A stretch of 64,000 nucleotides of DNA, taken from assembly GCF_009730915.1 (NCBI RefSeq), contig NC_052490.1, positions 32,488,625 through 32,552,624 of the forward strand. The letters are read 5' to 3'. This document shows positions 1-64,000 of this stretch, one piece after another. The DNA comes from Dioscorea cayenensis subsp. rotundata. Lineage: Eukaryota; Streptophyta; Magnoliopsida; Dioscoreales; Dioscoreaceae. The position numbers were made by a program, and so were the translations under genes. Each line of letters begins with the position of its first letter. The stretch's first letter is position 1. The notes under the pieces were generated by a model. It did not search any database and was not told where the DNA came from. It was given only the letters and a program-made list of their open reading frames with translations.

Positions 1-778
1 TTCTTCTTCATTTGTGCACTCATGCAGTGAAACTAATACTTCCAATGAGGAGTTTCCCATCATCCCATCCTTGGATTCATCTTTTCCAGTTCAACAAAGT
101 TTGGAAGACATAGAATTTGAGTCATTAACAATATGGGATGACATGAAGATGATAACTTCATGCTGTGAAGATGTGGTTGTTAGCCAACCATTAATAATGC
201 CATTAAACATGGCATCCAATGATATCAATATTGCTTGTGTTAGAGATGAAGAGAAGATGATCAATGAGAGTATTACTTTGATTGGATCTCGTACTTCAAA
301 GATAAGAGAGATTGAGTATGATGAGCTTAAGAAATATTTCTACATGCCGATTGCGAGTGCGGCGAAGGCGATGAATGTTGGACTAACTGTTTTGAAGAAG
401 AGATGCAGAGAGCTTGGCATAACAAGGTGGCCTCATAGGAAGATGAAGAGCTTGAATTCACTCATTCATAATGTTAAGGTATATATATATATATATATCA
501 TTATATATGTATGTATTTATGTATGTATTTATGTATGTATATGTAATGAATTGTAATGGTTTTTTTAGGAGTTTGGGAAGGATGAAGGAGAGGAAATTTT
601 AAGAAGAGAATTGAATACATTGGAGGAAGAAAGGAGATTAATGGAGGAGAATCCAGAGATGGAGTTGAATGAAAGAACCAAGAGACTTAGACAGGCTTGT
701 TTTAAGGCTAATTATAAGAAAAGGAAGGCCATGCAATTGCCTTGTAGCTATCGTTCAGATATATTTCTATTGAATTAG
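1..778 (+). CDS. RWP-RK domain transcription factor, RKD type (5' end outside window)
   Basis: Two exons are visible: 1-478 (open at the left edge) and 569-778, joined in phase 0 by a 90-nt GT-AG intron. Exon 1 is acidic and Ser-rich, then enters an RWP-RK domain: a YFYMPIASAAKAM helix, LTVLKKRCRELGI, and the signature RWPHRK at about 415-445. Exon 2 continues with a charged, coiled-coil-like tail (ELNTLEEERRLMEE) and ends in TAG at 776-778. RWP-RK proteins bind DNA in the nucleus; the short RKD subgroup has the domain close to the C-terminus, as here, and acts in egg cell and gametophyte identity, while the longer NLP group has an extra PB1 domain that is absent here. The RKD assignment is inference from this layout. 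The true start codon lies upstream of base 1. Confidence 0.88.
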
Positions 779-1130
779 TATTTATATCTTATATAGTTTT
801 GTTTCTTCTGCTTCTTGTTGTTTAATTGTCATTGATATATATGGTTTGTAGTTTTTTATATTATTGTGAAGCTCTCTGACATATATATATATATATTCTT
901 TTTCATTCAGTCATTTCACACATACAAAGTATAAACTGAAGAAGACCAAGTCCTGTTTGACTGAGTTCTAACATTATTTGAATCAAAGACACCAAGTGGC
1001 AGGTATTAGAACAAAGTAGAGTTTAGCCAAAACTAATTAGAAATATTAATTAAAGATAAAACCATCTAGCTAGCTCCACCTTAATTTGATTGGATTCAAG
1101 CTTTGTGGTTCCTTTTCCATGGCCAATGCT
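779..1130. other. Intergenic spacer between convergent genes
   Basis: AT-rich DNA holding the presumed 3' ends of the RWP-RK gene (+) and the DUF688 gene (-), which converge. It includes a short (AT)n run near 881-894. No further gene or RNA was seen. Confidence 0.6.
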
Positions 1131-1934
1131 TCATCCCTCCACTGATACAAGCCTGCAAATAACTCCAAAAACCAACAACCCAATCAAATAAAAAACAAGA
1201 AAGAAAGTGAAGAAGAACATGATCAGAACATGAACACCAACCCAAAAGTGAGAACTTGAATGCAAAGACATGCTTGTCAAACTCCTGTTTCTTCTCATCA
1301 TCCTTGAAATGGTCACTTCAGTGATCTCTTTTCCTTCTTTCCTCTTTTCACTCACAACTTCATCATCTTCACAAATTTGAGAAGATGAAGAAGACAAAGG
1401 ATAAAACATACAAGAAGAATAAGAAGATGAAAATGATGATGATGAAGATGATGATGATGATGAGAAAGAAGAACAAGAAGAGGGAGTGTTGTTACTCTCT
1501 GAATACTTGTCACCTTTTCTATTAGAACTACCACTAAGAAATCTAAAGGAAGAAGATTGGAATGAAGACTTATTATTAGTCTTCAAAACATAAGGGCCAT
1601 CAAGAACAGTAGTGAGAGAGGTGACATTAATGGCACCCTTCATCTCTGCTACCTTTCTTGGAGGTGGTTGTAAGGATTTGATCACTGGTCTTGGAGGGAG
1701 TCTTACTTCTCTGAGTTCTCTCTTAGCCTTAGGCTTCCCCGGAGCCTCCTCCCAGAGGAAAGGAACGGCGCCGGGAGGCCTCAACGGTGGAGTGGCCATC
1801 CCCGGAGGCTCCGGCCGGCTCTCTGGTAGGGTGAAGTAGGTGATCTTGGGTGGTGTTGAAGTTTCATTCATGGCAACCTTCAACTTCATGGCCTTCTCTG
1901 CTTCAATGCATGAGCTTTGTGTTCTGCTTGTCAT
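1131..1934 (-). CDS. DUF688 family protein with C-terminal membrane segment
   Basis: A single-exon reading frame of 267 codons from ATG at 1934. The N-terminal half is Pro-rich and carries the family hallmark VPFLWEEAPGKPK at residues 57-69, which I recognise from the plant DUF688 family. Residues about 151-185 are almost pure serine, encoded by a (GAT/GAA)-like purine-poor tract. The C-terminus has a strong hydrophobic segment at about residues 235-260, consistent with a tail anchor. The family is found in land plants and has no established biochemical role, so I give none. The start is supported by a genuine ATG and an upstream A/T-rich leader. The minus-strand neighbour at 3903 is 2 kb away. 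Confidence 0.82.
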   Translation of the reverse strand: MTSRTQSSCIEAEKAMKLKVAMNETSTPPKITYFTLPESRPEPPGMATPPLRPPGAVPFLWEEAPGKPKAKRELREVRLPPRPVIKSLQPPPRKVAEMKGAINVTSLTTVLDGPYVLKTNNKSSFQSSSFRFLSGSSNRKGDKYSESNNTPSSCSSFSSSSSSSSSSFSSSYSSCMFYPLSSSSSQICEDDEVVSEKRKEGKEITEVTISRMMRRNRSLTSMSLHSSSHFWVGVHVLIMFFFTFFLVFYLIGLLVFGVICRLVSVEG

Positions 1935-2488
1935 GTTCTATGTCATCTTAATATAAAGAGGAGAATATTAGAATTTAAAAAAATTAAAAAAAAGAAAAAA
2001 AAGGGGGAAAATTATGGAAACATGCATTTGTGCATGACTACAAGGCTCCCATTAGTTGTATTTTCTTTTCCTTTTTTTGTTTAATTATTTAAAAGTTCCC
2101 TAGTCACCTTAATTAGTTTCTTTTACATAATTTTAGCTTTTCTTTAATCAAAATATTTATTATTAAAATATATATAGACAAACTATATATTAATTAAAAT
2201 GAATAAATCACTGTTTTATTAAAAATAAAACTAAGAAAAAAAATATTAATATAACTAACTAGAAATTTTAAAAAAAGTACAATTTAAAAATAATAATTAA
2301 AAGAAATAAATAGTACTCTAGAAATAATGGATGGAATTGTCCCTCCAATTAACATAAATGAGGAGAATTATATATGGTGGAGCTTAGCCGGAGCAAATCT
2401 AGATGTCGAATCTTTAGAATCACCCACATACGACTCTATAAACTCAAGCCTTCTCACGTGTATAACACTATTTATTTATTTATTTATT

Positions 2489-2529
<41 letters not shown>

Positions 2530-3902
2530 GTTTTGCGAAAGTGTATAACATTATTTTTACAACTAGTATTTGATTATATGATGAATTTTTGTATTTATTT
2601 GAGTGCAATTTATAATGGCTCTTTCAAGTGTGAAGCCGGCCAAGATGCACCTTTACGTCACTGCCTTTTTATTTTTATTTATTTATTTATATATTTTTTC
2701 TCTTGTTAGTGTTACGTGTGAGAAATTCTCTTCTATGCTTTTTTTTTCTTTGAATTGCAAGCATGTAAAGTAGGATAAACATGGAGGAAAAGAAAAGATA
2801 GAGGTTTCCTTCAACTCACTTGTTTTTCTCAACAACCATGTGATAGTATAAAGTCTTAATTAGTTTGATCTAATTAATCTTTAATTGATGTTAAACCATT
2901 ATTTGCACAATTAATTTATGAATAACTAATTTTTAATCATAAATTGCTCTTTTCTATTTATTTACATCATTTTCTTGAACTTACTTTTTGTTTTCTCTTT
3001 CATACATCATCTTATCAAAGTGACTAAAGTTAGTCTATCTTTATATTGCTTTCTCCCCCTTGCAATGTCATCTGACTCTCTTTTTCTCTCTTTAACAAAG
3101 CATTGACAAATAATTAGTGGACTTAATCTTAGGCTTAATTACTTTTCTTAATCATACTTGGTGTATTAATATTATCTTATGTGAATCCTTTGAATTTCTT
3201 TTAATTATCATGGGTTACATGAGTCTAATAAAGTTTAAATAAACCAAATTAATCTATAGAAGACTTGTGTAACACAAAGTAGCAATTCTTGTTCCCTTTG
3301 AAATCTTTGATAGCACTCTTGGAGATATCTTACCTTATAAATATACAACTTAATCCTTTAAGATTAACCCAAATGGCAGGGTCTAAGTAAACATTATTAA
3401 TTAATGTGACTTTCAGGAGATCTTCTAGAGCAGTGATTGATGATGCTATTGAGAAGAAACACTATTCAAAGAATTTGATTTTTAATTATGATATATAAAA
3501 CAAATATCTCTTGTTGGTTTTCTTTGTGCCAAGTGGTTATCAATTTCAGAGGAAAGGAATGTCTCATGTGATAATTTAAGAAAAATTTCAATTGTTTGAT
3601 CTATTTATTTAATTATTTTACTAGTGATTTGATTAATAAGTAAATTATTTAATAAATAAGTGTGAATTAAAAAGGATATTGCACAAGAGTCATATTCATT
3701 TCCAATTTTCTTTACAAAGAGAAGCAACAATTAGAGGCAAGGAACATCAAACAATGGCCAAAAAATCAGCCATCCTTCTCCTCATTGCCATCTTTTGTTA
3801 CACAAACAAACAATGAAAACTTCTATCTTTCAATCTATATATATTTTATCTATATATATGTGCTCTGTTTCAAAGGAAAACAATGGAGTTCATGTTCAAA
3901 TC
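1935..3902. other. Intergenic, AT-rich
   Basis: Promoter side of the DUF688 gene and the 3' side of the coiled-coil gene. Apart from the TTTA/TTA microsatellite I see only low-complexity AT-rich DNA; the short frames here have no protein-like composition. Confidence 0.55.
2470..2529. repeat. Compound microsatellite (TTTA)n-(TTA)n
   Basis: About seven TTTA units run directly into about ten TTA units. Confidence 0.9.
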
Positions 3903-6239
3903 TCATCTATAAAGAATACCATCACAAGCTAGTGTTCCTTCCAAGTCTCCAATTATCCTGGCAATTCTCACTTCTAATCCTCTTTGTACTTCCTTGAATA
4001 AATTCTTAACAATGTCTGCAAACTGGCTCATGTTAAATCCTGAAGATTCATCTAATCCAACATTTCCCACAAAACTACATGCAATCTTTGCTTCAATGTC
4101 CATTAGCTTCTGACCAGTTGCAACCATGAATCTCTGCAGTTGAAATGTTTCTTCAAGGAATTTCTGAAGTGTTTCTGTTTGCTCTTTTGTTTTGCCATTG
4201 TTGAATTGATCTCGTTTTCCGACTGTCCTGTGACTCTCATTCTGTCATCAAAAGTGAAACAAAACTCAGAATTATTAAGTTCAGATCAATCATGAGTATT
4301 AGAAATGTATAGAAGCTTACCATTTTCCTGCACAATTCATCAGTTTTCTCTTCGAGAGACTGATACCTTTTCACTTGTTTATTGAGCAAAGATATCAGTA
4401 AGAGTAACCCTTTAACCTGTTGCTTGTTTTCTCCTCCGGCGCCAACTTTTCGCTGTGAATCATCTGCTGTTGCTGTCTGTTTCATTGCTTGTTCTCCGGT
4501 CAGTTTTTCGAGCACTATAAGTTGTTGCTTCAACCTTTTGATCTTGTAAGATATACCAAGAGCATGAATGTCCATCTTCCATGAATTGTTGTTCTTCACA
4601 ATTGCAACACTCTGCTCTTTTGAGTTATTCTGTGATGTTATATGACCAGGATCAATACTGACCACTTTCTCTTCTTCGATTTCCTCGCTGTTTTTGCTTG
4701 TCAAGATTAAATTGTTAGCTGTCTCCTCGCATTGTTCTACATAGAATTCATCAACTTGATTGTCCTGCGAGGCAAAATCATTCATAGAGCTATCACCGGA
4801 GCTCCTCTCTTTCTTCTTTTGATAATGCTGAACATTATAGAAATCCAACTGATCTCTCAACAGCTTCAATTCCTTTTCCTTCTCCAACAACAAAGTTTCC
4901 AATCTGAGATTCTCATCCCTGAACTGAGAAACAGTTCCATCAAGGCCTTCAATGTGAGATTGCAACTGCTTTGCTTCAAGCTCCACACTGAGCAACTGCC
5001 ATCTGAAAGCTTCAAGCTTCTCATCTTTGAGCCTCATTTGCTCTGTAAATGCTTCAATCTCTGCATAATGCCTCTGTTCAAGAACCATTGCATACTTCTC
5101 TGCTTCCATTCTCACCCAATCTCTCAATTTCTGCATATCATCTACACAACCTTCAAACAAAAATACAAGAATCAAAGATGTGAGCTTTATCAACAAAGAT
5201 CACAAACAAAGAAACAAGAGAGTATAATCATTGGAAACAAACCAAGTTCAGCATTCACTTGACAACTGGAGCAGTGATCAAAGCTCTCAGTTTCAGTAAT
5301 GGAGGTCTCACTGTTGTTGGCTCTGGAGCTCCCTGCCTCCATTAATGGCAAAGCTCTCAAGCTCTTCTTGTTCCTAGACTCACACAAGCTCCTCCACCTA
5401 TCCATCTCCATCTCAGCTTGCTTCTTCTTAGCTTTAGAGATCTTCACCTCCTTCAAAAGCATCTGTTTCTCAGCTGAATCGATCTTAGATTTCCTCAGCA
5501 TAGCAGAAAGGATCTTATCCTTCTGTTCTGCATCCTTTTGAAGCTTGAGAATCTCATCGGAGAGCTTATCAACCATGGCAACCGCCTCCTCCTTCTTCTC
5601 CGATAACTCTTCAAGCTCCCTCTTCGCCGTCTCCGCCTGCCGGAGCACACGCCCCATCTCCGCCTCCAACTGCCGCTGATCAGAAACGAGCTCCATGAAC
5701 GCCGTCTTATGCTTCCAAAGCTCCGCCGAGTGCTCCTCCTCCTCCTTCTTCATTCTCTCCTCAAGCTCCTTCCTTTCCTTCAATCCCTTCTCCAATTCCT
5801 CATCTTTAGCCCTAATCACCCCTTCCTTCTCCTCCACCACCTCCTTGCTCCCCCTCAACTCCCGCACTAGCGTTTGGATCTGAAACCCTAATCTCTTCCT
5901 CTCCGCGATCCAGCTCTGCTCATGCGACGCGAAGATAGCAACGACCTTTTCATTAGCCTTCGCATCCTCTCTTCTCCTCAGCTTCATCTCCTTCACCTCC
6001 ATCTCCGCCCTCTTCATCTTCTCCTCCAAAGCTTCCACCTTTCTCTGCCTTCTCTCCACCATCAACCCCAACAACTGCGTACTTCCTCTCATCATCAACT
6101 CCGACAACTCCAACCTCTTCCCTTCCATCTCTACAACACCAAGCGCAGCAAACGCGCATGAGATTCCAAACCACATTGCATACTCACCACCATCAACCCC
6201 TTCTCTCAAACTCTCCAAACAATCATCCCCCATTTCCAT
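3903..6239 (-). CDS. Long plant coiled-coil protein (USO1/filament-like annotation class)
   Basis: Three exons: 6239-5243, 5150-4321 and 4241-3903, giving 721 residues with consistent phases (1, then 0). The protein is almost entirely heptad-like and rich in E, K, R, L and Q. Exon 1 opens with a hydrophobic patch (residues about 20-40, WFGISCAFAALGVVEM), then long coiled coils. Exon 2 has the segment LRDWVRMEAEKYAMVLEQRH followed by AFRWQLLSVELEAKQLQSHI, a pair of blocks I associate with plant proteins annotated as USO1-like or filament-like coiled-coil proteins. The C-terminal exon is a helical, mildly acidic domain. A structural or trafficking role is only inferred from the coiled coils. 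Exon 1 is much more GC-rich than exons 2 and 3. ATG at 6239 is followed by a second in-frame ATG at codon 3. Confidence 0.8.
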
Positions 6240-6350
6240 GATTTCCTCTTCTTCTCAATCAATTCACCAAAAAGCTGCACAAAATTCAGATGATTGAAAC
6301 ACTTGAATTGAAAGTACCTCTGCTCCTCCTTTCACTTCACCTGGAGAACA

Positions 6351-6380
6351 GTGCTAGTGCTAGTGCTAGTGCTAGTGCTA
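6351..6380. repeat. Hexanucleotide repeat (GTGCTA)5 in leader of coiled-coil gene
   Basis: Five perfect GTGCTA copies about 110 bases upstream of the start codon at 6239, probably within the 5' leader or core promoter. Confidence 0.92.
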
Positions 6381-7610
6381 TCTTTTCAGTGAGAGATCCA
6401 AGAGAAGAAGAAGATCAAAGCACAAGATTAATTAATTAATAAATAAATAAATAAATAATAATAATATATCTTTCTTTTTCAGAAAAAGATTAAAAAGGAA
6501 AGATGGGGAACATAATGAGTTGTGTGCATTCCCAAGAAGGAGAAAAAGTAGTACATCATAGTCACCATTCTGCAGCATTAACCAAAAAGGAGGAGTTTTT
6601 ATTTTATCATTCAGATTAACATCATTAAATCTTTCTTTAAAGATTAAAAAGTAGTATGTATAAGATTATGGTTTATATAAATGAGGTTAATATGTTAACA
6701 TCATGGGAATGATCCTGTCCTTGAAGCAGGAAGAATGACACATGTATTGACAGAAAGGAATGCAGTCAAGTTCTTGCAGATAATAAATGCAGGAAAAAAA
6801 AGGTGCAAGTCCTCCAATTCAAGCAATTATGGTTTGGTAGAATCATATGCAATGTTTATATGGAATAAAAATTACTTTTTTTTTATTATTCTTATCTCTG
6901 TCATATCATTAATTGTCATATCTCCAAAGTATATATATATATATATATGTATATATATTTAAGAAGAAGGCCATCTGTTGTTATGATAACTGAACTGTAA
7001 AGTGAGGGGGAATTGAAAGGCTTGAATACATAGAAAAAAGAGAAGACTCTAATCCCAATTCCTGAAACTATGAAAAGAATGACATATGGCTCCACTTTTT
7101 GGGGGGGAGGGATTAATTAAGTTATTATAAAATGGTGAAGTTTAGAGCTGTGTATATGAATGGATGGAGCTGTATGATTGAGGAGGATATATGATATATC
7201 TTTGCTTATTCTTTGCTGCTGTTGAGACAAAGGCCAACAGTTTCAATTTGAATATTTGCCACTTTGTCTCCTTAACTACTTTCTAATCTTTTTTGTTTCA
7301 CACTTTCCCATCAAATTTGGCCTACCTTCATCATTCTTAAACATTTGCCTCTAATTGACCTTTTCTTGTTTATTTTCTTACATTGAAAGTGAAAGTGAAA
7401 GTGAAAATGAAAAGGAGTTCATATGTATGAAAACAGATAGATAAAAAAAAAATTTCTTTATTGAGAGCATGTTTCTTGGTTGGTTATCAGAGATAATTAT
7501 CAACTACAGCTTTAATTTACTATGCATCAATTCTTATGCACCAACATGAAATCCTACAACAATAGAGTTGACACAAGATACTTGACGCATGATCCACTAG
7601 AGCCACCATA

Positions 7611-7741
7611 GTTTGATAATTTTATTTTTATTTTTCATTTTTTTAAAAAATAGATAAACCATCGTTCATTAAAAACAACAAAGAACACATACCAGCCTGA
7701 TCACCAGAGGTCAAGGATGACCCCCCACGTTTGATAATTTT
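7611..7741 (-). mobile_element. Short non-LTR retroposon (LINE 3' fragment or SINE) with target-site duplication
   Basis: A perfect 13-bp direct repeat (GTTTGATAATTTT) at 7611-7623 and 7729-7741 flanks a 105-bp insert. Read on the minus strand, the insert starts unremarkably and ends in an A-rich tail right against the second repeat. Such a tail plus a target-site duplication is the mark of target-primed reverse transcription. Whether it is a 5'-truncated LINE or a SINE cannot be told from 105 bp. Confidence 0.7.
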
Positions 7742-10582
7742 CCATAAAAATCATCTCTTGAAAATTTGTTATTCATTTAATATCGTTCTTTTTTTAAATC
7801 TTGGTTTTCTTTAAGATGTCTAATTACTTCTATATGGTTTTGGTGTATTTCAATTTTACTATTTGAAATTTATCGGGTCATTGTCTTCAGATTTGTACTC
7901 AACTTACCATTTTATATTAGATGATTTATTTATTTATTTTTATAAAGAAAATATTTATGGTATTTAGAAGGAATGATGCTAAGTTTTAAATAATATAAAG
8001 ACTAGCAAGTCCTTCTCAATCTAATAATTCTAAGAATGACTTGAATGGAAAGGTGCAGTGTGATGACAAAGATATTCTTTAGATATTGATGTTATATTTT
8101 TAAAAAAATGATGACTAGTTTCTTTTAAAGCCAATATTGTGGTTCATATCTTTTATTTTTCATGAATATAGTTTATTTATTTATTTTTTTAAGAAAAAAG
8201 TTTTATGAGGATATGTATCAAGTGTCAACAAAAAAAAGGGTATATGTTTTCGCAGAGCTAGAAAAATACCCAAAAAAAAAAAATCATTTAGTTATCATTC
8301 TTTTTCTCTTTGGATATATCCTGCCTTTGTTCTTCCTTTTACTGATTTAGAAATTAATTAACATTTCTTAATTGTAGAAAATGAAACACTTCTTTAATTT
8401 TGTCTCTTCATTTTGGCTTAAATGGGATTGAAATAATCCAATTGTGGTGTTTCTTTCCAAGAGCTTTCCTTTGTACTTGTCATAATAATTATAATTAATT
8501 ATCATGCTTTCACTGCATGCCATAGTTAAGATTAGAAATTCAATTTTCAAGTCCATTTTGATGATATAAATTAAATTAACATACTTTTAATTAAAAGTAT
8601 ATTAAAATCGAACCAGATATTAATTTAATCAAATTTGACTTTGGTATGCTCCTTTTGGTCCTGTCCAAACCATCATAAGATGGTCCATGCAATTGATTTG
8701 TTGGGGCACTAAGAATGGGGACCTCTTTATAAAATGGGTTCGGACCGCAAAAAATCTCATGAGTTGTTGTCTTGGTCTTGTATTTTTATTCTCATCTGTT
8801 TTTCATTTCAAATTTCTTTCCACAAGGTACATTTGTTCTTCTTTAATATATGTGATCCATCCACCCTTTTCAGATCGATTTGTTCATATGTTCTATTTTT
8901 CATAAAAAAAAAAAGATGCATTTGTTCATATGTTCTATTTGTAGGATCGATCATCACAATCTTTGTTTTATTTATTTATTTATTTATTTATTTTTAAAAA
9001 GAAGTGAATTTAACCGCTTACGATATATTGAATAAAGTGAAAATACATGCAAATATAATGACTATATAAAATTATAATCAAATATGAAAAATAAGTCTGG
9101 GCCCAACTCCGTCACAAGTAATGATTAAACATTGTTCTTTACAAAAGAAATAAAAGAAAAGGATTAACAAAGTTTTTAAGTGATGACAATTATGTACATG
9201 TCTATTGTCACTTTGTCGGACTAGCTTCAAGGTTCATCGGATGACTTTGCAGTTTTGTACGTGAAGGTCCGGTTTAGTATGCATGGGTGCATGAGAAGTT
9301 AGGCTTAGTTTGATAGTTATTACCAAGTCCCTTAATTTGATCCTCTTCTAATCCTGGGATATAGATGACAAAAAAGATAAGCAATTTATATGCATTTGAA
9401 TACTCATATTCAAAATTAGGTGAATTATTCCTAGTTTCATATAATATTTTTCTTCTAAGTACATGAAGTGCAGTCTATTCAATATATTTTCACTAGTGTT
9501 GAAAGGGGTCACAAATTGAATGGGCCTCAACAAATCTTTGATGACTTTAGATTTAATTTTTCAAATTATAATACTCAAATGAAAATTAAAAGATCGCTTC
9601 CCCTCCACTCCAATAACTAAAATATGGTAGTATGGTATATAAAATAAAATAATATAAAAAATAAATAAATAATTAGATTGGTAATTAAAAAGAGAGTTGG
9701 TTAACATCTCAACAGTCAACACTATTTAGTAGGACTTAGACCCAAATCTTTCAAGTAATGTAGCTACAGAGATACATGAGATATTTCACAATTTTTGTTT
9801 ATTATTTGACATTATGAATAAATCACTTCAAACATGTATTTTTAATTATTATATTTTAATCATACATTGAGAGAGAATTGAATCATCAATTTTTTTTTTA
9901 TAGAAGTCAAGTATTTTTATTATTTGACTATTGCGACAATTGTGAGATTTCACATTCTATGTTAATAATGTCACAAAGGATAATGTTTAGTCTAAATTAT
10001 TTGATTATACATAAAATTAAAATTTGAAAGTGAAAAGAAATTATTGTTTTTTTTATTGAAAATTAAATATATCATTATGCATTAATAAAATATAAGAATA
10101 TTGTAAAACAAACAAAAAGCAAGGTTTTTTGAAAAAAAAATTAATTAGTTGAAAATTTATATAATGACCATCAAAAAGCAAACTAGATTTTTGTGCATTT
10201 GTTTTAGAATTAATGGAAGCTTTCTCTAATAGTAAACTTAATTGGGGACATTCATGAAACTCATGGTTAACAAAGTAGCCACTAACAAATGTTCTCATCT
10301 GATCATTATTTCTTAAAATCCTTATAACATTTTTTTATCTTCTTTTCTATTATTGTAGGGTCACCTAATTTTTTTAAGGTGGTTTTAAGTAATTTCTTCT
10401 TGTTTATTATGCAGGTCCTTAATTTTAATCATAATTCCTTATATTTTTTTTCTAATATATTTTGTGTAATTTATTCTTTTAAAACATAATAATAAAAAAA
10501 TCTAATAGAAAACATTGATTTATGGGACTCTCATAGATTTTAAAAATAAAAAAGAAAGTTAAACTGTCTTCCATCAGTTAAG

Positions 10583-11582
10583 NNNNNNNNNNNNNNNNNN
10601 NNNNNNNNNNNNNNNNNNNNNNNNNNNNNNNNNNNNNNNNNNNNNNNNNNNNNNNNNNNNNNNNNNNNNNNNNNNNNNNNNNNNNNNNNNNNNNNNNNNN
10701 NNNNNNNNNNNNNNNNNNNNNNNNNNNNNNNNNNNNNNNNNNNNNNNNNNNNNNNNNNNNNNNNNNNNNNNNNNNNNNNNNNNNNNNNNNNNNNNNNNNN
10801 NNNNNNNNNNNNNNNNNNNNNNNNNNNNNNNNNNNNNNNNNNNNNNNNNNNNNNNNNNNNNNNNNNNNNNNNNNNNNNNNNNNNNNNNNNNNNNNNNNNN
10901 NNNNNNNNNNNNNNNNNNNNNNNNNNNNNNNNNNNNNNNNNNNNNNNNNNNNNNNNNNNNNNNNNNNNNNNNNNNNNNNNNNNNNNNNNNNNNNNNNNNN
11001 NNNNNNNNNNNNNNNNNNNNNNNNNNNNNNNNNNNNNNNNNNNNNNNNNNNNNNNNNNNNNNNNNNNNNNNNNNNNNNNNNNNNNNNNNNNNNNNNNNNN
11101 NNNNNNNNNNNNNNNNNNNNNNNNNNNNNNNNNNNNNNNNNNNNNNNNNNNNNNNNNNNNNNNNNNNNNNNNNNNNNNNNNNNNNNNNNNNNNNNNNNNN
11201 NNNNNNNNNNNNNNNNNNNNNNNNNNNNNNNNNNNNNNNNNNNNNNNNNNNNNNNNNNNNNNNNNNNNNNNNNNNNNNNNNNNNNNNNNNNNNNNNNNNN
11301 NNNNNNNNNNNNNNNNNNNNNNNNNNNNNNNNNNNNNNNNNNNNNNNNNNNNNNNNNNNNNNNNNNNNNNNNNNNNNNNNNNNNNNNNNNNNNNNNNNNN
11401 NNNNNNNNNNNNNNNNNNNNNNNNNNNNNNNNNNNNNNNNNNNNNNNNNNNNNNNNNNNNNNNNNNNNNNNNNNNNNNNNNNNNNNNNNNNNNNNNNNNN
11501 NNNNNNNNNNNNNNNNNNNNNNNNNNNNNNNNNNNNNNNNNNNNNNNNNNNNNNNNNNNNNNNNNNNNNNNNNNNNNNNNNN
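10583..11582. other. Assembly gap (1000 N)
   Basis: Exactly 1000 N, a placeholder of nominal size; real length unknown. Confidence 0.99.
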
Positions 11583-12298
11583 TTTTTCAATAATGATTCT
11601 ATAATCCTCCAGAAAAATCAAATATTGGCTAATGTGTACTCTGATAGATGTTCATTTGTTTCACCATATTGTTTTTTTTTCCCACGGTGAGCGGCTAGGT
11701 TGTTAAAAACAGGTGAGAGCGTGCATAGATCAAATAAAGGCGGAATCTGCACACACAGTATACTAACATTACCCACACAAAATCACTACTCATATTTTCA
11801 AAAATATACCCTCACATATGATTCATACTCTTACAATTAACAATAGATCACTTGGTTTTTGGTCATTTGTTTCTCAATTGAACTTGGTCTGGTTATCATC
11901 ACATAAGAACCCGAAGCAACTGGATAAAAGAACTTATATAAAGGAGTCTGAAATGAAAACCATGAGCGTGCAGGTTGTTCTCAAAATTAAAGCAGAGAAA
12001 GCATGGGAGATGGGTCCTGGGAGCTTGAGGCTCTTCAAGCTTGGTCCTGGGAACTCCTTTCAACAACCTTTATGCGCATAATCTAAAATCTCTTAAAATG
12101 ATAGGAATATACAATGACAGTTGATGAACTACAGAAACATTAGTAGCAAAGCATGTTCCGATGTTCGGTTGCTCTTCATAATCATAATGCATCATATAAT
12201 CCCAGGTTTCTAGTCGTATTGAATTCTAGTTATGCGTGAAAACTGAATTCTAGTTATACATGAAAGCAAGCTAATTTTATGACAATATAAATTTGTAG
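11583..12298. other. Sequence between gap and coding remnant
   Basis: An 87-codon open frame on the plus strand (11818-12081) has no features I recognise and is not supported by splice context. It could hold upstream introns or exons of the remnant at 12299, but I could not show this. Confidence 0.4.
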
Positions 12299-12608
12299 CG
12301 CTGCATGAATATGTGAAGGAATCTACAGAGAAGATAGAGGAGGTGGAATGGGACAGGTCTACAACATATCAAGTCATTGCAGGCGAACTGAGAAAAATGT
12401 ATAGTCCTTACCCAGGAACATTTTTCTTCTCTCCAGTAGCTGGAAGGGAGAATGAGCAATGCATTGCTGAATGGGAGGTGAGTTTGAGCCTGGGTCTCCA
12501 GTGATACCACCGTCAGAGAAGGTTAAGGATACTGCTCTTGGGTTTCTGATATACTTTGAGAAGTTCCAGCATGGTAGACCTGTAACAACAAACAGCCACC
12601 ATGGTTAA
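12299..12608 (+). pseudogene. Frameshifted terminal coding exon of an unidentified protein
   Basis: After an acceptor-like TTTGTAG at 12292-12298 a clearly protein-like frame runs through VEWDRSTTYQVIAGELRKM and SPYPGTFFFSPVAGRENEQ to AEWE at about 12477. The frame then hits a stop, but from about 12483 another frame continues just as convincingly (FEPGSPVIPPSEKVKD, GFLIYFEKFQHGRPVTTNS) to TAA at 12606-12608. A single missing base near 12478-12484 would explain both halves. I do not recognise the family. It could be a pseudogene, the last exon of a gene whose start lies in the gap, or an assembly error of one base. The break also happens to create a good donor-like AG/GTGAGT. Confidence 0.6.
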
Positions 12609-13066
12609 TGTTCTTCAATGTTCTCCACAAAATAAGTAAACTTTTTTGTAACTTGAACATAAATCGGTGGGTACTAGTGTAAATATGTCAGCCAATGGTG
12701 TGAGAACTTACAGTGTTTCTGGAGCTTTGATCTCCATTTATGTCACTGCAACAGAGGGGGCAGTCCAAAAACACCAAAGTAACAAGAAGAATATGATCTT
12801 TACAAATTTGAAATAAATGGGAAGTTAAATATACAAGAAATGAGGAAAGTTTCTTTTGGACTGTAAAAATATATATATATATATATTATAGACCACATTT
12901 GGAAATGTCACTACAGCAACAAAATTGAAAACTAGCAATTACCCAAACCCGCTATTTACAAGGCCTACAAGTTAATGGAACTGATGGAGCTACTTCTGCG
13001 GTCCTACCTGGCACATAAGAGGAGATACACTAGATTCAGGGGATGAAGAAACATTGAAATTTCAGC

Positions 13067-16000
13067 TCATAGCTTTAGGGAAGTATCTGGTCCTTTTGCA
13101 AGTCCAGCCGTCGCCTTTTGCACGAGAAACTCATTACAGTCAGCACCTTTGACGGTGAACTCCATTAAAAGCTCTTCAAATATACTCTTCAGCATGCGCT
13201 TGAAGGAGGAAGCGGATGACGCCTCAGAAAAAACATCCAAGAGCTCGGGGGAAGGGGATGATGTATCAGAAGGAGCATCAGGCAGCACATCTAAATTAGG
13301 ATTCCCAACCTTGGCACCCTGCATGTAAGCCCTACATGCAGCAAGTATAGCACGCCCTTTCTCACGAAAGTATCCAGAAACAAACACGTCAAAATGCTGC
13401 AACCATGAAGCAAAAATAAATGCAGATACAATAAAGGAAAGCCAGTCTGAGATTTGAAATGGTAATAAATGAGAATAATAAACTTACCAGTGGTGGTCTT
13501 CTCATTGTGTATAGCATTGTCTTGCAGGAATGCAGAAAGGTTTCCTCATTGTAGCTGCTGGATAAACGATCTCCATGAGAGGAATTCGCATATTGTTCAT
13601 ATCCAGGCTCGTTAAAATAAGGTGCTGCATTCAGAACAAGAGCTTGAATAGAGACAAGCACTTGCAGCATAGTAGAACTAGATGGATTCCACTTCTCACA
13701 GCCACTGCCAGGCCAAGTGTTCAGAAGACTCAGACAAACTTTCCCGCAAGCATACAAATTTGGATTAATTCGAAGCCCACCCGAGTGATAATGTGCAAGC
13801 TGCATGGAAGTGGAAAGATAAAAACCAACAATTATATAACAAAAGAGATAGAAAAACAATTCAACCAAAACATACCGGTGGTGAATGGGGATAATTTGAT
13901 TGGAAGCAGATGTCAAAGAAGAAAAGACCATCGTGATAAGGAGTTCCAGCAGGACCTATGATGAGAGCCCTAAGAAGATCCATTCTATCTTCATAAACTC
14001 GAACAAATATATTCTCTATGAAAGCCAAACAAAAAACCAAAGACAAATTTTAGAAAAGCATATAAAGGACTCCGAATAGACTGCAAAATGATGGTATGTA
14101 TCCCTTAAATGACTATGGCATGTGAAAGGCAATATGGCAAATGAGATCAAAAATATTTTTCAAACAAAACTTCTTGTAAAGGTGAAAAATTCATAAGGCC
14201 ACACAACCAAAATACCAGAAGATTGGTATTCCAAGCATTTGCCAGACCAAAAGTTAAAATCCTGTTGTTCTGCATAAAAAGCTAAAATCTACACAACCTA
14301 AATTAGTAACAAATATTCAGATAATAAAGCTATAAAGAATGCAACTATGAAGAACATGGAGAATTCGATCCTGGATCAAGATGAATGATAAAGAATCAAT
14401 CTAGGCCGCATTGTTCCTGATAATACAAGGGGGGCATCAAATAAGTATAGCAAATACGCAACAAAAAAGAATGGTCTGGATTTATGCAGAAACTATACTT
14501 ACCAGGTAAATCTTTCTCTAAGACCTTCCACTCCGACTGGATTCTCTTCGCCCATTCTTTTGGTGGCTGTCATTTGTCCCAGCAGGTTTTAGTTATTAAA
14601 GTATTACGGAAAAAAAAACATGAGAAGCTTATGACAAAACTACCTTCTTTACTGCAGATGTTCCTCCATCATCAGACTTTGGACAGGCGAAGTAATGATC
14701 TGAGCTATCTTGCACAGTATCAAATTGCTTAAAGGCTTTATATTTCCGTTCAATTTCATCATCAGTATTCTCTTTTTTGGCTCTAGTTGACCTTACATCA
14801 TGCTTCTGCAACCATGACACAGAAGCTTCCACCCCTGCAGGCAGGTCCAGGTCATCAAGTTTTGCAGCCAAACTAGAATTAAGGTCATTGTCCGTCAAAT
14901 AGTTCTCATAGGCAAAGTCCACATTATCATCTTCCACAAAGTCAAATTCATCATCTTCATATCCATCTGAGTTGTTAAAGTTGATCAAGTCCAGATCAGA
15001 ACTTCCTGGGATATCTGGCACAGTAACATCATCCTTCCAGACTTTGTATGTGCTTGATCCAATAAGCTCAGTAGTCAAAGCATCCTAGTCAAAAAGAGAA
15101 GAAAAGGGAAAATGAAAATCCATAATGGTGAATTGGTAATCTAAAGAGTACATGCAACCTCTAAAGAATTTAATTCTTTAACATGAAGAACTGCTATTTA
15201 CCTTTGTCATGTTTTGCCAATCTTCAGCATATGCCACTGGCTGCTTATTCTTTTGATCTGGAATATTATCCCCAACAATTCCATCTGGATCATCTTCACC
15301 ATCAGAGCTGATCACGTCATGAGGTACCTAGAATAACAGGAAAAATCATGAGTAAAGGAACACTTACTATTCAAGTTTTGATTAAATTTACTGATAAAAT
15401 AAGCAGTCTAAGTGGCACAGAAGAGCCTAGAAATGCAAAAACTCATTAATCTTGGAAGGGCATGCGACAAAATATTCAATAAAACTAACACAGGCATCTG
15501 ACAAAATATTCACTGCATCAAGCACGGGCATGCCGCATGCGACAAAATATTGAATACAATTAGTAGAGGAATGCAGCAACATATTGAATACAACTAACAA
15601 GGGCATGCAGCAAAAACATTCAATACAACTAACAAGGGCATGTGAAAAAATATTCAATACAAGTAACACGGGCATGCGACAAAAATATTCAATACAGCTA
15701 GAAAGGGCGTGTGACAAAATATTCAATGAAACTAGCATACGCACACGACAAAACATTTAATAAAACTAGCGCTTCAGAAAATAATTGACATCAGCAAGTG
15801 ACATGAGCTATTTCAAAAACGGCAAACCCTAACTTTAATGCTTACAGACAACAACATAAATAACTCAAGCCCTTACCACATATATGTAAACTTCACAAAT
15901 GCGGAATTATGCTCAAATTTGGTACAAAAACCTCATTCCTGTGATAGCTATAAATGAGAAAGTAAAGTTTCAAAAACTTTCTTCCAACGCGCACCCAGAT

Positions 16001-16336
16001 CAATGATCTTGTGAAACGCGAAGTTAATATCAAACAACTCAATTAACATCCTTCAAAAATTTTTGTTTTAAAAAAAAAAAAAAAAATTCTGAAAGAAGAC
16101 CATTTTGGTATATACAATAAAAGACTCCCAGAGCAAAGCCGCCTTCACATTTTTAATTCTCAATGATAAATATTCTATTAGATTTCCAAAACACACTCTA
16201 ATTTAATCTAACCAAAACCATTGATCAAGCTTTAATCTTTCATCTTAGTAATGCGAATATTCACCCAATTATTGAACTATTGACATGAATCTGATTATCA
16301 ATGCTGATTCTATATCATCAAACCCACATCATAATG

Positions 16337-16381
<45 letters not shown>

Positions 16382-16806
16382 ATTTTTCTGTTCAGATTCC
16401 TAAACTCAAATTTAATTACATTCCAGAAAATAAAATTCAGGTTTTAAGTATCACACACAATGCATCATGATAAAAATAAAAATAAAATTACAAATAATTC
16501 ATCAACTCTTTCAAGGAAAAGTTGACAACAACTCTGCCAAGTTCTCAAAATTCTGATCCTAAGAGACTTACCCATCACATGCACAACCGATCTGCACAAA
16601 CCATCAACCAAACCAACCCCAAACGAAGAACCAAGAAAATTAAAAAAAGAAAAAAAAAAATCCAAAATCCAACGACCCCCCCAAAACCGAATTCCCAAAC
16701 AATCTCCAAAACCCAGACAGAAATCAACAAGATGAGAGACCTGATTACGCTTCCGCTTGGATTGGCCCGGCGAGCTCCCAGACGACGACGACGCCGATCC
16801 CTCCAT
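13067..16806 (-). CDS. PHO2-family ubiquitin-conjugating enzyme E2 (UBC25/UBC26-like), gene A of three
   Basis: Seven coding exons: 16806-16741, 15327-15202, 15084-14644, 14566-14503, 14015-13876, 13799-13488, 13396-13067; 492 residues. The N-terminal 200 residues are acidic and probably disordered, with a basic KRKR near residue 20; then FKQFDTVQDSSDHYF and a UBC core. GGLRINPNLY replaces the classical HPN region and the catalytic cysteine is C301 in GKVCLSLLNTW. Such large E2s (UBE2O/PHO2 group) load ubiquitin and may act as combined E2/E3 enzymes. A non-coding 5' exon probably ends at 16930, with a leader exon acceptor at 16849. I chose ATG at 16806, the first in-frame ATG after that acceptor. 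The last four exons have the same layout as in the two neighbouring genes. The substrate is unknown. Confidence 0.9.
15458..15770. repeat. Intronic minisatellite, about nine units of 33-42 bp
   Basis: Units begin with GGGCATG and contain GACAAAATATTCAATACAA; most are 34-35 bp, one is longer. Units differ by several bases from one another. It sits in the intron between the first (16741) and second (15327) coding exons of E2 gene A. Confidence 0.88.
16338..16377. repeat. (CA)20 microsatellite
   Basis: Forty bases of pure CA repeat within the first coding-region intron of E2 gene A. Confidence 0.97.
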
Positions 16807-16929
16807 AAGATCCGGATCGTCAGAGAAGCTCCCAGGGAACACACGAGACCTTCAAAACAAAAACCATTACCACGAATCATCCACATCAAAGACAACAAAG
16901 AAAACCAACAAGACATAGCAAAGACTCAC

Positions 16930-17130
16930 TTGGAAGCCAGCCCAAAACCGATCGTCTGCTTCGGCTCCAGTTCTACCCGTCTCAATGAGCAGCAATCGCC
17001 TGCCGTTTCCGACCACTTCTTGCCCAGAATCGAAAGCAACACCGAGAAGAAACACCAAGGAAACGAGAGACAGCGAGAGCGAGAGAGAGAGAGAAGGGAT
17101 CGCGCGGCGGAGTATACTTGGTGTTAAAAA
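16930..17130 (-). other. Probable non-coding first exon of E2 gene A
   Basis: On the minus strand a GC-rich segment ends in CCAA/GTGAGTC at 16930, a good donor, and the matching acceptor TTTTGAAG is at 16850. The segment contains a GA/CT-rich block (about 17079-17093), common in plant leaders. The upstream limit, meaning the transcription start, is an estimate. Confidence 0.55.
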
Positions 17131-17320
17131 GGGGACCTTTTTTCCTTGCAGTCTTTCTCTCAAGTCTTTCCTTGGCGTTACAAAGCGAGTGTGATACTGC
17201 CACGCCTCACTTTTCTTTTTTGTACTCCTCTTTTTCTTCCTCTCAAGAGATGAGCTGGCGTCCAGACTCAAACCACTGCTTTATTATTTTGCTATGCATA
17301 CACCCCCCAAACCCCTTCTA

Positions 17321-17644
17321 GGGTGTGTTTGTTTGGGTGTATTTGGTTTTACATGTAAAACCAAATACTTTACTTTATGAAATTCATTGTTTGTTTGAGT
17401 CAGTATTTAGAATCTCGATGTAATTGGGATTACATCACGATAGACTTTTTTGATGTATTTGGTTTCTGCCCGATCGGGCGTAGAAACCAAATCCCTGAGA
17501 TTAAAACCAAATGTATATATATAAATACATGCATACATACACATACATATACATTTATATATTTATATAAACATATACAGGTACTTTTACACATATACAT
17601 ATACATACTCATATACATATATGTATATATACATATAGTTATAC

Positions 17645-17700
<56 letters not shown>

Positions 17701-18284
17701 TCATATACATATTTTTACACATACATATATATCCATATATGTATATGTATATATGCACATACATATATGTATTATGTATACATATACTTATACATATATA
17801 TATATATACTCGTATACATATATGTATATGTATATACATATACTTATACAGCTATATATATACTTATATATGTATATGTATATACATATATATACATACA
17901 TATACATGTACTTATACCGATATATATTTATATACATATATATATATATACATATACATGTACTTATACAAATATATATATACTCATATACATATATGTA
18001 TATATACACACACATATATATATATATGTATGTATATTTATACATATATATACTCATATACATATATACATATATGCATATATACACACATATACACATG
18101 CATTTTCCAATTACAGATTTACAAATCCTTTCAAACAAACATAAAATTTTATAATACAGTAATTTCAGTTACATCTAACCAAACACAAGATTTGACTGCA
18201 CTGTATTTTGAAAACCAAAGATTTCTAATTACATTGTAATTAGAAATCCACTGCATTTAGAATTACATCCAACCAAACGCCCCC
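17321..18284. mobile_element. Foldback/MITE-like element loaded with TATA-type repeats
   Basis: The left end GGGTGTGTTTGTTTGGGTG and the reverse complement of the right end, GGGGGCGTTTGGTTGGATG, are imperfect inverted repeats of a kind common in plant MITEs. Inside each end are further palindromes: GGTTTCTGCCCGATCGGGCG with its partner at about 17460-17490, and TTTCTAATTACATTGTAATT with its partner at about 18220-18247. The middle (about 17515-18100) is an expanded TATATACA/CATATA repeat. I found no clean target-site duplication, so superfamily and exact ends are open. It lies just upstream of E2 gene A. Confidence 0.55.
17515..18100. repeat. Complex (TA)n/(TACA)n microsatellite array
   Basis: Nearly 600 bp of alternating TATA, CATA and TACA with recurring longer phrases such as CTCATATACATATATG and CTTATACA about every 50-70 bp. 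All long open frames across it read as Y, I, H and T repeats on both strands and are artefacts. Confidence 0.93.
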
Positions 18285-18914
18285 GTAATCTCGGATAACG
18301 CTGTTACGCTAATAAAAAACATGTACTTGTATGTATGTATGTACGTATGTACGTATGTGTATGTATGTACGCTGAATTGATCGGTTGTGTTAGAACCATT
18401 GGATGTGTGTGATTTGAGAATGAGTTGTATGATTAGTGGTTTAGATCTCCGCTTTTTGTGATGGTTTTTGTGCAATATATATATTTAATACGTGCAACAT
18501 AATTGGGACTTTGAATTTTTGTGACATTAATTGTTTATGGACTAGTTCTACCATGTAAGTGATGTTTTACTTGTTAAATACGGAAATTGAAATTAAAAAA
18601 ATAATATATATGTTTAAGAAAAATATTAATTAATTTGACTCTCTGTGTTTGCTGAATCAATCATTTTTTTAATAGAATAGACTCTATTGAAAGTTGTTAG
18701 TGTACCAATTCATTTCATCTTAACATCTAAAATCCTTATTATTAATTAAATAAAAGAAGATGAAGTACGACCTCCATGCAAAACAAATTTACTTATGACA
18801 TATTATTGAGTTTGTAAATATAATAAACATAAATTTAGTACTGTCTTAGCAGATATTTATGAAAAGCAGGTGTGATAATATCACGCTCAAAATTGTTGCA
18901 ATTTATAATTTATA

Positions 18915-18955
<41 letters not shown>

Positions 18956-19810
18956 CTTAACTCGCAACCTCCTCCGTTTATTTTTAATAAGTTCTGTGAT
19001 CCCTCGTGGGAGTCAAATCAGATAATCCCACAGAACACCAAACAGCCATACTCTCCATTAACAAATAGTAACGTGGCCTCTTTGAAAGTGTGGTCTAATG
19101 TTTCCTGTTCGATTTCTAACAGGTGATCTAAAATTAATATTCGAAGATATTTAGAAAACGTGGTATTCCGGGAGTTGCCAAGTGGCAACTCATATAAGAA
19201 CCCCTGGACAATATCAAAATTACTAAACTGCCATTTCTTTGTTAAAAGAGGGACGAGAAGACGTAGACCATTGGATTAGTCGGTCAACTTTGAGATTCGG
19301 AACTTGCCGTTGATTCACTACACGTGGAACAATTTAGGAGGAATTTGAGACTAAGATTGTTAACATTAGCATCAGCATTAGTTAAATTTAATCACAATTT
19401 GTTCTAAAATAATGGAAGATATGACTGTTTTGAACTTGACAAGATAACCTTTTAATTTTAATTTTTTTTTTAAAATACCCAAAGCATTTTCTTGTTTGAC
19501 GCTCGCCAGATTAATATTTTTATTAGCTTGTTAATATTTAGAAATATGATAACTTTCTTCAAACAATTAAGAGAATAAAGATAATGTTTCAGCTGAATAA
19601 GCAATATATATATATATATATATATAACTAGTAAATAATTTACCCAATAAATTTAACTATTTCTTGACAGAAATTTAAATAAAAAGTAAATGGCTGAAAT
19701 CCAAACAAAGGACCATCTTAAATGTATATAAATTAACATATTTGAAGGCAAATTCTATATCCTAAGAACTAGACCATGAATCATGTTTCAAAGAGCAAGA
19801 AACACTCGAT
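18285..19810. other. Intergenic between E2 genes A and B
   Basis: AT-rich spacer with (TA)n runs at about 18920-18951 and 19605-19625 and a GTAT-rich stretch near 18330-18370. No gene was seen. The 3' untranslated region of gene B should lie just below 19810. Confidence 0.55.
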
Positions 19811-22624
19811 CTAAGTAAATGGAAAAGCACCATTAATTACACCTAAGAAATCAGACATTTCAGCAGGAGCAAGTGAAGTGCCTGGTGGCATAGCAATGGG
19901 AAAGCCAGGGAAATTCCATGGAGCATTTGTTTGAGGATCTGTCAATGGCCCTGCTGGAAACATTGGCATGGGCATAAACGATGACGGTTGGGGTAGCGCG
20001 GCAGCCGTCCACGCCATTGGCAGTTGCGGCAGAGCTGATTGCAGTGGCTTGTCTGTGCCATTCATCTCAGCAACACAAACCTGCTCACAATCAACTCCTT
20101 TTGTCATGAACTCTTTCCGAAGATCTTGAAACAGAGTTTTCAGGGAGGATTTGAATTGTGGTGGGCAGCTCTCGTCTCGCTTGCCAGCACAGCCGACCAG
20201 AGCACCTTCCATATAAGACTTACAAGCTAACAGAATAGCAATTCCCTTGTTGCGAAAATGCTCAGTAACAAAGTCCTCAAAGTGCTGCACCAAATAATAC
20301 TGTTAGCAAACAGTGTAAAATATGTGATAGTAAGGGTGTAGTGTAATTCATATACTTTCGGTGGTCTCCTGAGGGAGTACAGCATTGTTCGACAGGAACT
20401 CAGGAAGGTCTCCCGATTGTAAGCAATTGAACTCTCCTGTCCCTTCTTTGTGTTAGCTAGACGTGGGAATCCGGGTTCATTGAAGTAGGGCTTTGAGTTC
20501 AGAATCAGAGCTTGAATAGAAACCAAGACTTGTAGCATGGTCGATTTTGAAGGTTTCCACAACTCACAGCCACTTCCACTCCAGGTGTTAAGAAGGCTAA
20601 GACAGACTTTGCCATTAGCATACAAGTTTGGATTGAGTCGAAGCCCTCCAGAGTGGTAATAAACAACCTGCACAACAACACAGAACAGGCTCTAAGTGTC
20701 CATTCTATGAAGAATAAGAAATAAACCTCAATCATGTACCGGAGGTGACTGGGGATAATTGGCAGGAAATTGAATATCAAAGAAGAAGAGGCCATCATGA
20801 TAAGGAGTTTCATCGGGTCCTATAATAACAGCCCTGAGAATGTCCATTCTGTCTTCAAAGGCCCTGACAAATATCGTTTCTGTTCAAATAAAGAAAGAGT
20901 AAGAATATAAAAGCGATATCAGTTAAAATAAAGGCCAACACAATTAAGTTCTGAAGTACATTTCCGCCATTACTTGCATTTGGTTATGCATATCAATTAC
21001 AACATATCAAAAACAATGCTGTAATCAGAGGATTAAAAGATCGAGAGACAATAAAACCAGGACCACTGCTTCCTGGCGAATCTTGTCAAATGGGAGTATC
21101 ATTAGAAAATTCAATGCCTACTCCACATAATTGATACATGAATGCAACAATTTCTACTGCAGAAAAAGACTCACCAGGTAAATTATTCTCGAGAACCTTC
21201 CACTCATTCTGAATACTTTTTGCCCAATTTCTTGTTCTCTGATGTTTTCAATTACAAAAAAACAAGGAGAATTGGAAGAATAAAAAAAGAAGAAAAAGGT
21301 AAATAAAGTAGCAACTAATTTGACGACACAAATAATTTGAGAAAAACTTACAACAACTGTTGCTTTAGAATAGTAGTGATCTGAATGATCACAAACAAGA
21401 TCAAATTGCTTAAATGCTTTAACATTAATGTCAATTTCTTCTCCAACCACCTCCTTCTGCTCGCAGGGCACAGTACTTTCAGGTGCAAGATTCGGCTATA
21501 ATGGAATTAGCAGCCTCCACCCTGGAGGCAAGTCCATCATCAAATTTAACACATAAAAGCAGTTGCCATCTCTATGGTACACTTAGCAACATTAATGTAA
21601 TTTATCTGATTATCTTCATATCAGTACAATCATAAGAACAACTATCACATAAAAAATAGCTTCAGAACCAAATAAAAACATTCCTGAATTTCTAATTAAC
21701 AATTAACACATGGAACTTAAGTCCAGAACCAATCTAAAAATCAGACAAGCAAATCTCCATGTTTGAATCATCAAATTGGTAGATAAAGCATTACAACAAT
21801 TACTTCTTGAATCATGCTGCATTTTTTTTTCAAACACAGATACAGTATATAAGCATAATATCACATTTTGAGCAGAGAACTTCATAAACACAAGTGGATT
21901 ACACCTTTATCTCCTCTTCATCATCGTTCACATATACCACAGGCTGCTTTTTCTTGTGATCTGAAGAGTTTGCACTAATAAATACCACTGAATCTGTATC
22001 AGATTCACCGCCTGATTCAATTTGTATTACCTCCTTTTGAACCATCTGAAATAGCACAAACAATCAACATGCAAACTCCAGATTAAACAATGATAATACC
22101 TAAATATTTTTCAACATGAAAAAGGGGAAAAAAATATCAGTAAAGAAAAAAAAAAAGCATCTAAGAGAAAAATCATTCACACTTCAAACTTTAAGCTAAA
22201 CAATAATCAAAATACCAAATTAAAAAAGCATTTTTTTGTATTAATTAAAAACCTTAAAATACAACAGGTAGGAGAATAACACCCCTAAAACAGGATCATC
22301 TAACAAAAAGAAACAACTTTCAGAACCACAAAAACCAAAATTAAAAAAAAAAAGAAAAGAAATCCAATTAAAGAAAAGGAATCAAAAGAAAGAAAAGCTT
22401 TAATTAACCTCGCTGCGTTTGCGTCTGCGCTTCTTCTTGGAGGATAAGGAAGAGAACTGGGTATCGACGGTACGATGATTGTGCGCCGAAGTGGTCGACA
22501 TTCCAGACGATTGCGACGAAACAAAGGGATGCTGCCCGTCGTCGGCGTTGATGGCGAGGGTTAAGGATGGATGGGAGATGGAACTAGGCATTGGGGAGAC
22601 GTCGGAGGGAAAACGAAGAGGCAT
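19811..22624 (-). CDS. PHO2-family ubiquitin-conjugating enzyme E2 (UBC25/UBC26-like), gene B of three
   Basis: Seven coding exons: 22624-22409, 22045-21905, 21495-21352, 21238-21175, 20879-20740, 20667-20356, 20284-19811; 496 residues. The N-terminus is Ser/Pro-rich and ends exon 1 with a basic KKKRRRKR, a likely nuclear signal; then FKQFDLVCDHSDHYYSK and the UBC core with LRLNPNLY and catalytic C257 in GKVCLSLLNTW. Unlike gene A and PHO2, it ends in an added tail of about 75 residues rich in Pro, Met, Ala and Phe. The first ATG of exon 1 is used; exon 2 also begins with ATG. Exon sizes 64, 140 and 312 match genes A and C exactly. The biochemical role as an E2 is known for the family; the substrate is not. 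Confidence 0.9.
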
Positions 22625-23513
22625 CGGAAATAGTTTTTTTAAAAAAGGTAGCTTTTTTATCAACTTTTTCCCATAGTCTTTGATATCTTCACGCCCTTAT
22701 TTTATGTATCCACTTCCCTAATTACAGTGTGGCAGTATATTATATATATGATTTAAAAAAAAATTATAGATAATTGATTTTAATGTGAAATTTTAAATTT
22801 CGAATTTTGAAGGTGTGAGTTTCAGTTTTTTTTTTTGGAGAAATATATTTGAATATAAATTGATGGAAAGAAATGCTTTTATACGATAAAAGTTTTTTAA
22901 GCCATTTGGGAATCTTGCCTCGGTGATTTTATTTTGTTTAATTTTTGGAAATACAGCGCAAATCATGGAGTTCGTGTAACTTTTCCCTAACAAAAACACA
23001 CCCAGGTTGAGACTCTTGAGAATTATTTTAAAAAGTTAAAAAAAAAAAGATAAATATTTTTATATTTATAAATATCACGAGCTTATCTTTTATTTCTTAT
23101 GGCGTTCAAAAAAGAAACAATCATGATAAATAAATAAAATCATCTACTTAGATAAAAATCCATTTCAATTAAGTAACCAATTTTTTTTTAAAACCGTGTC
23201 AAGATAAAATTTAACCTAGCCTCCTCAACATGATATGAATACTCTGCACAGAAGACACAATATCAATAAAACAAGAAATTTTATTACAGCTTTATGTAAC
23301 CACACAATTCATAACCACAACATAATTCCGATGGCACACAACCACAACCCAAAATATTTACAGAGGGAATAATACAGTAACAATTTTAATTTTACAAGCA
23401 CAAACCAAGCAAGACTTTCATGCATATCAGTTTGAAGGTTTTACAACTGATAAAGAAAGCCATTATTCACGACAAGCAAGAACTAGAGTGTTTACGACCT
23501 TTTTTTCGGTCAA
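22625..23513. other. Intergenic between E2 gene B and PHO2
   Basis: Upstream region of gene B with a TATA-like TATATTATATATATG at about 22737, and 3' flank of PHO2. AT-rich; no other feature was seen. Confidence 0.55.
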
Positions 23514-26500
23514 TTACATCGAGCAAGAACTTTTGCTAGCATCAGAGACTCCCTTCACTTGGTTCAGGAAGTGTCCACAATCAATGCCTTTATCAGTGAA
23601 GCCTGACACGAGCTTCGGGAAAAGCTTTGCAAGCATGAGCTTAAAACCAGTAGAAGAGCCCTTGAGAATTTCACCTACAGGCTTCTCAGTGTTAAAATCA
23701 GAACCAATTTGCGCACCGTCCATGTAAGCTTTGCAGGCATGCAGGATAGAATGTGATCGACAGGCAAAATGCTCCGATACAAGTGACTCGAAATGCTGCA
23801 GAATTTAGAATAAACAGATTAGTGAGCTTCAACTGTGAGTGCTACTGATTTATATGTCTTCGAGTTGGCAACTACCTTAGGTGGGTTGTTTAAGACGTAT
23901 AGCATTGATTTAAGCGAGAGAAGGAAGGCATTCTCGTTGTAGGTGATGGAGTTCTTCTCGCCCTCGATTTTCCCGACCTGTTTGTCGTAACCAGCCTCGT
24001 TAAAATATGGTTTGTCATTCAGAACAAGAGCCTGAAGTGACAAAAGCACTTGTAGAATGGTGGAGCTTTCTGGATTCCATGCTTCAGTCCCAGTGCCGGT
24101 CCATGTGTTGAGAAGGCTGAGGCAAACCTTGCCCGATTCATATAGGTTCGGATTCAGTCGGAGACCACCAGAGTTATAGTGAACCAGCTGCAAATAAATA
24201 ATTTATCTCAGGTAGTTAAATTTTGATAGTGATAATGCAATTTCATTTCTAGGGAAACTACACTATTACATAAACTGAGGAATGCTTCAATTCAAATGTT
24301 TGTAGATGCATTGTCATTTATATAGAACACGAAATTGTCAATAATATAAGTTTTGATCATCCACGAAAGAACTGTGATTAAATACATAAGAACTCACAGG
24401 TGGTTCATGAGGATAATCAGAAGGAAGGCAAATATCAAAGAAGAAGAGGCCATCATGGTAAGGGGTTCCAGGTGCTCCAATGATGGCTGCTCTCAAGAGA
24501 TCAACCCTGTCCTCATAAACTCGAACATATATACTATCTGTCAAATTCAAAGCATACACTTCATTATTCAATATAATAGCAAGTTATATAAATTTGGAGG
24601 CTGCAAAATGTCATGGAAAAAGAATATATGTGAGAAAATTAAGGAGATCAATGGCAATTAACCATCTAATTCAAGACAAAGAAATTTGGACAATTGATAG
24701 CCCTATTGAACATATATAAATGACGTAAAAACTTGTAGAAATACTATTCAATATTTTTACCACTGGTACTTTGTAAAGTGGAAGATGGTCACAGCACTAG
24801 TTGCACCACAAAAGAAAATGTTTTATTTGCAATAACACTGACAAAAGATAATTATTAGAGAGGAGAAAGAACAAACCAGGTAAATTGCTCTCCAAGATGC
24901 TCCACTCTTGATGTAGTTTCTTCAGCCAACCACTTTTTACCTGTGAAGATAATTAAAACTAGTGATTAATCTTCACAATTGGCAAGATGCTTGGAAAAAT
25001 ACAATAGCAAATATGAAGAATGTTAGTTTCTTTTTACCTGGGATATTGCTAATCTTTTATCATTGCTCATCACAAAATGATGATCAGAATAGTCATCAAC
25101 AACAACGAATTTCTCAAAGCCTCCTGCTTTATCATTGCCTGGTAAAACGGGTGGGCATTCTTTCTGTTCAATTTTTGCTTGTATTGACGGGTTCAAATTT
25201 GCCATTGACAGGTCACCCACATCCGGTTGAGGTTCTTCAGTTGACAATTCATGCCACTGGAGAAAACACCCAAAATCAGTACCAACTTTTAAAGCAGTAT
25301 TCATAAATTAAGAAGGGCAACTTATTGAGAAAATGTAATAAGCAAAAGATTACTGTGCCAGGAAGAGAAGTGGAGCCACGGGAACTAAACAGGCTTTTTG
25401 CAACATTTGTAAGGAAACAAATCGCTGCACGAGGAAACAAAAGAGCCCCAGAATCCCAAGCATCCTGCCAATCATAACTGGAATCATTTGCAACCTTAAT
25501 AAACACCTCAAACACAATTTGTGCCCCTCATTCACAAAGAAGGCATGTGTGGATGAAATAGAACAAGTACATTACATCTTGTAGAGAGATTTCTTTGACC
25601 TTATCTTTCTTCCGCCAGGATAGTGTTTCCTGCTCCACCATTTGTTCACTGATATTTTCAGAAATCACTTCCACATTATCTGTTGGTGCTGTGGGTGGAT
25701 CGTCAAGCCTATCTAAACCATAAATCTCTGAAGGATGGACCTAAGGCAAAAAGCAAAAAAGATCAATTAATTACATAAATAAAAATCCAAAGTTGATGAA
25801 ATTTATATTGAATTTTTAGTTTAAAGCATGTAGAAAAATTAATTTTATATAGTTATATATCCAATGGAAAAAATTAAAAAATTGAAACAAAAAGGTACAG
25901 TGAAGTCAAGCATTTGATTCAATACTTTTTTAGAACAAGTAAAAAAAAATAATGAAAAGAAACCATATGCTTACCTTGGATGTGAGACCACTAGCCCATC
26001 TCACTTCTACACCTTCTGTCTTAAAACCAATAACATTCCCTATACATGACAGATAGGCTGTAGCATTCTCATCATAACAACCAACTGATGTATCATGAAG
26101 GTCCTTTCCTGAAAGAGGTGAACTACTGATTCTAGCTTTCCCATGCAAAGGATGCAGTTGCCTTGGCCCATCAGGTTGACTATCAGGAAAACTCTTTGCA
26201 GAACTCTCAAAATGGGGAGGCAACTTAAATATAACATCACCAATACAATAAGAGAAGTCTGGATGCTCAATCAATTCATAAACACTTACCGTTTCCTCAT
26301 CTGGTTCTGCCATAATATTTTCATTTAGATTAAGGTCAGGAACCATCCATTTCACTTTCACAGTTCGCTCTTGTGCATCCACACTTTTCACAATCCCAAC
26401 ACGTTGGCTACCTGGAAGCACCACATCGTCTGATGTAACCTTCTCCAACACAAACTGTTCAGGCCAAAAGTCATGATCACCAACATTATTTACAGGATGA

Positions 26501-27462
26501 AGTGTCTGTGGATCTAAGCCAACTGACAGATCTCCACTTTGCCAGAGGACATCAACCTTGGTCCTTGTTCTTGCAATAACTAGCATCTGTCTTAAGTCTT
26601 GCCTATTCATTCCCAAATTACTCTGCATTTTAGAAACATATTGAGGGCCATCACAATAAGTCGATTCTTGAAGCACCCTTTTCTGATTATCAAAGTCATC
26701 ATGTGGAAGCATACACCAATCTCCAATTTGCCAGTTAGCGTAAGGAAAACAGGATAATGATGTGAGAACTTGTGGATTTTGAAGATGATGAGGCATGGAA
26801 GGGAGGGAATCACTGCCTGTCATGACAGATGCAATCCAATTCACATGCACCAATCCTACTTCTACGTTGCAAATAATACCTTCATTTTGAGTCTCCTTCC
26901 ATGGGCCACACAACCATCTCGAAGGTTTAGACATCACAGGAAGCTTAATACGAACATGCTGACCAGCATAGTATGGAAATGGTGCATCTTCATGTAAGCT
27001 AGGAGAAACAGGTGTTAGAACTTCTCTGCCTCCAGTCATTACTTCACACTTTGACCCATCACTATACAGAATTGTGACCCTATCAAATAATTTTGTAATC
27101 CTTCCGAGCCAAGGGCCGTGGACAACATAATCTCCAATTGCAAAGGTCTGAATCTTTAGCAGTTTCTTGCTGTTAATGCCTTTTATTAGCTCACCAGAAC
27201 TTGTTTCCAAGTCTACAATCATATCAACATCCAAAATCCGGCCTAACAGCCCTGATGGATCTGAGATGGAGCATACAATATCACCATGTACAAATCCTCT
27301 TTCAAATGCAAGAAAATTGTCAATTTTTCCAATGCTATCATCCAGACTTGACAAGATGTTCTGTGCATGGCCAGAATATGAAGATTCACGGTCATCTTGA
27401 TCCTCACTATCAGTGTCTTCACTGTAGCTCGCACTATCCAAGTCACTAACAAACACATCCAT
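23514..27462 (-). CDS. PHO2: PHO2 / UBC24: E2 ubiquitin conjugase of phosphate homeostasis, gene C of three
   Basis: Eight coding exons: 27462-25975, 25740-25576, 25494-25354, 25256-25038, 24940-24877, 24537-24398, 24187-23876, 23795-23514; 936 residues, close to Arabidopsis PHO2 at about 907. The N-terminus is acidic (SDLDSASYSEDTDSEDQDD) and is followed by ERGFVHGDIV and several SH3-like blocks of the UBE2O type (GDYVVHGPWLGRI, YYAGQHVRIKL, HDFWPEQFVLEK). The middle has PRAAICFLTNVAKSLF and the UBC core ends the protein, with LNPNLY and catalytic C761 in GKVCLSLLNTW. PHO2 acts on endomembranes and directs degradation of PHO1 and PHT1 proteins. The start ATG lies 10 nt after an acceptor at 27472. 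The leader upstream carries the miR399 sites listed separately, which settles PHO2 over UBC23. Confidence 0.95.
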
Positions 27463-27975
27463 ACTAAAATGTCTGCAATTAGTAATATGGAGCATTATGT
27501 TATCAATTTAAGTTGCAATTGCCAAACACTGCATCAAATAAGGCAGTCAAACTACTTTACTCACTCTGGTAGGAACCACAATGGACTGGGTGTGTACAGC
27601 TTAGAAATCAAGGTTGTTTTCTACTCCTACCACAAAGATGCAGATAAAATGAAAGAATGAGATACAAACTTAATTTAAGGGGAAAAAAGACAACAATTCA
27701 GGCTATATGTACTTTCAATACACACATTCATATAAAAATGAACAATAAGAACCTGGGGAGACTGAGAGATAGGTCATGCTTACTACCAAGTTGGATTACC
27801 TGATTATCCTTGCTGTAAAAGAAAGAAAGTATTATGGAATATACACCACCACGGTCAGGTTGTTTTCAAAATATATGAATCGATGGGATATAAGACCACC
27901 AATCTGATCACAATGTACAACCACTGGGTTGATACTTCCAATAAGATAACTTGCGCACAAAACCCTGAAACTTAA

Positions 27976-27996
27976 TGCCAAAGGAGAATTGCCCAG
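27976..27996 (-). promoter_or_regulatory. miR399 target site 7 (most 3' in the leader)
   Basis: The plus strand reads TGCCAAAGGAGAATTGCCCA then G; essentially a full match except near position 20. Confidence 0.92.
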
Positions 27997-28035
27997 ATAA
28001 CAGAACCAGAGTTAATCTGGAAAAGTCTCTGTAGC

Positions 28036-28056
28036 TGCCAAAGAAGATTTGCCCTA
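28036..28056 (-). promoter_or_regulatory. miR399 target site 6
   Basis: The plus strand reads TGCCAAAGAAGATTTGCCCT then A; changed at positions 9 and 21, so pairing just below the cleavage centre is weakened. Confidence 0.85.
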
Positions 28057-28085
28057 AACGCAAACTACAACCATTATTATAGATA

Positions 28086-28106
28086 TGCCAAAGGAGATCT
28101 GCCCCG
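28086..28106 (-). promoter_or_regulatory. miR399 target site 5 (best match)
   Basis: The plus strand reads TGCCAAAGGAGATCTGCCCC then G; only position 14 departs from the miR399d-like consensus. Confidence 0.93.
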
Positions 28107-28127
28107 CAGAGGGATTATTATTAGAAA

Positions 28128-28148
28128 TGCCAAAGGAGATATGCCCCA
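28128..28148 (-). promoter_or_regulatory. miR399 target site 4
   Basis: The plus strand reads TGCCAAAGGAGATATGCCCC then A; it differs from miR399 at about positions 14 and 21. Confidence 0.9.
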
Positions 28149-28168
28149 GAAGATGAAAAAAACCAAGT

Positions 28169-28188
28169 AGCCAAAGGAGGTTTCCCAG
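28169..28188 (-). promoter_or_regulatory. miR399 target site 3, degenerate
   Basis: The plus strand reads AGCCAAAGGAGGTTTCCCAG: first base changed, one change at position 12, and one base missing in the 3' half. Confidence 0.65.
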
Positions 28189-28218
28189 TAAGGAAATCGC
28201 TTTCACAAATTACTTCCT

Positions 28219-28239
28219 TGCCAAAGGAGATTTCCACAA
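28219..28239 (-). promoter_or_regulatory. miR399 target site 2, 3' half degenerate
   Basis: The plus strand reads TGCCAAAGGAGATTTCCACA. Pairing to miRNA positions 1-15 is complete; the rest has decayed. Confidence 0.72.
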
Positions 28240-28336
28240 CAAAGCAGAATATACCACATCCAAAAGATGATCCTTGAATTGACAGTTTATTCAACAGGAT
28301 ACCTCTACTTTGAAGAAGAAAATTTTCTATTCTCAA

Positions 28337-28357
28337 TGCCAAAGGAGATTCGCCCCA
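28337..28357 (-). promoter_or_regulatory. miR399 target site 1 (most 5' in PHO2 transcript)
   Basis: The plus strand reads TGCCAAAGGAGATTCGCCCC then A, so the minus-strand transcript is complementary to miR399. It differs from the miR399 consensus at about positions 15 and 21. Confidence 0.9.
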
Positions 28358-29670
28358 AGTTTCAATTGGAATGTTGAAAGCAACCCAAGGAATATCCTAA
28401 AAAGGTTGGAACAAAGTATATATGATTTCACAGGTCAACAGCAAAAACAGCAAGTTCCTCCCCACTCCAAATGGACATCCTGCATGGGTAGAAAGTTCAT
28501 ATTCACCTACCCTGTAATTTTAGCTATATCCACCAAAAAAAGTTCTTTATATATAACCACTGATAAGAAAATACCGACAAACAGCTCAAGTGCTTAGGCA
28601 GCCCACCATGTCCAATGACAGCGATCTGCAACAAGATTAAGAACATATAATTCTAAGAAACTTCAGTTTGATTGTCAAATATCCAATAATATAGTACATT
28701 TTTTTCGGAGCTAGCAGAAGTAAAATTAAAAAAAAAAAAAAGAAAACATAATTCAGTGAGATTTAGCCACAACACATGACCAGAATGCCTGATTACTCCA
28801 TACTTAAGATACTTATTGCAAAACCTAATTAGAGAATTAATTAATTAAAAACACAGATTGATTGAATTTATCAGAAGAAGAAGGAATTCCTCAAAGCCCG
28901 TAAATAGACCGAATAAGCAGTCAGTGACCAGGAAACTAAAAAAAAGTGTTCTTTCTCTAACTATCATTGAATAAAGAACCACAAAACTTGTTTCCCCAGT
29001 AAACCCTCCAACACGGTTATTTTTAGTCCAAACTAAAATAGTCAAAAAAAGGTACAACATATCACACTTCAATCAAAGATAAAATATTACAATCGACCAA
29101 TAGAGGCAAAACAAACGATCTCCTCAGTCCTCGGCCGAGAAAAATCACATCTCTAAGTGCTGAAAACCCAAACTAACATGGCAAACGAAAAGCAAGGTAT
29201 ATGACAAAGATCAGAAGTAGGCCACATCGCAGAGAAGCTATCCCAATGAGCAACCAATGCAAATTTAAGTAATGACTAAAAGCAGATACCCTCCTCAACA
29301 CATGAAATGAAAAACAAAAATCTCATCTTGAATCCAAACAACTCCAAAGCAATTTCTCCAAGAACACTAAAGATAGAAATCGAAAAAGTAAGGCAAGACC
29401 AAATACACAATCCGAATCAATCAATGAATAAAAATCAAATCTTTACGTAAATAAAATACCGGAAATCACCTGAAACTAAAAATCCAAGAACCCATCTTCC
29501 CACAATCAATTAATAAGAAATCAAAAGTCATCTCCAAACTCCATTTCAATCCCCTACACTCCCGGAAATCAAAAAGTCATCCGCCCACATTCAAAAAATC
29601 CCAAGAACGCACAACCTGTCCGTCGACGAGAACCAAGTCAAATCAAAATAAACAAACCATATTCGCATAC

Positions 29671-29874
29671 CTTAAACCAAATTTCCCCCCAATTGGCGCA
29701 GAAACTCCAAAGCCGAAAAGAGAGAATGGAGGGAGGGAGTTTAGGAGAAGACGCCCGAACCCTCCCCTAAACCCCACCCCTCATCCCATTTCCAACCTTC
29801 ACCAACCATCTGAATAAACCCTGATCTCGTCCCTGTCCCTCTTCCTCCCCCTCTCGGCTCCTTCTCCACCACCA

Positions 29875-29908
<34 letters not shown>

Positions 29909-29960
29909 GTGGAAAACCACCACTTCGAAGTTCGAACTATTTGACTCGAAATCATGATCT
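29671..29960 (-). other. Probable first leader exon and core promoter of PHO2
   Basis: A donor GTTTAAG/GTATGCG lies at 29671 on the minus strand. The upstream 290 bp are GC-richer than the surroundings and contain a (CT)n/(GA)n block at about 29876-29905, a common feature of plant leaders. The intron 29670-28626 would be just over 1 kb. The 5' limit is an estimate. Confidence 0.55.
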
Positions 29961-32900
29961 CCAACGTTCAAAGTGCGGTTAAGGGCCTCTTTACTCTCAA
30001 CCCCCTAAAAAAACTCAAATTTTTATCTTACCCCTTTACCGAACCAAAATTGCGGACGACCTCTTTTAATTATTCTATTTATATAAATATATCCTCTATT
30101 GGCTTCTTTTTCTTTATTCACTTTATTGAACTTTTTTACTACACCAAAATTTTATCTTAATCCTTTGCCATACTAGACCGGCTTAGCTACCGCCCACATT
30201 TTTTCAAAAATAAAATAAAATATAATAATAATAATTATAATAAATCATCTACGGACATTATTAAGCTTATACAGAGACAAACAGACAAAAAAAAAATGAA
30301 TGAGCTTGAGTTTAGAGAAAGCAAGAATAACCCCTCAGTCTCATATGTTTATATATTACATAATCATTTTAATAAATTATTTTTTTAAATGTAAATATAA
30401 ACAAACTGCATGTCAAGAGCAAGTACGAGTTTTTAAATTATATTATGTCTTCAGTTTACGATAATAGGAGTCGAACTCGTGACGTTATTTATACATAGAG
30501 GATGAAGACAAAGAGATCATTGGCTTAATAAGTTATGTTTATATAATCGAAGCTTATAACCGAGCTGAACGAAGTAGGCAAAGTTAAAGAGAATCTAGGA
30601 TCAAGATAGAATATCCTGTTATGGATGGGAATGTAAGCTGCATCATCCATTTTAAAGTTCCAGATGTCCATAGATTGGCCTTCAATGTCACACACTCTTT
30701 ATTTTGTCAATTTCTAGTAGTGTGATATGAGTTATTGTGTCTCTTTTCTGAACATAAATATAAAGAAAGCAAGATGTTTTTTTAATGTGCACTAAGAAAG
30801 CATGAATAAATAATATAAAATTGTTATCTTATGTTAAGAAAATGAAAACATCATATTAATATAATTATTGAAGGCAAGGAGTTAAAATACAAAAGCAAAA
30901 TCAAATGAAGTATTAAAAAGCACCAATTAAGTACATAAAATATGCACGTATGGAACCACTAATTTGGAAGTTCCTATAAAGTTCTAGTGGAGTTGCTGAC
31001 ATATCTCCTTGTTGAAGAGCTAATTTTATTTGAATTAATTTACTGGTAATGGGTTCTCAAATAGTTAAAATCAATGGAGTTCTGAGTCATCTTCACAAAA
31101 AAGATGGATTTAAAATATGAGCAAATTGTTTGGTTTTCATGGAGGGAATTTGATTAGACATCTATCAAAGTCTACCCACAAACACTACCTCCAATAAATT
31201 TATTGAAATTAATCCTAACCACACTTAGGAAGATGGTGGTGGATTAAGATTAGAGAACAAGTTGACTTAACTTTATCTTCTTTAGATTTTTCTGATTTTA
31301 TTCCATGTTTTTAATATTCCTAAATTAATTTAAAGTCATAGTTTTTGAACCGGTTGTTTAGAACATCGGAAAAAGAAAAAGCTTGATATTCTCTTTCATT
31401 GATACTCATTATCATCAAAATTTAATTAAAAAACAATTGCATAGAGAGCTCTTTATATAATATCAGTCCAAGTGTTTTTTTTTTTGAATAATAGACGACA
31501 AACGCTTTTTTTTATATAAATATAAACAGTACTAAACAGTACTGAAACCCGGATGTACAATATATGTACAGTATAAAAATAGTATAAAATCCCAGTTGAA
31601 CAGTACTATCGAGGGAGAAATTTGAACCCATGACCTCCTTTTTATACTTTGGTATCATACCATTAGGTTATCCAATAGTTGACAAGTTTTTTAGGAATTC
31701 ATTAGGCTATCCAATGGTGCCAACAAATAATGAATGGCCCAGTTCATTAGGAATTCATAGCATGGGCAAGGAGATTCATTTATCTTAGGTATTGTGATGA
31801 AAGAATTGATGTATTGACTGGATGGCTGACTACACTTCTCTACCAGTTGGATGTGGAAAAAAAAATTCTAATTTTTAATTATGGATGATAAATTAGTATC
31901 TGCCAACTTAGTTGATAATTAGTCTTTTTTGTAATTATGTTCTTTTTAACCTTTCTTTTGCCAATAATAATAATAATAATAATAACTTTTAATGAATAAG
32001 ATATTTACATAAAATAAATTATTCTTTAAACCATGCAAATTGCAGAGGATTTAATTACCAAAATTAAAAGTGTAAAGCTCGAGATAAACAAAGGCCAAAT
32101 TACAAAACATAATTTATACAAAAATTAACTCCAATATATACTTTCCTCATTCATAAGTTTACTATTGTTTCAACTAACACATGTAGTAAGCACGGCATAC
32201 ACCAGTATTATTGTTTCGACTCCATCCTAACTTGGGATTGAAATATAATAATAAAAAATAAAAATATATATTTAGAGTGATTTGCCCACATTATCATAAA
32301 TAAATAAATAAATAAATACATATGTAGTATGTACATATCCAATTAGATTGTATTTTGCAAGGGAATATATCAAAAAAGATAAATGGGAGCATTACATCCA
32401 ACAGCAAATCACCCACTAGATAAAATTTAATTAAATGAACACACAAAAGAAAGCAAAGAGTGTGAAACAGAGATGCAAAGTGGGTTGGAGCACTAAAGTC
32501 ACCAAAAGTTCAAAGAATGTAAATTACCAAAACATATATTTTAAAAAAAAAAAAAGAATGGGTTGGGTGCCCTAAAAATTGACGAAGTAGGAAGCAAGGA
32601 ACATGAGCGTCCACTTCCAATGGATAAGCTCCAATACAAATCCATTATCATTGTTGACATGTAATGGTTTTGCCACGTGCCAATTGTGTGCGTTTGACAC
32701 GTAGACACTCACTTTTAAAACTTTTCAATGTGGAGCGCATTGTAGAGAATGGCCCTTTTTATCAACCAAAGTGAGGTTTGATTTGATTTTTTTCACAAGC
32801 ATATCACATTCTTTGGAACATCATGAAAAAGAGAGAAAAAGAAAGGAAGAAATATGATAAATAATTCACCTTCAATCAATTCAGTAAGTGAAAGAATGAT

Positions 32901-33473
32901 TCAGAGTTTGGTCATGTAGTTACCTGTCGATATTTCAGTTCACTTCCACACTTTTTCCTGACTTTTAATCTGGACAACAAATAATGTTTCAGAAAAATTA
33001 GAATTATGAAAAAAACAAAACATAAACATTAAATTAATGTCATGAAAAATTTTACCTGATAACTTTGACGGCTCAAGCTTCAGCCTTACTGTATTTCTAG
33101 ATTTCCAAACAGAAGATAAAATTGAATTAGAAATGAATGGATGAAAAACTGATGGAAATGAACTGGAGAACATGAAATTCCCAGCAGTAATTAATACATG
33201 GGTTGCTAAGAAAATTCAGCCACACAAAATTCACTGGAGTACAAGCAACACTCAAGAACAATGAAATTTTTGTGTTTTTTTTTTTACTTGGGCACAAGTC
33301 CAATCTTTTTTTCCTTGTGGGACAACAGGTCTTCTGAAAGATATAGACTTGGAGATTTATCTCATGCTTCAATTCAAGTATTGTTGAGGTGTGGCATGAA
33401 AGAAGATATCAAATCCTAGTCAGACTGTGTGGGATAAGATAACTATTCAAGCCATTGCTTTGATGAATAAATA
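29961..33473. other. Intergenic upstream of PHO2
   Basis: About 3.5 kb of AT-rich DNA between PHO2 and the L21 gene, with TTA and TAAA microsatellites (for example 31964-31984, 32298-32317) and one SINE-like fragment. PHO2 promoter elements should lie near 30 kb, but I found no clean P1BS (GNATATNC) site there. No gene was seen. Confidence 0.5.
31490..31690 (-). mobile_element. SINE-like tRNA-derived fragment
   Basis: Read on the minus strand, TAACCTAATGG (A-box-like, about 31664-31674) is followed about 40 bp later by GGTCATGGGTTCAAATTTC (B-box-like, about 31617-31635), the spacing of an RNA polymerase III promoter in tRNA-derived SINEs. The body then runs into an A-rich end near 31500. No clear target-site duplication was found, so the identification is tentative. 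Confidence 0.4.
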
Positions 33474-36400
33474 CTAAGCAGCTGCAACAGCAGTATTTTC
33501 AGACTTGTCTATTCCTTGGATATCGGTGATTTGGAGCTTTGTCAGTTCCTGTAAAAAAGATGGAATATGATTGATACCAAAATAAAATGGTGTTTAGAAA
33601 AGTAATTGGTGCAACAGTTTACAGTATTCTAGACTACCTGACGATGACCTTTGGTTCGACGATAATTCTTTCTTCTCTTTTTCTTGAATATGATTACCTT
33701 TGCATCCAATGCCTGAGAAGGACACCATTTGATGTAAGGAAAGAAACATGAAGAACATAAACAATCCTCTTATGTTCATAAGGTGGAGTATGGAAGGAAA
33801 TGGTCAGTGGGGTCGTCATTGAGATAATTCTTGCTCACTAATAATAACAACAACAACATCATCATCAGTAATAATGAAAAGTCAAGCCATTCCAAATTCA
33901 CGTGTCAATATCTTTTGTAAGCAAAACTACTGCAACTCGATAGAAAAGTAGAGAGCTATCTGATGGGAAGAATTTGAAACGTAAAAATGTCTATGTTGCT
34001 TAAATAATTTGTCAAGCTTCCTTGCACGCTTCTTTCAACTATTCATTAATGAAAGAAAAGTCAAAATTAATTCAAATGTTATTTGTATTTATCCTGATAA
34101 CTGACTCATGAATAAAATCTATATCCATTACATATTTCTAAATGAATCAACAAGTAGCAGAAAAAAAGAAAAGGACAAAAAAGCAGAATGGTTGGGAAAA
34201 TTCTAGTAACTCACATGCTCTTCAACAACTGCATGCACAGCAGCATCAGGCAATATTGGCCTACCAACAATTGTCTGAGTTTTTGAACCAAGCAAAAGGA
34301 CCCTGTTCAAGATTAGCTGCAGCAAAACAACCAGGTCTTAGGAAGCCTATAGAACTTTTAGAGCTATTATAATACATGAAATATGAAGATAGAAAGCTGG
34401 CTAAGCAGATATAGCCTGCTGACATATACTTATTAAGTTATTATGGCACGTTGTTCTATAAATGGAGAACCTTGGACATAGTGGTAAAAATAGCAGCAAA
34501 TATATCAAAAGTAACAGTAAAATAAAAATGACCACTATGAACAGCCTAAAAATGCTTTACACAGGCAGAGCATGTTGAGAATCAATAGGATTGTCCTTCT
34601 TGTGTGCCTCAGATTGCACCATTACCATTAGTTTGTCATAAATTCATAGTGAGAGTTCAGCTCATTTTACCTTTGATGAAATTAACTTTTTCAAAGGAGT
34701 TTTTTTGACTTGGAATACATGCCAGGTTATGATTAACAGGAAGAGTCTCATTTAGGTCTTCATATGAGTTAACTGTTTCCCAAGGAATTCAGTAGAATAA
34801 CTACAGATGTCTCTATTGAAGAGACTTGGAACAGATAGGCAAGGCATTGCATTCCAATACCATTATAAAATTTAATAGGCTACTCTGTTTAACAGCTTTT
34901 ACATATAAAATTCAATCAAGAAAAGGGGTAAACGCTATTTAGCATGAAATATTACAGGCAACCAAACAATTTCTCTGGATGTAGGGCGAGTTGAATTATT
35001 TAGAAAGTAAACTAAATCCAAAAGTAAACATTACAGCCAATATGGGTAATCTCTCTCCAAGGGGACATGATTCTAACAAACCAAGTTTAATTAGTTTCAC
35101 AACCTTGAAAAAAGCACATAAATCCTTGATTTTTAAGTAAACTACAACATAATAATCATTCCAAAAACTTTGGATATGAGGTTTAATGTAACTCCAACAG
35201 TAGAAACTGCTTTTTTGCCTCAGACGTAAATCGAAAGGGTAAGGAAATTGTTAACTCACATCAATGTGAAACCTGAATAAAATGGAAAGGAAGTAACTCT
35301 ATCTAGATTTGGTTGACGAATGTTTCATATAGGAGGAAAAGGTAAAACTCAACCATGTCAAACTAAGATATTCAGCCTACAGCTGGACTCTATAAATACC
35401 TCAAGGCTACAGGCAGTCTCAATTTTGAGATTTTGGTGGTTTTCCTGTCTTGATTGCTTATTACAAACAAAGCTCTCAACATAGAGCTTTCACAGAGAAA
35501 CTTACACAAATATATGCACGGTACTTCCAGCGAAGAACATAGAGTTAAGACCATAACTAACAGTCTGTCACATAAAACTGATTCCAAAATTCTCAAGTAC
35601 AGTTTTAAGCTTTCAGTGGAAATATAAGTTGCAAGCACATGTGCATGAAAAGGATTAGTAAATAGCTTGTATAAGATAAGAGGATAAGGCAAAAGCAACA
35701 ACACTGTAAACACTCGGAGAAGCAAAGGGAAGAATTGATATTAATAGCAACAGCAAAAATGGAAAAGAACAGTTGAAATACTGATTAAAATTGTATCTTG
35801 AGAAACAGGAAAACAAGCTAACTCATTCTTCAGCATAAGAAGGGAATAAAGCATGGTAGGAGGCGGTTCAATTAGGTAGTGCAATGATACTCTGAAAACA
35901 AAAAATGATAGAAAAACCAGCTTTAAAAAGACATGTACTGAGGTAGCTTGGAAGTGAAAACTGAAAGTACATACAATTTGATTTTTATTCACTAAAACAT
36001 TATTGCTTAAGACTCATGACACAAATTAAATAGGTATCAGTAAAACTAAGCGGATAAACCAACAGATGAGAATACTGGCAGAATGGCCTTGTCTCACAAT
36101 GTAAATATTAGAACCAGTAAGAATCAACATTCACCTCAAAATACGAAAATGCAGCTTCAAATAGTTTAAAGGATCATTAGAAACACCATACCTTGTCATT
36201 AACATCGCAAAACTTCAACCTTTCAGTGAAAATGGAATCCCCATTGCTGACTTTGAACTGATGCGAACCAATCTAAACAAAGGGGACCATCAAAACAACT
36301 ATAAATCGAGAAAAAAAAAAAGGGAAAAACATCAAGCCATCCACAAAAATCTCACAAGCTTACTGACCTGAACCACAGCGAACACCGGCTCATATGGTTT

Positions 36401-36850
36401 GAACGGATTCTCGGAAGGGTCGAGAGGCCCTATTACCTTGTACCCAATCTCAGCCGCCTCCTTCACCTTCTCAGCTTCCGTTTTACCGCTTTGACCGCCA
36501 ACCTTCGCGGCGGGTAGATCATCGTCCTCGTCTTCCCATTCTCCTTCATCCTCCTCCTCCTCCTCCTCCTCCTCATCATCATCATCATCATCATCAACTT
36601 CATCTTCCTCCTCCTCACTATCTTCATCTCCGGAGGATTTTCTCGGAGGGGAAGAGAAGCAACGGTGCGAGCCGGACCGAAATGGTTGGAATCCTTGCGC
36701 AGCGACGAAGGAGATAGATGCACAGTTGGAGGCGGGGAGATCGAGGGAATGAGGGACTAGAGTTTGCGGAGAATCGAACAAGGGGGTCGATGAGAGAAGA
36801 GATCGTAGGTGGCGGCGGCTCAGGGCGGCCAAGCATCGTCGCGTCGCCAT
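33474..36850 (-). CDS. RPL21M: 50S ribosomal protein L21, mitochondrial
   Basis: Five exons: 36850-36368, 36272-36192, 34316-34215, 33712-33638, 33548-33474; all junctions are phase 0; 271 residues. The first about 60 residues are Arg/Ser-rich without acidic residues, a mitochondrial targeting sequence, followed by a very acidic tract (residues about 75-115, long D and E runs). The L21 domain begins at YEPVFAVVQIGSHQFKV and continues with VNDK, LGSKTQTIVGRPILPDAAVH and the basic IIFKKKRRKNYRRTKGHRQ that contacts 23S rRNA. It matches Arabidopsis NFD1 (RPL21M), needed for nuclear fusion in gametophytes through its role in mitochondria. The second intron (36191-34317) is 1.9 kb with nothing recognised inside. 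ATG at 36850 is the first ATG in frame; the basic N-terminus supports it. Confidence 0.93.
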
Positions 36851-37675
36851 GGCTCCGAGGAGGTGGGTGGTTGAGCTCTGGGGTTTAGCGAGCACGTTAA
36901 CGGGTCGGGTTCAATACTTTCATAATCCGAATCCGATATATCTGAACCCTCTTCGTCTTTCATGTGCCTCGAGATCAGATCATCTTTAACCGGATGATTG
37001 CTGGGTTTCACCCGTTATTAACCATCAACCCGGGTAGTTTTAGATTCAATCGAAAAACAATAAACCAAACTTTCGGAGTTTTTCAATTTTATTTTTAAAT
37101 TTTTATTCAATTATTTATGTGGCAAAGAATTTTTTTTTCTTTCGGTAATAATATTAAACTAATCCATTAACTGATTTCTTATTTTTAAGGTTTAGTTAGC
37201 TAGATAAAAAAACAAAAATTACCAAAATTTAAGGTATAAGTAAACAAATTATATGTATGTGCATAGTTTGACAAAACCTTTTTTTATAATTTTATTTGGT
37301 AAATTTGTTTTGCACAAACAGTATAATCAGCTAATAACCCATTAATCTATTGTCATCAAATCTCGTACATCAAATAATTATATCCTGCTGAGAAAATAAG
37401 CTCGAACCTCTGCTTGCACAAAATAAAAAACAGAGAAATGTTGATATACCACATCTTTAACAAATGACTTATCCATAATTTAAAAAAAATAAAAAAAATT
37501 CATAACCACACAAAATAGAATACCAAAAATATTGAAAATCTGAGCTGTGAGAAAATGGTTTAAATCACTTAAACAACAACAACAATAACAACAACTGTCA
37601 CATTCAAAGCTGATCATCAACCCATAATCTCTAGCAGGAATGTATGAAATATTTCAAACAATTAACCAGATATAT
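36851..37675. other. Intergenic between L21 and hydrolase genes
   Basis: Short promoter region of the L21 gene and the 3' flank of the hydrolase gene; AT-rich with no further gene seen. Confidence 0.55.
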
Positions 37676-40600
37676 TCAAGCTTGTTTCATCTTCCATCTC
37701 TCCACAAGCATGGTCAACAGGGCCTCACACATTTCACTAGCATCAGCTTCAGACTGGTCCTTTCTCAGTGAGGAGCAAACCATCCATGCATGATCCAGCT
37801 TCCGGTCAGGTTTCACAACAACTGATCCCGGGACCTCAGCATCACAACGTGTAACAAGCCCATCACTAGCTTCACCGTACCGCAGCCATAGGTGCAATGC
37901 GCTGACTGCCATTGCGGCAGCTATAGGGATGACGACAGGCACCCTGCGGCCGGACTCAATCTCATCTTCAGAACAGAATTGTGGGAGTGGAAGCCATGGG
38001 AGCTCGGCATGTGCTATGTGAGACATTGTGGCTAGAACACTGGGGGCCGTGCTTGCTTCAGTGTGGAAGGAAATTAGAGGGAGCTGATCCGCGGGAAGAC
38101 TGTGTTTCTCAATGAAGTCCTTTCGCTTTTCGTATGTGAGATCTTCAAGTGCCCGCATGTCACCCTGCAGAATTCTCAAGATTATCGATGATGTTCTAAC
38201 TTCAACATAAGATTCATCATCATGCTGTGATCAACAAACTCTTCTATTGGACTGATTCTAAATTTTAAGAGAAAACCTTTATCAGTTTGCATATAATGAG
38301 CTCCATAATTCGCCGGGCTTCCTTGTCGGCAACCTGGCCTTCGCGAAGAATATCTGAAGCAATGGGACTGCCGCCATACGGGCTCTGAACTAATGCTAGA
38401 CCAGCAACCTTGTCTTTCAGGTCAGCCCAGTAAAGAGACAGTGCCGCAGCTGCATCAACTCCACCTTTGCTATGGCCAAGAAGCAATACTCGCTTTCCGG
38501 ATCCCCAGTATAGCTCCTCAATGTATTGCTTTAGTTCCCAAGCATTTTTCTCCACTGATGACTGAAGGGATTGAACATAAATATTCAGAAGTTTAGTGTG
38601 TAATGCCGTCAACCAATGTGGAATTATGAACGGTAATTTACATCAACATTTTAAGCAGATCATATCGAAACTTACCTCGCTATGAATCTTGGCAATATGG
38701 CAAGCAAGGCCCATCTTTGAAAAGAACTTCTTGGTATTAACGAAATATAGAGGACTATGGTTGCTAAATAGGCCTGTCAATCACCATTTGCAACAGGAAA
38801 TCAGTGTCCAAAACCAACCAAATGTTTGATATAAGGGAAAATGTTAACAAAGAAAAGAATCTCACCAGGAATCAATAAATAAATCAAAGTGTTAGGCAGA
38901 CAATGTTCACCATTTCTGAAATTCAGAGACAACACAACAACAAGAATCAATCTGGATGCCTATGAACCACCTCAACCATGACTTCTCTAGGGATGCCATT
39001 AATTTTTTTTGTTTTTACTGTTATACCAACAATAATAAAATCTACACCATTTATGCAAATATGAAAAATACCAATAAATAACCGAATAGAAGTGTCTAGT
39101 GTCAACTTTCTCCAAAATAAATAACCTTTATGTCAGTGCAATGAATATAGATGAAGTTTGGAATAACAATGGTAAGATAATTCAGTAAAGGGAGATAAAA
39201 AGATCACTCAGTTTTAGCTTTGTAAAGAGAGACTTTAAATTTTATCAGACTATCCATTTTCTGATCTAAGATATACCAGAATCAATAATAGAGTATGCAT
39301 TGAGGTCTTTAAATGGGTTAGTGTAATTCCACTTCACTTGCAAACAGAAAAGGGGCAGAAAGATCAATCTTGATGGGGTTCCTCTTCTGGGAAAAAAAAT
39401 ATAGATAAATCAACTTGACGAACAATAAAGGTATTATTTGCAATAAAGACCGACCTGATATCATGAAGAAGCTCCATGAATCTGATAGTACCATCCTCTG
39501 TTGGAGGCAATCCTTCAGTTCTCTGCAGCCACCCAATATCATGAGAAGACCCTTGTAGAGTTCGTCTCACACGACTTAGGAACCTAAGAATTAAGGAAAT
39601 GAAAGCAGATCATCAGGCTAGGCATTAATGAGAATAAGAAAACCATATTACATGGTCTCCATGTCCTAAGGGTTAAAAAATGGAAATGAATGAATGATGA
39701 AAATGCTGCTAAGAAATCATTTGTTTCAGGTTCACTGAAAGTTAAAACCTACTAAAAACAAAAATTACTCTGTTACCCTTGCACTTGTGTACAAATACAT
39801 TTGAAATAAGCACATGAAGTTCTCCAACAAGCTGACGTTAATCTCCTCCCCAGGTTTAGGAAATGACATGAGAGAGCAACCCTGCAGCAAGATTCATTTG
39901 TAAGAGCAACAGACAACATTTGAGTTGACTAAAAAAAGGTCAGGAAAGCAACAAGAAGGGCAATTGTTTTTGAAAGTGTTTAAGTCCACAACCTTCCATT
40001 ATCCCTCAGAACAAGTGCAACAGATTTAGTAATTCAATGCAAGAATGACCTAAGCTAGCTTGCAAGACTCAATGATTGGGTTAACATATGTAATGGATAC
40101 CCTAGATGCCAAATGTAGTATCTCAAACAAGATCACGATAGATGCTCACTAAAGAGTTAAAACAAATATATGAAAGTTTAGGAAAAACAGCTCAAGTCGA
40201 TAACAAGGGTGAGTTATGAGATGCCAAATGTAGTATCTCAAACAAGATCAAGATAGATGCTCACTAAAGAGTTAAAACAAATATATGAAAGTTTAGGAAA
40301 AACTGCTCAAGTCGATAACAAGGGTGAGTTATGAGATGCATAACAAAAAAAAAGGGTACTTTATTAGCGGTCAAATAATCAAGACAACTGACATTTTAGG
40401 CAAACAAGAATTTCTTCGATTGATTCTTTTCATTAGACTTATCTGATTCAAAATTTTAAAGAAGGACAAAAATGGTTGGTAGCTTGCTGCCTCGCTGCAA
40501 ATATGCAAGACTGACATAATGACCTGTTAATAATCTCTTGTTATAAAGTGTTTCAGTTTTCATTTTTGCGTTAATGAAGAGGAATTCAAACAAGAGGCAC

Positions 40601-41791
40601 TATGTTAAGGAGATTGCTCATTATCACACAAAAATAAATCACATACAAACTCCTAAATATCTTACAACAGAGTATGACAACCATACTTACTAAAAGATTA
40701 AAATTTTAGAACCAAGCAGCAGTATGCAAGGGAGGATTCCCATATTTGAGAAGAATTATACCCTTGTCTAATGAAGAAGCAAGTTGTCTCTATTGGTAAT
40801 ATATGAGAAATTTTGTTTACAAAAATGTTCTCCTTTTGGCTCTGCAACTCCCTCTCATGTTCAAGAAGCTTGGCTCTAGTATATGAGGACTTTGAAAGCA
40901 TTGGGCAATCAACAGCAGCCTGATAGATTGTCTGAAAATGCCTTCCATAGCATTGGGATGAAGAAACATTTGAATATTGTGAGTGCTTTTCAGCATCCCT
41001 GAACATAAGATTCTCTGCAATAAAAATAATGAACAAATATGATCAATTTAACATGTCGTGATAATGTACAGTAACAAAAAGAAACTCGATACAGGTTACA
41101 AGAAAGACACAATGGACTAGTAAAGAAAAGAAAAAAAGAACAAAAAAAGGAGAGAAAAATAAACTTTTTCTATTCTGAGATTGGCATGAACTGTTAACCA
41201 CCTTTCAGGTGGAAATAATAAGTTTCAGAATTATCTCTTCCGTAGCAAACATATATCTTTATAACTCTCCTAGGAATGAAAATCTGTCATTCTCATGCAA
41301 TGAAAATTAATAAATAGAGCCATAAATCCATGGAACTAAAAGAACTTGGAAAGCAGCGTAAACTAAACAATGCACAAAATTCCAAACCTCTCATTGCAGG
41401 ATGAAGGGAGGAGCTCAATCACAAACTGAATTATACACCAGTCCTCCAGATAAAATCAAGCACTAACTTAAATTACGAGAGATACTCACCAATAAAACGA
41501 ATGAAACTGCGACTAACATATGACGTCAAAGTAAGTATCTGAACCAATGAAAAATCCATAACTTCAACAAATACACTGCCACAGGCTTCACTTAAGAATT
41601 CACTTTGTACCTAGCAACATCCCACATTGTAAGATATTAATATTCCAGAGAAGAATACATAAATAGCATCAAACATTCACAAAATCATGCTTCAATAAAG
41701 CAGAAACAAATAAGTTAATTTTTTCATGATAAAATTCACTCACATCATAAGCGGCAGATGACAATTTCTCGTCTGAGCAAATCTTTTCCAT
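37676..41791 (-). CDS. Alpha/beta-hydrolase (lipase-like) of a plant family without assigned function
   Basis: Nine coding exons: 41791-41744, 41610-41490, 41014-40821, 39881-39799, 39583-39455, 38915-38866, 38773-38676, 38561-38277, 38164-37676; 498 residues, all phases consistent. The nucleophile elbow is LLLGHSKGG with S272; D437 in SDGLV and H461 in LDHAWM are the likely acid and histidine of the triad. LIYLLIPGLFSNHSP gives the oxyanion-side strand. The N-terminal 150 residues show no known domain, and no signal peptide is seen. The small first exon (16 codons) was found from its ATG, donor and the preceding acceptor at 41808. A leader exon appears to end near 42195 and contains an ATG (42262) that would open an overlapping upstream frame. 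Substrate unknown. Confidence 0.82.
40105..40334. repeat. 115-bp tandem duplication in a hydrolase intron
   Basis: Two adjacent copies, 40105-40219 and 40220-40334, differ at about two positions. They lie in the intron between the exons ending 40821 and starting 39881. Confidence 0.93.
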
Positions 41792-42324
41792 TTATATAAT
41801 CGACCCTGAAAACGAAATCAGAAATGATCAAAAACACTTCCTTTCAACCACAAGCCCACCAATCCCCAACCAAAAATCCAATCTTTCAATAGCAAAAGAA
41901 CATCAAAATCAAACTCCAACTCGAATCTACAAATCCCATCAACTCAATCAAACAGAAAACAAAGTAGCCACACAAACAATAACCACAAACCCGCAACTCT
42001 AGCATGCACATAACCTAGACAAACATCAAAAACCAATCAAATCCAAACAAAACAAACAAAACCAAGCATACAACCAGCTAGATGAGAAAAAAAAATTCAG
42101 TAAAGAGATTCTTGTAAGAAAATCCCAGAAATCAACAAGGATCAACACATATGTAGAGCAAGAAAGAATGAAAACCAAGGAGGTGATGACGAACCATGGA
42201 GACATGGAGACAAGGGTTGCTTCGGGACCGGAACCTGGGGATGGGCGAGAGGAGGAGAACATTGAAGAAAGAGAGAGAGAGAGAGAGGAGTTATCCAGTT
42301 CGGTCCACGGTCACACGTGAGATA

Positions 42325-43324
42325 NNNNNNNNNNNNNNNNNNNNNNNNNNNNNNNNNNNNNNNNNNNNNNNNNNNNNNNNNNNNNNNNNNNNNNNNNNNN
42401 NNNNNNNNNNNNNNNNNNNNNNNNNNNNNNNNNNNNNNNNNNNNNNNNNNNNNNNNNNNNNNNNNNNNNNNNNNNNNNNNNNNNNNNNNNNNNNNNNNNN
42501 NNNNNNNNNNNNNNNNNNNNNNNNNNNNNNNNNNNNNNNNNNNNNNNNNNNNNNNNNNNNNNNNNNNNNNNNNNNNNNNNNNNNNNNNNNNNNNNNNNNN
42601 NNNNNNNNNNNNNNNNNNNNNNNNNNNNNNNNNNNNNNNNNNNNNNNNNNNNNNNNNNNNNNNNNNNNNNNNNNNNNNNNNNNNNNNNNNNNNNNNNNNN
42701 NNNNNNNNNNNNNNNNNNNNNNNNNNNNNNNNNNNNNNNNNNNNNNNNNNNNNNNNNNNNNNNNNNNNNNNNNNNNNNNNNNNNNNNNNNNNNNNNNNNN
42801 NNNNNNNNNNNNNNNNNNNNNNNNNNNNNNNNNNNNNNNNNNNNNNNNNNNNNNNNNNNNNNNNNNNNNNNNNNNNNNNNNNNNNNNNNNNNNNNNNNNN
42901 NNNNNNNNNNNNNNNNNNNNNNNNNNNNNNNNNNNNNNNNNNNNNNNNNNNNNNNNNNNNNNNNNNNNNNNNNNNNNNNNNNNNNNNNNNNNNNNNNNNN
43001 NNNNNNNNNNNNNNNNNNNNNNNNNNNNNNNNNNNNNNNNNNNNNNNNNNNNNNNNNNNNNNNNNNNNNNNNNNNNNNNNNNNNNNNNNNNNNNNNNNNN
43101 NNNNNNNNNNNNNNNNNNNNNNNNNNNNNNNNNNNNNNNNNNNNNNNNNNNNNNNNNNNNNNNNNNNNNNNNNNNNNNNNNNNNNNNNNNNNNNNNNNNN
43201 NNNNNNNNNNNNNNNNNNNNNNNNNNNNNNNNNNNNNNNNNNNNNNNNNNNNNNNNNNNNNNNNNNNNNNNNNNNNNNNNNNNNNNNNNNNNNNNNNNNN
43301 NNNNNNNNNNNNNNNNNNNNNNNN
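42325..43324. other. Assembly gap (1000 N)
   Basis: Exactly 1000 N. It hides the promoter side of the hydrolase gene (-) and the start of the gene at 43325 (+). Confidence 0.99.
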
Positions 43325-43708
43325 AAAACTGAAGGAAAATTTTTGGACAGGGTGATGCTTCTGCTGAAACAGGCTCTCGAGAATGGAAGTGCGATCATAT
43401 TGGATGATGATTCGTTGGATGCTGACCTTGCCTTTGAAAGGTCTGTTGCTTTGGCCAAGACCGCTCCTCCTGGACCAACCTTCCGTTGCCGAAACAGGAA
43501 AACTGTAGTGAATAAAACTAAACATCAAGACCCTCTGACACAGAATGACGATAATCTAGAACCAGAAGTAGGCATTAGTATCTCTGAAAAGGATGACAGC
43601 AGAAAGAATTCCAGGAGGCAAAGAAGGGATGGCCTTGAGGGTGATTTTTCTGATGTTGTACAATATGGTAGCTTGAAAATAGATGAACTTGCAAAGCTAT
43701 TGGCTTAG
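43325..43708 (+). CDS. 3' part of an unidentified protein gene
   Basis: From the right edge of the gap an open frame of 127 codons ends in TAG at 43706-43708. It is protein-like: FLDRVMLLLKQALENGSAII, then an acidic stretch, LAKTAPPGPTFRCRNRK, a charged middle, and the end LKIDELAKLLA. I do not recognise the family. The start and any upstream exons are in the gap. Transcription is away from the hydrolase gene, so the two would be divergent if the gap is of modest size. Confidence 0.7.
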   Translation, partial: KTEGKFLDRVMLLLKQALENGSAIILDDDSLDADLAFERSVALAKTAPPGPTFRCRNRKTVVNKTKHQDPLTQNDDNLEPEVGISISEKDDSRKNSRRQRRDGLEGDFSDVVQYGSLKIDELAKLLA

Positions 43709-44100
43709 TGTTGGGCAAAAAGATGTCCCGGCTCACTTGAAGTGGTTTTCCTTTGCTGTATTTCGTCAAAAGGAACAGTTGGAAAAAATAAATGTGCATT
43801 CTTTGTCAATTCTACAAATCAAAGTTCTACTTCATGTCAGATTCATAGTATTCTAACTATTGGTGAAATTTCTTGTGTATGACGGCCGGAAAAGCAGAAT
43901 TGCAACCATTGTTTACTGAAAAATGGTACAACCATTCTGGAGAACAAGGACTGATATCTCCATTAACATTTAGAATAATTCATGATGGTATGTGTTCTCA
44001 ATATTACAAATGACAGATACACATAAATATGAATGTCATGCCATTGATGAACTTTCTCCCTGGCTTCTTTCTTTTGTTTACCATGTGCAGGCAAAAAGCT
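43709..44100. other. Spacer between convergent genes
   Basis: About 390 bp containing the 3' flanks of the plus-strand gene at 43325 and the minus-strand sugar carrier. Nothing else was seen. Confidence 0.6.
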
Positions 44101-46298
44101 TTAAATACTAGTTGAACCTTTGCCAACTTCGTTAGACCTGGACCTGCCCACAATCTTCTTCCAAAACCAATGCTCCTCCCATAGCTGATATATCTCCTCG
44201 ATCGGTACCTGCTTTGTCTCCGGGAGTAAGAAGATGATGAATGTCGACATGATCACGATCAAACCAGCGAAAAGAAGAAATACACCATATTTGAGGCCAC
44301 AAAGTGCGGCAACAAAGAACTGAGCAACTGCTGCAGTGAAGAAGAGGTTATTGCAAACAACGATGCTCTGACCTGCCGATCGAGTTTCCAGGGGGAAGAG
44401 CTCACTGGGAACTAACCAACCAAGAGGCCCCCACGACCAGCCGTAGGCCACCACAAATGTACAAATTGCGAACACTAGGAGACCTGCAATATTCTTGGGG
44501 AGCTCCTTTCCGTGACCGAATTCTTTTGCCAAAGTAATTGCCACAATCAACTGTCAATAACAGCGTATAGTTACAACACACTTTTGATCTTCTTTGCATG
44601 TGCAATTATAATAATAACTGATGGTTAACTTGTCATAGTTTCAGAATGCTTACCATGGAGATGATCATCTGAATACCGGCCTCAATAAAGAAAAACCTCC
44701 TTCCCAGTCTATCCACTAGTGACATGGAAACAAGAGCACCAACAACAAGCATTGAGCTAGTTATAATGGATGAATATAGGGACGCACCCGAGCCAAAGCC
44801 CAAGCTCTGAAAGATGACGGGCGAGTAGAAGAGAATGGAGTTCATGCCAGTGAGCTGCTGAAAAGCAGGAATGCCAAGAGCTCCAATCACAAGCTGAGGC
44901 CGGTTTTTTCGCTTGAGAAGGTTTCTGAACGGGTGTTTCACTGCTTGCGCTGCCTCACTCGCCTCCACTAAGTCTTTAAACTCATCTTCGATCTTGTCAG
45001 TGCCCCTTACTCTTTCTAGCACTCTTCTAGCCTCATCGAGTTTGCCTTGTTCAACGAGGCTGTTCGGGGTTTCAGGGAGAAAGAGAGCTCCTATAAACAT
45101 TAGACCGGCAGGAAGCATGGCCAAGCCTAGAGATAGTCTCCATCCCCATGGGTGGAGCTTCTCAGTGAAGTAGTTGATAATGTCGGCAACCAAGATTCCA
45201 AGACAAGTGGTTAGTTGGAATAGCTGGTTAACTGCACCTCTGATCTTGGCCGGAGCAATCTCTGAAAGATAAAGCGGAACCGCCTGCATTCAACAATGCA
45301 TGTCACTGATAGAACCAACTGTTTCTCAACATTCTAAATATTAGTATGAAGTATCTGTTGGGAGGAACATACTCAAGAATTATAATTGGCTTAAAACTAT
45401 GATACAGCAAACTCCATAAGCCTTTACAGGATTCATAGAGGATATCAATACAAATAACACATATACCTGATTACCAAATCCAATGCCGAAGCCGAGGAGG
45501 ATTCTGCCGACAATCAACATAGCTATGTTTATAGATGCAGCATTGACAGCACCTCCAAGAAAGAAGCTGACCGCGCCGACCATGATACTCATTCTCCTTC
45601 CATACTTCCGGGTCACCGGTGAGGCTGCAAAGGTGGAAAGGAGGCCGGCAAAATAGAGTGAAGATGTGAAGAGGGTGAGCAGCTGATTGTCGTATTTGCA
45701 GTAATCCGTCTCGCCAAGGTGTTCTTGCTTTCTCCGGTATACACTCGGAAAGAAATGCAACAGGAAATCATCCATGGAGGTCACACCCCCTGCAATTTCA
45801 TGTTAACATTTAAAATTTGACCCAAATGTTCTCCTTGTCCTTGAGGTTTCATGTGCTTCAGATTTGAACAATTTCAGTGATGATTGGTATGAATCAAAGT
45901 TTCAAACTAGAACTAAGATAAGAAGAAAACTGTATGATTCCAGCAATCTTTGCAAACATAATTAATCACACAACAAGCTAAACAATCAAACATAAAAAGA
46001 GCAATTTGTTTTTTCCACTGAAATAATCAACATAGCATAAAAGAACAATATTTACAACAAAATCACACAGTAAGCAAGACAATCAAACAGAAAAGAACAA
46101 TCAATCATTTCAATTGAAAATCCTGAGAAATGAGGAAACAAAGTCTACAAAGAGCTCACCTGAAACACCAAGGTCATACCCAAAGAGAGAACCTCCAAGA
46201 GAACCAATCAAGCAAGCCAGTATGAAATACCCAGTAATCCTCCCTTCATAATGCTCCACTCTCTTCCCAGTAGCTCCTCCAACAAACCCTCCCGCCAT
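44101..46298 (-). CDS. STP14: Monosaccharide/H+ symporter, STP14-like
   Basis: Four exons: 46298-46160, 45789-45467, 45283-44654, 44550-44101; 513 residues, the usual STP length. It is a twelve-helix MFS sugar porter of the plasma membrane. Visible marks are GGSLFGYDLGVSGGVTSMDD in helix 1, YGRR in loop 2-3, VPLYLSEIAPAKIRG, the sugar-binding QLTGMNSILFYSP of helix 7, VDRLGRR, GWSWGPLGWLVPSE and PLETRSAGQS in helix 10, and LLPETKQVPIEEIY after helix 12. The Cys pair of the lid domain is represented by DYCKYDN. PSVYRRKQEHLGETDYCKYD and APAKIRG resemble STP14, a galactose carrier in Arabidopsis, more than the hexose carriers STP1-13; the galactose preference is inference. ATG at 46298 is the first in frame. 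Confidence 0.92.
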
Positions 46299-46316
46299 TG
46301 CTTCCAAACTCCAACC

Positions 46317-46388
46317 CTCTCTCTAGTCTCTAGTCTCTAGTCTCTAGTTTCTAGTTTCTAGTTTCTAGTTTCTAGTTTCTAGTTTCTA
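46317..46388. repeat. Heptanucleotide repeat (TCTCTAG)n-(TTTCTAG)n in STP14 leader
   Basis: About ten 7-bp units. The first four are TCTCTAG and the following six are TTTCTAG, so one substitution spread through a block. It starts 19 bases upstream of the STP14 start codon. Confidence 0.94.
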
Positions 46389-47289
46389 CCCTCCAGGCTT
46401 TCTCAAAGAAAGACAAGTAAGAGTCAACCAAATGACTTCACAAACTCTCTAAGTATACAATCTTAGCATCATAATAAATTACAGACACTGTTCTGGATAT
46501 CACTAATTTATGGAATGCACTCATTACTTTAAATCAAGACATAAAATTATCCACCTTAAGTATAAATAAATAAATAAATAAATAAGAAAGAAAAGTATCA
46601 AACAAAAATATATATTATAAATTAAAAAAAAAGAGAGATAGAGGGATATTACAAATAGAAACTTTGACTGAAGCAGACAAAGAGAGTTAGATGTTCAGAT
46701 TTAGATAAAGTTCAAATTTACATATGAATGCAGTCAGTGTTTTTTAATATCTTATAATTTTTAAATAATTTGTTCCATTTTTCTGTTATTTTTGGGATAT
46801 AAAATATGTCCACTATTTCTTGTTTAAATGTCAAATTGTCATAGAAGTATATTACTGTAATATTCTATGTATAGCTGGGGTAGAACCGTAGAAGTATATT
46901 AATGAAGATTTATATACACGTTAATCTTTTCCTAAAGGGGGGGAGGGGGTATATATGTCCTATTATTTGACAGTCATCTTCCATTTCTTGTTTGTGATCT
47001 TTCATTTTCTATTTATTTATTTATTTATTGAGAAATATGGCCACCGATAGGATTTAACCCTTGGATTTTAACTTTTTTAAGTTTATAGGAAATGGAATAC
47101 CACGAACCTTATGGGCTCAACTTGAAAAATAGCACATGCATAAGTGCTGAGCTGGGTCAAAATCCTTTATCTTTTGGGCAATATGTTGGCCCAAGTACTG
47201 CTCATTGAAATTTTATTAGCCCCACATCCAGACTAACCAGCTCAAAAATTAATTAAAATTTTTTTTAGAGCTTTAAATTAATGAGCTGA

Positions 47290-47657
47290 GCCTAACTTGT
47301 TCATGTTCAAGCTTGATTTACCACTATTTAACCAAGCTTGAGCTGAGCTCAAGCTTACTTCAACTGAGCCTAAGTTGAACGTGCTTGAGCTTGCTTCAAT
47401 CAAGTCCAAGCCAAGGTTCAGCCTACTTTGAGCTTTATTAAATTTTAAAGCTCAAGATCTTGTTGCTAGTTAAGCCTTACTTGTTCACGTTCAAGCTTGA
47501 TTTACCACTATTTAACCAAGCTTGAGCTGAGCTCAAGCTTACTTCAATTGAGCCCATGTTGAGGTTGAGCTTACTTCAATCAAGTCCAAGCCAAGCTTCA
47601 ACCTATTTTGAGCTTTATGAAATTTCAAAGCTCAAGATCTTGTTGCTAGCTCGATAA
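47290..47657. repeat. 184-bp tandem duplication rich in AGCTTGAGC-type words
   Basis: The phrase beginning ACTTGTTCA.GTTCAAGCTT at 47295 recurs at 47479, and homology continues through TGAGCTCAAGCTTACTTCAA to CTCAAGATCTTGTTGCTAG in both copies. Divergence is roughly 10 percent by eye. Confidence 0.88.
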
Positions 47658-48607
47658 AGCTTAGTCATATTTTTCATAAATAATACGTTATTATTATTAT
47701 TATTATCATTATTATTATTAATTGTATTGTTTTAAAATAATATTAAAACCTTATTATAATAAAAATTAGAAATTAATCTTATTTTTTCTTTAACTTTATA
47801 CTAGCAGGATGTGTAATATTTTTGTAATATATTATTATAAATGATCCCATAAACGATCATGTTAATAATAAACCCATATTAATGTTACTATAAATGGTCT
47901 CTTCAAATGATTTATATAAATGAGTTTATTAAAGATACCTATATATATATATATATATAATTATACTAAAAAATTTTACTAATATAAGTCTCTATAAGTC
48001 TTATAAATGAACTTATTAATAATGTAATAAATAAGCCTTTTAATACTTCTTATACACAAACTTTCAATAATACTATTAATGAGTTGCTCACAATCCTTAA
48101 TGAGGTGAGCTTGGGGTTGTTCAAACTCGACTCTTTGACTTTATGAGCTTAGAAATTAAGCTTAGAAATTATTTGTTTACAAGCTGCCATAGGCCTCAAT
48201 AAGCCAAGTCTTCTAGCTTTTAATGAACAAATTGATTATTCTAAAAAATAGTACAAGTAATTAAATAAAACCAAACAAATATAGTATAGGTAACATACAT
48301 GGTTCAAATTAGTACTACACAAACAAGTATTTATCTGGGGTCTTGCATGACCTAAGCTTATCCCAAAATTCAATTGGGCCTGCATATTTAAGGCTTACCA
48401 ACACTTTGGGCCATCTTCTTAAGTCCATATTTTGTTGTTTAGATTGGCTAGGGCCAGGTTATGGGCCTCCCTATTAGTCTTATTTATAAAAGTTTTAACT
48501 GTTTTTCATCTTTAATAAAGTTGGAATTTAACAAATTTTATTGATATTTATATATCTGTGTGATTATCACCCTCCTTAAATCTCATTATCTCAAAAATTA
48601 AAAGAGT

Positions 48608-49165
48608 TTTTTTTAATATAAATGAATTCAAGAGAAATTATTACACACACACACATACACATATATATATGCATATTAATTTTATTTTATTTTGGTCATA
48701 AACAAAATACGTGTAAAATGAGAATTTTTGTAATTAGAAATCAAGGAGAATACATGTCCCACCTCACATCTTGTTATCCACCAACCAGCTGAGCATGACT
48801 GCTCATTTTTCCAAATTTTTTTTTCCACTATATAAATCATCAATCATGTCTTTCAAGCAAATATGACAAATTAAACATTCATAGTACATAATTTAAGAGT
48901 TTTTTTAAATATATGTATATGTATATATAAATAATATAATGAATTCAAGAAAAATCACTGGTGCGCTTATATATATATATAATTTTATTTTTGTTTGGGT
49001 ATAAACCAAATACATGTAAAATGAGAATTTTTCACCTTGTTATCCACCAACCGAGCATATGAGTCATGATCACTGTTATTTCAGTATTCTCAAATACTAA
49101 TGTTGATTAATTATGTCTTTCAAGCCACTGTGACATATTAATCATTCATAGTACAACTTACAACG
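48608..49165. repeat. Degenerate local duplication next to the GDSL gene
   Basis: The segment 48608-48890 recurs at about 48918-49165: both hold AATGAATTCAAGA, then ACATGTAAAATGAGAATTTT (ACGTGTAAAATG in the first copy), CTTGTTATCCACCAACC and a TGTCTTTCAAGC...CATTCATAGTACA end. The copies differ by many indels. Confidence 0.75.
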
Positions 49166-49184
49166 CTTATTAAGATCATTCTCA

Positions 49185-52100
49185 TTACATTTTTTTTTCC
49201 CATAAAAATGAAAACATGCACATGAACTTAATTTCCTGAGATGAATATTGATTAAAATCAAGAAGCTTTACAATTGTTTCAGTGGAGCATGTTTGAGTGA
49301 AGGGAGGATTAGTAAACTTACCTTGAACCAAACCAGTGGCAATGTGCTTGTAACCAGCTTCAGTTAAATGTATTCCATCCCAAGTAACATAGTTTGATGG
49401 TTCCATGCACACTGTTGATCCCAACTCTCCACAACCACAAGATAAGTCGAAGTTATACAAACCTCCACCTCCACAACAACTTCTTAGAAGGAAACTTCCA
49501 AACCCTGGAAGTAGGCGGAAAACCCAAAAATAAAATTAAAAATAAAAATATGTTTGAGATAATTACTAAAGGACTTTTTTTCTTTTCAAACCCAAATAAA
49601 TCTTTTTTATTTTGGTAACGCAAAAATTGCTTCTTTATTTTCAAGTAAACTATTATATATAACAGTTGAAATTAATATGATATACAGTTAATTATTTATT
49701 TGGTGAAAAAACTAAACAAAATGAGTTTTAGGCTATTACTCAAATATATATGTATATATATTTATATATGTCAAGATATTATTGAATACTTGAGATGTGA
49801 AACCATTATTTGTCAATAAATGAGAAAGCACCATCCAATCAAGTTTAGTCGAAAATTATTTGACCTGTGATCCAAGGCTCCAGTCTCAATCGGGTCAAAG
49901 GTCGCTTCAATCACAAGCAAGTTAGACAAATGATCTAAAATAAATATTTTATTATATATTTATTTTATTATATATTTAATAAAATTGTGATTTATTCATA
50001 TTAATTTTTTTAATAATAATAATAATAATAATAATAAACCACACACACCCTATGTTAATTAAACACCTTATGTTTGAGAAGTCGGAGATGCATATATACA
50101 ATCATAGAATACAAGCTCAAACTCAATAAACATCTATACTCTCATTTGGAATAAGTTTAATTGGGGTTCGATTTTATTTTTTTTCTAAAATAGATATTTA
50201 TATAAAATATCCGATAGTAATAAACTAAAAACTAGTGATACTATATATATATATATATATTTGATTTGAAGGTAAGAGAAAAAATGAATAACGACTCGTG
50301 CTTCAAAATAATAATAACCTTAAACAAAACACTAACTAAAATAAATATATGAACACGTACCATGTTTTTCAGGTGATCGGAAAACAGGCATAAGGGCCTC
50401 AAAATAATCAGCATAGATTATGGTGACATGAGGATGCAGTTTCCTCAGAAGCTGTAGCTCATTGATCAGATGCTGGTTGTGATATTGTGAGAACTGATCA
50501 TTCAACCAATTGATGCAACCTGTTTCTTGATCATAGTTTTCATTATTAGAGACATGAAACAAAGTAAGGTAGGCTGAGTTGCATCCAATTGGTATGTTCC
50601 CAGGTACCAACAATGTTCTTGCTCCAAGCTCAATCACTTCAGTAATGGCTCTACTTATAGCATTGATCACTAAAGGTACAAGTGTTACTACTTCTTCCAA
50701 GCTTCTCCCTTGGAAAAATGGGTAGTTGTAGTCATTGGCTCCAATCTCTCCCATCAAGAACAGTGCACTGCTTAACTTCTCTTCACATTCTGTGGAAATA
50801 TATTAGAGCGTAGGATAAATTCATGTTGCTATTTTTTTTAAAATAAATTAATTATCTAAAATATATTAATCAACGTAAGAATTGATACAGACATGCAACA
50901 AATTAAAAGTAGTAATTAGACAAATAATTATGACCGGGTCACAGGTAGTAATTAGATATCTTAGGCAAATCTCTCAAGGTGATTACCACATGAAAAGATA
51001 GATAAACTTTCATGTGATAAATAGTAATTATAACATCTGGTCATCTTCTCATCATCAACTCAATCGGGTTGTGTCTCGAGATGTGACCACTGTCTTGAAC
51101 CTTAGACATCTATCTATTTGATTTAAGTACACACAAATATTCTAATGGGGTTGCTCATTTTATTGCCCAAACTTCTGTCTCTCATCCAATTGTTGGGGAG
51201 GAGGATCCTTCTCATTCAGATGATGTTACTTTCCTCCTTCAACAAGACTTAATATAAATGCAGGTTTTATCAAAAAACAAAAAAAAAAGTACACATAAAT
51301 ACTGTGCACAGTTGATTTAATATGAGACATTGATGACTTATGTATATAATTTGGAAATATTAAGTATAATTAAGGTGTATATTGTAAATTTTGTATCTCC
51401 TCATTATTGACAGGGACATATGTCTAAATGACATAATGGTCTAAAATATGTTTTTTTTTATATGTGGTGTAGGGATAGATAGTGGACGTGAATATTATAT
51501 TTGAAATTATATCAAATGTGGCTACATAATATTTTTAAAATATAAAAATAAAAATAAAAATAAAAATAAAAATATATGAGATTGCATTTGGCAAAAAATC
51601 TTTCTCACTTGGAAGAAAATAAGTTATCATTTTTAAAATATAAATTAATCCCACAGAGTTTAATTTAGATAAAAAAACAAACTTCAAAGAAACTTTGATA
51701 TATATATATATATATATAAAGTGTTAGTATTGTCCAGATTGACTAGTAACTTGTAAAAAAACTCACAATCATTCATCAATTTAATTAATCCATGAATCTC
51801 CCGCTTCTTTAAAAACAAACTTAAAAGGTAGCCATCGGTTGTATCAGTTGTTAAATAATAGTAGTTGGAAAGCAGATAACATTTTTAATTATATAAATAA
51901 AATTTAAAGCAACCATTAGGTGCAAAGGGAGAATAAGAGCTTAAATTCTTCTCTGACAGTATTATTTATGTATTGTCCATAAACTGTACATTTTGATCTA
52001 GTACTGTTTACGAGCTTAGTGTAAGTCCACTGTGGAATAAACAATCATTTCATCTTTGCAAGTTACAGTGTAAATAGATTTTTTTAGGAGGATTATAAAT

Positions 52101-52823
52101 CACTATAACACCTATTAATTATCTCTCTGACATTTAGTAGAAAAATAAAAATAAAAATTTAACTTCTAAACTCATGCAGCAAGAAAGATACGTAATATTA
52201 TAGTAATTAATCAATTAATTTTTTTTAAAAAAAACCTGAAGTAGTTGAGTAAATGGAAGGTAGTAGCTGTTTGAACAACTCAACTTGCACGTCCAAAGAG
52301 TAGAATTTGTTCAAGTTTAAAAATATTACCTTCTTCTCAAATAAGATACTGTTCAGTGCAGTGGCTCCGGCCACCGCAAAGTTGACACCTTTCTCAAAGT
52401 TCCGGCTATCATCGCTGGAGAAGTACGGTGGCACTAATGGCAATCCAATCGCCTCCGCTGTTATTTTTCCATTTATTTATATTATTCATCATCATATTTA
52501 AATCAAAAATAGAGAATATGAACTGAATTAATATAATTAATGTAAATATATGCACATATACTGTACATACCTATGAAGTCAATAACAAGACGGCCATCGG
52601 AGAACCGGCCGGTAGGGTGATGGAAGAAAGTTTGGCGGTAGGGAAGGTGACTGGCGCTGTTGTTGTCGAGGAAGAGGAGGTTTCCGGTGTCGGCGTAAGA
52701 GTCGCCGAAGCTGAAAATGGAGGTGAAACATGCTTGTTTGTGACTTGGTTGGAGAAGAATAAAGGTGGAGAAAAGGAGGAAAAGATATGCAGAAGAGGAA
52801 GCCATTTGAGGAACAATGATCAT
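49185..52823 (-). CDS. GDSL esterase/lipase
   Basis: Four exons: 52823-52571, 52457-52236, 50789-50361, 49504-49185, all joined in phase 1; 407 residues. A hydrophobic N-terminus (residues 12-25) is a likely secretory signal; a second ATG at codon 7 would place it closer to the end. Family blocks are in order: [12 protein letters not shown] with nucleophile S42, [22 protein letters not shown] with N177, and [11 protein letters not shown] with D344 and H347. Four or five exons with this phase pattern are usual for plant SGNH hydrolases. These secreted enzymes cleave acyl esters of lipids, xylan or small metabolites; the substrate cannot be read from sequence. The last 30 residues (after QTCSTE) are a longer tail than usual and may reflect a shifted stop. 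Intron 2 holds a LINE fragment. Confidence 0.92.
51125..51303 (+). mobile_element. 5'-truncated LINE 3' end with target-site duplication
   Basis: From 51144 to 51257 a frame reads [20 protein letters not shown] and ends in TAA; this is the usual C-terminus of the RNase H-like domain that ends plant LINE ORF2. It is followed by TTTATCAAAAAAC and an A-run. The 17-bp stretch AAGTACACACAAATATT at 51125-51141 returns as AAGTACACATAAATACT at 51287-51303 right after the A-run (15 of 17 identical). It sits in intron 2 of the GDSL gene, in antisense to it. Confidence 0.82.
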
Positions 52824-53575
52824 CTGTGATCCTTATTTGTTTGGATGGTTTATTATTTATAGAGATTTCTTTGGAGAAGGATTTTGATTGTTTTTATATT
52901 AAGTTATGTATCTATATACATTTATTAATATTTTCAAAGCATATACGGTAGAGGTCGTAGAAGTTTGGTTGGTGATGAGTCATGTTAGTTAATTAATCTA
53001 GTGCAAATAGTGGGACCTCTATGAAGTTTAAGAAAAGAGAGGCATATAAGGAGATCGTATATATGCGTTTAAAATCATTGAAAATTTGCTTATTTATAGT
53101 GTATTAAATTGAGTTATTTTAATTATTAATTAATAAAGAGACAAATTCTTTTTAGTATGGGTCCATCTCCATCTGTGCTTCTCTCGAATACAAACATATG
53201 CTTTTCAAAGAAACATTTTTTTATAATTAAATATTTTTTGCATTGACGACGACAGAGTTTTGGGAATGGACGGAATTGTGGCAAGTGAACAAGTGGTCCA
53301 TATAAAGCGGACCTGGTTATAAGTAGGGATTTTCATAATTCGTGATCTCCTTTAAACTGTTGCTAAAAAGTAAAAACACAGATGCTTATGATGAATATTG
53401 AACCTATAACTTGAGAGATGGGAGAAAAAAAAAATCACATGTTCAATGTTCAATCATTGTCTTTTTCCATCTGATTTCAATTAAAATTAATCGTGCCACC
53501 TTCAATTAACACTAACGTAAGTCCCCTCCAATAGCAAAAGATGGATGATTCCTCTCTCAAAGTTATCTCTTGGAA
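52824..53575. other. Promoter region of the GDSL gene and spacer
   Basis: About 750 bp up to the Mutator-like element. AT-rich; no gene seen. Confidence 0.55.
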
Positions 53576-53584
53576 GCCATGTTA

Positions 53585-53952
53585 GGAGTAAAAATCTTGA
53601 AAAGATATGGCTATATTTCAGAATGGATACGTTTTTCAATTTGTTTTTGCACCACAATATAATCTCAGTTCATCGGGTGGGTACATGTGCATTTTATGTT
53701 AAAACTTATTTATGTGGCAGTCGAAAAAATGATTTGGCAGGGGGTTTGACACATCAACTGTTCACATGGAGGAGGGATGTGGCATTTTTAATGCTCATTA
53801 GCCCACTTATTCTACATCAGGCCACGTCATCATCCCCTTCTTCTTCTTCTCATTCTCCATCCTTTCTTCTCCTGATTTGTCTTCACCTTCTTCTTCACTT
53901 CTTTCTTCTTTTTGATCTTCTTATGTTCTCTTCTACTTCTTTTTCTTCTTCA
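53585..53952 (+). repeat. Left terminal inverted repeat of the Mutator-like element
   Basis: It pairs with 61310-61676 in inverted orientation. Shared phrases include TTTTTCAATTTGTTTTT, ACCACAATATAAT, GGGTACA.GTGCATTT, GTGGCATTTTTAAT and a TTCTTC-rich inner end. Confidence 0.85.
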
Positions 53953-54240
53953 TCTTCTTATATTCTCTTCTTTTTCTTTTTCTTTTTCTTCTTTAAATTG
54001 TAGAAAAATTAGACAGATAAAGCTCGCCAGAAAAAAAACTCCAATTGTCCTAAAAATTCCTGCAATGCGGTCTCGTACTAATAACAAAGATGGGTCTACT
54101 ACAAAGAAGAAGAAGATTTGAGTGCCAGCTGGTTCAAAAGGATCTACTGCTTCTGGTGATACACAATAGTAGAAGAGATATGGGCTGCAACACTGGGACT
54201 GAATATCCATCATTGTGCGTTTAAATTGTTCGCTTCTATA

Positions 54241-54776
54241 TGTAGGAAATATACTACTGAATAGCATGCAAATACTATAAACAAGAGTTGTAAACCTATA
54301 ATACAAAATCACAGTGATATAATAATTCAAAAATAATAGTTAGAAATTTCCAGCCTGGGGTAGGCGTGCGGAAGCACTGCCCTAACGCTGAATTGGCCTC
54401 CCTCGTGCAGGATTTTCTGGCCTCACTCCAAGCGCAGGATACACTAACCCGGGAAGGAAGAACTCTCGTAGCCTAGCACGTTTGGCGTCGAGATATCCCA
54501 AGCGCACCCACAAGGTTCAGGCAAAGAACCACTGAATGAGAACAGAATAATTGGGTTTTCCAGGCACGTAAAAAACACACCCGGTTCCAGGCACGCAAAA
54601 AGCACACCCGGAAGAAAGAGAATATGAGAGAAGAAATAAGCAAGTGTGTGTTTTTGGTTCATGGTTTAGGCATGTATTTATAGCAATGAATTCTTTAGCA
54701 ACTCTCTCCACTAGGCAATGTGGGACTAAAGGTTTGAGTGTAAAACATGTGGGACCCACAGGACCCACATCCAACA
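54241..54776 (-). repeat. 3' LTR of the Copia element
   Basis: 536 bp with TG...CA ends. On the minus strand a TATA box CTATAAATAC occupies about 54674-54683, a likely core of the LTR promoter. Confidence 0.88.
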
Positions 54777-55411
54777 ATCCCCCACTACACTCATAACCTA
54801 AGTACGACCAACAATGATAGCAGATGCAACAAAGATTTTGGGAAGATAATCAATCAAAAATATATGATCAAAAGAATAAGAGATGAATCGCCTGAACCTT
54901 GGGTTTTCACTTGATCAAGCCAAGGTGTCTTTGAAGACTTGAACCTCAACTTTTCATTAGAGTTTCCAACTGATAGAGACAGTAGTGAACTGAGTTCTTG
55001 AACTACAACTCCTTGAATCAGAATTCAACTTTAATGATGATCTTGTGATTGCTCTTGGATAAACGGGGTTGGCGCGTTATTGGCCATGCGCTCGATATCA
55101 TTTCATGGAGATTATTAGAGAGTTAGCCCGCTGACTCTCATAGCTGCGGCCTGACAGCTATCTCCAAATAGGTGAGATCTCCAGAGATATTTGTAGTGTA
55201 ATATCTCGCTTAACCAGCATTTGATCTCATTAAGAGCTATGCTCAGCCTTTACACCACTACATGAGAGCACACGTCATAGGAATGGGGTTAAAAGTACAT
55301 ATCTCAAATATGCATACAGTGCTCTCCCAGTCAACCAATCAATAGCTTCCCCTTGAACTTCTATCCTGGGATCTCCATTCAAAGAAGTAGGGTCACTATT
55401 GTTATTGACCT

Positions 55412-57226
55412 TTATGGGCTTAGCCCCATTCCCCTCGACGCCTCGGCTATCATTTGTCTCGATAAGCCTTTAGTCAGGCAATCTGCTAGATTTAGCTCTG
55501 ACTTTATGTAATCAATGCTCACAACGTTGTGCTTCAGATGTCTCCAAACTGACTTGTGGCGGATCCGCATATGCCTGTTCATTTTATCATTAGTACTTTC
55601 ACGTTTGCACAGTTCAATAGCAGATTTAGAATCACAATGTATAGCAATAGGAGGCATAGGAGAACACATAACAGGAATCTCAGAAAGTAAATTTCTAATC
55701 CACTCAGCCTCTGTACATGTAGAATCAAGCGCAATCAATTCAGCTTCCATGGTGCTCCTAGCATTGAGCTTCTGCTTAGCAGATTTCCATTGGATAGCTC
55801 CCCCACCAAGTAAAAATACTTGGCCTGAGGTTGATTTAAGATCTACCGAGTCAGATATCCAGTTGGCATCTGTGTATCCCTCTACCACACTAGGGAATCC
55901 AGAGTACCTCAGTCCAAAAGTCATAGAACCTTTTAGGAATCTGAGAACCCTCTCAAGAGCAAACCAATGTTCTTGATTTGGGTTACTGGTATATCTACTC
56001 AGTCTAGATACGGAATACGCGATGTCAGGTCTAGTTCTGTTCGATAGATACATCAGAGATCCTATGATCTGAGCATAGAGATCCTGATTTACAGGTTCAC
56101 CTTTGTTTTTCTTAAGGTGTACACTGGGGTCAAAAGGTGTAGCAACAGATTTGCAATCCAGATATCCGTATTTCTCCAACACTTTCTCAGTGTAATGAGA
56201 TTGGGATAATGTGATGCCATATACTGATCTCGTAAGCTTGATTCCTAGGATAACATTAGCTTCTCCTAGATCTTTCATATCAAACTTACTGCTCAGAAAG
56301 TTCTTGACATCACAGACAAGATTAAGATCAGAAGCAAAGATAAGCAGATCATCAACATACAAGCACACAATAACACATTTGCCATCTACTAATTTACTGT
56401 AAACACACCTGTCATAGTTGTTTACAACAAATCCATAAGAGATGATTGTAGAGTCAAACTTGGCATGCCACTGCTTTGGGGCTTGCTTCAGTCCATAAAG
56501 AGATTTTACAAGTTTGCAGACCTTGTGCTCTTGTCCAGGAATAACAAAGCCTTCAGGTTGCTCCATGTAAATTTCTTCCTCTAAATCACCATTTAAGAAA
56601 GCAGTCTTTACATCCATTTGATGGATTTCAAGACTGAAAGCAGAGGCAAGTGCTATAAGGATCCTAATGGTGGTGGTGCGAGCAACTGGTGAGTAGGTGT
56701 CAAAGTAATCAAGTCCCTCTTTCTGTTTGAACCCTTTTGCAACTAACCTGGCCTTGAACTTTTCAATGGATCCATCGGGTCTCAGCTTCTTCCTGAAGAC
56801 CCATTTACAGCCCAAAGGTTTACTCCCAAGAGGCAGGGAAGTAAGTATCCAGGTGTGGTTACTCATGATTGAGTGGTACTCATCATCTACAGCTTCTTTC
56901 CAAAAAACTGAATCAACAGAAGCCATAGCCTCTTGATAAGTGGTAGGAGTATCCTCAATCATGAAGGTGACAAAATCATCACCTAGGTTCCTTTCCACTC
57001 TACCTCTTTTGCTTCTTCTAGGTTCCTGTACAGGGATAGGAACTGATCCAGAAGTAGAGCTAGAGGTCAGAGGTACAGAAGGACTGGGATTGGAGGTTGA
57101 TCTCAGAGGGAAGATGTTCTCAAAGTAGACAGCATCTCTAGCTTCAATGATAGTGTTTCTAGTTATTTCACTCACCTCTGAGTTAATAACTAGGAATCTT
57201 CCAACATTGCTATCTAGAGCATACCC
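55412..57226 (-). pseudogene. Copia reverse transcriptase - RNase H region (open frame, no own start)
   Basis: An uninterrupted frame of about 600 codons runs from just after a TAG at 57227-57229 to the stop at 55412. It holds the integrase C-terminal stretch, the RT domain ([39 protein letters not shown], and the active-site YVDD within LYVDDLLIF), and RNase H ([28 protein letters not shown]). In an intact element this is part of one polyprotein; here no start codon begins it and an in-frame stop cuts it from the integrase segment, so it would not be made from this copy as read. Confidence 0.85.
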
Positions 57227-59489
57227 CTACAAACACCCTGCATCTAAGGTTTTAGGGCCTATCTTCCCGGGTTCTAAGATCGTGATCTTAACCTTAGCTA
57301 GACACCCCCACACTTTGAAGTAGTTGAGCTGTGGGGCTCTTCCTTTCCAAAGTTCATAGGGTGTTGTGCTACGGTCCTTAAAAGGAATCCTATTCAGATA
57401 AAAACAAGTCGAGAGCAAAGCCTCCCCCCACAAGTTCTCTGCACACTGTAACTTAATAGCATGGCATTTTACCATGTCCATCAATGTCCCTGCTTTTTCC
57501 TTTCAAAGAACCCCATCGACTCGGGGAGTGTAAGGAGCAAGAAACTCATGCACAATCCCATTCTGCTCACGTAACGAAGACATAGCATTAGAAGTATACT
57601 TCCACCTCTATCGATCTAAGAACCTTAACGGTCTTGCTCTAGCCGATTCTCGACCGGCTTTGAAAAATCATGAACTTGCTAAGGGCTTCATCTTTGATTT
57701 CGATCAAATAGATATAGCGTAATCGGAATGATCATCGATAAAGGTAATGAAATAACGGTTTCCCCGCTCCGGTAGGAGGTCTACAAGAATCACAAATATC
57801 ATCGTGGATCAAATCAAGAACTTCGTAATTACTGTGAATGCGAGGAAAATGGTTTCTGGGTAATTTGGCTTGAACACGATTTGACATTTAGAAACTTGAT
57901 CAATCTTGGATTTAGGAATCAGCTCAAGGTTCATCAACCTTCTAATGGATCCAAAGTTCACATGACCCAATCTTCCATGCCAAAGATCAAAAGATTCAAT
58001 GTTCAAAAACAATGTAAGAAGAGGAAGAAAGATAATCGTAACTTTCATTGATAGATAAATTAGAAGGTTCACATACATTGAGCTTGAATGTACTCACCGT
58101 ATACAAAAACCTTTACCAATAAAAAGATTACTCCCTCGGAGATTACAAGACGAGTTTGACTCAAGTACAATCTTATAACCAGACTGAATCAAAAGGGAAC
58201 CACTGATAAGATTTTTTCTAATGTCGGGTACATGCTCGAACGCCTCAACATGAGTGAGAACTTTCCCTGCATGTCATCTTCAAATCAATCCGTCCCTTCC
58301 CTAACACGCGTAGCTATCGAGCCATTTCCAAGAGTTACACATCCTCCACTTGAGACCCGATAAGTGGAGAACTGAGAACGGTCGACAAGAAACATGGACG
58401 TTAGCACCGTAATCAAGGAACCACTCTAGGTTTTGACAAGTCAAATTGATGTAAGGAATGAAAAGATACCGACCCTAAAGAATGTCCCGGAGGAAGGTTC
58501 ACCCATCTCAAGTACATTTACTCATGGGTTTGGGTGGACCGGAGTTTTTTTGGCCGATGTGTTCGACCTTACTGGAAGAAGCAATCACGAGCAACATGGT
58601 TTGTCCTACCACAAACAAAAACAATGTTTAGGACTTTTCTCATAAGGTTTAGAAGCAGAAGATTTGGGTTGCTGAGAGGTTTGAGAACGAGAATGGGTTG
58701 GCTTGCCCTTGGCCTTAAAGGATTTCCCTTTAGGGGAAAACTGACGACCTCTATCAGAAGAGTGGGTATTCCTAGAGCTTTTAGAGCTATTAGGGCTATC
58801 ACTATGTTCAGTTAGATAAACCCGACCTTTATGAGGATCTACACCCTTAGAGAAGATTCGGTTGGCTTCCTCAATTCTAATGGTGTTGTAAACTCCTACA
58901 AGGTCCAAGGAATCAATCTTGTGTCTAAGTCCATTTGCAAAGCTCCCGACCAAGAAGGTGGTAGCTTGTTCGGGAGAATGGACACAATGTGGCTCTCATC
59001 GTACACGCACTCACACTTCTCTATGGCACTAAGGTAGTCCTGAAAGGTGTGAATCTGTTCTCCCATCTCTACTCCGTCTACCATCTTGTAATTTTCAAAC
59101 TCTATGCTCACGTGGCTAATCCTAGTAGCATTATCAGGGCCATACTCCTTTTCTAAGGCACTCCATATATCCTTAGCGCCTTTATAATCAAAGTATTTGT
59201 CATAAAGACGATCGAAAAGAATGCTAAGAATTCTATGGCAGGAAGTGGAAATCGATCTCTTCAGAGTTTTACTAGGAGCTAAGGAGCTAGATGTTTGGTC
59301 TACACTGAGATGGATAATCGACGAAGTCCACTAGGATCAAGATCGAGGAATCGTAATCGAGGATAGAGTAAGAGCTGTGGATACTCCTAAGGTGTACAAC
59401 CAAAATTCAGCCTGATGTTTCCACCTCCTAAAGTTCACCTTACCGTCAAACTTGACAGGTTTACACGAAGTATCAGATTGTGCATCCAT
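57227..59489 (-). pseudogene. Copia gag - protease - integrase region, broken by frameshifts and stops
   Basis: Pieces in different frames line up in Copia order: gag start near 59489 (FDGKVNFRRWKHQAEFWLYT), gag middle (58896-59111 and 58606-58953), a zinc-knuckle remnant VCGRTNHVARDC near 58580 in a shifted frame without its first cysteine, the pre-integrase block [17 protein letters not shown] near 58000, and the integrase core and C-terminal part (57227-57484, ENLWGEALLSTCFYLNR). Between them many single-base changes break the frame. The contrast with the clean reverse transcriptase half is marked. Confidence 0.82.
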
Positions 59490-59766
59490 GTGTGTGTAAT
59501 GTACGTTAATCAAGTTCAAGGTCTACTAATGTGACACAAGCAAGTTTTAATGTGCAGAAGCAGAAATACAATACTGTAGAACTATATGTATAAGAATACA
59601 AGATACAGTATTATATGTATGAATATAGTATACAGGATATCTATGTATAAAGTACAGTCTATAGTATTATGCGTACAAAATATAATATCGCAGAATATGC
59701 TTATAAAATACAGAAATATATTTGCAACTAAACAATTTATGTATAAGACACAATTCAAATATAGAA

Positions 59767-59878
59767 TGTAGGAAATATACTACTGAATAGCATGCAAATA
59801 CTATAAACAAGAGTTGTAAACCCTATAATACAAAAATCACAGTGATATAATAATTCAAAAATAATAGTTAGAAATTTC
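59767..59878 (-). repeat. 5' LTR of the Copia element, only its inner 112 bp visible
   Basis: Nearly identical to 54241-54350; the two differences are homopolymer-length changes (CC/CCC, AAAA/AAAAA). The remainder is hidden by N. Confidence 0.88.
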
Positions 59879-60878
59879 NNNNNNNNNNNNNNNNNNNNNN
59901 NNNNNNNNNNNNNNNNNNNNNNNNNNNNNNNNNNNNNNNNNNNNNNNNNNNNNNNNNNNNNNNNNNNNNNNNNNNNNNNNNNNNNNNNNNNNNNNNNNNN
60001 NNNNNNNNNNNNNNNNNNNNNNNNNNNNNNNNNNNNNNNNNNNNNNNNNNNNNNNNNNNNNNNNNNNNNNNNNNNNNNNNNNNNNNNNNNNNNNNNNNNN
60101 NNNNNNNNNNNNNNNNNNNNNNNNNNNNNNNNNNNNNNNNNNNNNNNNNNNNNNNNNNNNNNNNNNNNNNNNNNNNNNNNNNNNNNNNNNNNNNNNNNNN
60201 NNNNNNNNNNNNNNNNNNNNNNNNNNNNNNNNNNNNNNNNNNNNNNNNNNNNNNNNNNNNNNNNNNNNNNNNNNNNNNNNNNNNNNNNNNNNNNNNNNNN
60301 NNNNNNNNNNNNNNNNNNNNNNNNNNNNNNNNNNNNNNNNNNNNNNNNNNNNNNNNNNNNNNNNNNNNNNNNNNNNNNNNNNNNNNNNNNNNNNNNNNNN
60401 NNNNNNNNNNNNNNNNNNNNNNNNNNNNNNNNNNNNNNNNNNNNNNNNNNNNNNNNNNNNNNNNNNNNNNNNNNNNNNNNNNNNNNNNNNNNNNNNNNNN
60501 NNNNNNNNNNNNNNNNNNNNNNNNNNNNNNNNNNNNNNNNNNNNNNNNNNNNNNNNNNNNNNNNNNNNNNNNNNNNNNNNNNNNNNNNNNNNNNNNNNNN
60601 NNNNNNNNNNNNNNNNNNNNNNNNNNNNNNNNNNNNNNNNNNNNNNNNNNNNNNNNNNNNNNNNNNNNNNNNNNNNNNNNNNNNNNNNNNNNNNNNNNNN
60701 NNNNNNNNNNNNNNNNNNNNNNNNNNNNNNNNNNNNNNNNNNNNNNNNNNNNNNNNNNNNNNNNNNNNNNNNNNNNNNNNNNNNNNNNNNNNNNNNNNNN
60801 NNNNNNNNNNNNNNNNNNNNNNNNNNNNNNNNNNNNNNNNNNNNNNNNNNNNNNNNNNNNNNNNNNNNNNNNNNNNNN
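59879..60878. other. Assembly gap (1000 N)
   Basis: Exactly 1000 N, starting inside the right Copia LTR. Repeats of this kind often break assemblies. Confidence 0.99.
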
Positions 60879-61309
60879 TTTTATGATCTGTTTGTTGCTG
60901 TAAATGAATTGAAGCGCTTTTCCATTCGCTATTGGGAATTCCCTGCAAATTTTAGTTGAGCATAAGACTGCAGCTTCACATAAGAATGCATGAAAATTAA
61001 TAGCCAAAGCATGACAATCATAAAAAATTTGTAAAGGTTTAAAGATTGTTACACAAACAAGGTGACTGAGATTCAATCTGAAACTCATTTTTGTCGGTGG
61101 GAAAGATAGAGACTAAAAGGAAACTGAAGAAGTTCACAAGGAACAGCAAACGACAAATCAAAATTTCATCAGAATATCCACCAAAATAAATCAAACTGAA
61201 AAAATTTAAGCCATCACATAACCTGTAGAACAAATGCTCCAAAAAACACATTCGCTGACAAACAAATTAAAGAAAAAAATATATATAGATGAAACTTTTC
61301 TTTTATCTT

Positions 61310-61676
61310 GAAGAAGAAGAAGAAATAGAAGAGAACATTAGAAGATCAAGAAGAAGAAGGAAGTGAAGAAGAAGGTGAAGACAAACCATGAGAGGAGAGG
61401 ATAGAGAAGGAGAAAAAGAAGGGGGATGATGACACGGCCTGATGTGGAATAAGTGGGCTGATGTGGATTAAAAATGCCACGTCCCTCATCCACGTGAACA
61501 GTTGGCGTGCCAAAATCATTTTTTCAGCTACCACGTAAATAAGTTCTAACCGGAAATGCACGTGTACCCACTTGGTGAGCTGAAATTATATTGTGGTACT
61601 TAAAAAAAACAAATTGAAAAACGATACTCATTTCGAAATGTGGGCATAGTTGGGCATCTTTTTAAGATTTTTACCC
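61310..61676 (-). repeat. Right terminal inverted repeat of the Mutator-like element
   Basis: Inverted partner of 53585-53952, about 80 percent alike by eye, with scattered substitutions and small indels. Confidence 0.85.
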
Positions 61677-62479
61677 GCCATATTAGTATCTTTCACACTC
61701 CTTTTCATTATTTATAGCGTTGTCAAATATACAATTTATTATTTATTTATTTTGCAATCCATTGCAATTGTTGTACATATCTCATGTATAAGTGCTTGTC
61801 TTCACCCAATGTTTTTTTACATTTCTAAAGAATCAATTTGCCTTATTGATTTTTATGCTTTTATTGTAAAACCAAATACATGTAGAATAATTTCTTATTT
61901 CGTTATTAGAAATCAATATGAATAATTGTTCTATAACTATGATATATTTCCATTCAAACAGTACCAACATTATTTTAACAAAAGAATTGAGAGTTTTTTT
62001 TCTTTTACAAATAAGAGAAAATCATATATAGTCAAAGACGTAAATATGGGTCTGAAATTTAATCATCCATCTTATGCGTCTTTATCTGGTAACACAGGAT
62101 TTGCATTGCAAATCTACATTTATAGTCAGAGATCGATATGCTATCAATATTACATACAGTATGACTTAAACTCGTGATTCTAAAATTTTTAGCATTTTTT
62201 TTTACCGTGGAGTTAAATTTAGACTTTGATTACTTGCACTTGTTCATTTCTCATATAGGTGTGATTGCTTGATAAAACATGAGAATGTGAATTATATTTT
62301 TAAAAGTGATAAATAGGATAACAACTTTAATTAATCAACATTAGCAAATTATTGTTAATCATTATCTTTTGATAAAAATACAAAGGACACGCAACATGCT
62401 GGTCCAGAATTTAAGAAATCCTTTTAAAAAAATATGGACAAAGGTGACACAATATTATATGAATAAATACATTAGAAAT

Positions 62480-62500
62480 ATATATATATATATATATATA

Positions 62501-62540
<40 letters not shown>
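62480..62540. repeat. (TA)n microsatellite
   Basis: Two TA runs separated by an ACTA interruption, on an AT-rich background. A similar run lies at about 63411-63447. Confidence 0.92.
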
Positions 62541-62542
<2 letters not shown>

Positions 62543-62814
62543 AGTTACATCTCAACAAACAAGAACATGATTTCCCTATATAAAAAAAATAATGCTAATG
62601 GATTAAAAGGTCATTACTTATATTATTTCAAAAATTATATTTAAATACTTACATATAAAACACATATTTATATTTTATGAATAAACACAATATATTGTTA
62701 TTTTTTTATTATTGGTTTTATTTAAATTTTGTAAAGCGTGCTCCTTTATCAGATTATAGATTTTCTTTAAATTTTTAATTTTATAATTTTTCCTACAAGT
62801 TATTAGAGCGAAAC

Positions 62815-63404
62815 TTTCAAACCCCAGAAGTAGGCTGAAAACCCGAAACAAAAAAATAAAAGTAAAAATAAAAATATATTGGAGATAACAATTAAAAGAC
62901 TTTCTTTTTTTTTTCCAAACCCGAATAAATATTTTTTGTTTTTGTAACGCTAAAATTAACTAATTATTTATTTTCAATAAACGAACAGTTAACTATTATA
63001 TATTCACAATTATTTATTTAGTAAAAAAATTACGCACAGTTTATATATTTTTTTGTTTTGTTTTTAACTAATGTATTTACAAAGTCAGCTTCTTTTATAT
63101 ATATAGATGATTATATAAAGATATATATGGATGGCAGCATTAATTACTGTGATCTTATAAACCTCAGAGAGCCACACCCAAACCCAATAAACATAGATTC
63201 ATAAATAAGATTGGATCCAAATGTATCTGCGATAAACAAGTCCGACTGCAGTAGTTGAATAAACTATATATAGAAAACAATACTCACCGAGAAAGAATTT
63301 ATATTTTTTTGCTCTTTCCCTTTTATATTTTTTTACGTAATATCATCGCTATCTAACGACTTATATTTATATTTTTTTCAAAAATACGTAGTTTTTAGGT
63401 TTTA

Positions 63405-63449
<45 letters not shown>

Positions 63450-63720
63450 AGATATTATTGAATACTTGAGATGTGAAACCATTATTTGTCAATGAATTGG
63501 TAAGCATCATCATTCATTTTCATTTGTCAAGTCTAGCTAGTTGAAAAATTGTTTGAGTTGTGATCTCAGCTCAATCGTCAAAGGTCGCTTCAATCACAAG
63601 CTAGTTAGACAAATGATCTAAAAAGGATTATTTTATTATGTATTTGTTTTGATAAATAAGTCACATATGCCCCTATGTTAGAGAAGTGAGGGATATAACA
63701 TGTATACAGTTGAGAATATA
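62815..63720 (-). repeat. Duplicate of GDSL intron 3 and the first bases of its last exon
   Basis: 62815-63010 matches 49493-49680 (GAAACTTTCAAACCCCAGAAGTAGG versus GAAACTTCCAAACCCTGGAAGTAGG, then CAAACCC.AATAAAT and ACAGTT). 63448-63625 matches 49773-49945 (TCAAGATATTATTGAATACT, GAGATGTGAAACCATTATTTGTCAAT, CAAAGGTCGCTTCAATCACAA). Homology covers an intron acceptor and roughly 20 bases of the exon, then stops; the exon itself is not found below 62815. It looks like what remains of a tandem GDSL paralogue whose other exons would lie beyond 64000. Confidence 0.78.
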
Positions 63721-64000
63721 ACCATAAGTTCGATCAACAAATATTTATATCCTCATTTTGTATCAATTTAAGTTTCGATTTTAGATTTTTTTTTAAAAAA
63801 AATAAATATTTCATGTAATAAAAATAAATTCAACAACTATTATATTATGATTTAACGTCTGCCATCAAATATTTGTAGGTTTTAAAATATTAAAATCCTA
63901 GAGGAGGCCACTAATATTGACACCTTCGGTCATGCATATTTGCTTATTTGTTCAAAATAAAAATAATTGCAGATACAAGTGTATTTAATATCACGTCAAG

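What the first reader, a model, noticed from the sequence alone, without database searches (positions are those of the whole stretch)
27976..28357. Seven miR399-complementary sites in the leader of PHO2
Seven separate matches to the miR399 sequence lie in one leader exon, all in the orientation that makes the PHO2 mRNA the target. Arabidopsis PHO2 is described with five. Four sites are near-perfect, one has a central-half change, and two have decayed 3' halves, so the array shows both expansion and erosion. Spacing is mostly 41-60 nt.
Basis: partly seen in the sequence, partly recalled or inferred. Interest (0 to 1): 0.85.

Follow-up and report, generated by a model that had tools for sequence, protein, structure and literature searches.

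The report
miR399 target array in PHO2 leader
The leader of a plant phosphate-control gene (PHO2) carries seven matches to the phosphate-starvation microRNA miR399, a well-known regulatory array that here is one or two sites longer than in the plants usually described.

Summary
Seven miR399-complementary sites lie at 27976-28357, all targeting the minus strand, in the predicted second leader exon of an intact PHO2/UBC24-type gene (ATG at 27462). Six are far beyond chance; the seventh (28169-28189) is weak and supported mainly by its place in the array. The same genome has at least five predicted MIR399 hairpins and two IPS1/At4-like decoy candidates. Its one detected PHO2 paralogue shows no site with fewer than 6 mismatches. 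The module is complete and ordinary. 'Seven against five' overstates the novelty: passages report 4 sites (N. benthamiana, Salvia), 5 (Arabidopsis, rice, poplar, bean, wheat, Medicago) and 5 or 6 for barley, depending on who counts. Here six sites pair well and one poorly. Two details change: site 28036 has only a G:U wobble, and site 28169 is better read as one missing base plus two mismatches than as a ruined 3' half, while site 28219 scores well against a miR399 of this genome. 'Expansion and erosion' was not shown, because no related species was compared. Most likely reading: ordinary miR399-guided silencing of PHO2 under low phosphate. No RNA data were available.

The parts
28337..28357 (-). 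miR399 site A (most 5' in the mRNA); best score 2.0 with a miR399 of this genome
28219..28239 (-). miR399 site B; two mismatches in the 3' part, best score 2.5
28169..28189 (-). miR399 site C; one-base deletion opposite miRNA position 16, mismatches at positions 1 and 12, best score 5 (7 without a bulge): probably weak or not cut
28128..28148 (-). miR399 site D; best score 2.5
28086..28106 (-). miR399 site E; best score 1.5
28036..28056 (-). miR399 site F; G:U wobble at miRNA position 9, best score 2.5
27976..27996 (-). miR399 site G (nearest the start codon, 186 nt away in the predicted spliced leader); best score 1
29671..29880 (-). predicted untranslated exon 1 (transcription start guessed, donor GTATGC)
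   Evidence: splice signals only
27800..28625 (-). predicted untranslated exon 2, which holds all seven sites
   Evidence: splice signals only; same layout as reported for bean and wheat PHO2 (passages)
23514..27462 (-). PHO2/UBC24-type coding region, 925-930 aa depending on one uncertain splice border, eight predicted exons, no internal stop

Best explanation
This is the miR399 target array in the 5' leader of the PHO2 (UBC24) gene of a flowering plant. Under phosphate starvation miR399, which in other plants is switched on by PHR1, pairs with the sites; AGO1 cuts the leader (and may block translation); PHO2 protein falls; and phosphate transporters are no longer destroyed. The two IPS1/At4-like RNAs of this genome would soak up miR399 and soften the response. 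Shown here: sites, gene, predicted hairpins, decoy candidates. Inferred from other plants: transcription, cleavage, phosphate response. Six sites are expected to be used and site C hardly at all.
For: Six sites far above chance and all seven in the target orientation. Complete UBE2O-type E2 gene downstream: tSH3-B, SH3-B, SH3-C and UQ_con domains above cut-off. Predicted layout with two untranslated exons and the sites in the second, as reported for bean and wheat. Five own-genome predicted MIR399 hairpins (C14 x2, C5 x2, C15), each locus with GNATATNC (P1BS-type) motifs, enrichment not tested. Two decoy candidates on C1. Six of seven sites score 2.5 or less with at least one own miR399. The one detected paralogue, on C2 at 41% identity in its best stretch, has no site with fewer than 6 mismatches in the 9.9 kb examined.
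Against: No RNA, small-RNA or degradome data. The leader exon borders rest on splice signals alone. No named plant PHO2 protein was compared, so orthology rests on architecture, site array and contrast with the paralogue. The predicted fold does not mark the sites as specially open: mean unpaired 0.29-0.44 against 0.36 for the leader. The C15 miR399 form pairs poorly with all seven sites (4 to 9).
Confidence: 0.92

Rival explanations
1. A refinement rather than a contradiction: the array is a real PHO2 target array, but some sites (C, perhaps B) are not cut and are remnants or passive binders, so that effectively there are the usual five or six sites.
For: Site C scores 5 even with a bulge allowed. 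In barley only 2 of 5 predicted sites appeared in the degradome, and in N. benthamiana 2 of 4 were confirmed cut.
Against: Site B scores 2.5 with the C14 miR399. A gapped barley site (site 2) is one of the two that are cut; but there the miRNA lacks a base relative to the target, the reverse of site C.
Confidence: 0.5
2. Also compatible with the main reading: a lineage-specific gain of sites by local duplication, kept because it steepens or strengthens silencing.
For: Seven sites against four to six in the passages read. The 3' flanks of D and E, 42 nt apart, share 11 of 12 aligned nt.
Against: The D/E flank match is AT-rich and weak (p 0.015 uncorrected; 3 of 42 comparisons fell below 0.05, about what chance gives). 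No related leader was compared. Strict scoring gives six sites, the number counted for barley in PMC4919326.
Confidence: 0.25
3. The leader transcript serves as a decoy for miR399 or as a source of phased secondary siRNAs, rather than only as a target.
For: In Arabidopsis ski2 mutants siRNAs arise 5' of the PHO2 array. Many sites in one RNA could titrate miR399.
Against: The best pairings need no central bulge of the IPS1 type. Site spacing shows no significant 21-nt register (p 0.15). Separate decoy candidates exist.
Confidence: 0.05
4. Chance similarity or a repeat, not a regulatory array.
For: None for the array as a whole; site C alone is within reach of chance.
Against: Expected 0.01 consensus matches in the window against 6 seen. 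In the whole 584-Mb genome the ten matches to the 21-base miR399d pattern at up to 3 mismatches are 5 array sites, 4 hairpin-forming loci and 1 other.
Confidence: 0.01

Closest known systems
PHO2 (UBC24) miR399 array of Arabidopsis, rice, poplar, bean, wheat and Medicago (five sites)
   Same: Same gene type, similar leader position (about 200-400 nt before the start codon in Arabidopsis; 186-547 nt in the predicted leader here), same orientation, and sites in the second untranslated exon as in bean and wheat.
   Different: Seven matches instead of five; the 5'-most is 118 nt from its neighbour.
Barley HvPHO2 (five or six sites)
   Same: More than five sites by lenient counting; a gapped site; sites differ in quality.
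   Different: One more site here; the gap is on the target side here and on the miRNA side in barley; which sites are cut is unknown here.
PHO2 of N. benthamiana and Salvia miltiorrhiza (four sites)
   Same: Same module.
   Different: Fewer sites.

Membership tests
PHO2 / UBC24 | UBE2O-like N-terminal SH3-type domains followed by a C-terminal E2 (UBC) domain | tested here: met
   Pfam PF23046, PF23043, PF23044 and PF00179 above cut-off; best of the 60 solved chains listed (of 271 matched) are UBE2O-type E2s
PHO2 / UBC24 | Intact reading frame with the E2 catalytic cysteine region | tested here: met
   925-930 aa frame without internal stop; motif GKVCLSLLNTW present, identified as the active-site region from recall
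PHO2 / UBC24 | Several miR399 sites in the 5' leader, in an untranslated exon | tested here: met
   Seven sites, six of them by the strict consensus; exon by splice signals only
PHO2 / UBC24 | Distinct from the UBC23-like paralogue | tested here: met
   With the N-terminal 497 residues as query, only one other locus was found (C2, 41% and 36% identity in two stretches); the 9.9 kb examined there has no site with fewer than 6 mismatches; the name UBC23 is recalled
PHO2 / UBC24 | Clusters with named PHO2 proteins in a tree | not tested
   No collection of named plant proteins was at hand; no comparison was run, only an impression from recall
PHO2 / UBC24 | Promotes breakdown of phosphate transporters | not testable with these tools
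   needs mutants or biochemistry
miR399 target | Pairing score within the usual limit (up to 5 in PMC3645745, with a simpler score) with a miR399 of the same genome | tested here: met
   6 of 7 sites score 1-2.5; site C scores 5 with a bulge allowed and 7 without
miR399 target | Cleavage opposite miRNA positions 10-11 in low phosphate | not testable with these tools
   needs degradome or 5' RACE

The most novel reading that the evidence does not exclude
The array has grown to seven working sites that divide labour among miR399 forms: six sites pair best with the C14 form ending TTTGCCCAG, and the site nearest the start codon pairs best with the C5/C14 form ending ATTGCCCTG. PHO2 would then shut off more steeply, or in steps, as different MIR399 genes come on.
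Probability: 0.15. Interest if true: 0.4.

Novelty: new member of a known kind. Interest (0 to 1): 0.22.

Why it matters
PHO2 is the central brake on plant phosphate uptake. Natural differences in the number and quality of its miR399 sites are a test bed for the question why this gene has many sites when most plant microRNA targets have one. Here target, microRNA genes and decoy candidates were located in one genome. The finding adds one more site count to a known series; it does not change the picture.

Tried and rejected
Expansion by tandem duplication: 3 of 42 flank comparisons fell below p 0.05, about chance, with AT-rich or pyrimidine-rich matches. 21-nt phasing of the sites: not significant, p 0.15. 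Special accessibility of sites: none in the predicted fold. Rfam at gathering threshold gave nothing in the window. A short core pattern was badly chosen: it found only site C and was not used. Locus C8:6311830 (one of the 10 matches) and the loci on C13 and C21 (two of the 10 matches) did not put the match in a good hairpin arm and were dropped from the MIR399 count. A miR399 form with A at position 9, which would pair fully with site F there, was not found in this genome: the pattern allowed it and returned only site F itself and the C13 and C21 loci with such an A. Of the 36 matches to the decoy pattern (reversed-pattern control 7) three had 2 or fewer mismatches; only the two on C1 were looked at; the third (C15:10368532) and the 33 weaker ones were not examined. 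P1BS in the PHO2 leader: seen, not shown to be enriched.

Papers. Passages were read by term search in 15 papers: PMC10319397, PMC3645745, PMC3878733, PMC4919326, PMC6296076, PMC5758793, PMC10931670, PMC2268993, PMC4945926, PMC6918228, PMC4678812, PMC8860578, PMC12907439, PMC11891480 and PMC9965056; no paper was read whole. Of other papers only the search listing was seen. Bari et al. 2006 is not held. The text searches that could show a PHO2 with seven or more sites showed none in their listings or in the passages I read; one search listed 30 of 103 papers, and the 'seven' hits that I opened meant other things. Subscription journals are mostly not covered, so this does not show that none is in print.

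Full report
What is there. The window lies on contig C20 of a 584-Mb genome, a plant's by its gene content. A 19-base consensus at up to 3 mismatches finds six of the seven and nothing else (expected 0.01). In the whole genome the 21-base miR399d pattern at up to 3 mismatches gives ten matches: five array sites, four loci that fold as MIR399 hairpins, and one (C8) that does not.

The gene. Downstream on the minus strand a continuous frame of 925 to 930 codons can be read over eight predicted exons from the ATG at 27462 to the stop at 23514 (one internal splice border is uncertain by a few codons). It carries the UBE2O-type tSH3-B, SH3-B and SH3-C domains and a UQ_con domain, all above cut-off, and its closest solved relatives are UBE2O-type chains. 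Splice signals predict two untranslated exons, 29880-29671 (start guessed) and 28625-27800, and all seven sites fall in the second. Bean and wheat PHO2 are reported with the same layout (passages). In the predicted spliced leader the sites end 186 to 547 nt before the ATG; for Arabidopsis about 200-400 nt is reported (passage).

The partners. The genome holds two pairs of predicted MIR399 hairpins on opposite strands, on C14 (4334 minus, 5619 plus) and C5 (21504366 minus, 21506486 plus), and a fifth hairpin on C15 (18129703). This is a lower bound, since only two mature-sequence patterns were searched in full. All five loci have GNATATNC (P1BS-type) motifs within the 3 kb held around them, 2 to 5 each, against 15 in the whole 64-kb window; the two C14 stretches overlap, as do their motifs. 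Two loci on C1 that look near-identical over the 600 bases printed match an IPS1/At4-type decoy pattern at 1 and 2 mismatches. That pattern gave 36 matches in all against 7 for the reversed control; a third match at 2 mismatches, on C15, was not examined, so the decoys are candidates only.

The single sites. With a mismatch score that weighs positions 2-13 double and allows one bulge, the best scores against the three distinct mature forms of the four C14 and C5 loci are A 2.0, B 2.5, C 5, D 2.5, E 1.5, F 2.5, G 1. The C15 form scores 4 to 9. Site F's change is a G:U wobble at miRNA position 9. A miR399 with A there, fully matched at that position, is known from N. benthamiana, but no such form was found in this genome. 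Site C regains pairing at positions 17-21 if one miRNA base is bulged at position 16, but keeps mismatches at positions 1 and 12. A gapped barley site is cut, but there the spare base is in the target, not in the miRNA (passage). So six sites look usable and one doubtful.

Paralogue. A search with the N-terminal 497 residues gives the window gene and one diverged locus on C2 (41% and 36% identity in two stretches). The 9.9 kb examined there, about 6 kb of it upstream of the first match, has no miR399 site with fewer than 6 mismatches on either strand. In the window itself the two other E2-type gene regions, at 13-15 kb and 19.8-20.7 kb, have no match at 5 or fewer mismatches.

The array and its gene are confirmed. 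The claim that the array shows expansion and erosion is not: no relative was compared, the flank evidence for duplication is at about chance level, and counts in the passages read run from four to six, with barley given as five and as six in two papers. By lenient counting this one has seven; by strict scoring, six.

How it works. The best reading is the known one: miR399-guided cutting, and perhaps translational block, of PHO2 mRNA when phosphate is short. No step of that was observed here; it follows from work on other plants. Tests for something beyond it came back negative: no 21-nt register (p 0.15), no special openness of the sites. The interest is low to moderate: a clean, well-supplied example of a known module with a slightly long array.

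Noticed in passing
window 13067-15084 and 19811-20691, minus strand: Two further E2-type (UQ_con) gene regions lie downstream of PHO2 on the same strand, resembling UBC25/PFU-type genes by recall: a small tandem cluster of E2 genes. Neither region has a miR399 match with 5 or fewer mismatches.
   Followed up: partly
L007/L011 (C14:4334 and 5619) and L009/L010 (C5:21504366 and 21506486): Two MIR399 pairs on opposite strands, 1.3 and 2.1 kb apart, perhaps copies of one ancestral pair.
   Followed up: partly
L017 and L018 (C1:23857685 and C1:28295262), about 4.4 Mb apart: Two IPS1/At4-like loci that look near-identical over the printed 600 bases; the second has a base change opposite miR399 position 8, so it may be a weaker decoy.
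   Followed up: partly
window 28390-28397: A P1BS-type motif (GAATATCC) lies in the predicted leader exon about 32 nt upstream of site A; Medicago PHO2-B is reported with P1BS motifs in its 5' leader. May be chance.
   Followed up: no
window 10583-11582, 42325-43324, 59879-60878: Three runs of exactly 1000 N, either assembly gaps of fixed size or masked stretches.
   Followed up: no
window 55412-57226, minus strand: A copia-type (by recall) reverse transcriptase frame (RVT_2) of 604 codons without a stop.
   Followed up: no
window 17359-18239: A long TA-rich simple-repeat stretch that gives overlapping tyrosine/isoleucine frames on both strands.
   Followed up: no
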